In this document: one piece after another, positions 1 to 48,009 of the stretch
Layout of the letters: each line of letters begins with the position of its first letter
Position numbering within the stretch: position 1 is the first letter of the stretch
Made by a program: the position numbers and the translations under genes
Assembly (NCBI GenBank): GCA_023382875.1
Contig: JAHDXH010000007.1
Location: 1-48,009 of the forward strand
DNA from: Patescibacteria group bacterium
GTDB taxonomy: Bacteria > Patescibacteriota > Microgenomatia > UBA1400 > PJMF01
Direction: 5' to 3'
DNA length: 48,009 nt
The notes under the pieces: model-generated
The model's input: the letters and a program-made list of their open reading frames with translations, nothing else
Databases searched by the model: none
What the model was told of the DNA's origin: nothing

Positions 1-121
1 CTCTAATACCATATCTTTGGGCCAGATCTTTATAATCCATTCCCCTAGTGTCACTCTTTTCAACTTGACCAACTGTGGCTCGTGACATTTCTTCTGATGA
101 TACTGGGGTTTCCCTTACCAT
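1..121 (-). CDS. hypothetical protein, N-terminal part only (runs off window start)
   Basis: This reading frame is too short for the ORF track. It begins at an ATG (complement of 119-121) and stays open to the window edge, giving about 40 residues that start MVRETPVSSEEMSRATVGQV and end near YKDLAQRYGIR. A good ribosome binding site (GAGGAAAGG) lies about 6 bases upstream. It starts 28 bases after the stop of the 97-residue gene on the same strand, so the two are probably co-transcribed. The visible part is hydrophilic, with no recognisable domain. No function can be assigned. Confidence 0.6.
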   Translation of the reverse strand, partial: MVRETPVSSEEMSRATVGQVEKSDTRGMDYKDLAQRYGIR

Positions 122-149
122 ATTTTTCCTTTCCTCTCTAAAAAAAGAG

Positions 150-443
150 TTAAATACTTTCTCTTGAATTCCTTAATACAGATCTAACTTCGGCCAAAAA
201 CTTAGCTTTACGCTCTTCATTCATACCAATTTGATCAGCGATCTGAGCTGCGTCAGCTTCCGTTGCTTTCTCATCAGCTAACATTTCCTGATTTGCTTGA
301 ACTCTTAAATCATTGGCTTTATCTAGCAAATCCATAGCCATTTTAGGGCTATCTTGAGCCACTTCATGGCCTAAATTTTCATAAATCTTAGCCAACTCGA
401 CTGGCGGCAAAGCACCTGCTCCTGGTACGTTTTCTGCTGTCAT
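150..443 (-). CDS. small hypothetical alpha-helical protein, 97 aa
   Basis: I do not recognise this 97-residue protein. It is acidic, rich in Ala, Glu, Asp and Lys, and has no signal peptide or membrane segment. From about residue 15 to the end it reads as amphipathic helices (for example PKMAMDLLDKANDLRVQA), which would fit a small helical-bundle or adaptor protein; that is inference only. It is the first gene of a likely pair with the partial gene at 1-121. Its upstream region contains an 18-base perfect palindrome (499-516), a possible operator. No clear Shine-Dalgarno site precedes the ATG. Confidence 0.6.
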   Translation of the reverse strand: MTAENVPGAGALPPVELAKIYENLGHEVAQDSPKMAMDLLDKANDLRVQANQEMLADEKATEADAAQIADQIGMNEERKAKFLAEVRSVLRNSRESI

Positions 444-483
444 ATTTGATTTGATGCAATCAGTAATATTTAAGTTAATTGCA

Positions 484-525
484 CACCTCTAAGCTAACCA
501 AATTGTTAACAATTTGCAACAGGTG
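484..525. promoter_or_regulatory. nested inverted repeats with an 18-bp perfect palindrome; possible operator or hairpin
   Basis: Bases 499-516 read CAAATTGTTAACAATTTG, which is identical to its own reverse complement. It is flanked by a second inverted pair, CACCT (484-488) and AGGTG (521-525). The site lies between the 3' end of tmk and the start of the 97-residue gene, both on the minus strand, so it is placed to control the 97-residue gene. It has no T-run, so a terminator is less likely. A dimeric repressor site is an inference. Confidence 0.45.
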
Positions 526-558
526 GGCTCTTGAGGGAGCTGAAAAGTTAACAAAGGG

Positions 559-1197
559 TTAAGATCGACCCATTCTCTTTTGCACAGCTTGCCAGATGTT
601 TTCTTCAACCTCTTCAAGAGACTTACTGGCATCAACAGTCACCCAGCGCTTGCTCTTATCAGCGTGAGCAATTTTCAAGTAACCTTCCCTAACTTGGCGG
701 TGGAAGTCAGTTGATTCCATATCTAAGCGGTCAACTTTGCCAGATTCGCGGCGTCTTTCTAAACCCACCTCTACGGGCAGATCTAAAAGCAAAGTTAAAT
801 CTGGATAAGTATTTTTGGTAGAAATATTATTCAAATCTTCAATCAGGTTTTCGCCAAAACCACGGACAATGCCTTGATAAACCACACTACTATCGCGTGA
901 GCGATCCATCAAAACTACTTTGCCAGCTGACAAACTTGGCAAAACAATTTCGCGGTAAATTTGAGCGCGAGCAGCTTGGAAAAGCAAAACTTCGGTCGTA
1001 AAGGCAATGCCAACGTTTTTACTAGACAAAACTACTTCTCTAATTTGTTCTGAGATAACAGTCCCACCCGGTTCTCTTAAAACCACTACGTCATGACCAA
1101 CTTTGGTTAAACGATCGCGCAATCGGACAATTTGGGTAGTTTTACCACCACCCTCGCCACCTTCAAAAGTAATCAAAAAACCCTTGGCTTCTGACAT
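559..1197 (-). CDS. tmk: thymidylate kinase (dTMP kinase)
   Basis: Phosphorylates dTMP to dTDP with ATP, the step that both de novo and salvage thymidylate must pass through. The 212-residue length is normal for the family. The N-terminus carries the P-loop FEGGEGGGKTT (about residues 11-21), followed by the dTMP-binding REPGGT motif and the DRSRDSSVVYQG segment that matches the family DRY-type motif. It is the last gene of a minus-strand operon with tdk (25-base gap) and the MazG-like gene. All three likely start from the promoter near 2753-2758. The start was chosen because MSEAKGFLITFEGG matches the expected distance to the P-loop. Confidence 0.95.
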   Translation of the reverse strand: MSEAKGFLITFEGGEGGGKTTQIVRLRDRLTKVGHDVVVLREPGGTVISEQIREVVLSSKNVGIAFTTEVLLFQAARAQIYREIVLPSLSAGKVVLMDRSRDSSVVYQGIVRGFGENLIEDLNNISTKNTYPDLTLLLDLPVEVGLERRRESGKVDRLDMESTDFHRQVREGYLKIAHADKSKRWVTVDASKSLEEVEENIWQAVQKRMGRS

Positions 1198-1222
1198 AGT
1201 TTTTAATTTCTTTCTAATTTAT

Positions 1223-1795
1223 TTATTCTAAATCTCCTCGTAAAGCATCATAGCAAATTGCGCAGGCAACGCCAAAGATCTCATCGGCACCTACATTTTC
1301 AATTTGACTCAAAGGATGCTTGGCATAAGTAAAAATGGCTGGATGTTCACAGCCCTCATGATCACAACGGGCAGTCAATTTTATTACCTGATCGGCTTTT
1401 TCCATTAACTCAGGCATGGGACCAAAGCCATCTTTTTTGTAATCTAAATCCAGTCCAGCAGCAACCACCAACATTCCCCTAACCAGCAATTGCTCAATTA
1501 CACTAATTACTTCATGAGAACAAAATTGAACTTCGTCAATCAAAACACAAGATAAGCTTTCATATTCAGAAACAATCGACAAAATTTCTGTAGGATTTTT
1601 GGCGTCAAAAAGTCGAGCGCCATAAGCCTGACCATCGTGAGAGTGAACTTGTTCACCACCACCATAACGACTATCCATACTCGGTTTCAAAATCAAGCTA
1701 GTATCAGGGTGGTGTCGAGCTTGATCTATTAAATAAGAAGTTTTGGCCGCAAACATTGGGCCTGTCACTACTATTAACTCTCCTCTTTTTGTCAT
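1223..1795 (-). CDS. tdk: thymidine kinase, type II
   Basis: Salvages thymidine (and deoxyuridine) to the monophosphate, feeding the adjacent Tmk. The 190-residue protein has the type II P-loop GPMFAAKTS near the N-terminus, the DEVQF Walker-B-like motif at about residue 88, and paired cysteines (CDHEGC near 144-149 and CAIC near 179-182) that form the structural zinc site of this family. The lasso and substrate loop lie between the two Cys pairs. The gene begins 5 bases after the stop of the MazG-like gene and ends 25 bases before tmk, so the three form an operon. Confidence 0.94.
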   Translation of the reverse strand: MTKRGELIVVTGPMFAAKTSYLIDQARHHPDTSLILKPSMDSRYGGGEQVHSHDGQAYGARLFDAKNPTEILSIVSEYESLSCVLIDEVQFCSHEVISVIEQLLVRGMLVVAAGLDLDYKKDGFGPMPELMEKADQVIKLTARCDHEGCEHPAIFTYAKHPLSQIENVGADEIFGVACAICYDALRGDLE

Positions 1796-1800
1796 GCTGT

Positions 1801-2688
1801 TTAGGTTCTATTACGATTTAACAAACTACTAACCTTGACTGAAAAACCGTAAGTAGAAGCAATAACTTGAGCTGCAGCGCGATACCAGATGCCAATTGGT
1901 CTTAACTCTCCCAATTCAATCTCCGCTTCTTCTTGCGGCTGGTAAAACTCACCTGTACCCTTCTTGGGTCTTTCGCCAGTTGTTTGATCAACTTCGCCAT
2001 CAAATAAAGTCGCACTTATCTTACGTTGCCTATGATAAAAAGCCTCCAATTCTTCAGGACTTAACTCTTCTTTTGGCAAAGCAAACATTGATGCTGGATA
2101 CTTAATCATGTTGCGAGCAATTTTTTCGATTACTGCTTTTCCAGAATCCACACCAATTAAGCTATGCATGGCAATGCTGTAAGCCAAAATATCCTCCAAC
2201 ACAGTGGGAAGCTTTTCTCTTTTCGAATCATCAAAACTAAGCACGAACTCGGCTTCATCGTTTAAAAGTTGTCTTAAAATTTGATATACCTTATTTTTTT
2301 CATCACTCAATGCCTCTGGCCTATCCATAGGCTTACCAACTTCTGGTAAGTCAAACTGAAACCTTTGGGCAATTTGACCAACCTTGGCGTAGATGCTATC
2401 TATAGGAATAGCCAAACCCATTTCATCAAAAGCGGTCATCCCAAATACTAAAATGTCGGAAATTTCCTGTTGGCGATAATCTTCTCTGGTTCGATGATCT
2501 TTTTTAATATTTTCAGCAGAAAAAATTCCTGAGTGGTCACCACCATTTAGTTCCTCAATCTCATCGCCTAATAATTTAAGCGCAACCTTCAGATCCGAAT
2601 GATTAAATTTATCAATCAATGGACGATCGGTTTGCCAATCGATATGGGCTTGATGAGCGGCTTGGAAGAGTTCGTGACGGCTGGACAT
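1801..2688 (-). CDS. MazG-like nucleotide pyrophosphohydrolase with an extra C-terminal helical domain
   Basis: The N-terminal 110 residues carry the all-alpha NTP pyrophosphohydrolase signature, EIEE followed about 29 residues later by EISD. This is the EXXE...EXXD magnesium-binding pattern of the MazG/dUTPase-2 superfamily, whose members cleave (d)NTPs to monophosphate and pyrophosphate. The remaining 180 residues are helical and unrecognised. The ORF-track start at 2724 is a GTG; the ATG at 2688 (MSSRHELFQ) is preferred, though neither has a good Shine-Dalgarno site. It heads the mazG-like/tdk/tmk operon, so a role in dNTP or dUTP clean-up is likely. The exact substrate is not known from sequence. 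Confidence 0.8.
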   Translation of the reverse strand: MSSRHELFQAAHQAHIDWQTDRPLIDKFNHSDLKVALKLLGDEIEELNGGDHSGIFSAENIKKDHRTREDYRQQEISDILVFGMTAFDEMGLAIPIDSIYAKVGQIAQRFQFDLPEVGKPMDRPEALSDEKNKVYQILRQLLNDEAEFVLSFDDSKREKLPTVLEDILAYSIAMHSLIGVDSGKAVIEKIARNMIKYPASMFALPKEELSPEELEAFYHRQRKISATLFDGEVDQTTGERPKKGTGEFYQPQEEAEIELGELRPIGIWYRAAAQVIASTYGFSVKVSSLLNRNRT

Positions 2689-2746
2689 ACCTGCTAACTT
2701 TAGCCGTACACATTGGCTGCACACAATAGAACAAACTAGATCATAA

Positions 2747-2794
2747 ACACAAATTATAGTGGTTTGGGTTTTCTTCTAACACAACCTATTGTGT
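2747..2794 (-). promoter_or_regulatory. promoter overlapped by tandem NrdR-box-like palindromes
   Basis: Two 16-base sites resemble the NrdR box (consensus acaCwAtATaTwGtgt, from memory): ACACAAATTATAGTGG at 2747-2762 matches 13 of 16 positions and ACACAACCTATTGTGT at 2779-2794 matches 14 of 16. Their starts are 32 bases apart, about three helical turns, the usual NrdR spacing. The minus-strand -10 box TATAAT (2753-2758) lies inside the first box, and the -35 region abuts the second. Bound repressor would therefore block transcription of the MazG-like, tdk and tmk genes. No nrdR or nrd gene is visible in the window. Confidence 0.7.
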
Positions 2795-2826
2795 TTATTT
2801 AGGATGAAAAAAAACTAGATTTCGGT

Positions 2827-3258
2827 CTATTTTTTGCCTGTGGATCCGAATCCTCCTCGGTTTTTACCCCCCAATGATTCGTGAGCAGATATCTCAACTT
2901 GTTCGTAAGAAACCACAATCAGTTGCACCAACCTTTGTCCTCGCTCTATCACTACGTCGTGATCTGAAAAATTATAAAGTGCCGCCTTATATTCGTCTTC
3001 GTCACCAGAGTAATCACTATCTCCCACCCCAATTCCGTTAATCATCATCAATCCTTCTTTGTGCAATGAACTACGAGCGGCTAATAAAGCCCAACAATTC
3101 TTGGGAAGTTTGATAGCAACATTGAGTGGTACATAGGCAATTTCTTTTGCTTTGATCACAGTTTCAATTCTGCTATAAAGATCAATTCCGGCGGCGCCTT
3201 TGGTTTTGTATTCGGGTAATGGTAGGGTTTTGTCAAAAAGTTTGATTTTTAGTTTCAT
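2827..3258 (-). CDS. dut: dUTP diphosphatase (trimeric dUTPase)
   Basis: Hydrolyses dUTP to dUMP and pyrophosphate, supplying ThyX and keeping uracil out of DNA. All five trimeric dUTPase motifs are visible in the 143 residues: AAGIDLYS (1), ARSSLHKEG (2), GVGDSDYSGD (3, slightly diverged from the usual GVIDxDYxG), ERGQRLVQLIV (4) and the C-terminal arm GGKNRGGFGSTGK (5). Length is normal. It lies on the minus strand, divergent from dcd, so the two enzymes acting one after the other (dCTP to dUTP to dUMP) flank one intergenic region. Confidence 0.95.
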   Translation of the reverse strand: MKLKIKLFDKTLPLPEYKTKGAAGIDLYSRIETVIKAKEIAYVPLNVAIKLPKNCWALLAARSSLHKEGLMMINGIGVGDSDYSGDEDEYKAALYNFSDHDVVIERGQRLVQLIVVSYEQVEISAHESLGGKNRGGFGSTGKK

Positions 3259-3303
3259 AGTGTTTTTCTTTAATGTGAAAGTATCTTAACCCATTTTCCT
3301 CTA

Positions 3304-3332
3304 TTGAAACCAGCTAACCCAGTTGGTAGATT
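3304..3332 (+). promoter_or_regulatory. promoter of dcd-thyX, placing the transcript start at the ATG
   Basis: The -35 TTGAAA (3304-3309), a 17-base spacer and the -10 TAGATT (3327-3332) predict a start site near 3339, two bases before the ATG at 3341. This rules against the upstream TTG start at 3323, which lies between the two promoter boxes. The mRNA would have almost no leader. Confidence 0.55.
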
Positions 3333-3340
3333 GTTTTGAT

Positions 3341-3913
3341 ATGTTTCTTTCAGACCACGACATCAAAAAAGCACTTAAGTCCGGCTCGGTCATTATCCAG
3401 GATTTTGATCCTAAGAGATTGCAACCAGCAAGCTACGACGTACTACTTGGTAATGACTTTTTGCTTTTTGATCGACATCAGCTTGGCGTCATTGACCCCA
3501 AGCAAAATCAGGATAAATACATGAGGAAAATTCATGTGGCCGATGATGAAGCATTTATTCTCCATCCTCATGAATTCGCTTTGGCCGTCACCAAAGATTT
3601 CTTTGGTGTCGACAAAAGTTTGTGTTGTCACATCATGGGCAAAAGTAGTTTGGCCAGATTGGGTTTAATCATTCATACCACCGCTGGATTTGTTGACCCA
3701 GGCAACCAGCTTAATGCCACCCTCGAGCTCTATAACACCAACAGTTTACCAGTCAAACTTTACCCAGGTATGAAAATTGCCCAAATTGCTTTTTGCCGCC
3801 TGGAAACTCCAGCCACCAAACCTTATGGTCATCCAGACTTTGGCAGCAAATACTTTAAATCAGGTTCAGTAGAAGGTAGCCAAATGTGGAAAAATTTTAA
3901 CCATGAAGACTAG
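3341..3913 (+). CDS. dcd: dCTP deaminase
   Basis: Deaminates dCTP to dUTP as the first step toward dUMP. The dCTP deaminase signature is clear: MGKSSLARLGL and TAGFVDPGN, followed by the ATLELYN strand that carries the catalytic glutamate. The ORF track starts at a TTG (3323), but the ATG at 3341 (MFLSDHDIKKAL) matches the usual N-terminus of the family and fits the promoter. A separate dut gene sits next door, so a mono-functional rather than bifunctional deaminase/dUTPase is likely, though sequence alone does not settle this. The last 11 bases overlap thyX, suggesting translational coupling. Confidence 0.93.
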   Translation: MFLSDHDIKKALKSGSVIIQDFDPKRLQPASYDVLLGNDFLLFDRHQLGVIDPKQNQDKYMRKIHVADDEAFILHPHEFALAVTKDFFGVDKSLCCHIMGKSSLARLGLIIHTTAGFVDPGNQLNATLELYNTNSLPVKLYPGMKIAQIAFCRLETPATKPYGHPDFGSKYFKSGSVEGSQMWKNFNHED

Positions 3914-5501
3914 ATTTTCTTTTTATCCAGATTTACACATTGCTTCACTCGAAGCTGAGGCGCCACATCATCAGCTCAAGGCTCACACCCTACTTCAAGA
4001 TCCAACCCAGAAACAACCTTCCATCAACGCTTTTCTTGGCGCACGTTACTCAAGAAGCGCCGACAGCGTTGTCGACATTGCCAAAGAAGTCATGAACAAG
4101 GGTCAAGACGCAGCCAAGCGTCTTGAATCAATTTTTTATGGCTATGGGCATAAATCTGTTGGCGACATGGCCGACCTTTTCTTGTGTCTGGAAAACGTGC
4201 CCATGATCACCGCCATGAGACTCTTTAACCAAAACCCAGTTTTGGCTGGTCAAGAGCGCTCCACTCGCTTTCAAAACTTTGAAAAACCAGAATTTATCAA
4301 ACTCCCTTCTTCAGTCAAAAATTCAAAATTAAAAGCTGAGTATGAAGCCATCATTCATACTCATATGAAAAATTATCAAGACTTACTCGAGCCTACTCGA
4401 ATTGCTCTTGCCCAGCATTTTCAGATTGATGAAAATGATAAAGGTCAGGTTGGCGCTTTAACTGCCCGCACTTTTGACACCGTTCGCTATTTCTTACCTA
4501 TGGGACTTCAGACTAGCCTTGGTTTTGTCATGTCAGCCCGCTCTTGGTCTGATTTGATTAGCCAACTTGGCGCCAGTCGGTATAGCATCGAGCAAGAGTT
4601 GGGCCAATTAGTTCATGAGCTGTTGAGTACTCCTGATCACTCTGGATCTGGTTACATTCCAGAGGCAGATGGCTTGATTCGTCATACTGACAGCAATTAC
4701 TCAAGAAGAGAGTCAACCCAAGCAGTTTTAAAAGAGTTGAGTAAAGAATTTACTCAGGAAGAAAATATCCTGGTCAGCCGAAAGTTGGACAAAAATTTGC
4801 AGGTCAAACTCGGCGGGAACCCTACCGAAAACCTTCTTAGGCATTACGAACTACTCCTCCACCCCTTAGCAGCTGCTAAAAAAATCAAGTCACTCCAATC
4901 AACTGTGACAAAAATTGGGGAAATTATTTTTGACAAGCACAACCAACACCGCCAACTCGGCCAACTTGGTCAAAGTGGCGCCATTAGCCTTGAGGGCTTT
5001 GCTGACTTTGGTGTACTCAAAGATTTGAACCGCCACCGCAGTTTGGAAAGATTTGTTCCGATTTGGAATGATAATCTCAATCTAGAAGAAGAATTGGATC
5101 GCGAAAATACTCGCTGTTTCTTTGTTTGTAATTACTTACACTTACCCGAGTTTTCTGGACTCAAAAAGGAGTATGAAAAAAGATTAGCAGCCACCTACGA
5201 AAGAATTCGCGCTTGGCACAAAGCAGCTGTTGCTGAAATTGGAGCCGATCTTGCTCATGAGTACACCACCTATCTATTACCCCACGCTCACGCCACCAGA
5301 TACCGTTTTTACGGCAGTATTGACGATTTGCAGTACACAATCAATTTGCGAAGTCGCAATGGCGGACACATCGCTTATAGAAGCTTAGCTTACTCATGGT
5401 TGAAAAAACTTGCTCAAGCCGACAGCTTTTGGATTAGCTTACTCAGTAAAATTCCCGCTGTTGATCCTGGGTCCAGAGAACAATTTATCGATCGATCCTA
5501 A
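3903..5501 (+). CDS. thyX: double-length FAD-dependent thymidylate synthase ThyX
   Basis: ThyX makes dTMP from dUMP using methylene-tetrahydrofolate, FAD and NAD(P)H. Usual ThyX is about 220-250 residues; this protein has 532 and looks like two ThyX-related halves. The first (about 40-250) has YGHKSVGDMADLF, ERSTRFQ and LPMGLQTSLGFVMSARS. The second (about 310-500) has NRHRSLERF (the RHRxxS-type signature), LLPHAHATRYRFYGS and NLRSRNGGHIAYRS. The family signature is best kept in the second half, so the first may be structural. It overlaps dcd by 11 bases, so the two are one operon. No thyA is visible in the window. Confidence 0.85.
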   Translation: MKTRFSFYPDLHIASLEAEAPHHQLKAHTLLQDPTQKQPSINAFLGARYSRSADSVVDIAKEVMNKGQDAAKRLESIFYGYGHKSVGDMADLFLCLENVPMITAMRLFNQNPVLAGQERSTRFQNFEKPEFIKLPSSVKNSKLKAEYEAIIHTHMKNYQDLLEPTRIALAQHFQIDENDKGQVGALTARTFDTVRYFLPMGLQTSLGFVMSARSWSDLISQLGASRYSIEQELGQLVHELLSTPDHSGSGYIPEADGLIRHTDSNYSRRESTQAVLKELSKEFTQEENILVSRKLDKNLQVKLGGNPTENLLRHYELLLHPLAAAKKIKSLQSTVTKIGEIIFDKHNQHRQLGQLGQSGAISLEGFADFGVLKDLNRHRSLERFVPIWNDNLNLEEELDRENTRCFFVCNYLHLPEFSGLKKEYEKRLAATYERIRAWHKAAVAEIGADLAHEYTTYLLPHAHATRYRFYGSIDDLQYTINLRSRNGGHIAYRSLAYSWLKKLAQADSFWISLLSKIPAVDPGSREQFIDRS

Positions 5502-5514
5502 ACAATCAACAAGG

Positions 5515-6297
5515 TTAAAGTTTGTAAGGAACGTGGTGTTTAAAGTCGACAGCGTTAATTCTAGCCAAAACTTTATTAACCAAAGTTAAATCGATTTTGT
5601 TTTTCTTGGCTACCTGCTCTGGTTGCTTTTTGTCCAAAATCACACCCTGAATAACTTGGTCTGCAATCTCATAACTAAAACCCAATTCCAGCTCATCTGT
5701 CTGACCCTGCCACAACCCAGCTGATGGCGCCTTGGTTAAAAATATATTGGGCAAACCCAAGTACTTAGCTAGCTGGCGAACTTGCAACTTAAGCAGATGT
5801 CGAATTGGCTCAAAGTCACTCGCCTCATCACCAAAGCGAGTGAAATATCCCAAATAATGTTCTGATAAATTCTCAGTTCCTCCCACCAAACCATCGACTT
5901 GTCTGGCCCAGTCATACAAAACAATCATTCTTGCTCTAGCCATAAAGTTTCCCAACCGAATGTGTGCGTCTGGCTGATTTTTTTTCCAACCTGATTGTTT
6001 TTTTAAACTTTTAACCACTGGCTCGATATTGATCTCTTGCCAATTTTCTTCTGGAATCTCCAGCCATGCTGCTAAATTTTTAGCGTCTTCCATATTTTGA
6101 TCAGCGAAAGGTAAAAAAATCGGATAAACATTTTGTCTACCCATCGACCAAACCGCCAAACTCAAACTTAAAGCTGAGTCTATTCCGCCAGAAACTGCCA
6201 CCACCACTCGCGACTTATCGGCGTCACCAATTGTCTGGCGAATAAAAGCAATAATCTTCTGAATTTCAGATTCTGGATTTTTGATGAGGAGTGACAT
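5515..6297 (-). CDS. nadE: NH3-dependent NAD+ synthetase
   Basis: Amidates nicotinate adenine dinucleotide to NAD+ with ATP and ammonia. The 260-residue protein is the short, synthetase-only form with no glutaminase domain. The PP-loop AVSGGIDSALSLSLA (about residues 33-47) binds ATP pyrophosphate. The segments GTENLSEHYLGYFTRFGD and KAPSAGLWQGQTDE match NadE-specific substrate loops. It follows nadD with a 2-base gap on the same strand, so the two consecutive enzymes of NAD synthesis are co-expressed downstream of topA. Ammonia must come from the cell pool. Confidence 0.95.
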   Translation of the reverse strand: MSLLIKNPESEIQKIIAFIRQTIGDADKSRVVVAVSGGIDSALSLSLAVWSMGRQNVYPIFLPFADQNMEDAKNLAAWLEIPEENWQEINIEPVVKSLKKQSGWKKNQPDAHIRLGNFMARARMIVLYDWARQVDGLVGGTENLSEHYLGYFTRFGDEASDFEPIRHLLKLQVRQLAKYLGLPNIFLTKAPSAGLWQGQTDELELGFSYEIADQVIQGVILDKKQPEQVAKKNKIDLTLVNKVLARINAVDFKHHVPYKL

Positions 6298-6299
6298 AG

Positions 6300-6875
6300 T
6301 TATGTCGAGTATAAACTATGTTTTGATAAATAGTGAATTACTTCTGGGGCGACCAATTTGCCAACTTCCGAGCCAGCCAAAAGCTCATTTTTGACAACAG
6401 TTGAAGAAATTTCCATTTCCTCTAAATCATATAAGGCCTTCATTCCTTCTCTTAAAAGTGCAAAATCAAAGCCAGATCTAGGGTAAACGTAAAAAACAAA
6501 CTCCTTGAGCATTTGTTCATAAGAATGCCATTTGTGAAAACTAATTAAATTGTCTGAGCCCATTAAGAAAGAAAATTCGTGTTCTGGATATTTTTGACTT
6601 AATGCCCTGAGGGTATTGTAAGTAATACTCATTCCAGACTGATTAAGTTCGTATTCGCAAATTTGAACCGGCAGGTCATTAAAGTAGGTATTTTTCACTA
6701 AAGCCAACATTTCCAATCTATCAGTAGCGCCAGCCATTTTTTTGGAAAAAGCGTGACTTTTGACTGGTAGTAACCAAACTTCATCCACCAATCCTAGTTT
6801 GAGGAAATTTCTGACAACTTTGATATGGCCAAAATGAGGTGGGTCAAAAGCACCACCAAAAACGGCGATTTTCAT
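6300..6875 (-). CDS. nadD: nicotinate-nucleotide adenylyltransferase
   Basis: Adenylates nicotinate mononucleotide to deamido-NAD+, just before NadE. The N-terminal GGAFDPPHFGH motif is the nucleotidyltransferase HxGH signature, and ISSTVVKNEL near the C-terminus matches the second ATP-binding motif ISST.IR. Length (191 aa) is normal. Its ATG overlaps the TGA stop of topA (ATGA), which points to translational coupling, and nadE follows after 2 bases. The product is cytoplasmic. Confidence 0.94.
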   Translation of the reverse strand: MKIAVFGGAFDPPHFGHIKVVRNFLKLGLVDEVWLLPVKSHAFSKKMAGATDRLEMLALVKNTYFNDLPVQICEYELNQSGMSITYNTLRALSQKYPEHEFSFLMGSDNLISFHKWHSYEQMLKEFVFYVYPRSGFDFALLREGMKALYDLEEMEISSTVVKNELLAGSEVGKLVAPEVIHYLSKHSLYST

Positions 6876-9130
6876 TTTTTAGCTTTGCTTTTTGTGGCAG
6901 CAGCTTTTTTCTTTGGACTTGCTTTTTTGGTAGCAGGCTTTTTGGCAGTGGTTTTTTTAGTAGTGGTTTTACTAGCGGCAGGATTAGATTTGGCAAAACG
7001 AGCTTTTCTAGCTTCTGCTCTCTCTGCTCTTTTAGCCTGCATCTCTTTCCACTCTTCTTTGGTAAGCTTTTCACCTGGTTCTGGTTTTTTCCAAGAAGCC
7101 CAATCACAAGTTGGATAAGTGCTACAACCATAGAACATTTTGCCCCAGCGAGAATTTTTTTCAATTACCTCGCCAGTGCCACACAGTGGACAAACTACAC
7201 CATCCACCTTAGTCACAATGTTTTGAGTGTATTTGCAAGTTGGATATTTAGAACAACTATAAAACTTACCAAAGCGGCCAGTTCTAATCACCACATCACC
7301 CACTTCACCTTCGAGGGTTCCAGCTTTTTGTGCCTCCAAACAGGTAGGACATTTTTCGCCGGTTTTCTCGACTGGCACTTGCATACGGTCAGCTTTATCG
7401 ACCACTTCATCAATTTGCTTTTCTAAAGGACGATAAAAAGTACCAACTACTTTTCTCCACTCTTTTTCACCTCTGGAAATGCGGTCGAGATCTTCTTCCA
7501 TTTCAGCAGTGAAATCATAGTCCATGATGGTTTTGAAATGCTCCAAAAGGAAATCACAAACAGTAATACCAATCGGAGTAGCAAAGAAACGCTTATTTTG
7601 TCTCTCCACGTAACCGCGACTATCAATCACTGAAATAATACTGGCATAAGTACTTGGACGACCAATACCTCTTTTTTCCAATTCTTTAATGACAGATGCG
7701 TCATTGTAACGAGCTGGAGGCTGGGTAAATTTTTGAGCTGAATTAAGCTCACCAAAATACAAATCCTGACCCTCAGCTACATCAGGCAAGATTCTATCGC
7801 CTTGCCCTGGGAATAGTTTCATCCAACCGTCAAATTTCAAAATTGAGCCACTGGTTTTTAGCTCAACTTTTTTCACTTCACCTTTATTCAAGGTGGCTTC
7901 TATTGTCAATGAAGTTTGGTTGTAAACGGCAGTTTCCATTTGAGAAGAAACAAACCTTCTCCAAATCAAATCATAAAGTTTGACATGATTTTCAGTAAAC
8001 TTACTACTCTTGTGTCTAATCTCATCTACTGATTGGTCAATATAAGTGACACGAATTGCTTCGTGAGCTTCTTGCGCGTTTTTTGAAGAACCTTTGAAAA
8101 TTCTGGCCTGAGCAGGCAAATAATTTTGGCCATAATTTTTAACGATAAAAGCTCTAGCCATATCTATGGCTGTTGTAGATAAATTAACCGAGTCAGTACG
8201 ATGATAAGTAATTAAACCTTCCTCATAAAGCTGTTGAGCTAAAGTCATGGTTTGCTTAGAAGTATAACCAAGGCGATTGGCAGCAGCTTGCTGCAATGTT
8301 GAAGTAGTAAAAGGTGGCAAACTAACGCGGTTGCGCTCTTTTTTTTCGATCTCACTAATTCTGTAAGCTGCATCTGGCAAGAAACTCACCACATTTTTGA
8401 TATCGTCAGCAGACTTAGGAGCGAAATTTTTACCCTCGACAGTACTTACTCTGGCTACCAGGTAACCTTCTGGTAATTCATCAAGCGGTTTTTTATCAAT
8501 GAAAATCTGATGTTTTGGTATTTTTTCGTCTAACTTCAAAGCCACATCAAGCTCCCAATACTCTTCTGGAACGAAAGCGGCGATTTCTTTTTCCCTCTCA
8601 ACAATCAAACGTAAAGCCACAGATTGGACTCTACCAGCTGACAAACCGCGGCGAACCTTTTTCCATAAGACTGGGGAAATTTTATAGCCCACCAAACGAT
8701 CCACTACGCGACGAGCTTGTTGTGCATCGACCAAATCTAAATTAATTTCACTGGGACTAGAGATGGCTTTTAAAACCGCATCTTTGGTAATTTCGTGAAA
8801 GGTGGCTCTGGAAAATTTTGGTTTATGTTTAGCGCCTTCTTCCAATAAATATTTAACATGCCAAGCAATTGCCTCGCCTTCACGGTCAGGGTCCATTGCC
8901 AGATAGACTTTATCGGCAGTTTTGGCCAACTTTTTTAATGTAGCCACTACTTTTTTCTTATCCTCGCTGATCTCGTAAAGTGGCTCGAAATTTTTTTCTA
9001 TATCAATCGATAAGTTGTTACTAGGTAAGTCACGAACATGACCAACTGAAGCCTCAACCTTATAATCACTACCAAGATAACCACTTAGTTTTCTGGCTTT
9101 GGTTGGAGACTCGACGATAACTAAATTCAT
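6872..9130 (-). CDS. topA: DNA topoisomerase I with two zinc ribbons and a lysine-rich tail
   Basis: Type IA topoisomerase that relaxes negative supercoils. The Toprim domain opens with IVESPTKARKL and contains DPDREGEAIAWH; the active-site tyrosine is in YHRTDSVNLS. Two four-cysteine zinc ribbons follow (CPTC...YSCSKYPTC and CPLC...YGCSTYPTC), then about 50 residues of almost only Lys, Ala, Thr and Ser, a likely DNA-binding tail. The ORF-track start at 9154 is a GTG; the ATG at 9130 (MNLVIVESPTKA) has an AAAGAG site and matches the family N-terminus. nadD is coupled to its stop codon. Confidence 0.95.
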   Translation of the reverse strand: MNLVIVESPTKARKLSGYLGSDYKVEASVGHVRDLPSNNLSIDIEKNFEPLYEISEDKKKVVATLKKLAKTADKVYLAMDPDREGEAIAWHVKYLLEEGAKHKPKFSRATFHEITKDAVLKAISSPSEINLDLVDAQQARRVVDRLVGYKISPVLWKKVRRGLSAGRVQSVALRLIVEREKEIAAFVPEEYWELDVALKLDEKIPKHQIFIDKKPLDELPEGYLVARVSTVEGKNFAPKSADDIKNVVSFLPDAAYRISEIEKKERNRVSLPPFTTSTLQQAAANRLGYTSKQTMTLAQQLYEEGLITYHRTDSVNLSTTAIDMARAFIVKNYGQNYLPAQARIFKGSSKNAQEAHEAIRVTYIDQSVDEIRHKSSKFTENHVKLYDLIWRRFVSSQMETAVYNQTSLTIEATLNKGEVKKVELKTSGSILKFDGWMKLFPGQGDRILPDVAEGQDLYFGELNSAQKFTQPPARYNDASVIKELEKRGIGRPSTYASIISVIDSRGYVERQNKRFFATPIGITVCDFLLEHFKTIMDYDFTAEMEEDLDRISRGEKEWRKVVGTFYRPLEKQIDEVVDKADRMQVPVEKTGEKCPTCLEAQKAGTLEGEVGDVVIRTGRFGKFYSCSKYPTCKYTQNIVTKVDGVVCPLCGTGEVIEKNSRWGKMFYGCSTYPTCDWASWKKPEPGEKLTKEEWKEMQAKRAERAEARKARFAKSNPAASKTTTKKTTAKKPATKKASPKKKAAATKSKAKK

Positions 9131-9258
9131 AAATTTCTCTTTAAGGTAACTCACCTATTGTACACAAAAGGCTTTATCACACAAACTCAAAGCAGGAATT
9201 ATAACAGATGAGTTGAGAGTTTTTGTAATTTTTTGATCTAGTATGTTTGCTTTTGAAC

Positions 9259-9318
9259 TTGATTTTTGCCCCATTTTGTCCTATAATATAGATATCTGAA
9301 TTCTGCTAACACAAGGAG
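9259..9318 (+). promoter_or_regulatory. consensus promoter and strong Shine-Dalgarno of the GC-rich membrane gene
   Basis: The -35 TTGATT (9259-9264), a 17-base spacer and -10 TATAAT (9282-9287) form one of the best promoters in the window. A leader of about 30 bases follows, with AAGGAG (9313-9318) seven bases before the ATG at 9326. This layout differs from the leaderless style of many neighbours. Confidence 0.75.
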
Positions 9319-9325
9319 ATGTGAG

Positions 9326-9712
9326 ATGAGAAAAGCATTCAGAAACCTGTTCGGAAAGCTCTTTAAGGTGGTCATGTACGTGTTGATGGCATTGTTCGTG
9401 TTTACACGAGCCTTCAACATTGAAGACCCATCGCTGGGACTGGTACTGGTGTTGACGACAGCGTCCTTCTTCATTGGCTTTATTGCCAACCTGAAGGGTG
9501 TGATTCTTCGTCCACTGGCGCTAGTCGTCACGTTGTTATTGATGGTCTTTGTTATCTCCGCACCGTTTGGGAGATATGCGGACACAGACAATCTCTTCTT
9601 TTTGGCTTACGGACTGGGCTACCTTGCCACTCCTCTCGCCAACCTGAAGTACAACATCGTAGATAAGCGCATCGGCGCGAAGAAAGAGCAAAGCAGTGAA
9701 ACGGAGCACTAA
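9326..9712 (+). CDS. small GC-rich integral membrane protein, 128 aa
   Basis: Not recognised. About four hydrophobic segments are visible (roughly residues 13-28, 37-55, 60-80 and 88-105), with a basic N-terminus (MRKAFRNLFGKLFK) and a charged C-terminal tail (KEQSSETEH), so it is an inner-membrane protein. Base composition is unlike the neighbours: 32 of 60 bases are G or C at 9421-9480, against 20 of 60 in topA at 8461-8520. It has its own consensus promoter, an AAGGAG ribosome site and a strong terminator, and it sits between topA and dprA, which are often adjacent in bacteria. This suggests an inserted, possibly transferred, single-gene cassette. Confidence 0.7.
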   Translation: MRKAFRNLFGKLFKVVMYVLMALFVFTRAFNIEDPSLGLVLVLTTASFFIGFIANLKGVILRPLALVVTLLLMVFVISAPFGRYADTDNLFFLAYGLGYLATPLANLKYNIVDKRIGAKKEQSSETEH

Positions 9713-9731
9713 ATGCTCCCTCATAAAACAG

Positions 9732-9762
9732 ACACGACGGCTTCAAACCCGTCGTGTTTTTG
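9732..9762 (+). terminator. rho-independent terminator of the GC-rich membrane gene
   Basis: A perfect 9-base stem, ACACGACGG (9732-9740) with CCGTCGTGT (9749-9757), and an 8-base loop are followed by TTTT within a T-rich stretch. It lies 20 bases after the stop of the 128-residue gene and just before the convergent end of dprA. Confidence 0.85.
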
Positions 9763-9771
9763 TTATATCAC

Positions 9772-10863
9772 TTAAATACGCAAAACCCACGCCTCTCCTC
9801 TCCTGTCCACCAAACCTTCTATTTCCATTTGCGACAAAGTGACATTTAAATCAGCAGTTGGTAATCGACTGACTTTGGCCAATCTTTCAAAATCAGCTTG
9901 ACCAAGTTTTAGTTCTTCAATAATTTCTGCCACCACACCATTGAGTTTTGTACTTAGTTCTACGAAAACATCTGAGTTCTTTATCAGATTAAGCTCACGC
10001 AAAATTTCTGCTCCCGAATTAACCAAACAAGCTCCTTGATTAAGCAGTAGTTTTGTTCCAACGGAATAAGGGCTAAAAATGCTGCTAGGCACAGCAAAAA
10101 CTTCTCGCCCGAATTCACCAGCCAACCTCGATGTAATTAAAGTGCCACTGTTTTCGCCTGCCTCAATAACTACTGTTCCCAAGCTCAAACCTGCCACTAT
10201 CCGATTTCTCTCAGGAAACGAGCCTTGCTTAGGTGAAACAAAAGGAGCGTATTCGGTTATAAAACACATGCCCTTTTCCAACATCTCTATGTACTTTTTT
10301 CTATAAATACTTGGGTAAAAATGTTCAAAGCCAAAACCTAAAACACCAATCGTTGAACCACCGTTTTCTAGTGCGGCTTCGTGAGCACAGATATCAATTC
10401 CATACATGAAGCCCGAAACAATTGTCACCCGACTTCCTACCAAATCCTTAACGATTTTTTCTGTCGCCAACCGACCATAGTAAGTGGCTTTTCTCGTGCC
10501 AACTACCGAAATTGAAGGCAATTTTTGCTCTGGAATTTGACCTTTGATGTATAAAACAATTGGTTGATCATCTATGTTATTCAGCAATATAGGGTAATTA
10601 TTATCATATTTGTCAATGACCCGAACATTAATTTTATCTAAATAATTAAAATAACCATCCAAACCAAATTTTTGTTGGAAATTTTTAAGCGAAACAATTT
10701 GATTTTCGCTTAATTTAACTAAATTCCACATATCTTTGTCGCGCCAAAAATCCTCCCAATTGCCATGATTTTCCTTAAGCCAACTTTCAACTTTTCTGAA
10801 AGTCCGCCGTCCAATTCCCTGCGTTGCCAACAAACAAACTCTGATTTGTTTTTCTTTGTTCAT
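9772..10863 (-). CDS. dprA: DNA processing protein DprA (Smf), natural transformation
   Basis: DprA binds incoming single-stranded DNA and loads RecA during natural transformation. The central Rossmann-like domain is clear: SVVGTRKATYYGR, VSGFMYGIDICAHEAAL, ITEYAP, PERNRIVAGLS, VVIEAGENSGTLITSRLA and VPSSIF. An N-terminal helical region of about 100 residues precedes it and a winged-helix C-terminal domain (about 310-363) follows. At 363 residues it is full length. Its presence fits DNA uptake as a nutrient or exchange route in a reduced genome. It faces away from the phosphatase-like gene that starts at 10921. Confidence 0.93.
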   Translation of the reverse strand: MNKEKQIRVCLLATQGIGRRTFRKVESWLKENHGNWEDFWRDKDMWNLVKLSENQIVSLKNFQQKFGLDGYFNYLDKINVRVIDKYDNNYPILLNNIDDQPIVLYIKGQIPEQKLPSISVVGTRKATYYGRLATEKIVKDLVGSRVTIVSGFMYGIDICAHEAALENGGSTIGVLGFGFEHFYPSIYRKKYIEMLEKGMCFITEYAPFVSPKQGSFPERNRIVAGLSLGTVVIEAGENSGTLITSRLAGEFGREVFAVPSSIFSPYSVGTKLLLNQGACLVNSGAEILRELNLIKNSDVFVELSTKLNGVVAEIIEELKLGQADFERLAKVSRLPTADLNVTLSQMEIEGLVDRRGEAWVLRI

Positions 10864-10908
10864 GAATTTGATCCTAGCTTCACAAACTTAAATCAATCTT
10901 TCAAATGT

Positions 10909-10914
10909 TATGAT
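10909..10914 (+). promoter_or_regulatory. -10 box setting a leaderless start for the phosphatase-like gene
   Basis: TATGAT lies 6 bases before the ATG at 10921, so transcription should begin at about the A of the start codon. No Shine-Dalgarno site is present. The longer ORF from 10765 would run through this promoter and antisense to the start of dprA, so it is not used. Confidence 0.5.
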
Positions 10915-10920
10915 GCAAAT

Positions 10921-11253
10921 ATGAATAAACCAAAATTACTTTTTGTCTGCACCTACAATCAATGGCGCAGCCTAACAGCCGAGATAATTTTCAAGCAAGA
11001 TGACCGCTTCGAGGTTAAATCAGCTGGCACTAGTAAGAGTGCTCAACACGTCATTTCCAACAAAGATGTTGAGTGGGCAGATCACATCTTATGCATGGAA
11101 AATAGACACAAAGAAGCCATTAAAGATAAATTTGCAGGCCAATCGTTGCCACCCATTAACGTAATGGAAATAGATAGTGGTTACCACTTTATGGATCCAG
11201 AGCTAATTGAAATTCTCAAACAAAGAGTCGGTGAACTTGAATTGACTAAATAA
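10921..11253 (+). CDS. small low-molecular-weight protein-tyrosine-phosphatase-like protein
   Basis: The 110-residue protein opens with LLFVCTYNQWRSLTAEIIF, whose CTYNQWRS is the CX5R(S/T) phosphate-binding loop of low-molecular-weight tyrosine phosphatases. The motif EIDSGYHFMDPEL near residue 85-97 resembles the DPxx general-acid region of a short bacterial subfamily (COG4551-like, from memory). It would act on phosphotyrosine or a similar phosphoester in the cytoplasm; the substrate is unknown. It is shorter than classical members (about 150 aa). It is a stand-alone gene between divergent dprA and the convergent ABC permease, 1 base from the latter. Confidence 0.75.
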   Translation: MNKPKLLFVCTYNQWRSLTAEIIFKQDDRFEVKSAGTSKSAQHVISNKDVEWADHILCMENRHKEAIKDKFAGQSLPPINVMEIDSGYHFMDPELIEILKQRVGELELTK

Positions 11254-11254
11254 C

Positions 11255-12064
11255 TTAGTTATTAAATCGGCCCAAACCTTTTTGCAAACTGTCTTTGAAA
11301 CTAAATAAGAACCAAGTCATCGCCAAAGTCAGATATAAACTGTTCAAGCAAAAACTCAAGACTAAATAGCGCCAGTCAATCGTTCCAGAAATCAAAACCG
11401 ATCTCATCGACTCAAAAATGTAAGTTGTTGGCAAAATATAAGAAATTGGTCTTAAAGCACTAGGCAGCAAAGCTAAAGGAAAGAAAACAACGCTGAAAGG
11501 CAATAAAACACCTGGCAATGTCCAAACCACTGTTTGAACTTTTGGACCCCAGCGAATAACTATGCCAGCGGCAATAAAACCAACCCACCAGCCAGACATC
11601 ACTGCACCAATAAAGAATGGCACCAACCACAAGCCAAGATTAAAAATATTCACTTTATAAAGCAACATAATCACACTCGAAATTATCGAAACCGTGAAAG
11701 TCATTTTCATGAGTGAAAGAGATAAAACTCCAACAATCCACTCACCTACTGAAAGCGGCGTAGAAAAAAGATTGACCAAATTGTTATTCCAAATTTCATC
11801 AATCAAATTACGAGATACTTCACTTTGAGAACGCCAAATAATATTCCACAAAATTAAACCGGTCAAAATTGTTCCAGCCAATGAAGCAGTAGTATTGCCA
11901 CTCCCCAACCAAATACTTGTCACACCCCACACAATCACGTCGATAATTGGCCAATAAAGCATATCGCTCAAAAGGTCAAAATCACGACGCAGTGGATAGA
12001 CGTGCCTCAAGCCAAAAGCGTAAAGTCTTCTCAAGCGTGGTTTATTAAATAAAGATAAATTCAT
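11255..12064 (-). CDS. ABC-2 type transporter, membrane subunit
   Basis: A 269-residue integral membrane protein with about six hydrophobic segments and the layout of ABC-2 permeases: a cytoplasmic N-terminus (RLRRLYAFGLRHVYPLRRD), then paired helices including a proline-rich region near residues 180-205 (LPGVLLPFSVVFFPLALLPS). It starts 1 base after the stop of the ATPase gene, so the two are translated together and should form a 2+2 exporter. The substrate cannot be read from sequence; ABC-2 systems export polysaccharides, lipids, drugs or peptides. Confidence 0.85.
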   Translation of the reverse strand: MNLSLFNKPRLRRLYAFGLRHVYPLRRDFDLLSDMLYWPIIDVIVWGVTSIWLGSGNTTASLAGTILTGLILWNIIWRSQSEVSRNLIDEIWNNNLVNLFSTPLSVGEWIVGVLSLSLMKMTFTVSIISSVIMLLYKVNIFNLGLWLVPFFIGAVMSGWWVGFIAAGIVIRWGPKVQTVVWTLPGVLLPFSVVFFPLALLPSALRPISYILPTTYIFESMRSVLISGTIDWRYLVLSFCLNSLYLTLAMTWFLFSFKDSLQKGLGRFNN

Positions 12065-12065
12065 G

Positions 12066-13007
12066 TTATTTCTTCTTTTGAGCTTGACTCAAAAAGTAGT
12101 CTTCCAAGGTAGGTTTAGCGATGGTAATTTGTGTATACTCAATTTTTTCACTTGCCAACTGTTGTAAGAAAGTAGCAATTTGCTGTTCATCGATAGCGAT
12201 CTCGATTTCTCGGTTATCAATTTTGGCCAACAAGCCTTTTTCTTTGGCAAAGCGCTCAGTTCGCTTAAGTCCATCAGCTACTTGTAAACGCATTCTAGCA
12301 ATAGAAACTGAAGCAGCTAAGTTAGCCGGCGTATCAATGGCTACAATCTTGCCGTGTTGCAAAAAGACAACATTTTGACAAACTTCGCTCACTTCATCCA
12401 TGTTGTGTGAAGTGTAAATGATACTAGTCCCATATTCTTTTTGTTGTTCCATCACAAATTGGCGCACTTCATGAGCACCATCTGGGTCTAAAGAAGCAGT
12501 TGGCTCATCCAACAAAACAATTTTAGGATGCGGAATAAAAGCTTTGGCCAACATGATTCTAGTCACCTGCCCTGCCGACAATTGATTCATGGTTTTGTCG
12601 CGCTGTTCCCAAACGCCAAAAAATTTCAAAAACTTTTGGACACGATTTTTGAATTCATTACGACTAAGTCCATAAAGCAAACCATAAACCGTCAGGTTTT
12701 CCATAACTGACAAACGCCATGGCATTTTGATGTAGGTACTAGCAAAGGTAACGGACTGCAAAATTTCACTGCGATGATGAGCAAAATCTTTGTCGCCATA
12801 TTTAATGGTGCCTCCAGTAGGTGTTAAAACACCAAGAAGCATTGAAATAGTTGTTGATTTACCAGCGCCATTTGGACCAAGCAAACCTAAAATTTCACCT
12901 TCTGGTAAAGCAAAAGAAATTTTATCAACCGCCACAAAAGGCTCTCCACCCTTCTTTTCTGGAGGGTAAATCTTTTGAAGCTGGTCGATCGTAATCGCAT
13001 TCGCCAT
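12066..13007 (-). CDS. ABC transporter ATP-binding subunit
   Basis: Energises the adjacent ABC-2 permease. Walker A is GPNGAGKST, the signature motif is diverged to QLSAGQVTR, Walker B is IVLLDEPTASLD and the H-loop is YTSHNMDE. A C-terminal domain of about 90 residues (from roughly 220) follows, as in drug and polysaccharide exporters of this class. The ORF-track start at 13091 adds 28 poor residues; the ATG at 13007 (MANAITIDQL) lies 8 bases after a -10 TATACT (13016-13021), giving a near-leaderless mRNA. greA is transcribed in the opposite direction from the same short region. Confidence 0.92.
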   Translation of the reverse strand: MANAITIDQLQKIYPPEKKGGEPFVAVDKISFALPEGEILGLLGPNGAGKSTTISMLLGVLTPTGGTIKYGDKDFAHHRSEILQSVTFASTYIKMPWRLSVMENLTVYGLLYGLSRNEFKNRVQKFLKFFGVWEQRDKTMNQLSAGQVTRIMLAKAFIPHPKIVLLDEPTASLDPDGAHEVRQFVMEQQKEYGTSIIYTSHNMDEVSEVCQNVVFLQHGKIVAIDTPANLAASVSIARMRLQVADGLKRTERFAKEKGLLAKIDNREIEIAIDEQQIATFLQQLASEKIEYTQITIAKPTLEDYFLSQAQKKK

Positions 13008-13015
13008 AGATAATA

Positions 13016-13054
13016 AGTATAACATTGTACTTGGCTTTGACCACGTGCTACTAT
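13016..13054. promoter_or_regulatory. divergent promoters of the ABC exporter and greA
   Basis: On the minus strand, TATACT (13016-13021) is a -10 box 8 bases from the ATPase ATG. On the plus strand, TTGTAC (13025-13030), an 18-base spacer and TACTAT (13049-13054) predict a start near 13061, four bases before the greA ATG at 13065. Both genes lack Shine-Dalgarno sites. The two promoters are nearly back to back, so polymerase interference is possible. Confidence 0.55.
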
Positions 13055-13064
13055 GCACCAAATT

Positions 13065-13520
13065 ATGGCCAAAACTATTCCACTCACCCAATCAGCTTTT
13101 GATGAAAAACAAGCCGAATTAAATCGCTTGATTAAGCTTAGAAAAGAAGTCATGGAAAGACTTAAGGTTGCCCGCGAAATGGGTGATCTTTCTGAAAATG
13201 GTGCCTACCATTCTGCAAAATTCGAACTCGGAAGCATTGGTCGACAAATGCGCACCCTTAAACATGTTTTAAGTAATGCATATGTTGCTAGCGCTTCTGA
13301 TACTAGTCAGGTTGCTTTTGGCAAAAACATTACCTTGAGACAAGATGACAAAAAATTAACTTTTTTATTAGTCAGCCAACATGAATCAGATATTTCTGCC
13401 AACAAGCTTTCCATGGAAAGTCCAATTGGCAAAGCCATTTTGGGCAAAAATGTTGGCGATGAAGTAATTGTTAAAACCCCCAAAGGTGAAACTAAATATA
13501 CAATTGAGGAAATCAGATAA
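13065..13520 (+). CDS. greA: transcription elongation factor GreA
   Basis: Rescues backtracked RNA polymerase by stimulating cleavage of the transcript 3' end. The N-terminal coiled coil (about residues 1-75) carries the acidic tip AREMGDLSENGAYHSAK, including the catalytic acidic pair, and the C-terminal FKBP-like domain ends with SPIGKAILGKNVGDEV, which is typical. At 151 residues it is close to the normal 158. The ATG at 13065 (MAKTIPLTQ) is preferred over the one at 13053 because the latter overlaps the -10 box. Confidence 0.95.
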   Translation: MAKTIPLTQSAFDEKQAELNRLIKLRKEVMERLKVAREMGDLSENGAYHSAKFELGSIGRQMRTLKHVLSNAYVASASDTSQVAFGKNITLRQDDKKLTFLLVSQHESDISANKLSMESPIGKAILGKNVGDEVIVKTPKGETKYTIEEIR

Positions 13521-13535
13521 TTTAAGCACTCGCAA

Positions 13536-14306
13536 CTATTTTTTTCCATATTTAAAGGAAAGAAAATCGCAAGCAAAATCTTCTGGATAACCATTTTTCT
13601 TTAACCTCTCTCTGACTAAGGGCAATGCTTCTGGAGAAGTTAAAATTCTCACAAACTGTTCAGTACACCCACCTTCACTAAAAATTTTAGTGCTTTTCAT
13701 CAAATAAGAACGAATAGAAACTGCATCTTCTTGATCTTTAGGCAAAAGTACAAATAAACAACCCATTGGTAAAAAAACATCTTTGATTGCTGTGTAGTCT
13801 TTTATACTAAGATCGACTGATTCCACGTCTGTCACCGAAATTTGACCACTAACATCAAAGCTACTATCGCCCAATCCTCTTTCTGCTGAGGCTGAAATTG
13901 AACCAGAATCAATGATGTCTAAAGCGCTTACTAAGCTGGTGCCATGAAAGCGTAGGTTTTCATTTTCCACAGTATTTTTTTTAAGCACTTCATAAAATCT
14001 TCCAACCAATTCTTTTCGATAATTGATGTCGCTGGAAGTTGGTGGGCGCAAAAGTGACAGCTCAATCTTTAAAAATTTGACTCTTTGGGACAATGCATCA
14101 ACACTACTCTGTTCTTGCTTCAGACCCAAAGCATAAATATGTGGATTTGAATTTTGGTAATCACTACGAAAACTAGCCAACCTTTTTTTTGCTTCGTGAA
14201 GGTAATACTCGGTCTGAGTCATTAATCTTGTCAATTGATTAACTCTTGCCTTAATTTCAGGCATCGTATTTTGAGGTCTTTCAATTTTTATCGTAGCTTC
14301 GTCCAT
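13536..14306 (-). CDS. hypothetical protein with an ADP-ribosyltransferase-like motif
   Basis: Not firmly recognised. The first 110 residues are helical and probably coiled coil (VNQLTRLMTQTEYYLHEAKK). From about residue 117 it reads NLRFHGTSLVSALDIIDSGS, then SGQISVTD, a pattern resembling the His-Gly-(Thr/Ser)...Ile...Gly start and following strand of ADP-ribosyltransferase folds (PARP-like and DUF-type). Histidine 121 would be the NAD-contacting residue; a clear catalytic glutamate cannot be picked by eye. It has no signal peptide. It lies convergent to greA and downstream of trhO. It may be an effector, a modifier or a remnant; the family assignment is inference. Confidence 0.5.
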   Translation of the reverse strand: MDEATIKIERPQNTMPEIKARVNQLTRLMTQTEYYLHEAKKRLASFRSDYQNSNPHIYALGLKQEQSSVDALSQRVKFLKIELSLLRPPTSSDINYRKELVGRFYEVLKKNTVENENLRFHGTSLVSALDIIDSGSISASAERGLGDSSFDVSGQISVTDVESVDLSIKDYTAIKDVFLPMGCLFVLLPKDQEDAVSIRSYLMKSTKIFSEGGCTEQFVRILTSPEALPLVRERLKKNGYPEDFACDFLSFKYGKK

Positions 14307-14376
14307 AGAATATGTCTAATTTTCTTAGTTTATTTATTTAGATCACAAAACTATGGGGAAATTCAAGAGTGAGCAA

Positions 14377-15261
14377 TTAAATAAGATTTAGACTCTGCTG
14401 ACACTTGTCGCAGCAAGTACTTTGATGCTGAGCTTCGCACTCTTCACAGCAAACAAAAAGTGAGTCGCAAGTGCGAGCTACACAGTCCACAAATCTAGTA
14501 ATTTTAGTCTGACAAAATTGACAGTGTGAGATAGTTTCTGGATTGACTTTATTGATAGGCACATGAAGTCGTTTATCAAAAACAAACATCTCACCTTCAA
14601 AATATTTACCCTCAGCTTTTTCACCATAAACATGAATGCCGCCGTGTAATTGACGTACCTTTTTGAAACCATTTTCGCGCAAATATGCCGAGGCTTTTTC
14701 ACAGCGTACTCCCCCTGTGCAATAAGTCACTACATCTTTGTCTTTATATTTTTCTAATGTTTTAGCAAAGGCAGGAAAATCGCGGAAATTATCGATGGGC
14801 GGAATAATCGAATTTTTAAATTTGCCAATTTGCGCTTCATACATATTACGAGCATCAACGATCACGAAGTCAGCGTTTTTATCATAAAGCTCTCGTAATT
14901 CTTCTGGTTCAATGTATTCTGCTTTATTTTCAATGGCGACATCTGGACCAGTTTTTTTGACTCCAAGCGTCACAATTTCATCACGAACTTTGACTTTAAG
15001 TTTAGGAAAAACTTGTTCATCTGCGTAAGAAATTTTCCATTCAATTTGACCTAGCTCGGAATTTTTTTCTGTTTCTTTTATGTAAAGATCCACATCATTC
15101 TCCAACCCAGCAACAGTACCATTAATGCCTTCTGTTGAAATCAAAATCCGACCTTTGATATTTAATTTTTGACAAAGCTCTCTTTGTTCATTCATTAAAT
15201 CAACAGGATTTTTGATCTGCGTGTATTTGTAATATAGAAGAATCTTAAAAGGCTGAGCCAT
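14377..15261 (-). CDS. trhO: tRNA uridine(34) hydroxylase (rhodanese-domain TrhO/YceA family)
   Basis: Hydroxylates U34 of certain tRNAs to 5-hydroxyuridine using O2. The N-terminal domain (about 1-95) contains GRILISTEGINGTVAG, typical of the family. The rhodanese domain (about 115-215) carries the active-site loop TYCTGGVRCEKAS, and the C-terminus is cysteine-rich (HCQFC, CCEEC, CCDKC), consistent with a small metal-binding segment. At 294 residues it is near the usual size. Needing O2 as a co-substrate suggests at least occasional oxygen exposure; that is inference. It is a single gene on the minus strand. Confidence 0.88.
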   Translation of the reverse strand: MAQPFKILLYYKYTQIKNPVDLMNEQRELCQKLNIKGRILISTEGINGTVAGLENDVDLYIKETEKNSELGQIEWKISYADEQVFPKLKVKVRDEIVTLGVKKTGPDVAIENKAEYIEPEELRELYDKNADFVIVDARNMYEAQIGKFKNSIIPPIDNFRDFPAFAKTLEKYKDKDVVTYCTGGVRCEKASAYLRENGFKKVRQLHGGIHVYGEKAEGKYFEGEMFVFDKRLHVPINKVNPETISHCQFCQTKITRFVDCVARTCDSLFVCCEECEAQHQSTCCDKCQQSLNLI

Positions 15262-15315
15262 GCGGGTATTTTACTATAACTATTGAGTTTGGTTGACTGG
15301 CTTTTGAAACAAAGA

Positions 15316-15735
15316 TTAAGTGAGGTTTTTGAAAAATTTCACCTTGCCTTCAGATTCAAAATCGACAGTAAATCCGGCATCCAAAAGTGCTTTTCTGGCT
15401 GATGGCGTGTCTGCAACAATTGAGGTCAATTTAGTCACGCCTTTCTTGTGAGCCACCGCTTCAATTTGTGTTAAAAGCTGGGCACCCAAACCTTTGCCTT
15501 GATGATCTGGATCAATCATTCTGACCAAAGACGCTTCTTCTTCGTGAAGAAAAAGAAATCCAAAACCCACCACTTGCCCATCCAAGGCCAAAGGAATTGC
15601 CAAATCAGCATCGGTCAAAGACAAAAGCATAACATGGTTTTCTAACACCACTTTGCGCGCCATTTCTGTAATTTGCGGTTTATAAAAATTTGGTTTTTCT
15701 GGAGTGAGAAAGACCGGCCCGTTTTCTTTGGTCAT
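15316..15735 (-). CDS. GNAT-family N-acetyltransferase
   Basis: The 139-residue protein contains the acetyl-CoA pyrophosphate-binding motif A, MIDPDHQGKGLGAQLLTQIE (Q/RxxGxG/A type), followed by a strand-helix ending ARKALLDAGF, which matches motif B. The N-terminal 50 residues (TPEKPNFYKPQITEMA and on) would form the substrate side. It acetylates an unknown small molecule or protein amine. A -10 CATAAT (15744-15749) stands 8 bases from the ATG, so the mRNA is probably leaderless. It faces away from the 243-residue gene. Confidence 0.85.
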   Translation of the reverse strand: MTKENGPVFLTPEKPNFYKPQITEMARKVVLENHVMLLSLTDADLAIPLALDGQVVGFGFLFLHEEEASLVRMIDPDHQGKGLGAQLLTQIEAVAHKKGVTKLTSIVADTPSARKALLDAGFTVDFESEGKVKFFKNLT

Positions 15736-15743
15736 AGGATTTG

Positions 15744-15783
15744 ATTATGACATGGATTAAATGAAAATTTGGAGCGTTATAAT
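15744..15783. promoter_or_regulatory. divergent -10 boxes for the GNAT and 243-residue genes
   Basis: The minus-strand CATAAT (15744-15749) is 8 bases from the GNAT ATG, and the plus-strand TATAAT (15778-15783) is 11 bases from the ATG at 15795. Neither gene has a Shine-Dalgarno site, and -35 boxes are weak. Both would give leaderless or nearly leaderless mRNAs. Confidence 0.45.
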
Positions 15784-15794
15784 ATCGACTATCT

Positions 15795-16526
15795 ATGAAG
15801 ATGAAATCAATTTATAGCTTTGAAGTATTGCAAAGAATTCTAGACCATTATCATGTGGGTAAAATTATTTTGCTTGATGGATATTTAACTTTAGGCTCAA
15901 ACACATGGCTTCATTTCATCAAAACCAATCAGGGAGAATTTGAACTCTTCTCCTTTCCTACTCAAACTCCAATTGATATTCAAGAAGATATTATTGAAAA
16001 AAGAAATGAGGATTGGTATGGAAAAGATTTTGACAAAATCGTTCATAGCTTTGATAGACATCACCAGCTAATTCAAAAAACAAAAGTCATTGCGATAACT
16101 CCCAAACAAGTTTTTACTGATTTAACTAAATTAGTCGGCGAAAAATTAGTTAAAAGCTTTAGAGTTTATGGAACAATTTTGGATCTGAGATTTGAAAATG
16201 ACTTAACCATTTGGTCATATGCCGAGTGGAATTTACAGGAAAATAAATCAAAAATCTTACTCCACTCCAACACAAGTACCTACGATGAAATTGACAATTT
16301 GGTTGAGAAACTGCCAGAGCGTGATTTAAAAATTGAATCATTTATTATTGAAGACGAGTGGTTTGAAATTTATTTCAACGAAAACATGAGCTTACACTTT
16401 AGAAAACAAAGCATATTCCCAGCTGTGGAAATAATGTCATATAGCCAGTCACAAAACAGTATCCAGATTTTTGATGAAAACGAAATTTATTATCAAAAGG
16501 AATTGAAAAGATCTGATTTTACTTAA
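15795..16526 (+). CDS. hypothetical cytoplasmic protein, 243 aa
   Basis: Not recognised. It is a soluble, acidic and aromatic-rich protein with no signal peptide or membrane helix and an alternating alpha/beta appearance. The middle (about 95-150) reads like repeated short strands (VYGTILDLRF, DLTIWSYAEWNL), which could be a small beta-sheet domain. It has AT-rich codon use like most host genes (19 of 60 bases G or C at 16201-16260). It stands alone, has a TATAAT just upstream and ends at the bidirectional terminator at 16530-16565. Confidence 0.6.
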   Translation: MKMKSIYSFEVLQRILDHYHVGKIILLDGYLTLGSNTWLHFIKTNQGEFELFSFPTQTPIDIQEDIIEKRNEDWYGKDFDKIVHSFDRHHQLIQKTKVIAITPKQVFTDLTKLVGEKLVKSFRVYGTILDLRFENDLTIWSYAEWNLQENKSKILLHSNTSTYDEIDNLVEKLPERDLKIESFIIEDEWFEIYFNENMSLHFRKQSIFPAVEIMSYSQSQNSIQIFDENEIYYQKELKRSDFT

Positions 16527-16529
16527 AAT

Positions 16530-16565
16530 ACAAAACGCCCTCGCGGTGAAGCGAGGGGTTTGTTG
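16530..16565. terminator. bidirectional terminator between the 243-residue gene and the GC-rich cassette
   Basis: A perfect 7-base GC-rich stem, CCCTCGC (16538-16544) with GCGAGGG (16551-16557), and a 6-base loop are flanked by A-rich sequence on the left and GTTTGTTGT on the right. It can end the plus-strand 243-residue gene and the minus-strand pair at 16593-17373 (T-rich CGTTTTGTATTTT on that strand). Confidence 0.75.
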
Positions 16566-16592
16566 TAACAGAAATGAATCGTGTTTGATTTG

Positions 16593-16961
16593 TCACCGAG
16601 GCGGGTCTTCGAGAATTTCGTAGCTGAAGATGTCAGGGACCATCAACCGCCAGCCAAAGATGTCCAAATGGCGACCACGTGCGGAAAAACTGATATAGGC
16701 TCCTTCAGGGACGCGATCCCAGTCGCGGGTACCCCAGAAGAATTTGTAGATTCTGCCATCGCGCATCTGTATAAGGTAGCTGTGCGAGGTACTGCAATCT
16801 CCATCGGAGTCACACGAGGTATGACTCTCATGCCATTTGGAAGAAACCACGCCACTTCCTGAGGCATCTGCGGAATAAAACCACAAATAGAAAATTGCCA
16901 TGAACACCAGCACGATGAGCGAGGCAACTGCTTTTGCGCCTGAGCCATTATCTCGTCCCAT
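16593..16961 (-). CDS. GC-rich membrane-anchored hypothetical protein, 122 aa
   Basis: Not recognised. One N-terminal membrane helix (about residues 11-29, VASLIVLVFMAIFYLWFY) is followed by an outside domain of about 90 residues with a CDSDGDC motif, whose two cysteines could form a disulfide, and several tryptophans (WGTRDWDRVPEG). It looks like a small exported beta-type domain. Composition is distinct: 35 of 60 bases are G or C at 16681-16740. An AGGTAGG ribosome site precedes the ATG. Its start overlaps the end of the 141-residue gene by 14 bases, so the pair is co-translated. Confidence 0.65.
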   Translation of the reverse strand: MGRDNGSGAKAVASLIVLVFMAIFYLWFYSADASGSGVVSSKWHESHTSCDSDGDCSTSHSYLIQMRDGRIYKFFWGTRDWDRVPEGAYISFSARGRHLDIFGWRLMVPDIFSYEILEDPPR

Positions 16962-17373
16962 GTCTGCCTACCTTGTTGGGGATGGTGCGCCATGCAACCA
17001 AATAACCGAACGCGGCGAAAGCGAAGCATAAGACGGTGAACAGTGCTTTTGGTGCGACCATCTGGACTAACCACACCGGCATGATTATCGAGCTTGTCAC
17101 TACGCCACCGAGAATGATGGCGAGGGCAAAGCTGATGCCGAAGGCGTAAACCAGATGATAGAGACCCGACATCTCTACAGCGTATTCAATGCTGTCGTCC
17201 ATATAGTCGATGAACTTGGCGGCGCTGTACGAGAGAACGGCAGGGGTGATGCCGACTACCAGAATAATGGTCAGGATTGACGTAACCACATCAATCACTG
17301 AAGCCACCATCAGCAGTGCGACCAGAAAAATGACCAGTAGACTCAATTGGTCGTTTTTCAACTTCTTGAGCAT
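16948..17373 (-). CDS. GC-rich polytopic membrane protein, 141 aa
   Basis: Not recognised. Four hydrophobic segments are visible (about 10-30, 31-50, 73-95 and 100-127) with a basic N-terminus (MLKKLKND) and a basic end (NKVGRHGTR). It is the first gene of a two-gene cassette with the 122-residue anchored protein. It has an excellent promoter (17470-17498), a leader hairpin and an AGGTAGG ribosome site 8 bases before the ATG. Composition is about 52 percent GC at 17041-17100, against about one third in neighbouring genes. Recent transfer or special selection on codon use are both possible. Confidence 0.65.
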   Translation of the reverse strand: MLKKLKNDQLSLLVIFLVALLMVASVIDVVTSILTIILVVGITPAVLSYSAAKFIDYMDDSIEYAVEMSGLYHLVYAFGISFALAIILGGVVTSSIIMPVWLVQMVAPKALFTVLCFAFAAFGYLVAWRTIPNKVGRHGTR

Positions 17374-17419
17374 TGGAACTACCTACCTTTCTTATCTTTG
17401 ATTATCAGATTCATTTCTT

Positions 17420-17452
17420 AAGGTGCTGCATCACGAAGATGACAGGCACCTT
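17420..17452 (-). promoter_or_regulatory. hairpin in the 5' leader of the GC-rich membrane operon
   Basis: AAGGTGC (17420-17426) pairs with GCACCTT (17446-17452), and the inner CATC/GATG arms extend the stem with small bulges around a short ACGAA loop. It lies between the predicted transcript start (near 17463) and the ribosome site. There is no T-run, so it may stabilise the message or tune translation rather than end transcription. Confidence 0.45.
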
Positions 17453-17469
17453 GTGTTGCTAGACCGGGA

Positions 17470-17498
17470 ATTATAGCAAAATAAGAGGGAAATTTCAA
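17470..17498 (-). promoter_or_regulatory. consensus promoter of the GC-rich membrane operon
   Basis: On the minus strand, -35 TTGAAA (17493-17498), a 17-base spacer and a perfect -10 TATAAT (17470-17475) are visible. The predicted leader of about 90 bases holds a hairpin and an AGGTAGG ribosome site. It matches the architecture of the other GC-rich cassette at 9259-9762. Confidence 0.7.
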
Positions 17499-17519
17499 TA
17501 TTATGGGATAATAAGTAAG

Positions 17520-17537
17520 GCGGAAGGTACAGGATTT
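17520..17537 (-). repeat. 18-bp duplicate of the tRNA-Ser(CGA) 3' end; att-like remnant
   Basis: GCGGAAGGTACAGGATTT occurs here and again at 17721-17738, where it is the 3' end of tRNA-Ser (half of the T loop through the acceptor stem and discriminator). The copies are in direct orientation, 201 bases apart. Such duplications mark integrase-mediated insertion into tRNA genes. No integrase is nearby and only about 180 bases, including a terminator, lie between the copies. The sequence beside this copy is GC-rich and non-coding (17538-17640). Confidence 0.6.
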
Positions 17538-17680
17538 CACGACTCGCCCGCTGCGCGTGCTCGCTGTATTAGGCAGGAGCTCACTAAACTTACAACAGTC
17601 AAATACTATCTCCCCTTTCATTCGCGCTTGCCGGCAGAACTAAGCTAAAGCTAAATCCAAAACTATTGGACCAACCAATT

Positions 17681-17718
17681 AATAAAAAAATAACACCCTG
17701 CGGTGTTCTTTTTTTATT
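17681..17718. terminator. bidirectional terminator just downstream of tRNA-Ser
   Basis: AACACC (17692-17697) pairs with GGTGTT (17702-17707) around a CTGC loop, flanked by AATAAAAAAA on the left and TTTTTTTATT on the right, so the whole 38 bases are nearly palindromic with T-runs on both strands. It starts 3 bases beyond the 3' end of tRNA-Ser and likely ends that transcript. Confidence 0.8.
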
Positions 17719-17721
17719 AAG

Positions 17722-17806
17722 CGGAAGGTACAGGATTTGAACCTGTGGACCCCTTACGGGGAATAGATTTCGAGTCTATCGCATTTGACCACTCTGCCAA
17801 CCTTCC
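17722..17806 (-). tRNA. tRNA-Ser (anticodon CGA)
   Basis: Read on the minus strand, the acceptor stem GGAAGGT pairs with ACCTTCC, with discriminator G. The anticodon stem ATAGA/TCTAT encloses the loop CTCGAAA with anticodon CGA, which reads UCG. A long class II variable arm (CCCC...GGGG) follows, then the T arm CAGG-TTCAAAT-CCTG. CCA is not encoded. A terminator lies directly downstream and part of its 3' end is duplicated at 17520-17537. Confidence 0.95.
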
Positions 17807-17860
17807 AAAATTCGCCAGAGGCTAAAATATTAGCCCACTTAAACAACAGTCCAGATTTTA

Positions 17861-20314
17861 TTACACCAGAGCAGGAATATCAAAGTCAGCTTCATCTTTT
17901 CCAGACAAGTCATCATTGGGGAAAATTATCTCCGTAGCCACCTCAATCCCCTGCTGACCACAAAAGAAACGATAGTCTTCCAACAACTCTGTCATCCATT
18001 CTGCCCCAGAGTTGTGACTAGCAGCTGCCAGCACAACTTCCCAGACTCTTTGATAATTTTGAGTGTTCCAATACCAATCGCATAACTGACGATAAGTTGA
18101 TTCTTCATTTACAAAAACTTTCATTCGATGTTCCAAGTATTGGACCCACAAATCAATGTTGTCAGGAAGTTGGTCAAGCAAGAGCTGATCCTGTTTTAAA
18201 GCCTCTTCATAGCGGTTCTCTTTTACCAATAAATTAATAGCCTTTTGAGTAAAACCAACAAAATCGACATTGAAACGAGCTTGGAAACAAGTCGATAGAT
18301 AATTATCCGCTTCATCGTTTTCACCATAAATTTCCAAAAGCATCTCCCACAATTCTTGATTTTGACTATTTATGATTAATCCACCTCGACATGCCTCAAT
18401 TGCCAAATCAAGTCGATCAATTTTCATAAACAAAGTTGCCCATATCAACATATTTTCCGATGAATTAGGTAAAATTTGTTCTAAGCGATATAAATACAAT
18501 GCCGCCGCTTCAGTAAAACCCTGTTCAATATAAAGCAACGCCAGATTTCCAATCATCATGGCATCATTGGGAACAAAATCCAAATAGTTTTCAATTGCCG
18601 TTGTCAAAACTTCAACATCCAAAAAACCATAGTTCGCCACTCCATTAGCAACAAAAGAAAAATTATTTATCACTAGAGAGTAAATTCCCGGTTCAGGTTG
18701 AAAAATTTGAATACGAGGATCAGGTACACCATTGTAAAGTGAAATTTTCTTATACCAATCTTTATTGGCTGTAATATTGATTACATCAGGTTCTCCCAGC
18801 TCCACAAACTCCTTGAGCTTGGCCAGATTTGTTTCATCAAATTGTTCACCATCAATCTTACAATTATGAGCAGAAACCCTCATGTCGCGAAAATGAACCT
18901 GACTGTCTGCTGTAACCACAAAATTAGTCGCATGGCCTTTAACCAAACCGACTAAATATTTGATTCCGATTGCATCAAAAAGCATGCCAGAAACCAAAAC
19001 CGCCCCCACGCAATTTACCTGCTCTCTGACGGCAATTTCTGCAGGCATTGAAGCTGTTAATTCATATTGATACTGACTAACTTCGGCCTGAATTAAATCA
19101 ACAATTTCCAATTCTTTTTGCGAGATTACTTCTAAACTCGCGCCGCCGTCTTTAAGTTCCTGAAGTTCTCTTTTCAAGCGCTCCACCTCAATTTTTTCCG
19201 CCAATAACTTTCTCTCCTCTTCTACATCTAAACCAAAACCATCCTTTAATAGATCTATGACGGCACCATCCTGCTGCTTTAATTCAACCTCCGGAGCTTC
19301 TTTCAAAGCCTGAATTAAATTGTTTTTACCTTTTCTTAAAATAACTTTTTCCATTTCGGAAACAGGTTTAGCAAAAATTTGCTTGACTCTTAAAACTGTT
19401 GAGAGTTGCAATAAAAGATTTGGCCCAACTTTTTTCCAAAATCTGGTTTGCAAAAATCCTTTCTCTAACTCAGATTTTTCCTGCTTCTCCTTTTCACTCA
19501 ATTCATCTTCGGCAACACCCAAAAAAACTACTGAATATTCTCTCCAAGAGACATCAGCCAAATCCATATCATCTTCTTCGATATTTTTAAAATCTAGTTG
19601 ATCAAACCTTTCTCTGCTCAAAGATTTAAAAAAGGTTTTTAACATTTTTTGTCGTAGCGCCTCGACCTCATCGACTGTTGGCTCCCGACCCAATCTTGCC
19701 TGCAAACGAAAAAAGTGTTTCCGCAAAAAATCAGTGCCTGTTAGCCAAGACTCGACCTCATATTTATCTTGCTCCAACTGTCTAAATTTATTTTCATCAT
19801 CAATATCACTACCCAATAAGTCTGTTTGAGGAATATTACTATAACTTCTAAAAACTCTTTTTTTTCTTAAAAGTGATCGGCTAAATTGATAAAACTCTTT
19901 TGCCAAATCCTGGGCCAATTCCTTTGCCGGCTGCTCATCTTCTGACCAATCAATTAAGTCAACGTAGTGACGCAAATAAATGGCAGAACGTCTAAACATT
20001 GAGACTGTTTTTTTGAGCTTATCTTTTTCTTGCTTTGCCTTTTCTGGCTCATCGACAACCTCATCCACCAAATCCACCACTGCCAAAACTTCCCAAGGCT
20101 TCAAATCATCTGGGACAGTAACTTCAACATTATCGCCATTTTGAATCAAAGGCGAACTTTCCATGACCTCTTCCCACTCTGGTCGCGGTAAAAAATGAAG
20201 CCTCATACCGCCGTTGGCACGACACCATGCTTCCAAATAGTTTTGGGCGCCTGTGCTACGAAAGGCCTCCACCTCTGTATATTGCTTAAGATCTCGTTCA
20301 AAATTAAGTACCAT
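17861..20314 (-). CDS. large TPR protein with a transglutaminase-like Cys-His-Asp pattern
   Basis: An 817-residue soluble protein of unknown function with no signal peptide. The first 400 residues are highly charged and helical. Around 425-480 the text EQVNCVGAVL...GIKYLVGLVKGHATNF...VHFRDM gives Cys435, His461 and Asp477 in the order and spacing seen in transglutaminase-like cysteine enzymes, including SirB1-type proteins that also carry TPRs. From about 585 to 760 several tetratricopeptide-like helical pairs follow (for example LALLYIEQGFTEAAALYLYR). A TATACT lies 11 bases before the ATG. It might be a peptidase, a transferase or an inactive scaffold. The triad and fold are inference. Confidence 0.65.
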   Translation of the reverse strand: MVLNFERDLKQYTEVEAFRSTGAQNYLEAWCRANGGMRLHFLPRPEWEEVMESSPLIQNGDNVEVTVPDDLKPWEVLAVVDLVDEVVDEPEKAKQEKDKLKKTVSMFRRSAIYLRHYVDLIDWSEDEQPAKELAQDLAKEFYQFSRSLLRKKRVFRSYSNIPQTDLLGSDIDDENKFRQLEQDKYEVESWLTGTDFLRKHFFRLQARLGREPTVDEVEALRQKMLKTFFKSLSRERFDQLDFKNIEEDDMDLADVSWREYSVVFLGVAEDELSEKEKQEKSELEKGFLQTRFWKKVGPNLLLQLSTVLRVKQIFAKPVSEMEKVILRKGKNNLIQALKEAPEVELKQQDGAVIDLLKDGFGLDVEEERKLLAEKIEVERLKRELQELKDGGASLEVISQKELEIVDLIQAEVSQYQYELTASMPAEIAVREQVNCVGAVLVSGMLFDAIGIKYLVGLVKGHATNFVVTADSQVHFRDMRVSAHNCKIDGEQFDETNLAKLKEFVELGEPDVINITANKDWYKKISLYNGVPDPRIQIFQPEPGIYSLVINNFSFVANGVANYGFLDVEVLTTAIENYLDFVPNDAMMIGNLALLYIEQGFTEAAALYLYRLEQILPNSSENMLIWATLFMKIDRLDLAIEACRGGLIINSQNQELWEMLLEIYGENDEADNYLSTCFQARFNVDFVGFTQKAINLLVKENRYEEALKQDQLLLDQLPDNIDLWVQYLEHRMKVFVNEESTYRQLCDWYWNTQNYQRVWEVVLAAASHNSGAEWMTELLEDYRFFCGQQGIEVATEIIFPNDDLSGKDEADFDIPALV

Positions 20315-20393
20315 GTGTACTAATCAGTATATCGAAGTCAGTTGAGGAAAAAATGAGAAAAAGTGGAAATTGGCAAACGAAAATTAAAAAATG

Positions 20394-20465
20394 TGCCCCC
20401 GCCAGGAATCGAACCTGGATCAGCAGTTCCGCAAACTGCTGTTCTATCCGTTGAACTACGGGAGC
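20394..20465 (-). tRNA. tRNA-Arg (anticodon GCG)
   Basis: Minus-strand cloverleaf: acceptor GCTCCCG pairs with CGGGGGC (one G-T pair), discriminator A. The anticodon stem GCAGT/ACTGC encloses TTGCGGA, anticodon GCG, which reads CGC and CGU. The T arm CCAGG-TTCGATT-CCTGG is perfect. Most bacteria decode these codons with an A34 (inosine) tRNA, so a G34 species is notable. CCA is not encoded. Confidence 0.93.
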
Positions 20466-20518
20466 GAATATGTATATTTTATCTGGAAAATTAATTTAGT
20501 AAAGCTAAAAAGCCAAAT

Positions 20519-21073
20519 TTATTCCAATGGCACTTTTTCTGCCAACCATTTTGAAGCTTTTTCATAGCTAGTTAATGGTGGGCGTTCTTGCAATAAAACC
20601 TCAGAAAGAATGTCGATAATACTACTTTCGTCCTTTTCTTGATAAAGCAAAGTAATGCGATGAGGGAAGCGACCCAGTTCAATATTAATCACTTTTTGGT
20701 CATTTCTTTCATCTAACCAAAAACGACCAAGTTCTTCCCAGTAATAAAGTTGATCATCAAAACGAATGCCATAAGTAGTAATAATGATTCTACTCTCTTG
20801 AGGTGGAACACTAGATAAAACATAAACCAAGAAAGCCACCGTCACTACAACTGCAATTGGCAGAAATTGTCCAGCAAAAAATAAAATTGCCGAAACCAAA
20901 AAAACAATCAAAGCCACAGTAGTGTAATACTGACGATTGCGCTTTTTGTAGGGACGAGACATCGCCTTCCACTCGAAGATAAATTCTTCTGGCTGAGGCT
21001 TGGGCATATCAGCAAAATAAGTCTGAGCCAGCTCTCTTGGATCAATCTGGGTATTTGGTAAACCTTGTGGCAT
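20519..21073 (-). CDS. hypothetical protein with two membrane helices, 184 aa
   Basis: Not recognised. A proline-rich N-terminal cytoplasmic part (about 45 residues) is followed by two adjacent hydrophobic segments (about residues 56-72 and 74-90) and then a soluble C-terminal domain containing RIIITTYGIRFDDQLYYWEE. This layout is like small PH-like (bacterial PH, DUF304-type) membrane-anchored proteins, which is a tentative resemblance. The ORF track starts at 21136, but the ATG at 21073 (MPQGLPNTQ) sits 11 bases after a -10 TATATT (21085-21090), and the upstream extension overlaps the divergent promoter. Convergent with nothing; a tRNA-Arg lies downstream. Confidence 0.65.
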   Translation of the reverse strand: MPQGLPNTQIDPRELAQTYFADMPKPQPEEFIFEWKAMSRPYKKRNRQYYTTVALIVFLVSAILFFAGQFLPIAVVVTVAFLVYVLSSVPPQESRIIITTYGIRFDDQLYYWEELGRFWLDERNDQKVINIELGRFPHRITLLYQEKDESSIIDILSEVLLQERPPLTSYEKASKWLAEKVPLE

Positions 21074-21123
21074 ATTCTGAGTTAAATATACAGGAAAACC
21101 AACGGTGCATCCAGAAAGAGTTT

Positions 21124-21152
21124 TTGACAACCACAAAAAAACTCATCATAAT
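21124..21152 (+). promoter_or_regulatory. consensus promoter of the dockerin/cohesin surface pair
   Basis: A perfect -35 TTGACA (21124-21129), a 17-base spacer and -10 CATAAT (21147-21152) predict a start near 21159, about 7 bases before the ATG at 21166. This excludes the long N-terminal extension of the ORF-track entry starting at 21037. No Shine-Dalgarno site is present. Confidence 0.7.
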
Positions 21153-21165
21153 GATAGTCACATCT

Positions 21166-21843
21166 ATGCCTATCAGAAAAGTTGCTCCTCGCAAACCAAA
21201 ATTAAAAATAATTCTTAGTCTTGTCGCTCTAAGTCTGCTGGCTTTGTCTTTGCCAGTTGCTTACATTTTGGTCAAACAAAACCAAGATTTAAGACAGCAA
21301 GCTGCTGTATATGAAAACACTTGCGCAGAGGAAGACGTTAACACACAGTTTAGAATGTATGAAGCAGGCACGGATAAGCCATGGACAGATGGCAACAAAA
21401 TGACTGTCAAAGTTGGCGACAAGATCGACGTCAACTGTTTTGCTAAAACTGGCACTGCCCTCTTATCCAACGGCAAAATCACTCTAAAAATTGATGGTGT
21501 TGCTACAACTATCCCAACGAATAGTGTAATTAATGACGGAAAATCACTCAAAGCTTTTGAAATCACCAAAGGTGGTGTTCATACCTTTACCTGTGCTAAT
21601 ACGGCCAGTTGTTCTGATACCGACCAAGTCAACGTTCCAAAAACTGACGTTGTCTGTACTGCCGATGCCAAACAATGCCCAGACGGTTCGTCTGTAGGTC
21701 GAGTTGCACCTAACTGTGAGTTTGCTGCTTGTCCAAATGCAGGAAACTGCACCAACCCATCAACTGCAGATCTAAACAAAGACTGCACTGTTGATCTCAA
21801 AGATTACGACTTATTCTTAAATGAATTTATTAAAAGCTTGTAG
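21166..21843 (+). CDS. membrane-anchored surface protein ending in a dockerin-type calcium loop
   Basis: A 225-residue exported protein. A basic N-terminus (MPIRKVAPRKPKLK) and one helix (about 15-36) anchor it in the membrane. An Ig-like beta domain (about 50-155) follows, then a cysteine motif CPDGSSVGRVAPNCEFAACP known from many CPR surface proteins (from memory). The C-terminus, ADLNKDCTVDLKDYDLF, matches the D-x-N-x-D...D-x-x-D calcium loop of type I dockerins, though only one of the usual two repeats is present. The next gene starts 6 bases after its stop and carries a cohesin-like domain. Start chosen from the promoter. Confidence 0.75.
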   Translation: MPIRKVAPRKPKLKIILSLVALSLLALSLPVAYILVKQNQDLRQQAAVYENTCAEEDVNTQFRMYEAGTDKPWTDGNKMTVKVGDKIDVNCFAKTGTALLSNGKITLKIDGVATTIPTNSVINDGKSLKAFEITKGGVHTFTCANTASCSDTDQVNVPKTDVVCTADAKQCPDGSSVGRVAPNCEFAACPNAGNCTNPSTADLNKDCTVDLKDYDLFLNEFIKSL

Positions 21844-21849
21844 GCCAAC

Positions 21850-22944
21850 ATGAGAAAAGCAAAATTTAATTTTCTACCTTTATTTGGCTTAGTTTTATTC
21901 TTAGCGCTATCTGGTCTAAGCTTTTGGGCCATGCAGAAACAAGGCTTTAATCTTGATTTTCGTCGCCAAGCATCAGGAGAACAACTTAGTATTACTCTTG
22001 GTAATTCCAGCACCAAAATTCAACCCAACCAAGCTCTTACCGTTGACCTAATGGTTAACACCCAAGGCAAATTTGTTTCTGGTTTTCAATTTTCTGGTAC
22101 TATCACTGGAGTAAATCAAGACAAATCCGGCGTAATTATTTCTCAAATTAGCGGTTTAAATCCAATTTTCTCTGAAGTTAATAAAGTCGGCAGTGACTTG
22201 CAATTCAAGTTTGTTGAATTAGCTAATTTGGGCAGTACGGCCTTCACTACTCATGACCAAAATCAAAAGTTAGCTACTTTTAACCTCTATCCCCTTCAGT
22301 CAGGAGAAGTTAAATTAACTTTTGATCAAAACAATTCTGGGGCTATGGAATTTGGAAAATCTTTCTTAGCCACCAATCTTGTCCAGCAAAAATATAATGT
22401 TGAAGTAACCACTGCCACGGGCGGCAATTCCAACGCACCAGCTGATGGCGGTATTCACAGAAGTTGCAATGAATATTGTGCCGATTCCAGAGAATGTGGC
22501 ACTCAATACAGTTGCTGGTATAACCGTTGCCGTAATCCTAAAAACTTAACAGAAGAAAAATGTACTGACCCAGTGGTAGTCAAACCTGCGCCAGTAAAAA
22601 CAGCTACTGTTAAAGTCACAACAGCTCCAAAAGGCGGCGAAATAACCTCCACCCCAACTCCAGCGCCAAAGACAACCATTGCTACCGTTATTATTAGCAC
22701 AGCCTCATCTAGCTCTAAAACAGCAAGTGCTAGTAGCACCCCAATGCCAACGCCTAAAGTCACCAGTACGAGCAATAGTACTACCAGAAGTTTAGCCAGC
22801 AGTCCTTCACCAACCCCGGTGGCTTTAGCCAACACCAGTCAAAGCTCAAGCAGTCTTGGCTTCTTGATTGGCGCGGCCATCGTGACTGGCATCCTAGCAT
22901 TTGTTGCCATTATCTTCTTTCTTAAGAATAGGAATTCTCAATAG
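21850..22944 (+). CDS. membrane-anchored surface protein with a cohesin-like domain
   Basis: A 364-residue exported protein with an N-terminal helix (about 8-28), a beta-rich domain (about 45-185) whose opening (LTVDLMVNTQGKFVSGFQF) resembles cohesin and related carbohydrate-surface domains, a cysteine-rich knot (CNEYC, CGTQYSC, CRNPK), a long Thr/Ser/Pro/Ala linker (about 250-330) and a C-terminal membrane helix (about 337-358) ending in KNRNSQ. Both ends would be membrane-attached unless the N-terminus is cleaved. It is directly downstream of the dockerin-type protein, so an in-operon cohesin-dockerin interaction is plausible. The cohesin assignment is by pattern only. Confidence 0.7.
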   Translation: MRKAKFNFLPLFGLVLFLALSGLSFWAMQKQGFNLDFRRQASGEQLSITLGNSSTKIQPNQALTVDLMVNTQGKFVSGFQFSGTITGVNQDKSGVIISQISGLNPIFSEVNKVGSDLQFKFVELANLGSTAFTTHDQNQKLATFNLYPLQSGEVKLTFDQNNSGAMEFGKSFLATNLVQQKYNVEVTTATGGNSNAPADGGIHRSCNEYCADSRECGTQYSCWYNRCRNPKNLTEEKCTDPVVVKPAPVKTATVKVTTAPKGGEITSTPTPAPKTTIATVIISTASSSSKTASASSTPMPTPKVTSTSNSTTRSLASSPSPTPVALANTSQSSSSLGFLIGAAIVTGILAFVAIIFFLKNRNSQ

Positions 22945-23016
22945 AGATCTTCATCATTAGCCAGATTTGGTCATCTGGTGTAATTATGTTGTTTTAATGT
23001 TAAAATTACCTTTCAA

Positions 23017-23099
23017 GGAAGTGTCGCATAGCGGTCAATTGCGCTGGTCTTGAAAACCAGAGGCTCACGCCTTCGTGGGTTCGAATCCCTCCACTTCCG
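23017..23099 (+). tRNA. tRNA-Ser (anticodon TGA)
   Basis: The acceptor stem GGAAGTG pairs with CACTTCC, discriminator G. The anticodon stem CTGGT/ACCAG encloses CTTGAAA with anticodon TGA, which reads UCA and related codons. A long variable arm (CTCACGCCTTCGTGG region) and T arm GGG-TTCGAAT-CCC are class II serine features. CCA is not encoded. Confidence 0.95.
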
Positions 23100-23138
23100 C
23101 ATCCAACAAATGGTTATTATTTTTATTTAGCTTCAACT

Positions 23139-23756
23139 ATGATCAAGCATTTAGTTTTTGACTTCGGCGGTGTCATTCTCGATTTAGACGGAGTTCATAC
23201 CGGCTACCCTGACAATTTGGCCGTGATTTTTGATATTCCTGTGATTGAAGCAAAAAAACTTTGGGACGAAAACAAAACCTCTGTCATAACTGGTAAAGAA
23301 ACGCCAAAAGAATTTTTGGCCCGCATGAAAATGGAAAAAGGGTTCGGCTTTGACTTAGAAGATGGCCTTAACTATTGGGAAGAAAAAAACATTATTGCTG
23401 AAAATCGCATTGATTGGAAATTACTCGATTTGATTAAGGAATTACAAAATAACTATCAAATCCACATGCTGACCGATCAAATTCAATTAAAAAATGGTGC
23501 TAGCGCTTGGATAGATAGGGTCGATAATTTATTTAACACTATTCTCCGCTCCTACGAACAAGGCTACAGAAAACCATTCCCAGAATCATACAAAAATTTA
23601 CTCCAAAAAATTGGTGCTGAAAATGAACCAAACACCGTCTTGTTCATAGACGACAACAAGGAAAATATCGAAGCAGCCCAAAAAATGGGCATTCAAGGTC
23701 TTTTGTATCAATTCAAAGATCACGACTCACTTCAAAGAATTATTGCCCAAGAATAA
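23139..23756 (+). CDS. HAD-superfamily hydrolase (subfamily IA)
   Basis: A 205-residue phosphatase-like protein. Motif I is VFDFGGVILDLDG, where the usual second catalytic aspartate of DxDxT/V is replaced by the FDFGGV form common in subfamily IA variant 3. Motif II is HMLTDQ, motif III includes the lysine in YRKPFPESY and motif IV is LFIDDNKENIEAA. The helical cap lies between about residues 20 and 85. The small-molecule phosphate substrate is not predictable. It ends 2 bases before the convergent S74 surface gene. Confidence 0.85.
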   Translation: MIKHLVFDFGGVILDLDGVHTGYPDNLAVIFDIPVIEAKKLWDENKTSVITGKETPKEFLARMKMEKGFGFDLEDGLNYWEEKNIIAENRIDWKLLDLIKELQNNYQIHMLTDQIQLKNGASAWIDRVDNLFNTILRSYEQGYRKPFPESYKNLLQKIGAENEPNTVLFIDDNKENIEAAQKMGIQGLLYQFKDHDSLQRIIAQE

Positions 23757-23758
23757 TT

Positions 23759-26527
23759 TTAGTCTTGAATTGCAGCTTCTGATGCTTCAACGATTGAATT
23801 GTCTAGCAAATTATTATCAGAAGCTTGCTCTACCAACTCAGTATTAGGTGCACTTTCATTGACTAAAGCCGTCCAATGAACAGTTATGGCTGGCAACGAA
23901 CCAGATCTTTTAATAGTGAAACCACTGACACTCACCTCACTCAAATATAGGTCTGCAGCTGCACCCTCCGCTGTCAAAGTTATAACTGGCTTATGAACTT
24001 GAGGTTTAACAAAATTTACCGAAACTGACTCTTGGTTTTCTGCAAAAACCACAAATCCTGCTACATCAGGGTTTTGATATTGGATTCTATCTTTAACCAA
24101 AACTTTGGCTGCCAAAGTTACTTGATCTTTAAACTCAACCGTTGATTCAAACACTGTTTGCTTAAGGAAAGAAAAACTTTGACCAATTTTGTACCAAAGA
24201 CTTTGCTCCGCTTTTTGCAATTCAATATCTGCCAATAATTGAGTTACCGAGTTTTTCAAAGTCTGAAGCTCGTTCTGATAATCTTGGTTATCAGCCAACT
24301 CGCCCAAAGCCTGAATTTTTAAATCCTGCTGCTGAACTGCCTTAACCAAAACAGGAATTAAGCTGTCTTTGGAAATCGAAAGATAACCGTCAGCATTGCT
24401 AGAAACCATGTAAGGGAAAACCCGATCAACTTCTTGGGCAATAAAACCATGATGAAGCTTGCCACTTGGTTGGCTAAGTCTATTAAAATCAACCACTCGC
24501 AAATTTTTTATAATATCGATGCCGTCTAAAGTTGTATCTACAATGTTGGTTTTAGTTCGCACATCAGAAACATCATTGACTCCAAAAGTACCACTAGAGT
24601 TTTGCAAGTAACCAACAATATCACCATCACCATCCAAGGCAGTTAAATAATAAGTAGTACCACTGCCATCATCTGCACCAGCCTGCACTCTTACTCCATA
24701 ACGATCAGCATTGTTACCGTCATTAAAGAAGTTAGAAGCATAACTACCAGCACTGTTGGCTGAAACGTCGAACTTATATCCAGGACCAGTTAAACCAATA
24801 CCAACTTCTCCGCTATTAAAGTAACTGTCCCCACCATCGGCTCTGAGTAAAAATTTAGCTGTTCCGGTATTGTCATCAATCTCAAACCAGCCATGGCCAC
24901 CAGAAGTTTCAGTAATTCTTCCCAACCGCGAACCATCGCTAGCCGTGACCACAAAGACATCAGAATTTGTAGTGCCTGATTTTATTTCAATGCGACCACC
25001 ATCAAGCAATAAAGTTCCCGCAGCACTTCTTCTCAAAGTTACATCTTGAGTGCTAGTGCCATCACCCCATTTCAACTGGCCGTCCGAAGTCCCCAACCAC
25101 CTACCTTGAGCATCGCCAGCAACTTGCACTCTAAATGCTTCAGATGCCGTAGCACTTCTTTGAACTCTAAATGCACCAGTTGTGCCAACAAAAAACTCAT
25201 CGCTTGAATTGTTTCCCTTTTTAGTAAAACTAGTATTAGTGCCAGTAGCACCCATGGTCACCGCACCCAAATAATTAACCACAAAACGATCAGTTGACTC
25301 ATTGCGCAAGCGAAGCAAATTGCCAGTAGTTCCACCTGTAGCCGTTGAGTCTACATACAAACCCTGCGTTGCTGTTCCAGTGCCTTTCAAATCAATGGAG
25401 ATGCCAGAAGCATTAGCAGTACTACTGCTGCCATTATGGGTAACTTTAATTGTTCCCCGGCTTGTTTCATAACCAATCACGCCCAAAGCACTATCAGCTC
25501 GATTATTGTTGGTAATTGAAAGTGCATTGGCAGAAGTATCGTTGCCATTGTGAACTATTTCAACTCCATTTGAAGATCCATCGTAACTAATATAAAAACC
25601 TGCTTGGGCAAAATTAGCATTGTCAACTTTGACATTTAAAAGATTGCCCAAAGCTTCAGCGCCACCATTTGAATAAACCAAATATCCAGCACCAACATTG
25701 TTGGTGTTATCAATGTAAAAAGCACCACCATTTGAGGAAAGATGGCCAGTATTACCTGTTGGATAAAGTTCAATTAGATGATTGTTATCTGAAGAATTCA
25801 CCACAGATAATTTACCACTAACACTAGCATCACCCTTAATATCAAGCTTGTGATTTGGCGTATCTGTCCCCAAGCCTAAATAGCCTGTATTTCCATCCAA
25901 GTAAAAGGCATTAGCATTATCAGAAGCTTTAATACGAAAAGAGGCTCTTTTACCCTGCTCATTAAAAGTAGCACCGCCATCAGCATTAATTACCACAACA
26001 GAATTGCCATCGCTATTTCTCCATTCAGTAAAATTTGCCTTCTGATGCTCTGCAGCTTGAAAAACTACTGGCGATAATTCTGGATCAGAATTTTGCAAAT
26101 GCAAAAGCGCTTTAGGCTCAGCTCGACCAATACCCACTCGACTATTGGCAATTAATAAGACATTACTACTAGTCCAATTTTCTCCATCAAAATATAAAGT
26201 ATTACCATCCTCTGCTTGAGGCAAATCTGAATAACTATCCTTAGCACCTCCACTCTCGCTCGTTTTATCCTCTACCAAAATAACATTGCCTTCGCCATCA
26301 ACTGACAAAACTTTGCCGTTGTTGGCTACTACCGCACTACTGCTAGTAATACCTAAGATTGGTATTTTTTTATATTCACGCACCTCACCAAGTTCATTTT
26401 TATCGACTATAAATTCTTCATCGATGGTTTGGGAAAGTTTTTGATTATTAAACCAGATAAAAAAAGAACCTCCAGCCACTAAGCTAAGGATTAAAAACAA
26501 GAGGTGGTATTTTTTTTGCAAAAACAT
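23759..26527 (-). CDS. giant membrane-anchored fibre-like surface protein with an S74 autoprocessing chaperone domain
   Basis: About 922 residues. An N-terminal helix (LLFLILSLVAGGSFFIW) anchors it. The body (about 110-640) holds repeated trimeric-fibre-type motifs ending in ValGlyIleGly-like turns (RVGIGRAEPKALLHL, YLGLGTDTPNHKLDI, EVGIGLTGPGYKFDV). Around residue 655 SDVRTKTNI begins a peptidase S74 (intramolecular chaperone, endosialidase type) domain with GFIAQEVDRVFP; the Ser-Lys pair is present. A coiled coil and about 130 beta-type residues follow. This is phage tail-fibre architecture on a cell surface protein. The ATG at 26527 lies 7 bases after TATATT; the TTG start in the track lies closer to that box. 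Confidence 0.8.
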   Translation of the reverse strand: MFLQKKYHLLFLILSLVAGGSFFIWFNNQKLSQTIDEEFIVDKNELGEVREYKKIPILGITSSSAVVANNGKVLSVDGEGNVILVEDKTSESGGAKDSYSDLPQAEDGNTLYFDGENWTSSNVLLIANSRVGIGRAEPKALLHLQNSDPELSPVVFQAAEHQKANFTEWRNSDGNSVVVINADGGATFNEQGKRASFRIKASDNANAFYLDGNTGYLGLGTDTPNHKLDIKGDASVSGKLSVVNSSDNNHLIELYPTGNTGHLSSNGGAFYIDNTNNVGAGYLVYSNGGAEALGNLLNVKVDNANFAQAGFYISYDGSSNGVEIVHNGNDTSANALSITNNNRADSALGVIGYETSRGTIKVTHNGSSSTANASGISIDLKGTGTATQGLYVDSTATGGTTGNLLRLRNESTDRFVVNYLGAVTMGATGTNTSFTKKGNNSSDEFFVGTTGAFRVQRSATASEAFRVQVAGDAQGRWLGTSDGQLKWGDGTSTQDVTLRRSAAGTLLLDGGRIEIKSGTTNSDVFVVTASDGSRLGRITETSGGHGWFEIDDNTGTAKFLLRADGGDSYFNSGEVGIGLTGPGYKFDVSANSAGSYASNFFNDGNNADRYGVRVQAGADDGSGTTYYLTALDGDGDIVGYLQNSSGTFGVNDVSDVRTKTNIVDTTLDGIDIIKNLRVVDFNRLSQPSGKLHHGFIAQEVDRVFPYMVSSNADGYLSISKDSLIPVLVKAVQQQDLKIQALGELADNQDYQNELQTLKNSVTQLLADIELQKAEQSLWYKIGQSFSFLKQTVFESTVEFKDQVTLAAKVLVKDRIQYQNPDVAGFVVFAENQESVSVNFVKPQVHKPVITLTAEGAAADLYLSEVSVSGFTIKRSGSLPAITVHWTALVNESAPNTELVEQASDNNLLDNSIVEASEAAIQD

Positions 26528-26534
26528 GTGCGAC

Positions 26535-26540
26535 AATATA
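26535..26540. promoter_or_regulatory. shared AT-rich core of divergent promoters (S74 protein and 163-residue protein)
   Basis: On the minus strand TATATT (26535-26540) is 7 bases from the S74-protein ATG, giving a leaderless start. On the plus strand the overlapping TATAAT (26537-26542) would serve the 163-residue gene, with a leader of about 30 bases and a GAGGAAAGG ribosome site. The two -10 boxes share bases, so initiation should be mutually exclusive at any moment. Confidence 0.5.
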
Positions 26541-26579
26541 ATTTAACTCATTTAAAGACTCGAGGAAAGGATATTAACT

Positions 26580-27071
26580 ATGTCAAGATTTCCAATGATG
26601 AAAACTGCTTTACTGGTAATAATTTTTTTAGGCTTAATTGGAGCTACCGCTGGCAGCACAATTTTCTTCTACCAAAAATATAACCAGGCACAAAAGGAAA
26701 TTGAGTTATTAAAAACTGAGCAAGGACAAGCCAAAATCATCGAAGAAGAAACAGCAACTTTAATTGCCGCTGTCAGCAAGCTCATTCTGTTGCCGGAAAA
26801 TGAAAGTCCCGTGGTAGCCACCATCGTCAATAGTGCCAAACTAGCAGAAACCCAACCTTTTTATAAAGGCTCACAAGATGGCGACAAACTATTGATTTTT
26901 CCAGAGTCAGAAAAAGCTTTGATTTATAGTCCAGCCAGAAATATCTTAGTCAGCGTTGGTCCAGCCTTTGTAGAAAAAGAAACCAGCAATAGCGATCAAA
27001 CCACTTCATCGCCCACTCCGTCAGCAACACCAAAATCAACTCCAGATGAGAAAAGCTCTGAAGAAGAATAG
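26580..27071 (+). CDS. membrane-anchored hypothetical protein, 163 aa
   Basis: Not recognised. One N-terminal helix (about residues 9-31, LLVIIFLGLIGATAGSTIFF) is followed by a coiled-coil stretch (KYNQAQKEIELLKTEQGQAK), a small soluble domain (about 65-130) and a Ser/Thr/Pro/Glu-rich tail. This layout matches CPR proteins of the type seen next to pili or cell-surface genes, but no family is claimed. It has a clear GAGGAAAGG ribosome site and is divergent from the S74 fibre gene, so a shared envelope role is possible. Confidence 0.6.
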   Translation: MSRFPMMKTALLVIIFLGLIGATAGSTIFFYQKYNQAQKEIELLKTEQGQAKIIEEETATLIAAVSKLILLPENESPVVATIVNSAKLAETQPFYKGSQDGDKLLIFPESEKALIYSPARNILVSVGPAFVEKETSNSDQTTSSPTPSATPKSTPDEKSSEEE

Positions 27072-27083
27072 CTTTAAGCTTAG

Positions 27084-28193
27084 CTAAAGTTCTCGTTTAA
27101 AAAACTCAACCGTTCTTTGCATAGCTTGAGAAAAAGCTGGATTGCTAATGTTATGACCACCGGCGGTGTACTCAAAGTATTCATTTTTAATACCTAGGTT
27201 ATCCAAAATCGGCTTTAAGTTCTGGCTATATTTAACGCTCACCACGTCGTCGTTGGTTGAATGGTGCAACTGAATTGCTCCTCGATAACCCTCTAAATAG
27301 TTAGTTGGAGCGACCTTCGCCCAAAACTCACTGTCAGCATCAAATTGTCCATAGGTATCAAAAAGTTGTTGACGACGTTTTTGCCGATCCGCTTGAGTAG
27401 ATGGTGGTCGATACGAATCATCTTGGATACCGAAGTCACGAAAATCTTGATAAGTGTAAACAGCTCCAGCCCAAATCACTGCAGCCTTAACTGAGTGATT
27501 AGCGGCAACCGACCTTAAGACTACATTTCCAGCCATACTATGACCCCACAAACCGATCTTTTCTGCATTTACAAAGTCCGCTTTTTGCAAAGCCGACCTA
27601 GCATTAAGAACGTCAACAATATAATCACCAGAATAATATGCCCCGCTCGCCTCACCTTCTGAAGTGCCATGACCACGGAGGTCAATTTTAAAAACCACCA
27701 AACCATTGCGCGCTAAATAATTAACATAGTCCTCATACTTTTCCTGAGTCTTGTATTGCGTTGGTGGAATGTAACCGTGAACAAAAACCACTGCTGGCCA
27801 ACCGCCCTCTGGCATCTCGCCTTTTGGTCGGGTTAGCAAACCATTGATTTTTAAATTGTCAGAAGTGTAGTTGGTCAAATATGAAGTGTAGGTACTGGTT
27901 TCACTAATTTTTCTTAATTCTCCTAGCAGACCGTCATAACTTCTTTGGCGCAAATAAGGAATAGTCATGTCTGCAAAAGGCACTTCTGTTAAAAGTGGGT
28001 TAACGAATGAGTTTTGATTATTCTCATACCGATCACTTGGCTTCAATTTATGCAAAAACCACCAACCTGCCAACAAAGAGGCAGTTATAAAAATGGATAT
28101 TGCGATCAACAAATATTTTTTGTGGGCCGATACACCTAAATGCTGTTGATCTTCCACCAGCTCGGTAATGGGTTGGTTTAATTGATCAATCAT
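27084..28193 (-). CDS. membrane-anchored alpha/beta hydrolase (S9/dienelactone-hydrolase-like)
   Basis: A 369-residue protein with a membrane helix at about 28-46 and an outside alpha/beta hydrolase domain. The oxyanion strand is VVFVHGYIPP, the nucleophile elbow is GHSMAG (serine), the acid is likely the aspartate in STNDDVV and the catalytic histidine is in AGGHNIS. The arrangement fits prolyl-oligopeptidase-like or esterase members that act on peptides or esters outside the membrane. It is convergent with the 163-residue gene (12-base gap) and divergent from the PfkB kinase. Confidence 0.85.
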   Translation of the reverse strand: MIDQLNQPITELVEDQQHLGVSAHKKYLLIAISIFITASLLAGWWFLHKLKPSDRYENNQNSFVNPLLTEVPFADMTIPYLRQRSYDGLLGELRKISETSTYTSYLTNYTSDNLKINGLLTRPKGEMPEGGWPAVVFVHGYIPPTQYKTQEKYEDYVNYLARNGLVVFKIDLRGHGTSEGEASGAYYSGDYIVDVLNARSALQKADFVNAEKIGLWGHSMAGNVVLRSVAANHSVKAAVIWAGAVYTYQDFRDFGIQDDSYRPPSTQADRQKRRQQLFDTYGQFDADSEFWAKVAPTNYLEGYRGAIQLHHSTNDDVVSVKYSQNLKPILDNLGIKNEYFEYTAGGHNISNPAFSQAMQRTVEFFKREL

Positions 28194-28305
28194 GATTGAT
28201 GTCGAGCCTAGAGTAAACGATTATCACTCCAAAATCAACCCGATATCTTTGATGCTCAGCACTACCTAAGCCAAATAAATTATGCTAAAAGTGAGTGTTA
28301 ATAAA

Positions 28306-28311
28306 TAGAAT
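28306..28311 (+). promoter_or_regulatory. -10 box giving a leaderless start for the PfkB-ahcY operon
   Basis: TAGAAT lies 6 bases before the ATG at 28318, so the transcript should start at about the start codon. No Shine-Dalgarno site is visible and the -35 region is weak. Confidence 0.45.
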
Positions 28312-28317
28312 TAACCC

Positions 28318-29256
28318 ATGGAGATTTTACTCACCGGTTCTTTGTCAGTTGATCAAATTACTAATTTTGATGGTCTTTTTGAAGAAAAAATTCAGCCAGA
28401 TAAACTTCACATCCTTTCAATTTCTGTTTTACTAAAGGAGTTGAAAAGAACACATGGTGGTATTGCTGGCAACATAGCTTATTCTTTATCGCTTTTAGGT
28501 GAAAAACCGATCTTGTTAGCCTCAATCGGCACAGATCAAAAAGAATACATGAGTAAATTAAAAAAAATGGGAGTTAATCTGGACTATCTCCATTATTCTG
28601 CATTGCCAACCGCTACTTTTTCCGTCATCACTGATCGCAATGACTGCCAAGTTGGCGGCTTCTATCCTGGAGCTATGAGTGACGCATCTACCCTTGAACT
28701 TAAGCCATTTGCGAAAAAAGATATTTTTACCGTCATTTCTGCCCATGATCCCAAACAAATGGCCAAACAAATCACCGAGGCAAAACAAAATAAAATGCGC
28801 TTTTGTTTTGATGTTGGACAACAAGTTATTGCCCTACCAAAATCTGTGCTGCAAAAGGGCGTCAGAGCGGCAGAATTAGTTATTCTCAACGATTATGAAT
28901 TAGGAATTTTGGCCAAAGCCTTAGAAAAAAGTGAACAACAAGTTTTGAGTGAAATGAAAACCTGTGTCGTCACCCTGGGTGAAAAAGGCTCCAAAATCTA
29001 TACTAGAGAAGCTCAAACCGAAGTGGGCTCAGTTTTTGTTCCCAAACCAGTTGATCCCACCGGAGCAGGCGATGCTTTTCGAGCTGGATTTTTATATGGC
29101 TATGTTCGCTCTTGGCCGCTAATTAACTGTGCTCGACTAGGATCTACAGTTGCTTCATTTGCTATCGAACAAGTAGGAGCTCAAGAGCATCATTTTTCCA
29201 AAAAATCTTTAGCTGAAAGATACGCCAAAACCTATCAAGAAAAATTAGCATTATAG
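28318..29256 (+). CDS. PfkB-family sugar/nucleoside kinase, probably adenosine kinase
   Basis: A 312-residue ribokinase-fold enzyme. The N-terminal GSLSVDQI and HGGIAGNIAYSLSLLG match the substrate-binding signature 1, and DPTGAGDAFRAGFLYGY is signature 2 with the catalytic aspartate. The next gene, 18 bases downstream, is S-adenosylhomocysteine hydrolase, whose product adenosine must be removed to pull the reaction; this makes adenosine the most likely substrate. Ribose or another sugar cannot be excluded from sequence alone. The two genes appear to be one operon. Confidence 0.8.
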   Translation: MEILLTGSLSVDQITNFDGLFEEKIQPDKLHILSISVLLKELKRTHGGIAGNIAYSLSLLGEKPILLASIGTDQKEYMSKLKKMGVNLDYLHYSALPTATFSVITDRNDCQVGGFYPGAMSDASTLELKPFAKKDIFTVISAHDPKQMAKQITEAKQNKMRFCFDVGQQVIALPKSVLQKGVRAAELVILNDYELGILAKALEKSEQQVLSEMKTCVVTLGEKGSKIYTREAQTEVGSVFVPKPVDPTGAGDAFRAGFLYGYVRSWPLINCARLGSTVASFAIEQVGAQEHHFSKKSLAERYAKTYQEKLAL

Positions 29257-29274
29257 AAAATAATAGAAAGACAC

Positions 29275-30594
29275 ATGCCAAAAGCAGTCATCAAACCAGA
29301 TTATAAAGTTAAAGATATTTCTCTTGCCAATTGGGGTCGCACCGAAATTGAACTAGCAGAAAAAGAAATGCCTGGATTAATGAGCTTGAGAGAAGAATAT
29401 GGAGATTCAAAGCCACTTAAGGGAGCGCGAATTGCTGGTTCTTTACACATGACTATTCAAACAGCGGTTTTAATAGAAACTTTAGTCAAGCTGGGCGCCC
29501 AAGTTCGTTGGGCATCCTGCAATATTTTCTCCACTCAAGATCACGCAGCCGCAGCCATTGCCAAAGCCAATATTCCAGTTTTTGCTTGGAAAGGTGAAAC
29601 GGAAGAAGAATACTGGTGGTGCAATAAACAAACTTTGCAATTCAAAGACAAAAAAGGCAATCACATTGGCCCAAACATGATTTTGGATGATGGCGGCGAC
29701 CTCACTTCCCTAGTTCATAACGACTACCCAGAGTTACTCTCAGAAATCAAAGGTGTTTCTGAAGAAACAACTACTGGAGTTCACCAACTTTATAGAATGC
29801 TGAAAGAAGGCAAACTCAAGTTGCCCGCCATCAATGTTAACGACTCAGTCACCAAATCTAAATTTGACAATCTATACGGCTGTCGCGAATCTTTGGTCGA
29901 CGGTATTAGACGTGCCACCGACATCATGTTGGCCGGTAAAGTTGCTTTTGTCGCTGGCTTTGGCGACGTTGGCAAAGGTTCAGCTCAATCTCTTCGTAAT
30001 AATGGTGCTCGAGTGATCGTCTCGGAAGTTGATCCGATTTGTGCATTGCAAGCGGCCATGGAAGGTTATGAAGTCAAAAGAATTGAAGATGTGGTCAAAG
30101 AAGTAGATATCTTTGTTACCGCCACTGGCTGCAAAGACATTATTCGTATCGAACACATGGAGAAAATGAAAGATACCGCCATTGTTTGCAACATTGGTCA
30201 CTTTGATGTTGAGATTCAAGTTGCAGCCTTGAACGCTTATCCCAAAATTAAAAAGCAAACTATCAAGCCACAGGTAGATTTATATACTTTCCCTGATGGT
30301 CATCGCTTGATTTTGTTAGCAGAAGGTCGTTTGGTCAATTTAGGCTGTGCCATGGGCCATCCTTCATTTGTGATGTCTAATTCATTCACCAATCAAGTCT
30401 TGGCACAAATCGAATTGTTCACTAAACAATATGAAGTTGGCGTTTATACCTTACCCAAACATCTTGATGAAAAAGTTGCTGCCCTTCACCTTGAGCAAAT
30501 TGGCGTAAAACTAACCAAACTCACTCCTGAACAAGCTGACTATCTAGGCGTCAAGAAAAACGGGCCATACAAATCAGATATTTATCGCTACTAA
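29275..30594 (+). CDS. ahcY: adenosylhomocysteinase (S-adenosylhomocysteine hydrolase)
   Basis: Splits S-adenosylhomocysteine, the by-product of methyltransferases, into adenosine and homocysteine with bound NAD+. Diagnostic segments are [33 protein letters not shown], the lysine/aspartate active site [20 protein letters not shown], the NAD loop [15 protein letters not shown] and the C-terminal [10 protein letters not shown]. At 439 residues it is the normal bacterial length without a large insert. It is coupled to a probable adenosine kinase upstream and ends at a strong terminator. Confidence 0.96.
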
Positions 30595-30622
30595 AGAACT
30601 TGATAAAAAAAAATACTAAACT

Positions 30623-30663
30623 AGTTGGGGGTTTTAGCCTAAGCTAAGACCCCAACTTTTTTG
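30623..30663 (+). terminator. terminator of ahcY embedded in the 3' coding end of kbl
   Basis: AGTTGGGG (30623-30630) pairs with CCCCAACT (30650-30657), extended by TTTTAGC/GCTAAGA arms around a CTAA loop, and a TTTTTT run follows on the plus strand. The right half of the hairpin is also the last codons and stop of the minus-strand kbl gene, so one sequence has two jobs. Confidence 0.75.
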
Positions 30664-31898
30664 GCAACTTCAGTAATTTTTCCGATAAATTCAACTAAGT
30701 CTTCTCTGGTGTGAGTGGCACTGATTTGAACTCTGATTTCATCTCTACCCTTTGGCACCACTGGATAATTGATGTTGGTAACCAAAACACCTTCATCAAA
30801 TAATCCCTTGGTCAAAGCCTTAGTTTTGGTAGCGTCACCAATCAAAAGTGGTTGAATGGCGTGATTTGAATCAGCGGCAAAAGCAAAACCTGCCTTGGTC
30901 ATTTCTTCTTTAAAGTAAGCAATGTTTTCTTTGGCGCTAGCTAGCAATGCTTGACCCTCGGCGGAATCAACCAAATTCACAGAAGCTAAAGCTGCAGCGG
31001 CAGTGGCGCCAGAAATGCTGTTGGAATAAATGTAAGTTGCAGCTGATTCGCGCAGATAATCAATAACAACTTGGTCGGCCACCACATAACCACCATCAGC
31101 ACCAAAACCCTTACCCAAAGTTCCAATTAAAACATCTGCTTTGCCACCACTCACCTCTTCAGTACCACGACCCGTGGCGCCACTTCCAGCGACTCCATGA
31201 GCGTCATCAACAACTAGCAAAACGCCTTCTTTATAAACAGAGTCGTATTGGTCAACCACGCGGCGAAGTTCTTTCAAATCTTGAAATTCACCAAGCATAC
31301 TAAAGACTCCATCAGTAACAATCACTACGCGGTCAAATTTATCTTTATTAGACTCCAAGACTTGTGCGGCTTCGCTAGGCTTCAAATGAGGAAAAATTTG
31401 TTTTTGCTCAGACTCAAGACCAGCCAAACGAATACCATCAATGATACTTCTGTGATTAAGCTCATCTGACAAAACCAAAGTATTATTGTTCAACAAAGAA
31501 TCTTTACTTTGACCTTTGATCAAACTAAATAAGACAGCCAAATTAGCGGCAAAAGCAGATGAAAAAACCATCGCATCTTCCCGACCGTGAAATTTAGCCA
31601 AAGCTTTTTCCAAATCGCGGTGCACCTTCAGTGAACCAGAAATAAAACGCACTGCCCCAGGACCTGCACCATACTGTTCAGAGCCTTCGTGCTCTGCTTT
31701 TTTGAGTGTTACGTGATGTCTTAAGCCCAAATAATCGTTGGAGTTGAAAATTTGATATTCTTTCCCAGCAATGATGGCCTTAGGAGAAGGATCGTTGGTA
31801 AAACCTTCAATCACATTTTCTTGACGTTTGGCTACTTGGGCTTCGTCAATTCTAGCCACTTCTGCTTTTAAGGTTTGGTAAAAATTTTGTTTAGGCAT
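30639..31898 (-). CDS. kbl: glycine C-acetyltransferase (2-amino-3-ketobutyrate CoA ligase)
   Basis: A PLP-dependent alpha-oxoamine synthase that splits 2-amino-3-ketobutyrate with CoA into glycine and acetyl-CoA. The 419 residues contain SNDYLGLRHH, GAGPGAVRFISGSLKVH, the aspartate loop VVDDAHGVAGSGATGRG and the PLP-lysine motif GTLGKGFGADGGYV. BioF and ALA synthase share these motifs, but the gene starts 1 base after the stop of a threonine-dehydrogenase-like gene, which supports the threonine-degradation role. An AGGAAAG ribosome site lies inside the end of that upstream gene. Confidence 0.88.
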   Translation of the reverse strand: MPKQNFYQTLKAEVARIDEAQVAKRQENVIEGFTNDPSPKAIIAGKEYQIFNSNDYLGLRHHVTLKKAEHEGSEQYGAGPGAVRFISGSLKVHRDLEKALAKFHGREDAMVFSSAFAANLAVLFSLIKGQSKDSLLNNNTLVLSDELNHRSIIDGIRLAGLESEQKQIFPHLKPSEAAQVLESNKDKFDRVVIVTDGVFSMLGEFQDLKELRRVVDQYDSVYKEGVLLVVDDAHGVAGSGATGRGTEEVSGGKADVLIGTLGKGFGADGGYVVADQVVIDYLRESAATYIYSNSISGATAAAALASVNLVDSAEGQALLASAKENIAYFKEEMTKAGFAFAADSNHAIQPLLIGDATKTKALTKGLFDEGVLVTNINYPVVPKGRDEIRVQISATHTREDLVEFIGKITEVAKKVGVLA

Positions 31899-31899
31899 A

Positions 31900-32838
31900 T
31901 TACTTTCCTAATTTTTTCTTAAGTTCATTAATCATGATTTCAGTCATTTTTGGCAAATCGTATTCATGCTGCCAACCCCAATCTTGACGAGCTTGAGAAT
32001 CATCGATTGATTTTGGCCAAGAATTGGCAATATTTTGACGATGATCAGGTTTATATGTCACTTGCACTGGCAAAGTTTTATTGATTTCTGCTGCCAATTC
32101 TTCGGCAGTAAAACTAATCGCAGCAAGATTGTAACTGGTGCGAACTGTTAATTTGGCTGGATCCGCTTCCATTAAATCAATAGTAGCTTTGACCGCGTCA
32201 TCCATATACATCATTGGCAAAGTGGTTTCTTCACTAACAAAACACTCATACTCACCTTTTTCGATCGCATCATAGAAAATTGCGACCGCATAATCTGTGG
32301 TTCCACCACCGGGCAAAGCTTTATAACTAATGATGCCTGGGTAGCGAACACTTCTCACATCCACACCAAATTTATTGAAGTAATATTGGCAAAGCAATTC
32401 GCCAGCGACTTTGGTTACACCATACATAGTAGTTGGCTCTAAAACAGTGCGCTGAGGAGTGAAGTCACGAGGAGTGGTTGGACCAAAAGCGGCAATGGAA
32501 CTTGGCCAGAAAACTTTAAGTTTAAACTCTACTGCCAAATCCAAAACATCTTTCATGGATTGCATATTAAGATGCCAGGTAAAGCTGGGATCTTTTTCTC
32601 CGGTTGCTGACAACAAAGACACTAAATGAAAAACTGTATCGATTTCGTATTTTGTAATCAAACCACGAAGCCCTTCTTTATCTGGCTGATTCAGCTTTTC
32701 AACAACACCATCAAAATCTTCAGGAATACGACTGTTGCCAACAGCAATCACATTTTCTTTGCCAAATTTATCTTGTAAAGCAGGCACTAATTCTGATCCG
32801 ATTTGGCCAAAGGCCCCAGTAACTAAAATTCTTTTCAT
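31900..32838 (-). CDS. SDR-type L-threonine 3-dehydrogenase (NAD-dependent epimerase family)
   Basis: Oxidises L-threonine to 2-amino-3-ketobutyrate, the substrate of the next gene, kbl. The extended-SDR Rossmann motif is TGAFGQIGSEL, and the active site is the serine pair PSSIAAFG with YGVTK (YxxxK). The PTTPRDFTPQ and RSVRYPGIISY segments resemble epimerase-type threonine dehydrogenases rather than the zinc-dependent Tdh. The track start at 32895 was moved to the ATG at 32838, which has an AGGAG site. A TATGAT -10 lies at 32878-32883. UDP-sugar epimerase activity is the main alternative. Confidence 0.82.
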   Translation of the reverse strand: MKRILVTGAFGQIGSELVPALQDKFGKENVIAVGNSRIPEDFDGVVEKLNQPDKEGLRGLITKYEIDTVFHLVSLLSATGEKDPSFTWHLNMQSMKDVLDLAVEFKLKVFWPSSIAAFGPTTPRDFTPQRTVLEPTTMYGVTKVAGELLCQYYFNKFGVDVRSVRYPGIISYKALPGGGTTDYAVAIFYDAIEKGEYECFVSEETTLPMMYMDDAVKATIDLMEADPAKLTVRTSYNLAAISFTAEELAAEINKTLPVQVTYKPDHRQNIANSWPKSIDDSQARQDWGWQHEYDLPKMTEIMINELKKKLGK

Positions 32839-32890
32839 GAGGTCTCCTCTTTTTTTTCTTTTACTTCTTAAGTGGCTATCATAGCAAACA

Positions 32891-32930
32891 AACAAAAAAA
32901 CCGACTACGTTAAGTTAGTCGGTTTTTGTT
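32891..32930. terminator. bidirectional terminator downstream of galU
   Basis: ACCGACTA (32900-32907) pairs with TAGTCGGT (32916-32923), with A-rich and T-rich flanks that extend the stem on both sides. On the minus strand the T-run follows directly, so it should end the galU transcript before the threonine dehydrogenase promoter. Confidence 0.8.
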
Positions 32931-32963
32931 TCAATTTCTACGCATTTATTACAACTCTAAAAT

Positions 32964-33842
32964 TTAGAGTGTTTTCATAAATTCACGAAGATCTGAAGCG
33001 TATTTTTCGTCAGACAACATGAATTTAAGGTGGGTTTGCATATAGCGGATTGGATCGCCAGTGGTCATCCATTCACCATCAACAACTTTGACTTTAACCC
33101 GACCATTGTGAGCAACTTTATGATTTGCGTCTTGAAGCCAAAGCTCATTGTCCAAGCCGATAGCATCAGACTTTAAGTACTCAAATACTTTTGGAGTCAA
33201 AATAAAGCGACCGTATGATGCTAAGTTTGAAGGAGCTTCTTCTTTCTTTGGTTTTTCAATGACTGAGTCGAGCAAATCTTTGCTACCCTCTTTGAGTTTG
33301 ACCATGCCGTAGCGATCAACTTCACTGTCAGGCACTTCTTGAACAGCCAACATACCGTCACATGGGTCAGCGTTGTATTCGTCAACCATTTGCTTGGCTG
33401 CACCAACTTTTGACAACACCATGTCATCACCAAACATCACTACAAAAGCCTCTTCATGTTCAACTAAATCTTTAGCAGTCAAAATTGGGCGACCGTTACC
33501 ATAAGGTAAACTGTCATCTTGAGGCAAAATGGTAATTTTTGGCAATTTAAAAACTTTTTCAACCTTATCCCAACGATCAAATTTGCCTTGTCTAATCATC
33601 AAAGTACGAATATTGGTAGCACTACCGTAGAAGTAATCTTCAAATTTGGTCACTTCTCCTGGTGAAGCGATAATAATCACTTCTTCGATGCCAGCTTCAG
33701 CACACTCTTCAACTAAGTACTGGATAATTGGTTTATCAATGATGGGTAACATTTCCTTGGGAAATGTTTTGGTGATGGGTAAAAATCTAGAACCAAAACC
33801 AGCAGCTGTTATAATAGCGCGTTTGATTTTTTTATCTGTCAT
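32964..33842 (-). CDS. galU: UTP-glucose-1-phosphate uridylyltransferase
   Basis: Makes UDP-glucose for cell-envelope glycans. The nucleotide motif AAGFGSRFLPITKTFPKEMLP is diagnostic, followed by KPIIQYLVEE, a VMFGDD metal-binding motif and VIEKPKKEEAPSNLASYGRF. Length from the preferred ATG (292 residues) is normal. The track start at 33923 adds 27 unlikely residues. The ATG at 33842 (MTDKKIKRAIITAAG) lies 6 bases after TATTTT (33849-33854), suggesting a leaderless start. A terminator follows. UDP-glucose would feed the glycosyltransferase and O-antigen-type genes further on. Confidence 0.93.
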   Translation of the reverse strand: MTDKKIKRAIITAAGFGSRFLPITKTFPKEMLPIIDKPIIQYLVEECAEAGIEEVIIIASPGEVTKFEDYFYGSATNIRTLMIRQGKFDRWDKVEKVFKLPKITILPQDDSLPYGNGRPILTAKDLVEHEEAFVVMFGDDMVLSKVGAAKQMVDEYNADPCDGMLAVQEVPDSEVDRYGMVKLKEGSKDLLDSVIEKPKKEEAPSNLASYGRFILTPKVFEYLKSDAIGLDNELWLQDANHKVAHNGRVKVKVVDGEWMTTGDPIRYMQTHLKFMLSDEKYASDLREFMKTL

Positions 33843-33905
33843 AAGGTTAAAATACCTATTACGTTCCCTCATTCTACACCATAAAACGTAACATAAGACA
33901 AGTTT

Positions 33906-34958
33906 ATGTCCAAATTCATACAAAGTAAGACCAATCTTCCAAAATACTTCTTGGATAAAAAACTTGATGAGGAAACATTTTCTATTGAAATCGACAACAA
34001 ATTTCCATTTTTAGCACCTCATGCTTATCTCGAAAAAATTAACTGGCAAAACAGTGAAGATCCTCTCAAAAAAATGGTTTGGCCTGATGAACAAGAAGCT
34101 GAAGTTAAAGCTTACGAAATCAAAGATCCAATAGGTGACGAACCCCACCTAGCTGTCCCCAACCTTGTTCACCGCTATCCCGACCGTGTTTTGTTACTCT
34201 TGACCAATCGCTGCCAAATAAATTGTCGTTTTTGCTTTCGTCGAGAATTAACTCATCATTCTAGCCCAGCCGATCTCGACCTGATTACTAACTACTTGTC
34301 AAATCACCCAGAAGTCAAAGAAGTTATTTTTTCTGGCGGTGACCCATTAACTTTGTCTGCCAAATATTTGACCAACGTTTATGAAAAGCTAAGCCAAGTT
34401 TCGAGCCTCAAAATTTTTCGTTTTCACACTCGCATTCCTGTAGTTAACCCAGAATGGCTAGATGACCATTATTTTAATTTCTTCCAAAAAGTCGCCGCAG
34501 CACACCAACTAGTCGTAGTCTTTCATATTAACCACAGTCAAGAAATTGATAAAAAATTTATTGAAAGTTGTGGGCGCTTAAGAAAAATTGGAGCCATGCT
34601 GTTAAGCCAAACCGTCCTTTTGAAAAAAGTAAATAATGATGCCAAAATTTTGGCCAACCTATTTTCCAATTTGACCAATATTGGCGTCAAACCATATTAC
34701 CTACACCACCCAGATTTGGTGAGCGGCACTCACCATTTTAGAGTCAGCATTGAAGATGGCCTGAAACTTATCCAGCAAGTCAGAAATAAAATTTCTGGCA
34801 TTGCTATGCCCACCTATGTTTTGGATTTACCAGGCGGTCGGGGCAAAGTTCCAGTCGAAGCATTGAAAAAAGTTGGACCAAAAACATACCAAGGCACAAA
34901 CTTCAAAAATGAAATCGTTACTTACCTAGATCCTGCCGAAGAAACTAACGAGGATTAA
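33906..34958 (+). CDS. radical SAM protein of the KamA (lysine 2,3-aminomutase) family
   Basis: The 350-residue protein has the radical SAM cluster motif NRCQINCRFCFRRE (CxxxCxxC), then FSGGDPLT, RFHTRIPVVNP and PTYVLDLPGGRGKVP, all typical of lysine 2,3-aminomutase-like enzymes. Related members are lysine 2,3-aminomutase and EpmB, which works on elongation factor P lysine. No efp or epmA is in the window, and the length is shorter than classical KamA (about 415), so the substrate is open. It is convergent with the glycosyltransferase and the two stop codons share the bases TTAA. Confidence 0.85.
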   Translation: MSKFIQSKTNLPKYFLDKKLDEETFSIEIDNKFPFLAPHAYLEKINWQNSEDPLKKMVWPDEQEAEVKAYEIKDPIGDEPHLAVPNLVHRYPDRVLLLLTNRCQINCRFCFRRELTHHSSPADLDLITNYLSNHPEVKEVIFSGGDPLTLSAKYLTNVYEKLSQVSSLKIFRFHTRIPVVNPEWLDDHYFNFFQKVAAAHQLVVVFHINHSQEIDKKFIESCGRLRKIGAMLLSQTVLLKKVNNDAKILANLFSNLTNIGVKPYYLHHPDLVSGTHHFRVSIEDGLKLIQQVRNKISGIAMPTYVLDLPGGRGKVPVEALKKVGPKTYQGTNFKNEIVTYLDPAEETNED

Positions 34959-35932
34959 CGTTTAAAAAACGTCGCTGCCAATTTCCTACCCAACCCAGAA
35001 ATTGTTCCCAACATGACCGCCCAATCAGAAAATACTTGCAGCGGTGGTAAGTAATACCATCCGTGCGGAGTGTATTTGCGATTTTTGGCATAGGCCCAAT
35101 ACAAATAAATCAAAAACATTAAAAATGAAGATCTTGGATCAACTGTAAAAACCCAAGCCAAAAATAAATAACGTCCATAAATAGTCAAAACCTTAGGCCT
35201 AAAAATTCCCGAAAAAGCGTCCCCTCTCGCAAAGCGAAAAATCATCGTCCAAAATTCTCGCCAACTTTGCCTGGGTATCCAAATAGCTAGCGCTTTTCCT
35301 GTAAAAGAAAACTTAGCTCCGCTTTTTTTCATTTTTTTGGCGAGATCATAGTCTTCATTGTCACTCAAGGATTCATCAAATCCACCCACTTTTTTAAGTA
35401 GTGATTTTTTGACCATCATCGATCTGGTGGCTGGCAAAAAATCTTTTTCATTAACTTTGTCAGGCATTACTAACACAAATGGTACCATCGCCTCTTCAAA
35501 AGCATTCATTGGGTCAGCATCGTAGTAACCAGCCACTACTTCTGGACCATCTTTTACTTCAGCTTCTCTTGTCAGTTCTCGTAGCCAATTTTTGTCCAAA
35601 ATACAACCTGCGTCAGTAATAGCTAGCCACTCACTCTCAGCTAACTCGCTAGCGTAGTTTCGACCCACGCTCCGATTACCTTTTTTGACTGCAATTTTGA
35701 ATAAAATGTCAGAGTTAACAATTTGCCAAATTCCATTTTTTTCACTTGGTTTTTTGCCATTACCCAACTGAAGGTAAGTTTTGATTAACTCTACAGTTGA
35801 ATCACCCGATTCACCGTCCACTATAACCACTTCCAAGGGCTTTAAATGTTGGGCAATCATGCTACTCAACAGCAATTCAATATTTTCTGCTTCATTGAAA
35901 ACGGTAACAATAATTGATGGTCGAATTTTCAT
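34955..35932 (-). CDS. family 2 glycosyltransferase with a C-terminal membrane segment
   Basis: The N-terminal domain (about 1-220) is GT-A type: IIVTVFNEAENIELLLSS, VVIVDGESGDSTVELI and AITDAGCILDKNWL, the last holding the acidic metal-binding position. GGFDESLSDNEDYDLAKKMK matches the acceptor-side ED motif. Two or three hydrophobic segments follow (about 250-290), so the enzyme is membrane-associated and probably adds sugars to a lipid-linked or surface glycan. It is upstream of nothing on its strand except the PBP2 operon that ends 20 bases before its ATG. Confidence 0.85.
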   Translation of the reverse strand: MKIRPSIIVTVFNEAENIELLLSSMIAQHLKPLEVVIVDGESGDSTVELIKTYLQLGNGKKPSEKNGIWQIVNSDILFKIAVKKGNRSVGRNYASELAESEWLAITDAGCILDKNWLRELTREAEVKDGPEVVAGYYDADPMNAFEEAMVPFVLVMPDKVNEKDFLPATRSMMVKKSLLKKVGGFDESLSDNEDYDLAKKMKKSGAKFSFTGKALAIWIPRQSWREFWTMIFRFARGDAFSGIFRPKVLTIYGRYLFLAWVFTVDPRSSFLMFLIYLYWAYAKNRKYTPHGWYYLPPLQVFSDWAVMLGTISGLGRKLAATFFKR

Positions 35933-35952
35933 ATGATGATATTAATTTTACG

Positions 35953-37662
35953 CTAACGACTTTCTATGTAATCAACAATAGTTTTGGCTACTGGGGTTGC
36001 ATCGTAAGATCCTTCTTTTGATTTATCCAAATCATCACTTTCTACCAAAACTGTGATGGCGATTTTAGTGGGAAAATTTTCCGTATGATGTCGCGGCTTT
36101 AAGTATCCCACAAACCAACCGTGAGTCGGCCGATAACCACGCTCATCGGCAGCACCAAATTCTGCAGTTCCAGTTTTGCAAGCAATTGCCCCAGCATCAA
36201 TTGCGGCCTCTGGGTTACCAATATCAGCAACTAGCTCATCATTTCTTTCAAAGAAGGGAAAGGCTGTCCCACCAGGCGAACAAACCTCCAGCATACCGCT
36301 CAAAACCAGTTGTAAATTTTCTGGTTTCAAGCCCAAACCGTGGCAATTTGTTTCCGTCATACCCACCAACTTTGGTTGACACCACACCCCTTCATTAGCA
36401 ATTGCCTGAATCATGCCATTGATCTGCAAAGGTGAAGTCAAAACATCTCCCTGACCAATTCCCATGTGATAGGTATTACCCAAATACCATTTTTCACCAA
36501 TGGTTTCTTCTTTCCACTTTGGGGTTGGAATAAGACCTCGCGACTCAGGACCAATCTCGATGTTTTCGTAGTCGCCAAAACCAAATTGTTTAGCCATTTG
36601 AGCCAAGTTATCTGCCCCTACCCACTCAGCAACTTTGTAGAAATAAATGTCATTACTTCTAGCAATTGCTTTGACCAAATCCATATAACCTTCAGTTTTG
36701 CCAAAGTTCCAGTAATACCAAGATTTGAATTCGAAATTATCAATTTTCAAAACACCTTCATCCAAAATTTGAGTTGAAGCGTCAATTTGTTGATTCTCCA
36801 AACCAGCGAAGGCAGTTACAAGCTTGAAAACACTTCCCGGTGGATAAGCTCCAGCGATGGCGCGATTAAAAAATGGTTGATTGGAATCGGCAAAGAGTTC
36901 ACTCAAGGCTTGTTTGCGATCTGATTCTCTAGCTGGGTCAGTTTCATCGGCCACGAAAAGATTAGCGTCAAAACTGGGTTTTGTGACCATGGTCAAAATT
37001 TCTCCATTAGTAGCATTGCTAATAATCACAGCACCCTTTTGCGCGCCTAAAGCTTCCCAAGCGACTTGCGATAACTCTGGGTCTAAAGTGCTAATTAAAT
37101 CAGTTCCTGCCCGAGCAGGAACTTCTTCGACGCGACGTTGCTTTTTAGAAGTGGCGTTAATTTCAAAAACTTCCTTGCCGTCAACACCGTGCAATGTTTG
37201 ATCAAAAAATTTCTCTATGCCTAATTTTCCCAACTTTGTATGTGGCTTCAGATCGATTCTGGTTTTTAATTCTTCCGCGGTAACTTCGCCAACATAGCCA
37301 AGCACTGGAGATAAGGCGGGATAAAGATACTCACGCGCTGCTTCTTTGACCACTAAACCACTACCGGTAGCAATTCTAAACAAGGCCTCTTCCCTATTAA
37401 TAATAGACGTATTTGAGAACAACGAATTTTGATCAGCAACTAAAGAATAGTGAGCAATGTTTTTAACCAAAGGCTTTCCATATCGATCAAAAATAATGCC
37501 TCTTTGTGCTTTGATCGGCAAAGTATAAAACCGGTTATTTTCTGCTAATTGGTCGTATTCCTTGCCTCTCAAAAGTTGAACATCAATCAGCCTAAGCCAA
37601 ATCAAAAATACACCCGACACCAAAACGGTAAAAAACAAAACTGATTTGAAACCAAGTTTCAT
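35953..37662 (-). CDS. mrdA: penicillin-binding protein 2 (elongation transpeptidase)
   Basis: Cross-links peptidoglycan during cylindrical growth. One N-terminal helix (about 6-24) is followed by the dimerisation domain (NNRFYTLPIKAQRGIIFDRYG) and the transpeptidase domain with all three motifs: SVFK (in GAYPPGSVFKL), SND and KTG (in ACKTGTAEFG). Start at 37662 (MKLGFKSVLFF) was chosen because it overlaps the mreD stop by 4 bases (ATGA coupling). It is the last gene of mreB-like, mreC, mreD, PBP2. Presence of this set argues for a real peptidoglycan wall and rod-type growth. Confidence 0.93.
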   Translation of the reverse strand: MKLGFKSVLFFTVLVSGVFLIWLRLIDVQLLRGKEYDQLAENNRFYTLPIKAQRGIIFDRYGKPLVKNIAHYSLVADQNSLFSNTSIINREEALFRIATGSGLVVKEAAREYLYPALSPVLGYVGEVTAEELKTRIDLKPHTKLGKLGIEKFFDQTLHGVDGKEVFEINATSKKQRRVEEVPARAGTDLISTLDPELSQVAWEALGAQKGAVIISNATNGEILTMVTKPSFDANLFVADETDPARESDRKQALSELFADSNQPFFNRAIAGAYPPGSVFKLVTAFAGLENQQIDASTQILDEGVLKIDNFEFKSWYYWNFGKTEGYMDLVKAIARSNDIYFYKVAEWVGADNLAQMAKQFGFGDYENIEIGPESRGLIPTPKWKEETIGEKWYLGNTYHMGIGQGDVLTSPLQINGMIQAIANEGVWCQPKLVGMTETNCHGLGLKPENLQLVLSGMLEVCSPGGTAFPFFERNDELVADIGNPEAAIDAGAIACKTGTAEFGAADERGYRPTHGWFVGYLKPRHHTENFPTKIAITVLVESDDLDKSKEGSYDATPVAKTIVDYIESR

Positions 37663-38081
37663 AGATATTTTTTTTCGTATTTCGAAGCAAACCAAGTGCG
37701 ATGACCAAGTAAAACCAACACCAAACTAACACCCCCATAAATCAAAATTCTCATAGAGAAATCAATATTCCCTACGATCGCAACTAATAAAGAAGTTGGT
37801 AAAACCAAAACCAATAATTTGAGCCAAGAATTGGCCACAGGCATTGGCAATTTTTCAAATAAAACTTGATTTAGATATATAAGCAAAACTCCCAACCACC
37901 AACCAAATCCCCAAAGGTGAGAAAAAATTAAGCCAACCACCAAATACCATCCTAACCTAAACCAAAAGTTACTGAAGATACTCCTTGTAGCCAAACTTAA
38001 AAAAAAGATTGGCAAACCCACCACCGACTCTAATACGCCGATGAGAAAAATTAGAAATAATTTAGCTAACCAATCTTTCAT
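37659..38081 (-). CDS. mreD: MreD-like rod-shape membrane protein
   Basis: A 140-residue polytopic membrane protein with about four or five hydrophobic segments and little conserved sequence, as usual for MreD. The assignment rests on position between mreC and PBP2, both joined by 4-base overlaps, and on topology. It would sit in the inner membrane as part of the elongasome with MreC and PBP2. Confidence 0.8.
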   Translation of the reverse strand: MKDWLAKLFLIFLIGVLESVVGLPIFFLSLATRSIFSNFWFRLGWYLVVGLIFSHLWGFGWWLGVLLIYLNQVLFEKLPMPVANSWLKLLVLVLPTSLLVAIVGNIDFSMRILIYGGVSLVLVLLGHRTWFASKYEKKYL

Positions 38082-38845
38082 TTGTAAATCTCCACAATAC
38101 TAGCCGCATAAAAATCTACGTGCTGAATAACTTGATAAGTTTTAACTGTTTCTGAGGCTGACGACAAAAGTTTACCTATTTGGCCCACAAACAAGCCGTT
38201 TTCTACCCCCACTTGTCCCACAGTTTGGATACGAGATTCTGGCGCTGGAGACTCTTCGGGTAAAACTTCAGTAAAAACAACTCTTTTACCATCTCCCTTA
38301 ATCAAACCTTTAAAACCTTCGGCGGTCACTGCCACAATTGGCTGAAAATCTGTCTGAGTCACCAAATCAACTTCTGCATATTCAGGAAAAACCTCCCTAA
38401 TTCTTCCTACCAAAGTTTTAGAAACAAAAACAAGATCGCCGACACCTACTCCATCGTTAGATCCTACTCCGATTGTTGGACCAACTTGAGAAACGATTGG
38501 TGAGGTGATAATAACCGTGCGATCTTCACGATCTGAATTTTGCAATAAATTTTTGAGTTGTTGGTTTTCTTGCTCCAATTGTTTGAGACTAGTCAACTGT
38601 GCCAAAGATTCACTATATCTTTCCTCCAGCATCTGCACTTTTCGCGCCGAATTGATAGATTTTTCAGCCATGACAAACGGCCACTCAATTTTCAAAACCA
38701 AACTTCTAGCGGAAACTTGCATTGGCTTGGTCAAAAAAGATAACATTTTTTCAAAAATACCTGCCAAACCAAAATAGTCAAAAACCAATAAAGAAATAAC
38801 CATCAATATAGTCAGTAGGTGAATATTAAATCGACTAAACTTCAT
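38078..38845 (-). CDS. mreC: rod shape-determining protein MreC
   Basis: A 255-residue protein with an N-terminal helix (about 11-27), a coiled coil (about 65-105, LEERYSESLAQLTSLKQLEQ) and the C-terminal double beta-barrel region containing VGPTIGVGSNDGVGVGDLV and AEVDLVTQTDF, which are typical of MreC. It links the cytoplasmic MreB filament to PBP2 outside the membrane. It overlaps the MreB-like gene by 11 bases and mreD by 4, so translation of the operon is coupled. Confidence 0.9.
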   Translation of the reverse strand: MKFSRFNIHLLTILMVISLLVFDYFGLAGIFEKMLSFLTKPMQVSARSLVLKIEWPFVMAEKSINSARKVQMLEERYSESLAQLTSLKQLEQENQQLKNLLQNSDREDRTVIITSPIVSQVGPTIGVGSNDGVGVGDLVFVSKTLVGRIREVFPEYAEVDLVTQTDFQPIVAVTAEGFKGLIKGDGKRVVFTEVLPEESPAPESRIQTVGQVGVENGLFVGQIGKLLSSASETVKTYQVIQHVDFYAASIVEIYK

Positions 38846-39749
38846 AATGAGCCTGACTCAAATTGACTCTAGTTTGGAGTTTTTGAGCTAAAAAATTTTC
38901 AAAACCTGCCAACTTCGAACCCTCACCCCACAACTCGACACCTTCTTCAATACTATTCATTAACAAATCAGTTGAGATTTGAGAGAAGTAAAGTTTTAAA
39001 TCTTCGAAAAAATCATTGGCGATCTCCAATAAAGGGTTTTGCAAATCAACAGCATTGATAGTGACAGTTTTAGGAACAAAAGTATAAATATCTTTGCCTC
39101 TAATGGTAATTTTTTGAGTGTTTTTTTCTGTTGAAAGAAGAAAATCCTTACCAACAATTTCCCTTTTAACTCGATCAGCCACTTGCCAACTAACATCAAG
39201 TTGATATTTTTCTCGTACCACTTCTCTGATTGTATTTGTAAAAGAACGAGAACCAATCTTGAGAGTTTTTGCTTCCTGTTTTCCCCCACCAAAGCCCAAA
39301 ATTATCTCCGTCAAATCAAACCCGATATCGATAACACAGCCGCCTTTGGCTCTGGCGACCTGACTTTTTTTCACCAATTGCCAACTGCCATAATCCAAAG
39401 AATTGAGAATTTTTTTGACAATAATTTGGTCAACTTGACTAGAATCACTCGGTAATAAATAGTAGCCATCAAAACGAGGCCAAATTCTTTTTTCATTAAC
39501 CAACTTACGAAGAACTTGATTGAGAAAATTCTTGCCACCTTCAAAGTCGATAATCGTTCCCCTCTCCACTAAATGCAACTCGTCCAAGTTGCCTTGTTTA
39601 TAGTTTGGAATTGCAGAATTTCTAGTTTCAATCAAATTTCCATCTAAATAAAACTTGGCTGAACCACTGCCAAAATCAAGCAATAATTTGCCCTGCTTTT
39701 TCACCCAACGACTCGAAGTGTTTAATACAAAATTAACAAGTCTGTTCAC
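38835..39749 (-). CDS. divergent MreB/actin-like ATPase
   Basis: A 304-residue actin-fold protein in the mreB position of the operon. Phosphate 1 reads LLDFGSGSAKFY (MreB: DLGTANT), phosphate 2 reads CVIDIGFDLTEIIL (MreB: DIGGGTT) and the adenosine motif reads ELWGEGSKLAGF (MreB: LTGGG). All three motifs have lost expected glycines or threonines, so nucleotide binding may be altered. It is shorter than MreB (about 340). A GTG start is preceded by TATTCT (39757-39762) at 7 bases, so it is probably leaderless. It could be a second paralogue or the main shape protein; a PilM/FtsA-type protein is less likely given mreC next door. Confidence 0.7.
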   Translation of the reverse strand: MNRLVNFVLNTSSRWVKKQGKLLLDFGSGSAKFYLDGNLIETRNSAIPNYKQGNLDELHLVERGTIIDFEGGKNFLNQVLRKLVNEKRIWPRFDGYYLLPSDSSQVDQIIVKKILNSLDYGSWQLVKKSQVARAKGGCVIDIGFDLTEIILGFGGGKQEAKTLKIGSRSFTNTIREVVREKYQLDVSWQVADRVKREIVGKDFLLSTEKNTQKITIRGKDIYTFVPKTVTINAVDLQNPLLEIANDFFEDLKLYFSQISTDLLMNSIEEGVELWGEGSKLAGFENFLAQKLQTRVNLSQAHYEV

Positions 39750-39790
39750 AGCTCAAAGAATATCACAACCACTGGAAATAAAGAACAGCG

Positions 39791-40714
39791 TTACTTGATG
39801 GAATTGAGGAGCTGGCTAGCATCCGCCCAACGGCCTTCGGAAATATGTTTTTCTGCTTGAGTAATTTTTTCCAAAGCTGCAACATTTTGAGAGTGAAATT
39901 CTCTTAAACCAGCAATTCTTTCCATAACCATGTCCTCTTTAAGTTCAATTGCTTTGTCCATCATCATATCTTCCAAATCTGGAATCAGTTTTTCCAGGAA
40001 AACTAAAATTTCTTCTTGAACTTCAGGAGCATTGCCCTTGGCCTTTAATGCGTTAAGCTTGGTCATTTCTTCCTCAGTCAAAAGCAAATCCACATCGTGA
40101 CCCAAGAAATCCTCCCAAATGACATCTTGCAGTTCATCTAAGAAAGCTTCTTTTTCTTCTGGTTTACCATCGCTTACACCCAATAAATCAAAAATATTTT
40201 GAGCTTCTAGTGATTGGTTAGCATCAACTGGAGAATTCTTAACACTCACATTTGTAGCAGAAACGCTGACCGGTTCAGCTGGCGTAGCCGCAGGAGCCAC
40301 TGTGGCCGGAGTAGCTGGTTTAGTAGGAGTAACCGGTGTAGCATCGGAAGTCGCTGGCGCAACAAAATTAGTATTTGGCAAAGTAGCATTTAACATATTC
40401 ATATTATTTTGGTCTTCTTTTTGAACTGGTACTTTTGAAGTTGAAGCAATTTCATCGTCAGCCACAAAACCATCAGCGGTTTGAGCAAGAATCAATTTTT
40501 CTGCCGGAGTCATGGTTCTAACACTCATGTCTGGTGCAGTAATTTGATTTGACTTAGGAACAACACTACTAGAATCACTAACAACTGGACTAGCAGACAC
40601 AGGAGCAGGTGGTGGATTAAATCCGGCGGGAACATTCATGTCATTAGCAACCTGTGGCGGTTGATAATCATCGACATGAGTAGGCATCATAACGGGCAGG
40701 TTATTATCTGACAT
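39791..40714 (-). CDS. DUF5663-like protein with a long disordered N-terminus
   Basis: The first 175 residues are low-complexity Pro, Ala, Thr, Val and Ser with no signal peptide. The C-terminal part (about 175-305) is helical and begins NIFDLLGVSDGKPEEKEAFL, resembling the DUF5663 domain found widely in CPR genomes (identification from memory), possibly in two tandem copies. The start at 40714 (MSDNNLPVMM) drops a 12-residue extension and lies shortly after -10-like sequences. It is transcribed away from the O-antigen-ligase-like gene. Function unknown. Confidence 0.65.
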   Translation of the reverse strand: MSDNNLPVMMPTHVDDYQPPQVANDMNVPAGFNPPPAPVSASPVVSDSSSVVPKSNQITAPDMSVRTMTPAEKLILAQTADGFVADDEIASTSKVPVQKEDQNNMNMLNATLPNTNFVAPATSDATPVTPTKPATPATVAPAATPAEPVSVSATNVSVKNSPVDANQSLEAQNIFDLLGVSDGKPEEKEAFLDELQDVIWEDFLGHDVDLLLTEEEMTKLNALKAKGNAPEVQEEILVFLEKLIPDLEDMMMDKAIELKEDMVMERIAGLREFHSQNVAALEKITQAEKHISEGRWADASQLLNSIK

Positions 40715-40765
40715 AGGCAGGCAAAGATAGTTTCCTTCAGTATACAACAAAGAATTTTTTTAAGA

Positions 40766-40771
40766 TATACT
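40766..40771 (+). promoter_or_regulatory. -10 box for the O-antigen-ligase-like gene
   Basis: TATACT stands 11 bases before the ATG at 40783, which is preferred over the TTG at 40780. No Shine-Dalgarno site is seen. A second TATACT on the opposite strand a few tens of bases away may serve the DUF5663-like gene. Confidence 0.45.
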
Positions 40772-40782
40772 GAAGACCATTG

Positions 40783-42954
40783 ATGCAGAAAAAAAACACC
40801 CTAGTTCCCGACTACGCCCACCAAGCAGTAATTTTTCTTTTCCATTTTATGGTTTTGAGTGTGCCGTTTTTTTTCACCTGGGTGAATGAAGAGTTGTTTG
40901 AATTTAACAAAATGTTGTTAGTTTATGGCTCATCTATTTTGATTGGCTTGGCTTGGTCGTGGCGAATGATCATTAACAAAAAAATTATTTTCAAGAAAAC
41001 TTATTTGGATTGGGCTATCTTGGCATTTGTCGTGTCACAAGTTTTGTCCACCATTTTTTCTATCCATCCCAGGACCTCAATTTTTGGTTACTACACTCGC
41101 TTCCATGGTGGTTTACTTTCAACCTTTAGTTATGTGACTTTGTACTATGCTTTGGTCAGTAATTTTAATCGCCAACAATTCAAAAAATTACTAACTTCGA
41201 TTTTTATCGCTGGTTTAGGCGTTGCTTTATACGCAATTCCAGAGCACTTTGGCCACTCTCCCAGCTGTCTTTTGATCACAGGAAAATTTAATGTCGACTG
41301 TTGGGTGCAAAAAGTTCAAGATAGAATTTTTGGTACCTTTGGTCAGCCAAACTGGCTCGCAGCTTATGCTGTCTTATTATTACCAATCGGAGTCTCACTT
41401 TTTATTAACCGTCAACTAACCCAAATCAAAGATAATGTTACTAAAAATCTTGGCCTTTTAGCTGGCATCACCAGCATTGCCTTGCTACTTGTAGTAATTT
41501 TCACTCAATCTAGATCTGGATTCTTAGGCCTTGGCATTGCTTTTGCTGGTTATTTGATTGGTTTAGCAATTTTATTTTTCAAAGATTTTCGTTCCCAAAA
41601 AGTTACTTTTCCCAGCAAAAACTTGATCATTATTGGTGCAGTTTTTTTGGGCTTAGCTGCTTACTACGGAACACCCTATACTCCATCGGTAAAATCCCTA
41701 CTCACCCACCAAATTTCTCAGCCCACTGAAAACTCAGAACAACCCACAGCTAATAGACTTGATCTAGGCGGCACAGATTCTGGAGAAATTAGAAAAATTG
41801 TTTGGACAGGTGCCTTCAGAGTTTGGCAACGCTACCCAATTTTTGGCTCAGGCGTAGAAACATTTGCTTATAGTTACTACAAAGATCGTCCAATGGAGCA
41901 CAATCTCGTTTCTGAGTGGGACTTCTTATACAACAAAGCTCATAATGAATTACTCAACTTCTTGGCCACCACCGGGATAGTGGGATTGACTGCCTACTTG
42001 TCATTATTTATTGTTTTCGCGATCAAAGTTTTAGGCTTAATTTTCAAAAAAGACGAAAAAGCCAAATATTTAGAAGACAAGATTCTTGCCATAGGCATGA
42101 GCGCCGGATTGGTTGCCTTATTCATTTCCAACACTCTTGGTTTTTCCACCGTCATGGTTTCAACCCTAATGTTTTTATTCTTTGCTGCTCTAGAAATTAT
42201 TAGCAACCACGAGCCAATTTTGCCCGCAAAAATCGAATTAAAACTTTCGATATCAGAATACGCATCCTGCTTTGTCACGGGTCTAATCGCATTTGTTTTG
42301 ACTTTACAAGTCATTAATATTTGGCGCGCCGACTACTTATTCACACAAGGATCGCGTTTGGTTGATTCGGGCGAACTAAGCAAAGGTGGTCCTTTCCTTC
42401 AGCAAGCTATTAAGCTTAGACCTGATGAAGACCTTTTTTACGATAAATTTGCCATCACCCTAACCCAAGCTGCCTTTTTATTCGCCGAACAAAAAAAGCT
42501 TCCCGAGGCTCAAAGCGCCGCTCAATCAGCCATTATTATGAGCAATATGGCGATCAAACTAAATCCAGTGCATTTGAATCTTTATAAAACTAGAGTTCGC
42601 CTACTCTCTTCTTTAGGCACACTTGACCCAGAACTACTGCAAGAAGCTCAAGCCAATTCTTTGACTGCGATGAAACTTGCGCCAACAGATCCAAAATTAG
42701 TCTTCAACTTGGGACTAATTACCCAAGCTTTAGGTGATGAAGAAGGCGCTGTCCAGAATTTCGTTAAAGCTATTGAAATGAAAGATGACTATGTTCAGGT
42801 TAGAAAATACCTTGCTGATTACTACGTCAGCAAAGACCAAACTGGACCAGCTATCGAACAGCTTAAAAAAGTTTTAGCCTATTTCCCAGAAGATCAGGAT
42901 GTCGCCGGAAAAATCGCGACCCTTGAAGCAAAGCTCAAACCTTCACTACAATAG
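40783..42954 (+). CDS. O-antigen ligase/Wzy-like polytopic membrane protein with C-terminal TPRs
   Basis: About 723 residues. The first 500 contain around 12 hydrophobic segments. The Wzy/WaaL-type region includes FGTFGQPNWLAAYAVLLLP, FTQSRSGFLGLG and, in a large outer loop, GSGVETFAYSYYKDRP and YNKAHNELLNFLATTGIVGL, all typical of the O-antigen ligase superfamily. The C-terminal 170 residues (about 545-715) form TPR-like helical pairs (LVFNLGLITQALGDEEGAVQ). It would ligate or polymerise a lipid-linked glycan, or glycosylate surface proteins, outside the membrane. It is the first gene of a plus-strand run with the 914-residue gene 5 bases downstream. Confidence 0.85.
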   Translation: MQKKNTLVPDYAHQAVIFLFHFMVLSVPFFFTWVNEELFEFNKMLLVYGSSILIGLAWSWRMIINKKIIFKKTYLDWAILAFVVSQVLSTIFSIHPRTSIFGYYTRFHGGLLSTFSYVTLYYALVSNFNRQQFKKLLTSIFIAGLGVALYAIPEHFGHSPSCLLITGKFNVDCWVQKVQDRIFGTFGQPNWLAAYAVLLLPIGVSLFINRQLTQIKDNVTKNLGLLAGITSIALLLVVIFTQSRSGFLGLGIAFAGYLIGLAILFFKDFRSQKVTFPSKNLIIIGAVFLGLAAYYGTPYTPSVKSLLTHQISQPTENSEQPTANRLDLGGTDSGEIRKIVWTGAFRVWQRYPIFGSGVETFAYSYYKDRPMEHNLVSEWDFLYNKAHNELLNFLATTGIVGLTAYLSLFIVFAIKVLGLIFKKDEKAKYLEDKILAIGMSAGLVALFISNTLGFSTVMVSTLMFLFFAALEIISNHEPILPAKIELKLSISEYASCFVTGLIAFVLTLQVINIWRADYLFTQGSRLVDSGELSKGGPFLQQAIKLRPDEDLFYDKFAITLTQAAFLFAEQKKLPEAQSAAQSAIIMSNMAIKLNPVHLNLYKTRVRLLSSLGTLDPELLQEAQANSLTAMKLAPTDPKLVFNLGLITQALGDEEGAVQNFVKAIEMKDDYVQVRKYLADYYVSKDQTGPAIEQLKKVLAYFPEDQDVAGKIATLEAKLKPSLQ

Positions 42955-42959
42955 TCTTC

Positions 42960-45704
42960 ATGGTAGAACAAAGAGACCAACCCCTGCCGACCGAACCACA
43001 ACCACAAACAGTGGATCAATATGGTCTCGAGAAAAAAATCATCCAAAGAAGAGATAATGACCTTGGTCATGACGAAAATGTTGCCCTAACCAATGGCCAC
43101 TATGAAATCATTAAACAAACTGGAATTGAACTTGATAGGGGTGAAGAGTGGGAGCACACCACCAGACTAGAAATTTTAAAAGGCCATGTTGATAGTGCTT
43201 TTATAGGTAATTTGAGTGGTGATTTTTGGGATCCACCCATTCCAGAAGTTAGAGAAGAACTGACAGCAGAATTCCCTCCTAATACTCCTTTCCAAGTCTT
43301 GGAAGAAAACCATTACAGAACAGTGAAAGTCATCGGTGAAATTTTTGAGCAACGCTTCTCCACCATTCGTCTTCATCTAGTTGAACAACTCACTCAAACA
43401 CTTCCCAACAAAAATTCTCATCTTGGTTTGAAAGCTCTTGTTTTTGAAGCCAATGATGATTTTTTTATAAAAGTGGAAGAGTATTTGAAAGCTCAAAGTG
43501 GAGTCAACTACCCAACAGAAGAACAATCTGGACAAATTGCTGAGCACTGGACTGAATTTCAAAAACAAGAAAGACTTTACAAAAGAAAACAAAAAAAGCT
43601 CACCAGCCATTTCTCTCAAGTCATTACCAATGCCTCAAAAGAAACTATTAATCAAATTCACAAAGATTTTTTAGCGGGACTTCAAGATGCAATTAATGAA
43701 TTTGCCGATCAAGAAGGACAAATATCTGGACCAATCGTCGCAATTTTAAAAGAATTCCGCAAACAAGCTGAGGTTGCACCTGGCGAAGAAATTCTCAAAG
43801 CTGTTAGAAAAATGTATTTGTTAACAACGTTTGATAAGGACAACGCCGGAGCTGTATTTTTAACCAGCTTCACGCTAAGCAGAGCTTTAGTTTTGGGAGT
43901 TATCAAAAACTATTGGGAAAGTAGTGGCAACAGCATTATTGAGTTTCAAAACAAACTTAAAACTTGGTGGGTATCACATGTCAATCGACCTAAAGTTTTA
44001 GAAAATGGCAAAGTTCATCAGGAAATTATTAGTCCGATGCTCAATAGCGAACGTGGATCGTATTTCACTATGTTCTCACTAGAAGATGAGAAACTAGAAA
44101 ATTTAAGACGGGCTGATCAAATTGATGCCATTGGCATTTTAGCTAGACAGCAGCTCCTTTCAACCTTAGTTGACCAAGAACGCAACCAAGGCTTAGATAT
44201 TTTGGATGGTTGGACTCATACCGATATGCCCCATCAATCAGAATATGCCATTGTTGTTCAATTTGGCGATGTATTTAAAAAATTTATTTTCAAAAATCAG
44301 CAACTACAAAACATTGAGGATTTTTTAAGCGAATTTAACCAGCAGTTTGATTCGTCAGAAAATTGGTACAACTACCAAGTCACACCAAAACATATTGGAC
44401 GGGCTATGAGTGGCAAACACTCAATTCAGGAAGCCGAAAAAACAAAATTTGATCCAACCGACCCTACTTCTGCAGACACTAGTGTAGTGCTATTGGCTGA
44501 AGATGATACCGTCATGGCAGAAGATGTTATCCAAAGAGGTGCCAAATCATGGACTCATGGAGCAGCGATTAAATTTTCCTTGACACTATTCGTTGATAAA
44601 AATGGTCAATTAACTGGCAGGGGTGCACAAAAAGGTGCTCATGCTTGGACAGATGGTCGTGTTTCAACTATTAAATTAGAAAACACCTTAGTCGAAGCTT
44701 CAACACTTTTAACGATTAATGCTGCAACCAATAAAAATAACAGAACCATTGACACTTCAATCCTTACAAATGGCAGTGAATTTATTTATGAGGAGCAAGA
44801 AGCCCCACTACAAATTGCCCAATTTGAAAGAAAAAAATACCAAGAAAGAATACAAAAATTATTCGAGTTTTTCAAAAACCTACAGCCACCAGAAGCAAGA
44901 TTTACTTTGGATATTAATGGCATAATTTCTGGTGCTGTCATGGTCGCACTCAACGATATTTGGAAGGTTTCAAAAAAGGGCGGCCATATTAATAACATCC
45001 AATTTTTAGAAAGAGCTAAGTTTGTCAGATCGGGAGTCCAAATTGGTGATTCTTTGACCCCTGTCCCTTTGCAGTTTAACGACAAGATGCAAGAGCAAAT
45101 GAGAAAGCTTTCGGCCATGTTTGAAGCTCGCCAAAATGGAAGTGATACAGGAGAAAACGAAAAATTATCATCAGCTCAAGTTAAAAAAATGCTGCAACGA
45201 CTTGTATTATCTTTTGCTCTCTTTGACGAAGAAAGAAGAACTGTTCGCGATGGTAAACCAGGAATTATTGCCGTCATGGCAGAAATGGTGGGCAAGCTGA
45301 GAAAACCACTCACCTTTATTTCAGGAATCACCTCCAAAGAATTGACAGATATGGCGATCAATACAGTGCTCATTTCATCTCTTGTGCCATCAAGACCGCG
45401 CCCCCTTAGCTCAGACACCGATATCAACATTGAGTCTTTTTCCACTGCTATGGATGAAGTATATAAAAACTTTGGCTTTGTGATTGCGACTTCTAGTTTT
45501 GGCCAAGGAGAAAATGAAAAAATCAGTATTGTGGTTAGACAAATGAATGAAACCATTGCACCTGTTTTGGAAAAATATTCTCAAGTTTTGGGAGAACCCG
45601 TAACTCTTCAAAGCATGGTTGAGAAAAATATGGATAGAATTTTGATGATCCTCGAAGCATTTAAAGATGAATATGAAAAAGAAAGCGAGCAAAAAAATGG
45701 CTGA
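42960..45704 (+). CDS. large soluble protein of unknown function, 914 aa
   Basis: Not recognised. It is hydrophilic throughout, with no signal peptide, membrane helix or obvious nucleotide-binding motif. The N-terminus is proline- and glutamine-rich and disordered; much of the rest is long helices. A middle stretch (about 390-620) has more strand-like segments (SEYAIVVQFGDVFKKFIFKN, ADTSVVLLAEDDTVM). It begins 5 bases after the ligase-like gene and overlaps the methyltransferase-like gene by 38 bases (or 8 if that gene uses its later ATG), so the three look co-expressed. It may be a lineage-specific partner of them. Confidence 0.75.
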   Translation: MVEQRDQPLPTEPQPQTVDQYGLEKKIIQRRDNDLGHDENVALTNGHYEIIKQTGIELDRGEEWEHTTRLEILKGHVDSAFIGNLSGDFWDPPIPEVREELTAEFPPNTPFQVLEENHYRTVKVIGEIFEQRFSTIRLHLVEQLTQTLPNKNSHLGLKALVFEANDDFFIKVEEYLKAQSGVNYPTEEQSGQIAEHWTEFQKQERLYKRKQKKLTSHFSQVITNASKETINQIHKDFLAGLQDAINEFADQEGQISGPIVAILKEFRKQAEVAPGEEILKAVRKMYLLTTFDKDNAGAVFLTSFTLSRALVLGVIKNYWESSGNSIIEFQNKLKTWWVSHVNRPKVLENGKVHQEIISPMLNSERGSYFTMFSLEDEKLENLRRADQIDAIGILARQQLLSTLVDQERNQGLDILDGWTHTDMPHQSEYAIVVQFGDVFKKFIFKNQQLQNIEDFLSEFNQQFDSSENWYNYQVTPKHIGRAMSGKHSIQEAEKTKFDPTDPTSADTSVVLLAEDDTVMAEDVIQRGAKSWTHGAAIKFSLTLFVDKNGQLTGRGAQKGAHAWTDGRVSTIKLENTLVEASTLLTINAATNKNNRTIDTSILTNGSEFIYEEQEAPLQIAQFERKKYQERIQKLFEFFKNLQPPEARFTLDINGIISGAVMVALNDIWKVSKKGGHINNIQFLERAKFVRSGVQIGDSLTPVPLQFNDKMQEQMRKLSAMFEARQNGSDTGENEKLSSAQVKKMLQRLVLSFALFDEERRTVRDGKPGIIAVMAEMVGKLRKPLTFISGITSKELTDMAINTVLISSLVPSRPRPLSSDTDINIESFSTAMDEVYKNFGFVIATSSFGQGENEKISIVVRQMNETIAPVLEKYSQVLGEPVTLQSMVEKNMDRILMILEAFKDEYEKESEQKNG

Positions 45705-47343
45705 GGTTCTTAAAAAAATACCAATCGTTGACAGCTTATCCTCTAGACAGATGGACATCATTAATTCATATCGTCATAGAATTATTGATTTCGACCCAGA
45801 ACATGGACACCAACTTTTTGAATCTGGCTTTACTTTCGCCAACGAGAATCTACCAGATCATGGTCAAATTAGAGTAACTCAGAGTGAACTAGAAGAAATA
45901 AAGTCAGCCGAGCCAATTTCTACACAGTTTCAAGGGCAACCAGATTTAACTGTTGCTGAACTATCTCAAGCCGCTGCTGAGCTTCTCAATAGTGCTGCTT
46001 GGAAAAAACTCTATGAAGATTCGATTCTTTCAACCGAAGGAACAGTTGTACTAACCAATGAGTTGGAACAATCCTACAAAACTTATGAAAAACTCGCTCA
46101 AAAACATAGCGTCCATATTCCACTTTTTGATGAGAATATTCGCCAAGTGGTTACCACTATCTTCACCCGCTTGCCAAAATATGATGCTCAATCTGTGTAC
46201 AGCATATTATCTGCTGGACGGGCATATGGACTCTTTCACCGTTTCTGCACACAATCTTTCCCCACTAATTTTGAACCAGTTTTAACCAAACAATCCCAAA
46301 ACAAATCTTTTGTTGACTCAATCATGTCGACCTTTCTGCCATTAAGAATTAAAAAACTTAAAGCACAATTAATTAAAATAGCGCCCGATCGCTTAAGCTC
46401 AGAGGTTAAGTGGCGAGCTATTGATAAAGAGACTAGGATTAATTTGGCCAACGAAATGTTCGTTCATGTCCGTCGTTACTTAGCAAAACATCCAAATGAA
46501 AAAGTAGTTATTATTGAGCCCGGTGGTGGTAACGCAGAATTAAGTGCTATCTTAGCTGAACAAATTTCTAGTAGTCCCACTACTGCCGGAAAAGTCACTG
46601 TTTTAGTCAGAGAATACAGTGCAGAAATGGCCGAAGAAGGTCGGGATAAAATTAAAACCTTAGAAGAGCAAAGTCCTGGTTTAGATTTGGATATAGAATT
46701 TTTAATTGGTTCGGCCGAAACACCACTCGCTACTCAACTAAGTGAAATTAAACAAGCCATTGCTAATAACGATGAGGCAGCACTGATTAAAAAAGGATTA
46801 AATCTAGAAAAAGCTACTCAATTATTGAAAAAATTAGAAGGTCGAAAAGTCATTGGTGGTATTTCTACTTATACTGCAGGCGCCATGAGCACTGAAGACG
46901 GCCTTGATACGGTTACCACCAGAATTTTTAATAATTTAGTTGATGAAGTCGATGCCAAAGATGGTCGAGTCATCATCAACGACTTTGCCGCTGCCCCACC
47001 CCAGGAGTTGGTCACAGATCCGTTGTTCTCACATATAGACAAGCAACAAGCTGAATTTTTAAGAGAAGCTAGCAAATCATTTGAAGAAGCTGGCTTATCC
47101 CATGGCCTCGCGACCGTTTATGGTTTGTGGGGCGAAGGCGTTGGCCATGACACCAGACAAATCTGGCAAACATATCTTCGACTACTCAAAGAACGTCCTC
47201 CTGGATTAAGCGTCGAAGCCAATCTTCGACCATTTTCTCTCTTCCCACTGCCGTTCAGCAGTCGCTACCTGAATATTCCCGGATTTATCGAAACAACCAT
47301 TCGTTGTCGGGGCCGAGCCAAGAATAGCCAAATCAAGGTATAA
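45667..47343 (+). CDS. SAM-dependent methyltransferase-like protein, 558 aa
   Basis: The first 230 residues are helical and unrecognised. From about 275 a class I methyltransferase layout appears: motif I VVIIEPGGGNAELSAIL, an acidic ribose-binding end of strand 2 replaced by VREYSAEMAEEGRDK, motif II-like GSAETPL, and a late strand GRVIINDFAAAPP matching motif IV/V. It is therefore probably SAM-binding, but the substrate is unknown. Alternative starts are the ATGs at 45673 and 45697 (MAEVLKKIP); ribosome sites do not decide between them. It overlaps the 914-residue gene. Its stop codon lies inside the TATAAT that precedes def. Confidence 0.65.
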   Translation: MNMKKKASKKMAEVLKKIPIVDSLSSRQMDIINSYRHRIIDFDPEHGHQLFESGFTFANENLPDHGQIRVTQSELEEIKSAEPISTQFQGQPDLTVAELSQAAAELLNSAAWKKLYEDSILSTEGTVVLTNELEQSYKTYEKLAQKHSVHIPLFDENIRQVVTTIFTRLPKYDAQSVYSILSAGRAYGLFHRFCTQSFPTNFEPVLTKQSQNKSFVDSIMSTFLPLRIKKLKAQLIKIAPDRLSSEVKWRAIDKETRINLANEMFVHVRRYLAKHPNEKVVIIEPGGGNAELSAILAEQISSSPTTAGKVTVLVREYSAEMAEEGRDKIKTLEEQSPGLDLDIEFLIGSAETPLATQLSEIKQAIANNDEAALIKKGLNLEKATQLLKKLEGRKVIGGISTYTAGAMSTEDGLDTVTTRIFNNLVDEVDAKDGRVIINDFAAAPPQELVTDPLFSHIDKQQAEFLREASKSFEEAGLSHGLATVYGLWGEGVGHDTRQIWQTYLRLLKERPPGLSVEANLRPFSLFPLPFSSRYLNIPGFIETTIRCRGRAKNSQIKV

Positions 47344-47344
47344 T
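47339..47344 (+). promoter_or_regulatory. -10 box for def-fmt, overlapping the upstream stop codon
   Basis: TATAAT (47339-47344) contains the TAA stop of the methyltransferase-like gene and lies 7 bases before the def ATG, predicting a leaderless def-fmt transcript. Confidence 0.55.
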
Positions 47345-47351
47345 AGCCTAG

Positions 47352-47936
47352 ATGAAAATTATTTCTGCACCCCACCCCAGTTTAAGAACCGTGGCTAGCG
47401 AAGTCAAAACTGTAGATAAAAAACTAACTCAATTTATTAAAGATTTAGAGTTGACTTTGAAAAATAAAGAAAATCCCAAAGGGGTTGGTTTGGCTGCGCC
47501 ACAAGTCGACAAGCGTTTGAGAGTTTTTGCAACTCAATTTTCCAACAACGATAACTTTGAAGATAGCAGTACACTAAAAATTGATTACTATATCAATCCA
47601 AATATCACAAAGCATTCCGGAAAGCAAACCTTTGGTGAAGACAAAAAAAATCCACAATTAGAGGGCTGCTTATCAATTCCTAAGATTTATGGCCCCGTAC
47701 CTCGCTGGGAGTGGATTGAGCTAAATTATTTTGTCATTGAAAACGGCGAACTCAAAGAAAAAACTCAGCGCTTCAACCAATTCGAGGCCAGAGTCATTCA
47801 ACATGAAACAGATCACTTGAATGGTATTTTATTTACTGACTATCTTCTCGAGTATGACTTGCCAGTTTATTTTGAAAACTCAAAAACTGGTGAATTAGAA
47901 GAAAAAATTGATAAAAGTTTGTTGGAAAACTTATAA
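47352..47936 (+). CDS. def: peptide deformylase
   Basis: Removes the N-formyl group from new proteins. All three metal-site motifs are present in the 194 residues: GVGLAAPQVD (motif 1), EGCLSIP (motif 2, metal-binding Cys) and QHETDHLNG (motif 3, HExxH). Insertions between the motifs (for example around YYINPNITKHSGKQ) and the long C-terminus make it slightly larger than E. coli Def. It is followed by fmt with a 1-base overlap (TAATG), the classical def-fmt pair. Confidence 0.95.
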   Translation: MKIISAPHPSLRTVASEVKTVDKKLTQFIKDLELTLKNKENPKGVGLAAPQVDKRLRVFATQFSNNDNFEDSSTLKIDYYINPNITKHSGKQTFGEDKKNPQLEGCLSIPKIYGPVPRWEWIELNYFVIENGELKEKTQRFNQFEARVIQHETDHLNGILFTDYLLEYDLPVYFENSKTGELEEKIDKSLLENL

Positions 47937-48009
47937 TGCCAATTTCGATCATTTTCTTTGGCTCATTTGGTGAATACTCAGCTCTGGTTTTAGAAAAATT
48001 AATTGCTGC
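47936..48009 (+). CDS. fmt: methionyl-tRNA formyltransferase, N-terminal fragment (runs off window end)
   Basis: Too short for the ORF track. The ATG at 47936 shares its first base with the def stop codon. The 24 visible residues, MPISIIFFGSFGEYSALVLE and on, match the first strand and loop of the formyltransferase fold (FFGxxxFA...VLE.L). The gene order def-fmt supports Fmt, which formylates initiator Met-tRNA. The rest lies outside the window. Confidence 0.75.
   Translation, partial: MPISIIFFGSFGEYSALVLEKLIA

Follow-up and report, generated by a model that had tools for sequence, protein, structure and literature searches.

The NrdR box was reportedly defined in a comparative study by Rodionov and Gelfand in 2005. 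NrdR has been described as specific for ribonucleotide reductase (RNR) genes (PMC12051234, PMC9110341), and proteobacterial NrdR regulons comprise about three genes on average (PMC5343134). NrdR binding elsewhere needs two boxes and dATP plus ATP, with ATP alone releasing the protein (PMC12051234, PMC9110341), and a spacer of 15-16 bp is preferred in vitro (PMC12051234). The promoter region analyzed here shares with the box pairs of bacterial RNR operons (PMC9110341, PMC12051234) the 16-bp palindromes, the published consensus, the two boxes, and the 16-bp spacer. It lies in a 48,009-nt stretch of DNA from a Patescibacteria group bacterium (hereafter, the window) and has the following neighbors:

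2827 to 3258, minus strand: dut, dUTPase, the upstream neighbor (PF00692, E=1.9e-23)
2779 to 2794, minus strand: predicted NrdR box, promoter-distal, ACACAATAGGTTGTGT on the minus strand (14/16 to consensus; 19.0 bits)
2747 to 2762, minus strand: predicted NrdR box, promoter-proximal, CCACTATAATTTGTGT on the minus strand (13/16; 16.4 bits)
2724 to 2743, minus strand: 20-bp element TGATCTAGTTTGTTCTATTG, common to the nrdR promoter and overlapping a half-site claimed earlier
1801 to 2688, minus strand: MazG/all-alpha NTP pyrophosphatase-like gene, first gene of the operon (ExxE...ExxD motif; PDB profile matches)
1223 to 1795, minus strand: tdk, thymidine kinase (PF00265, E=2.6e-30)
559 to 1197, minus strand: tmk, thymidylate kinase (TIGR00041, E=1.9e-49, above the cut-off)

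The initial annotation of the window had claimed two 16-base palindromes that match the NrdR consensus at 13 and 14 of 16 positions and are spaced by three helical turns, and both points were confirmed. ACACAAATTATAGTGG (2747-2762) agrees with ACACWATATATWGTGT at 13 positions and ACACAACCTATTGTGT (2779-2794) at 14, both in keeping with the 16-bp NrdR consensus acaCwAtATaTwGtgt. The boxes are 32 bp apart from start to start, and their 16-bp spacer falls inside the 14-17 bp required by NrdR (approximately three turns from center to center) and fits the in vitro geometry of two-box binding. The pair is placed 32 bp past the dut stop codon and 58 bp ahead of the ATG of the MazG-like gene (2688). 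The tdk gene follows the MazG-like gene after 5 bp and tmk follows tdk after 25 bp, and the three genes are predicted to form a single transcript. Since dut is located ahead of the boxes, its control by this operator is not expected. On the strand opposite to dut are dcd and a double-length thyX (approximately 3341-5501); the ThyX protein (3903-5501, plus strand) is, with 532 aa, roughly double the usual size, contains two Thy1 matches, and is probably a fused domain pair. A search for thyA found none. Within the window, no NrdR box was found in the dut-dcd intergenic region or on topA (6872-9154), where the best site reached only 6.8 bits.

Functionless AT-rich palindromes could arise by chance, and single boxes with up to three mismatches are indeed not rare: two are present in the window, at least two were obtained in 12 of 100 shuffles, which is unremarkable, and the genome contained 11 against 13 in a backwards control. 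Because the single-box genome scan was at chance level, pairs alone were used; a box with two mismatches at C19:5698 was dropped because of its location within a coding sequence. A degenerate pair pattern (ACWANNNNTWGT, 20 bases, and ACWANNNNTWGT again, with one mismatch allowed) matched twice in the whole genome and never in the control; the window site agreed perfectly, and the nrdR promoter had a single mismatch. With no mismatch allowed, matches were found in 15 of 192 phylum genomes, again with none in the control. The box scores of the window are based on a weight matrix trained on 54 boxes from the nrdR promoters of other genomes, the genome under study being excluded. The window pair scored 35.4 bits by this matrix, whereas the maximum in 5 Mb of simulated DNA was approximately 20 (spacings of 31-33), and the best independent pairs in 147 kb of the same genome at spacings of 24 to 44 were those of the window (35.4) and of nrdR (21.0). 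The window pair is far beyond chance; set against these pair statistics, its exclusivity across the genome, and its conservation in relatives (see below), a chance origin is improbable in the extreme.

The initial annotation had made its proposal depend on an nrdR gene in the genome and had suggested that the nrdR and RNR promoters be inspected for the same box pair. The genome (1.0 Mb, 29 contigs, 97% complete) was found to encode NrdR with both its Zn-ribbon and ATP-cone domains (PF22811 and PF03477), and a 90-aa piece of the protein scored 122.8 of 124.65 bits with TIGR00244. The gene starts at C27:5922 and crosses the contig end; the start of C18 consists of the same bases as the end of C27, and the reading frame continues there. 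The continuity of nrdR from C27 to C18 is read from these shared ends, and the contigs were not joined. Approximately 40 bp past nrdR is a gene for an adenosylcobalamin-dependent ribonucleoside-triphosphate reductase (RTPR-type, class II RNR), for which the best match on C18 was TIGR02505 (E=1.4e-68, below the cut-off of the model). The promoter of nrdR carries a box pair of the same type as the window (C27:5862-5909; 21.0 bits), the second box of which is degenerate. In a genome of the same genus (G001), nrdR and the reductase gene are intact and adjacent, and solved NrdR structures align with the complete protein along its full length. In approximately 30 of the 39 genomes examined, the nrdR promoter contains two boxes spaced by 31-33 bp. 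Autoregulation of the nrdR-RNR operon is plausible. A gene for an ECF-type sigma factor is divergent from nrdR in both genus genomes (L013:5241-5771, minus strand; L087:2844-3374).

The relatives of the genome are named as Patescibacteria, Candidatus Pacebacteria, Chisholmbacteria, and Microgenomates. We surveyed 37 related tmk loci (248 kb). Pairs of at least 18 bits were detected in 15 of these loci, which represent four families of the order, and all 15 were located directly upstream of the gene preceding tmk and past dut wherever dut was seen. No pair of this strength was present in the remaining 22 loci, including two (G003 and G029) in which the dut-MazG-like-tmk order is kept. The spacing of the tmk-locus pairs peaked at 32, with 31 and 33 forming shoulders, and the reversed sequence gave almost none. 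Three of four further named genomes had weaker pairs (17.1-18.4 bits) composed of one strong and one weak box. In G001, CCACAACAGATTGTGA and CCACAACCCATTGTGG are located 32 bp apart at the same position as in the window, the box sequences having changed and the palindromes having been kept; in a genome of the same family (G012), the pair is 31 bp apart. The conservation upstream of orthologous operons to which the initial annotation had tied its proposal was therefore found both within the genus and beyond the family, elsewhere in the order, and neither of the two conditions named there for a refutation spoke against the proposal.

Box pairs were also found at the class III RNR genes of three genomes (G002, G005, and G023). 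When the matches of a pair search in 52 relatives were sorted by location, a classification of our own, approximately 17 fell elsewhere than at nrdR, class III RNR genes, and the gene preceding tmk, compared with approximately 23 in the control; since these numbers are close, the excess sits at the three named locations. One match outside them looks like a real exception. In G001 (C11; L086:4428-4836), a 90-aa ORF (MVYQINYDLRKPGRNYDEL...) of no clear family is preceded by a promoter that closely copies that of the tmk operon, with both the box pair and the 20-bp element; an NrdR-type promoter has thus been duplicated in front of a gene unrelated to the operon. Outside the order, strict pairs were located mostly at nrdR/RNR, and none was found at tmk in a strict phylum-wide search of a small sample; the tmk target thus looks order-level. 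In another lineage of the phylum (G214; L193:669-1599), a perfect pair lies between dcd and a 482-aa ORF and is possibly a further dNTP-pool target. In one relative (G033), tmk is located 26 bp past a ribonucleotide reductase gene (L125:1841-4051), which would couple TMP kinase and RNR expression independently.

The 20-bp element (TGATCTAGTTTGTNNTATTG) occurs in its own genome only at 2724-2743 of the window (minus strand) and in the nrdR promoter (L013:5784-5803, plus strand). The same-genus genome has it in the same two promoters and at one more NrdR-box locus (L086:4479-4498). It is located ahead of the boxes at nrdR and past them at the tmk operon, and it is missing from most of the tmk-operon promoters of relatives. 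In the nrdR promoters of other relatives, the element resembles a pair of 10-bp direct repeats preceding TTGACA. The element may represent an extended -10 or the site of a second regulator. A third half-site, ACACAATAG, had been claimed at 2721-2729; the sequence is present but scored -7.7 bits as a box, and it was rejected as the edge of the 20-bp element, the same-genus sequence retaining CTATTGT and losing GTGT. The sharing of the element by only two promoters of the genome, as well as the ECF-type sigma gene divergent from nrdR in both genus genomes, would agree with a regulator other than NrdR that recognizes a similar palindrome and is tied, for example, to the element or to the sigma factor. 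However, the tmk-operon promoters of most relatives lack the element, the motif and spacing are those of the published NrdR box, and the pair also occurs at class III RNR genes and phylum-wide at nrdR/RNR, where the common factor is NrdR. We regard such a regulator as very unlikely.

The boxes had also been said to cover the -10 and -35 regions of the operon promoter. The operon strand showed no sigma-70 consensus promoter, and this coverage is therefore unproven. In G012, G019, and other relatives, the end of the proximal box is at most approximately 20 bp from the start codon, which brings the boxes onto the region where transcription starts, a geometry suited to a repressor. The likeliest mode of action is accordingly repression by occlusion. 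NrdR bound at the pair might instead activate the operon or form a road-block to transcription reading through from dut: the stretch from dut to the boxes showed no terminator, and NrdR of Pseudomonas aeruginosa was reported to activate topA (PMC4409342). The topA activation has been questioned (PMC12051234), however, and the closeness of the proximal box to the start codon in several relatives also argues against this mode, which we consider improbable.

With high probability, in our judgment, the pair is an NrdR operator through which MazG-like-tdk-tmk would be repressed in a dATP-dependent manner jointly with nrdR-RNR. Both the binding of NrdR to the window pair and repression as its effect are predicted from sequence, and the two-box tetramer binding and dATP/ATP switching are taken from other, published NrdRs. 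At high dATP, NrdR carrying dATP and ATP would assemble as a tetramer, grip both boxes simultaneously across three helical turns, and shut off both the MazG-like-tdk-tmk operon and the nrdR-RNR operon in which NrdR itself is encoded. At low dATP, NrdR with ATP alone bound would come off the DNA, and the reductase would be switched on along with the dTTP arm, in which Tdk would serve salvage, Tmk would phosphorylate TMP, and the NTP pyrophosphatase would clean up. Several points count against the operator reading: the 22 related tmk loci with no pair of at least 18 bits, the finding of no strict pair at tmk outside the order, the chance that transcripts from dut run past the operator in view of the missing terminator, and the logic of repressing a clean-up enzyme at high dATP, which is not obvious.

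Across relatives, two unrelated protein types, which showed no match to each other, occupy the slot that separates the boxes from tmk. In the MazG-like type (the window, G001, G012, G019, and others), ExxE and ExxD are conserved, and residues E43, E46, E75, and D78 are invariant in nine aligned sequences. The predicted structure of this type is all-helical (pLDDT 76); the top hit of its profile in the PDB was RS21-C6/dCTP pyrophosphatase 1 (E=0.0019), the G001 ortholog matched Pfam PF12643 weakly (E=4.6e-5, below the cut-off), and the top Foldseek hit, the MazG-like dUTP pyrophosphatase DR2231, was not significant (E=1.6). The Maf-like type (G007, G009, G021, G026, and G041) matched Maf by profile comparison with 93% probability over 71 columns. 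The Maf-like family preceding tmk (L110, L115, L118, L122, L093, L152, and L154) consists of proteins of 320-466 aa with the motifs ATGSxRKA, DTVD..GKPxN, and GGGG..QQ; no Maf match was found in Pfam among the members scanned, and a structure model of a Maf-like slot protein was discarded as too poor (pLDDT 43). Replacement of the MazG-like first gene by a Maf-like one leaves the box pair in place. One house-cleaning fold thus appears to be swapped for another under the same operator, which supports the reading of pool clean-up, and both types are probable dNTP-pool enzymes. The gene content (MazG-like NTP pyrophosphatase, tdk, and tmk) agrees with the earlier proposal of a regulon that reaches into salvage and pool clean-up, with NrdR binding as predicted above.

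The best reading of these comparisons is that the NrdR regulon, for which RNR specificity is the usual description, has been extended at the level of the order. Somewhat less firmly, we favor the view that NrdR may be a general regulator of dNTP supply in one order of Patescibacteria, a dATP/ATP sensor co-repressing RNR and the separate dTTP branch, the latter comprising salvage, TMP kinase, and a pool-cleaning pyrophosphatase of either of two interchangeable types, with dATP setting thymidylate capacity. If true, the conserved two-box thymidylate operator would be a clean second class of NrdR target, and dTTP supply would be coupled to the dATP signal. The regulon is directly testable, in tiny, mostly uncultured bacteria with little-known regulation, and two poorly annotated families, MazG-like and Maf-like, are flagged by it. 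The open-access literature contained no report found by us of NrdR with a tmk, tdk, MazG, dUTPase, thymidylate, or pyrophosphatase target; the 2005 study of Rodionov and Gelfand was outside this scope, and priority is therefore uncertain.

Compared with known systems, the regulator and the operator are familiar, and the target operon appears to be of a new kind. As in RNR operons, the window pair has the motif of the nrdR-RNR promoter of its own genome; unlike them, the operon contains no RNR gene and consists of genes for an NTP pyrophosphatase-like protein, thymidine kinase, and thymidylate kinase. The topA gene of P. aeruginosa (PMC4409342) is likewise a proposed non-RNR target of NrdR, but it has a single box and its reported effect is activation, whereas the window has a proper pair. 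In Streptomyces, nrdR and nrdJ are linked and co-transcribed (PMC4409342), and nrdR directly precedes a class II RNR gene there as it does here; the genome of the window differs in having an extra pair on a thymidylate operon.
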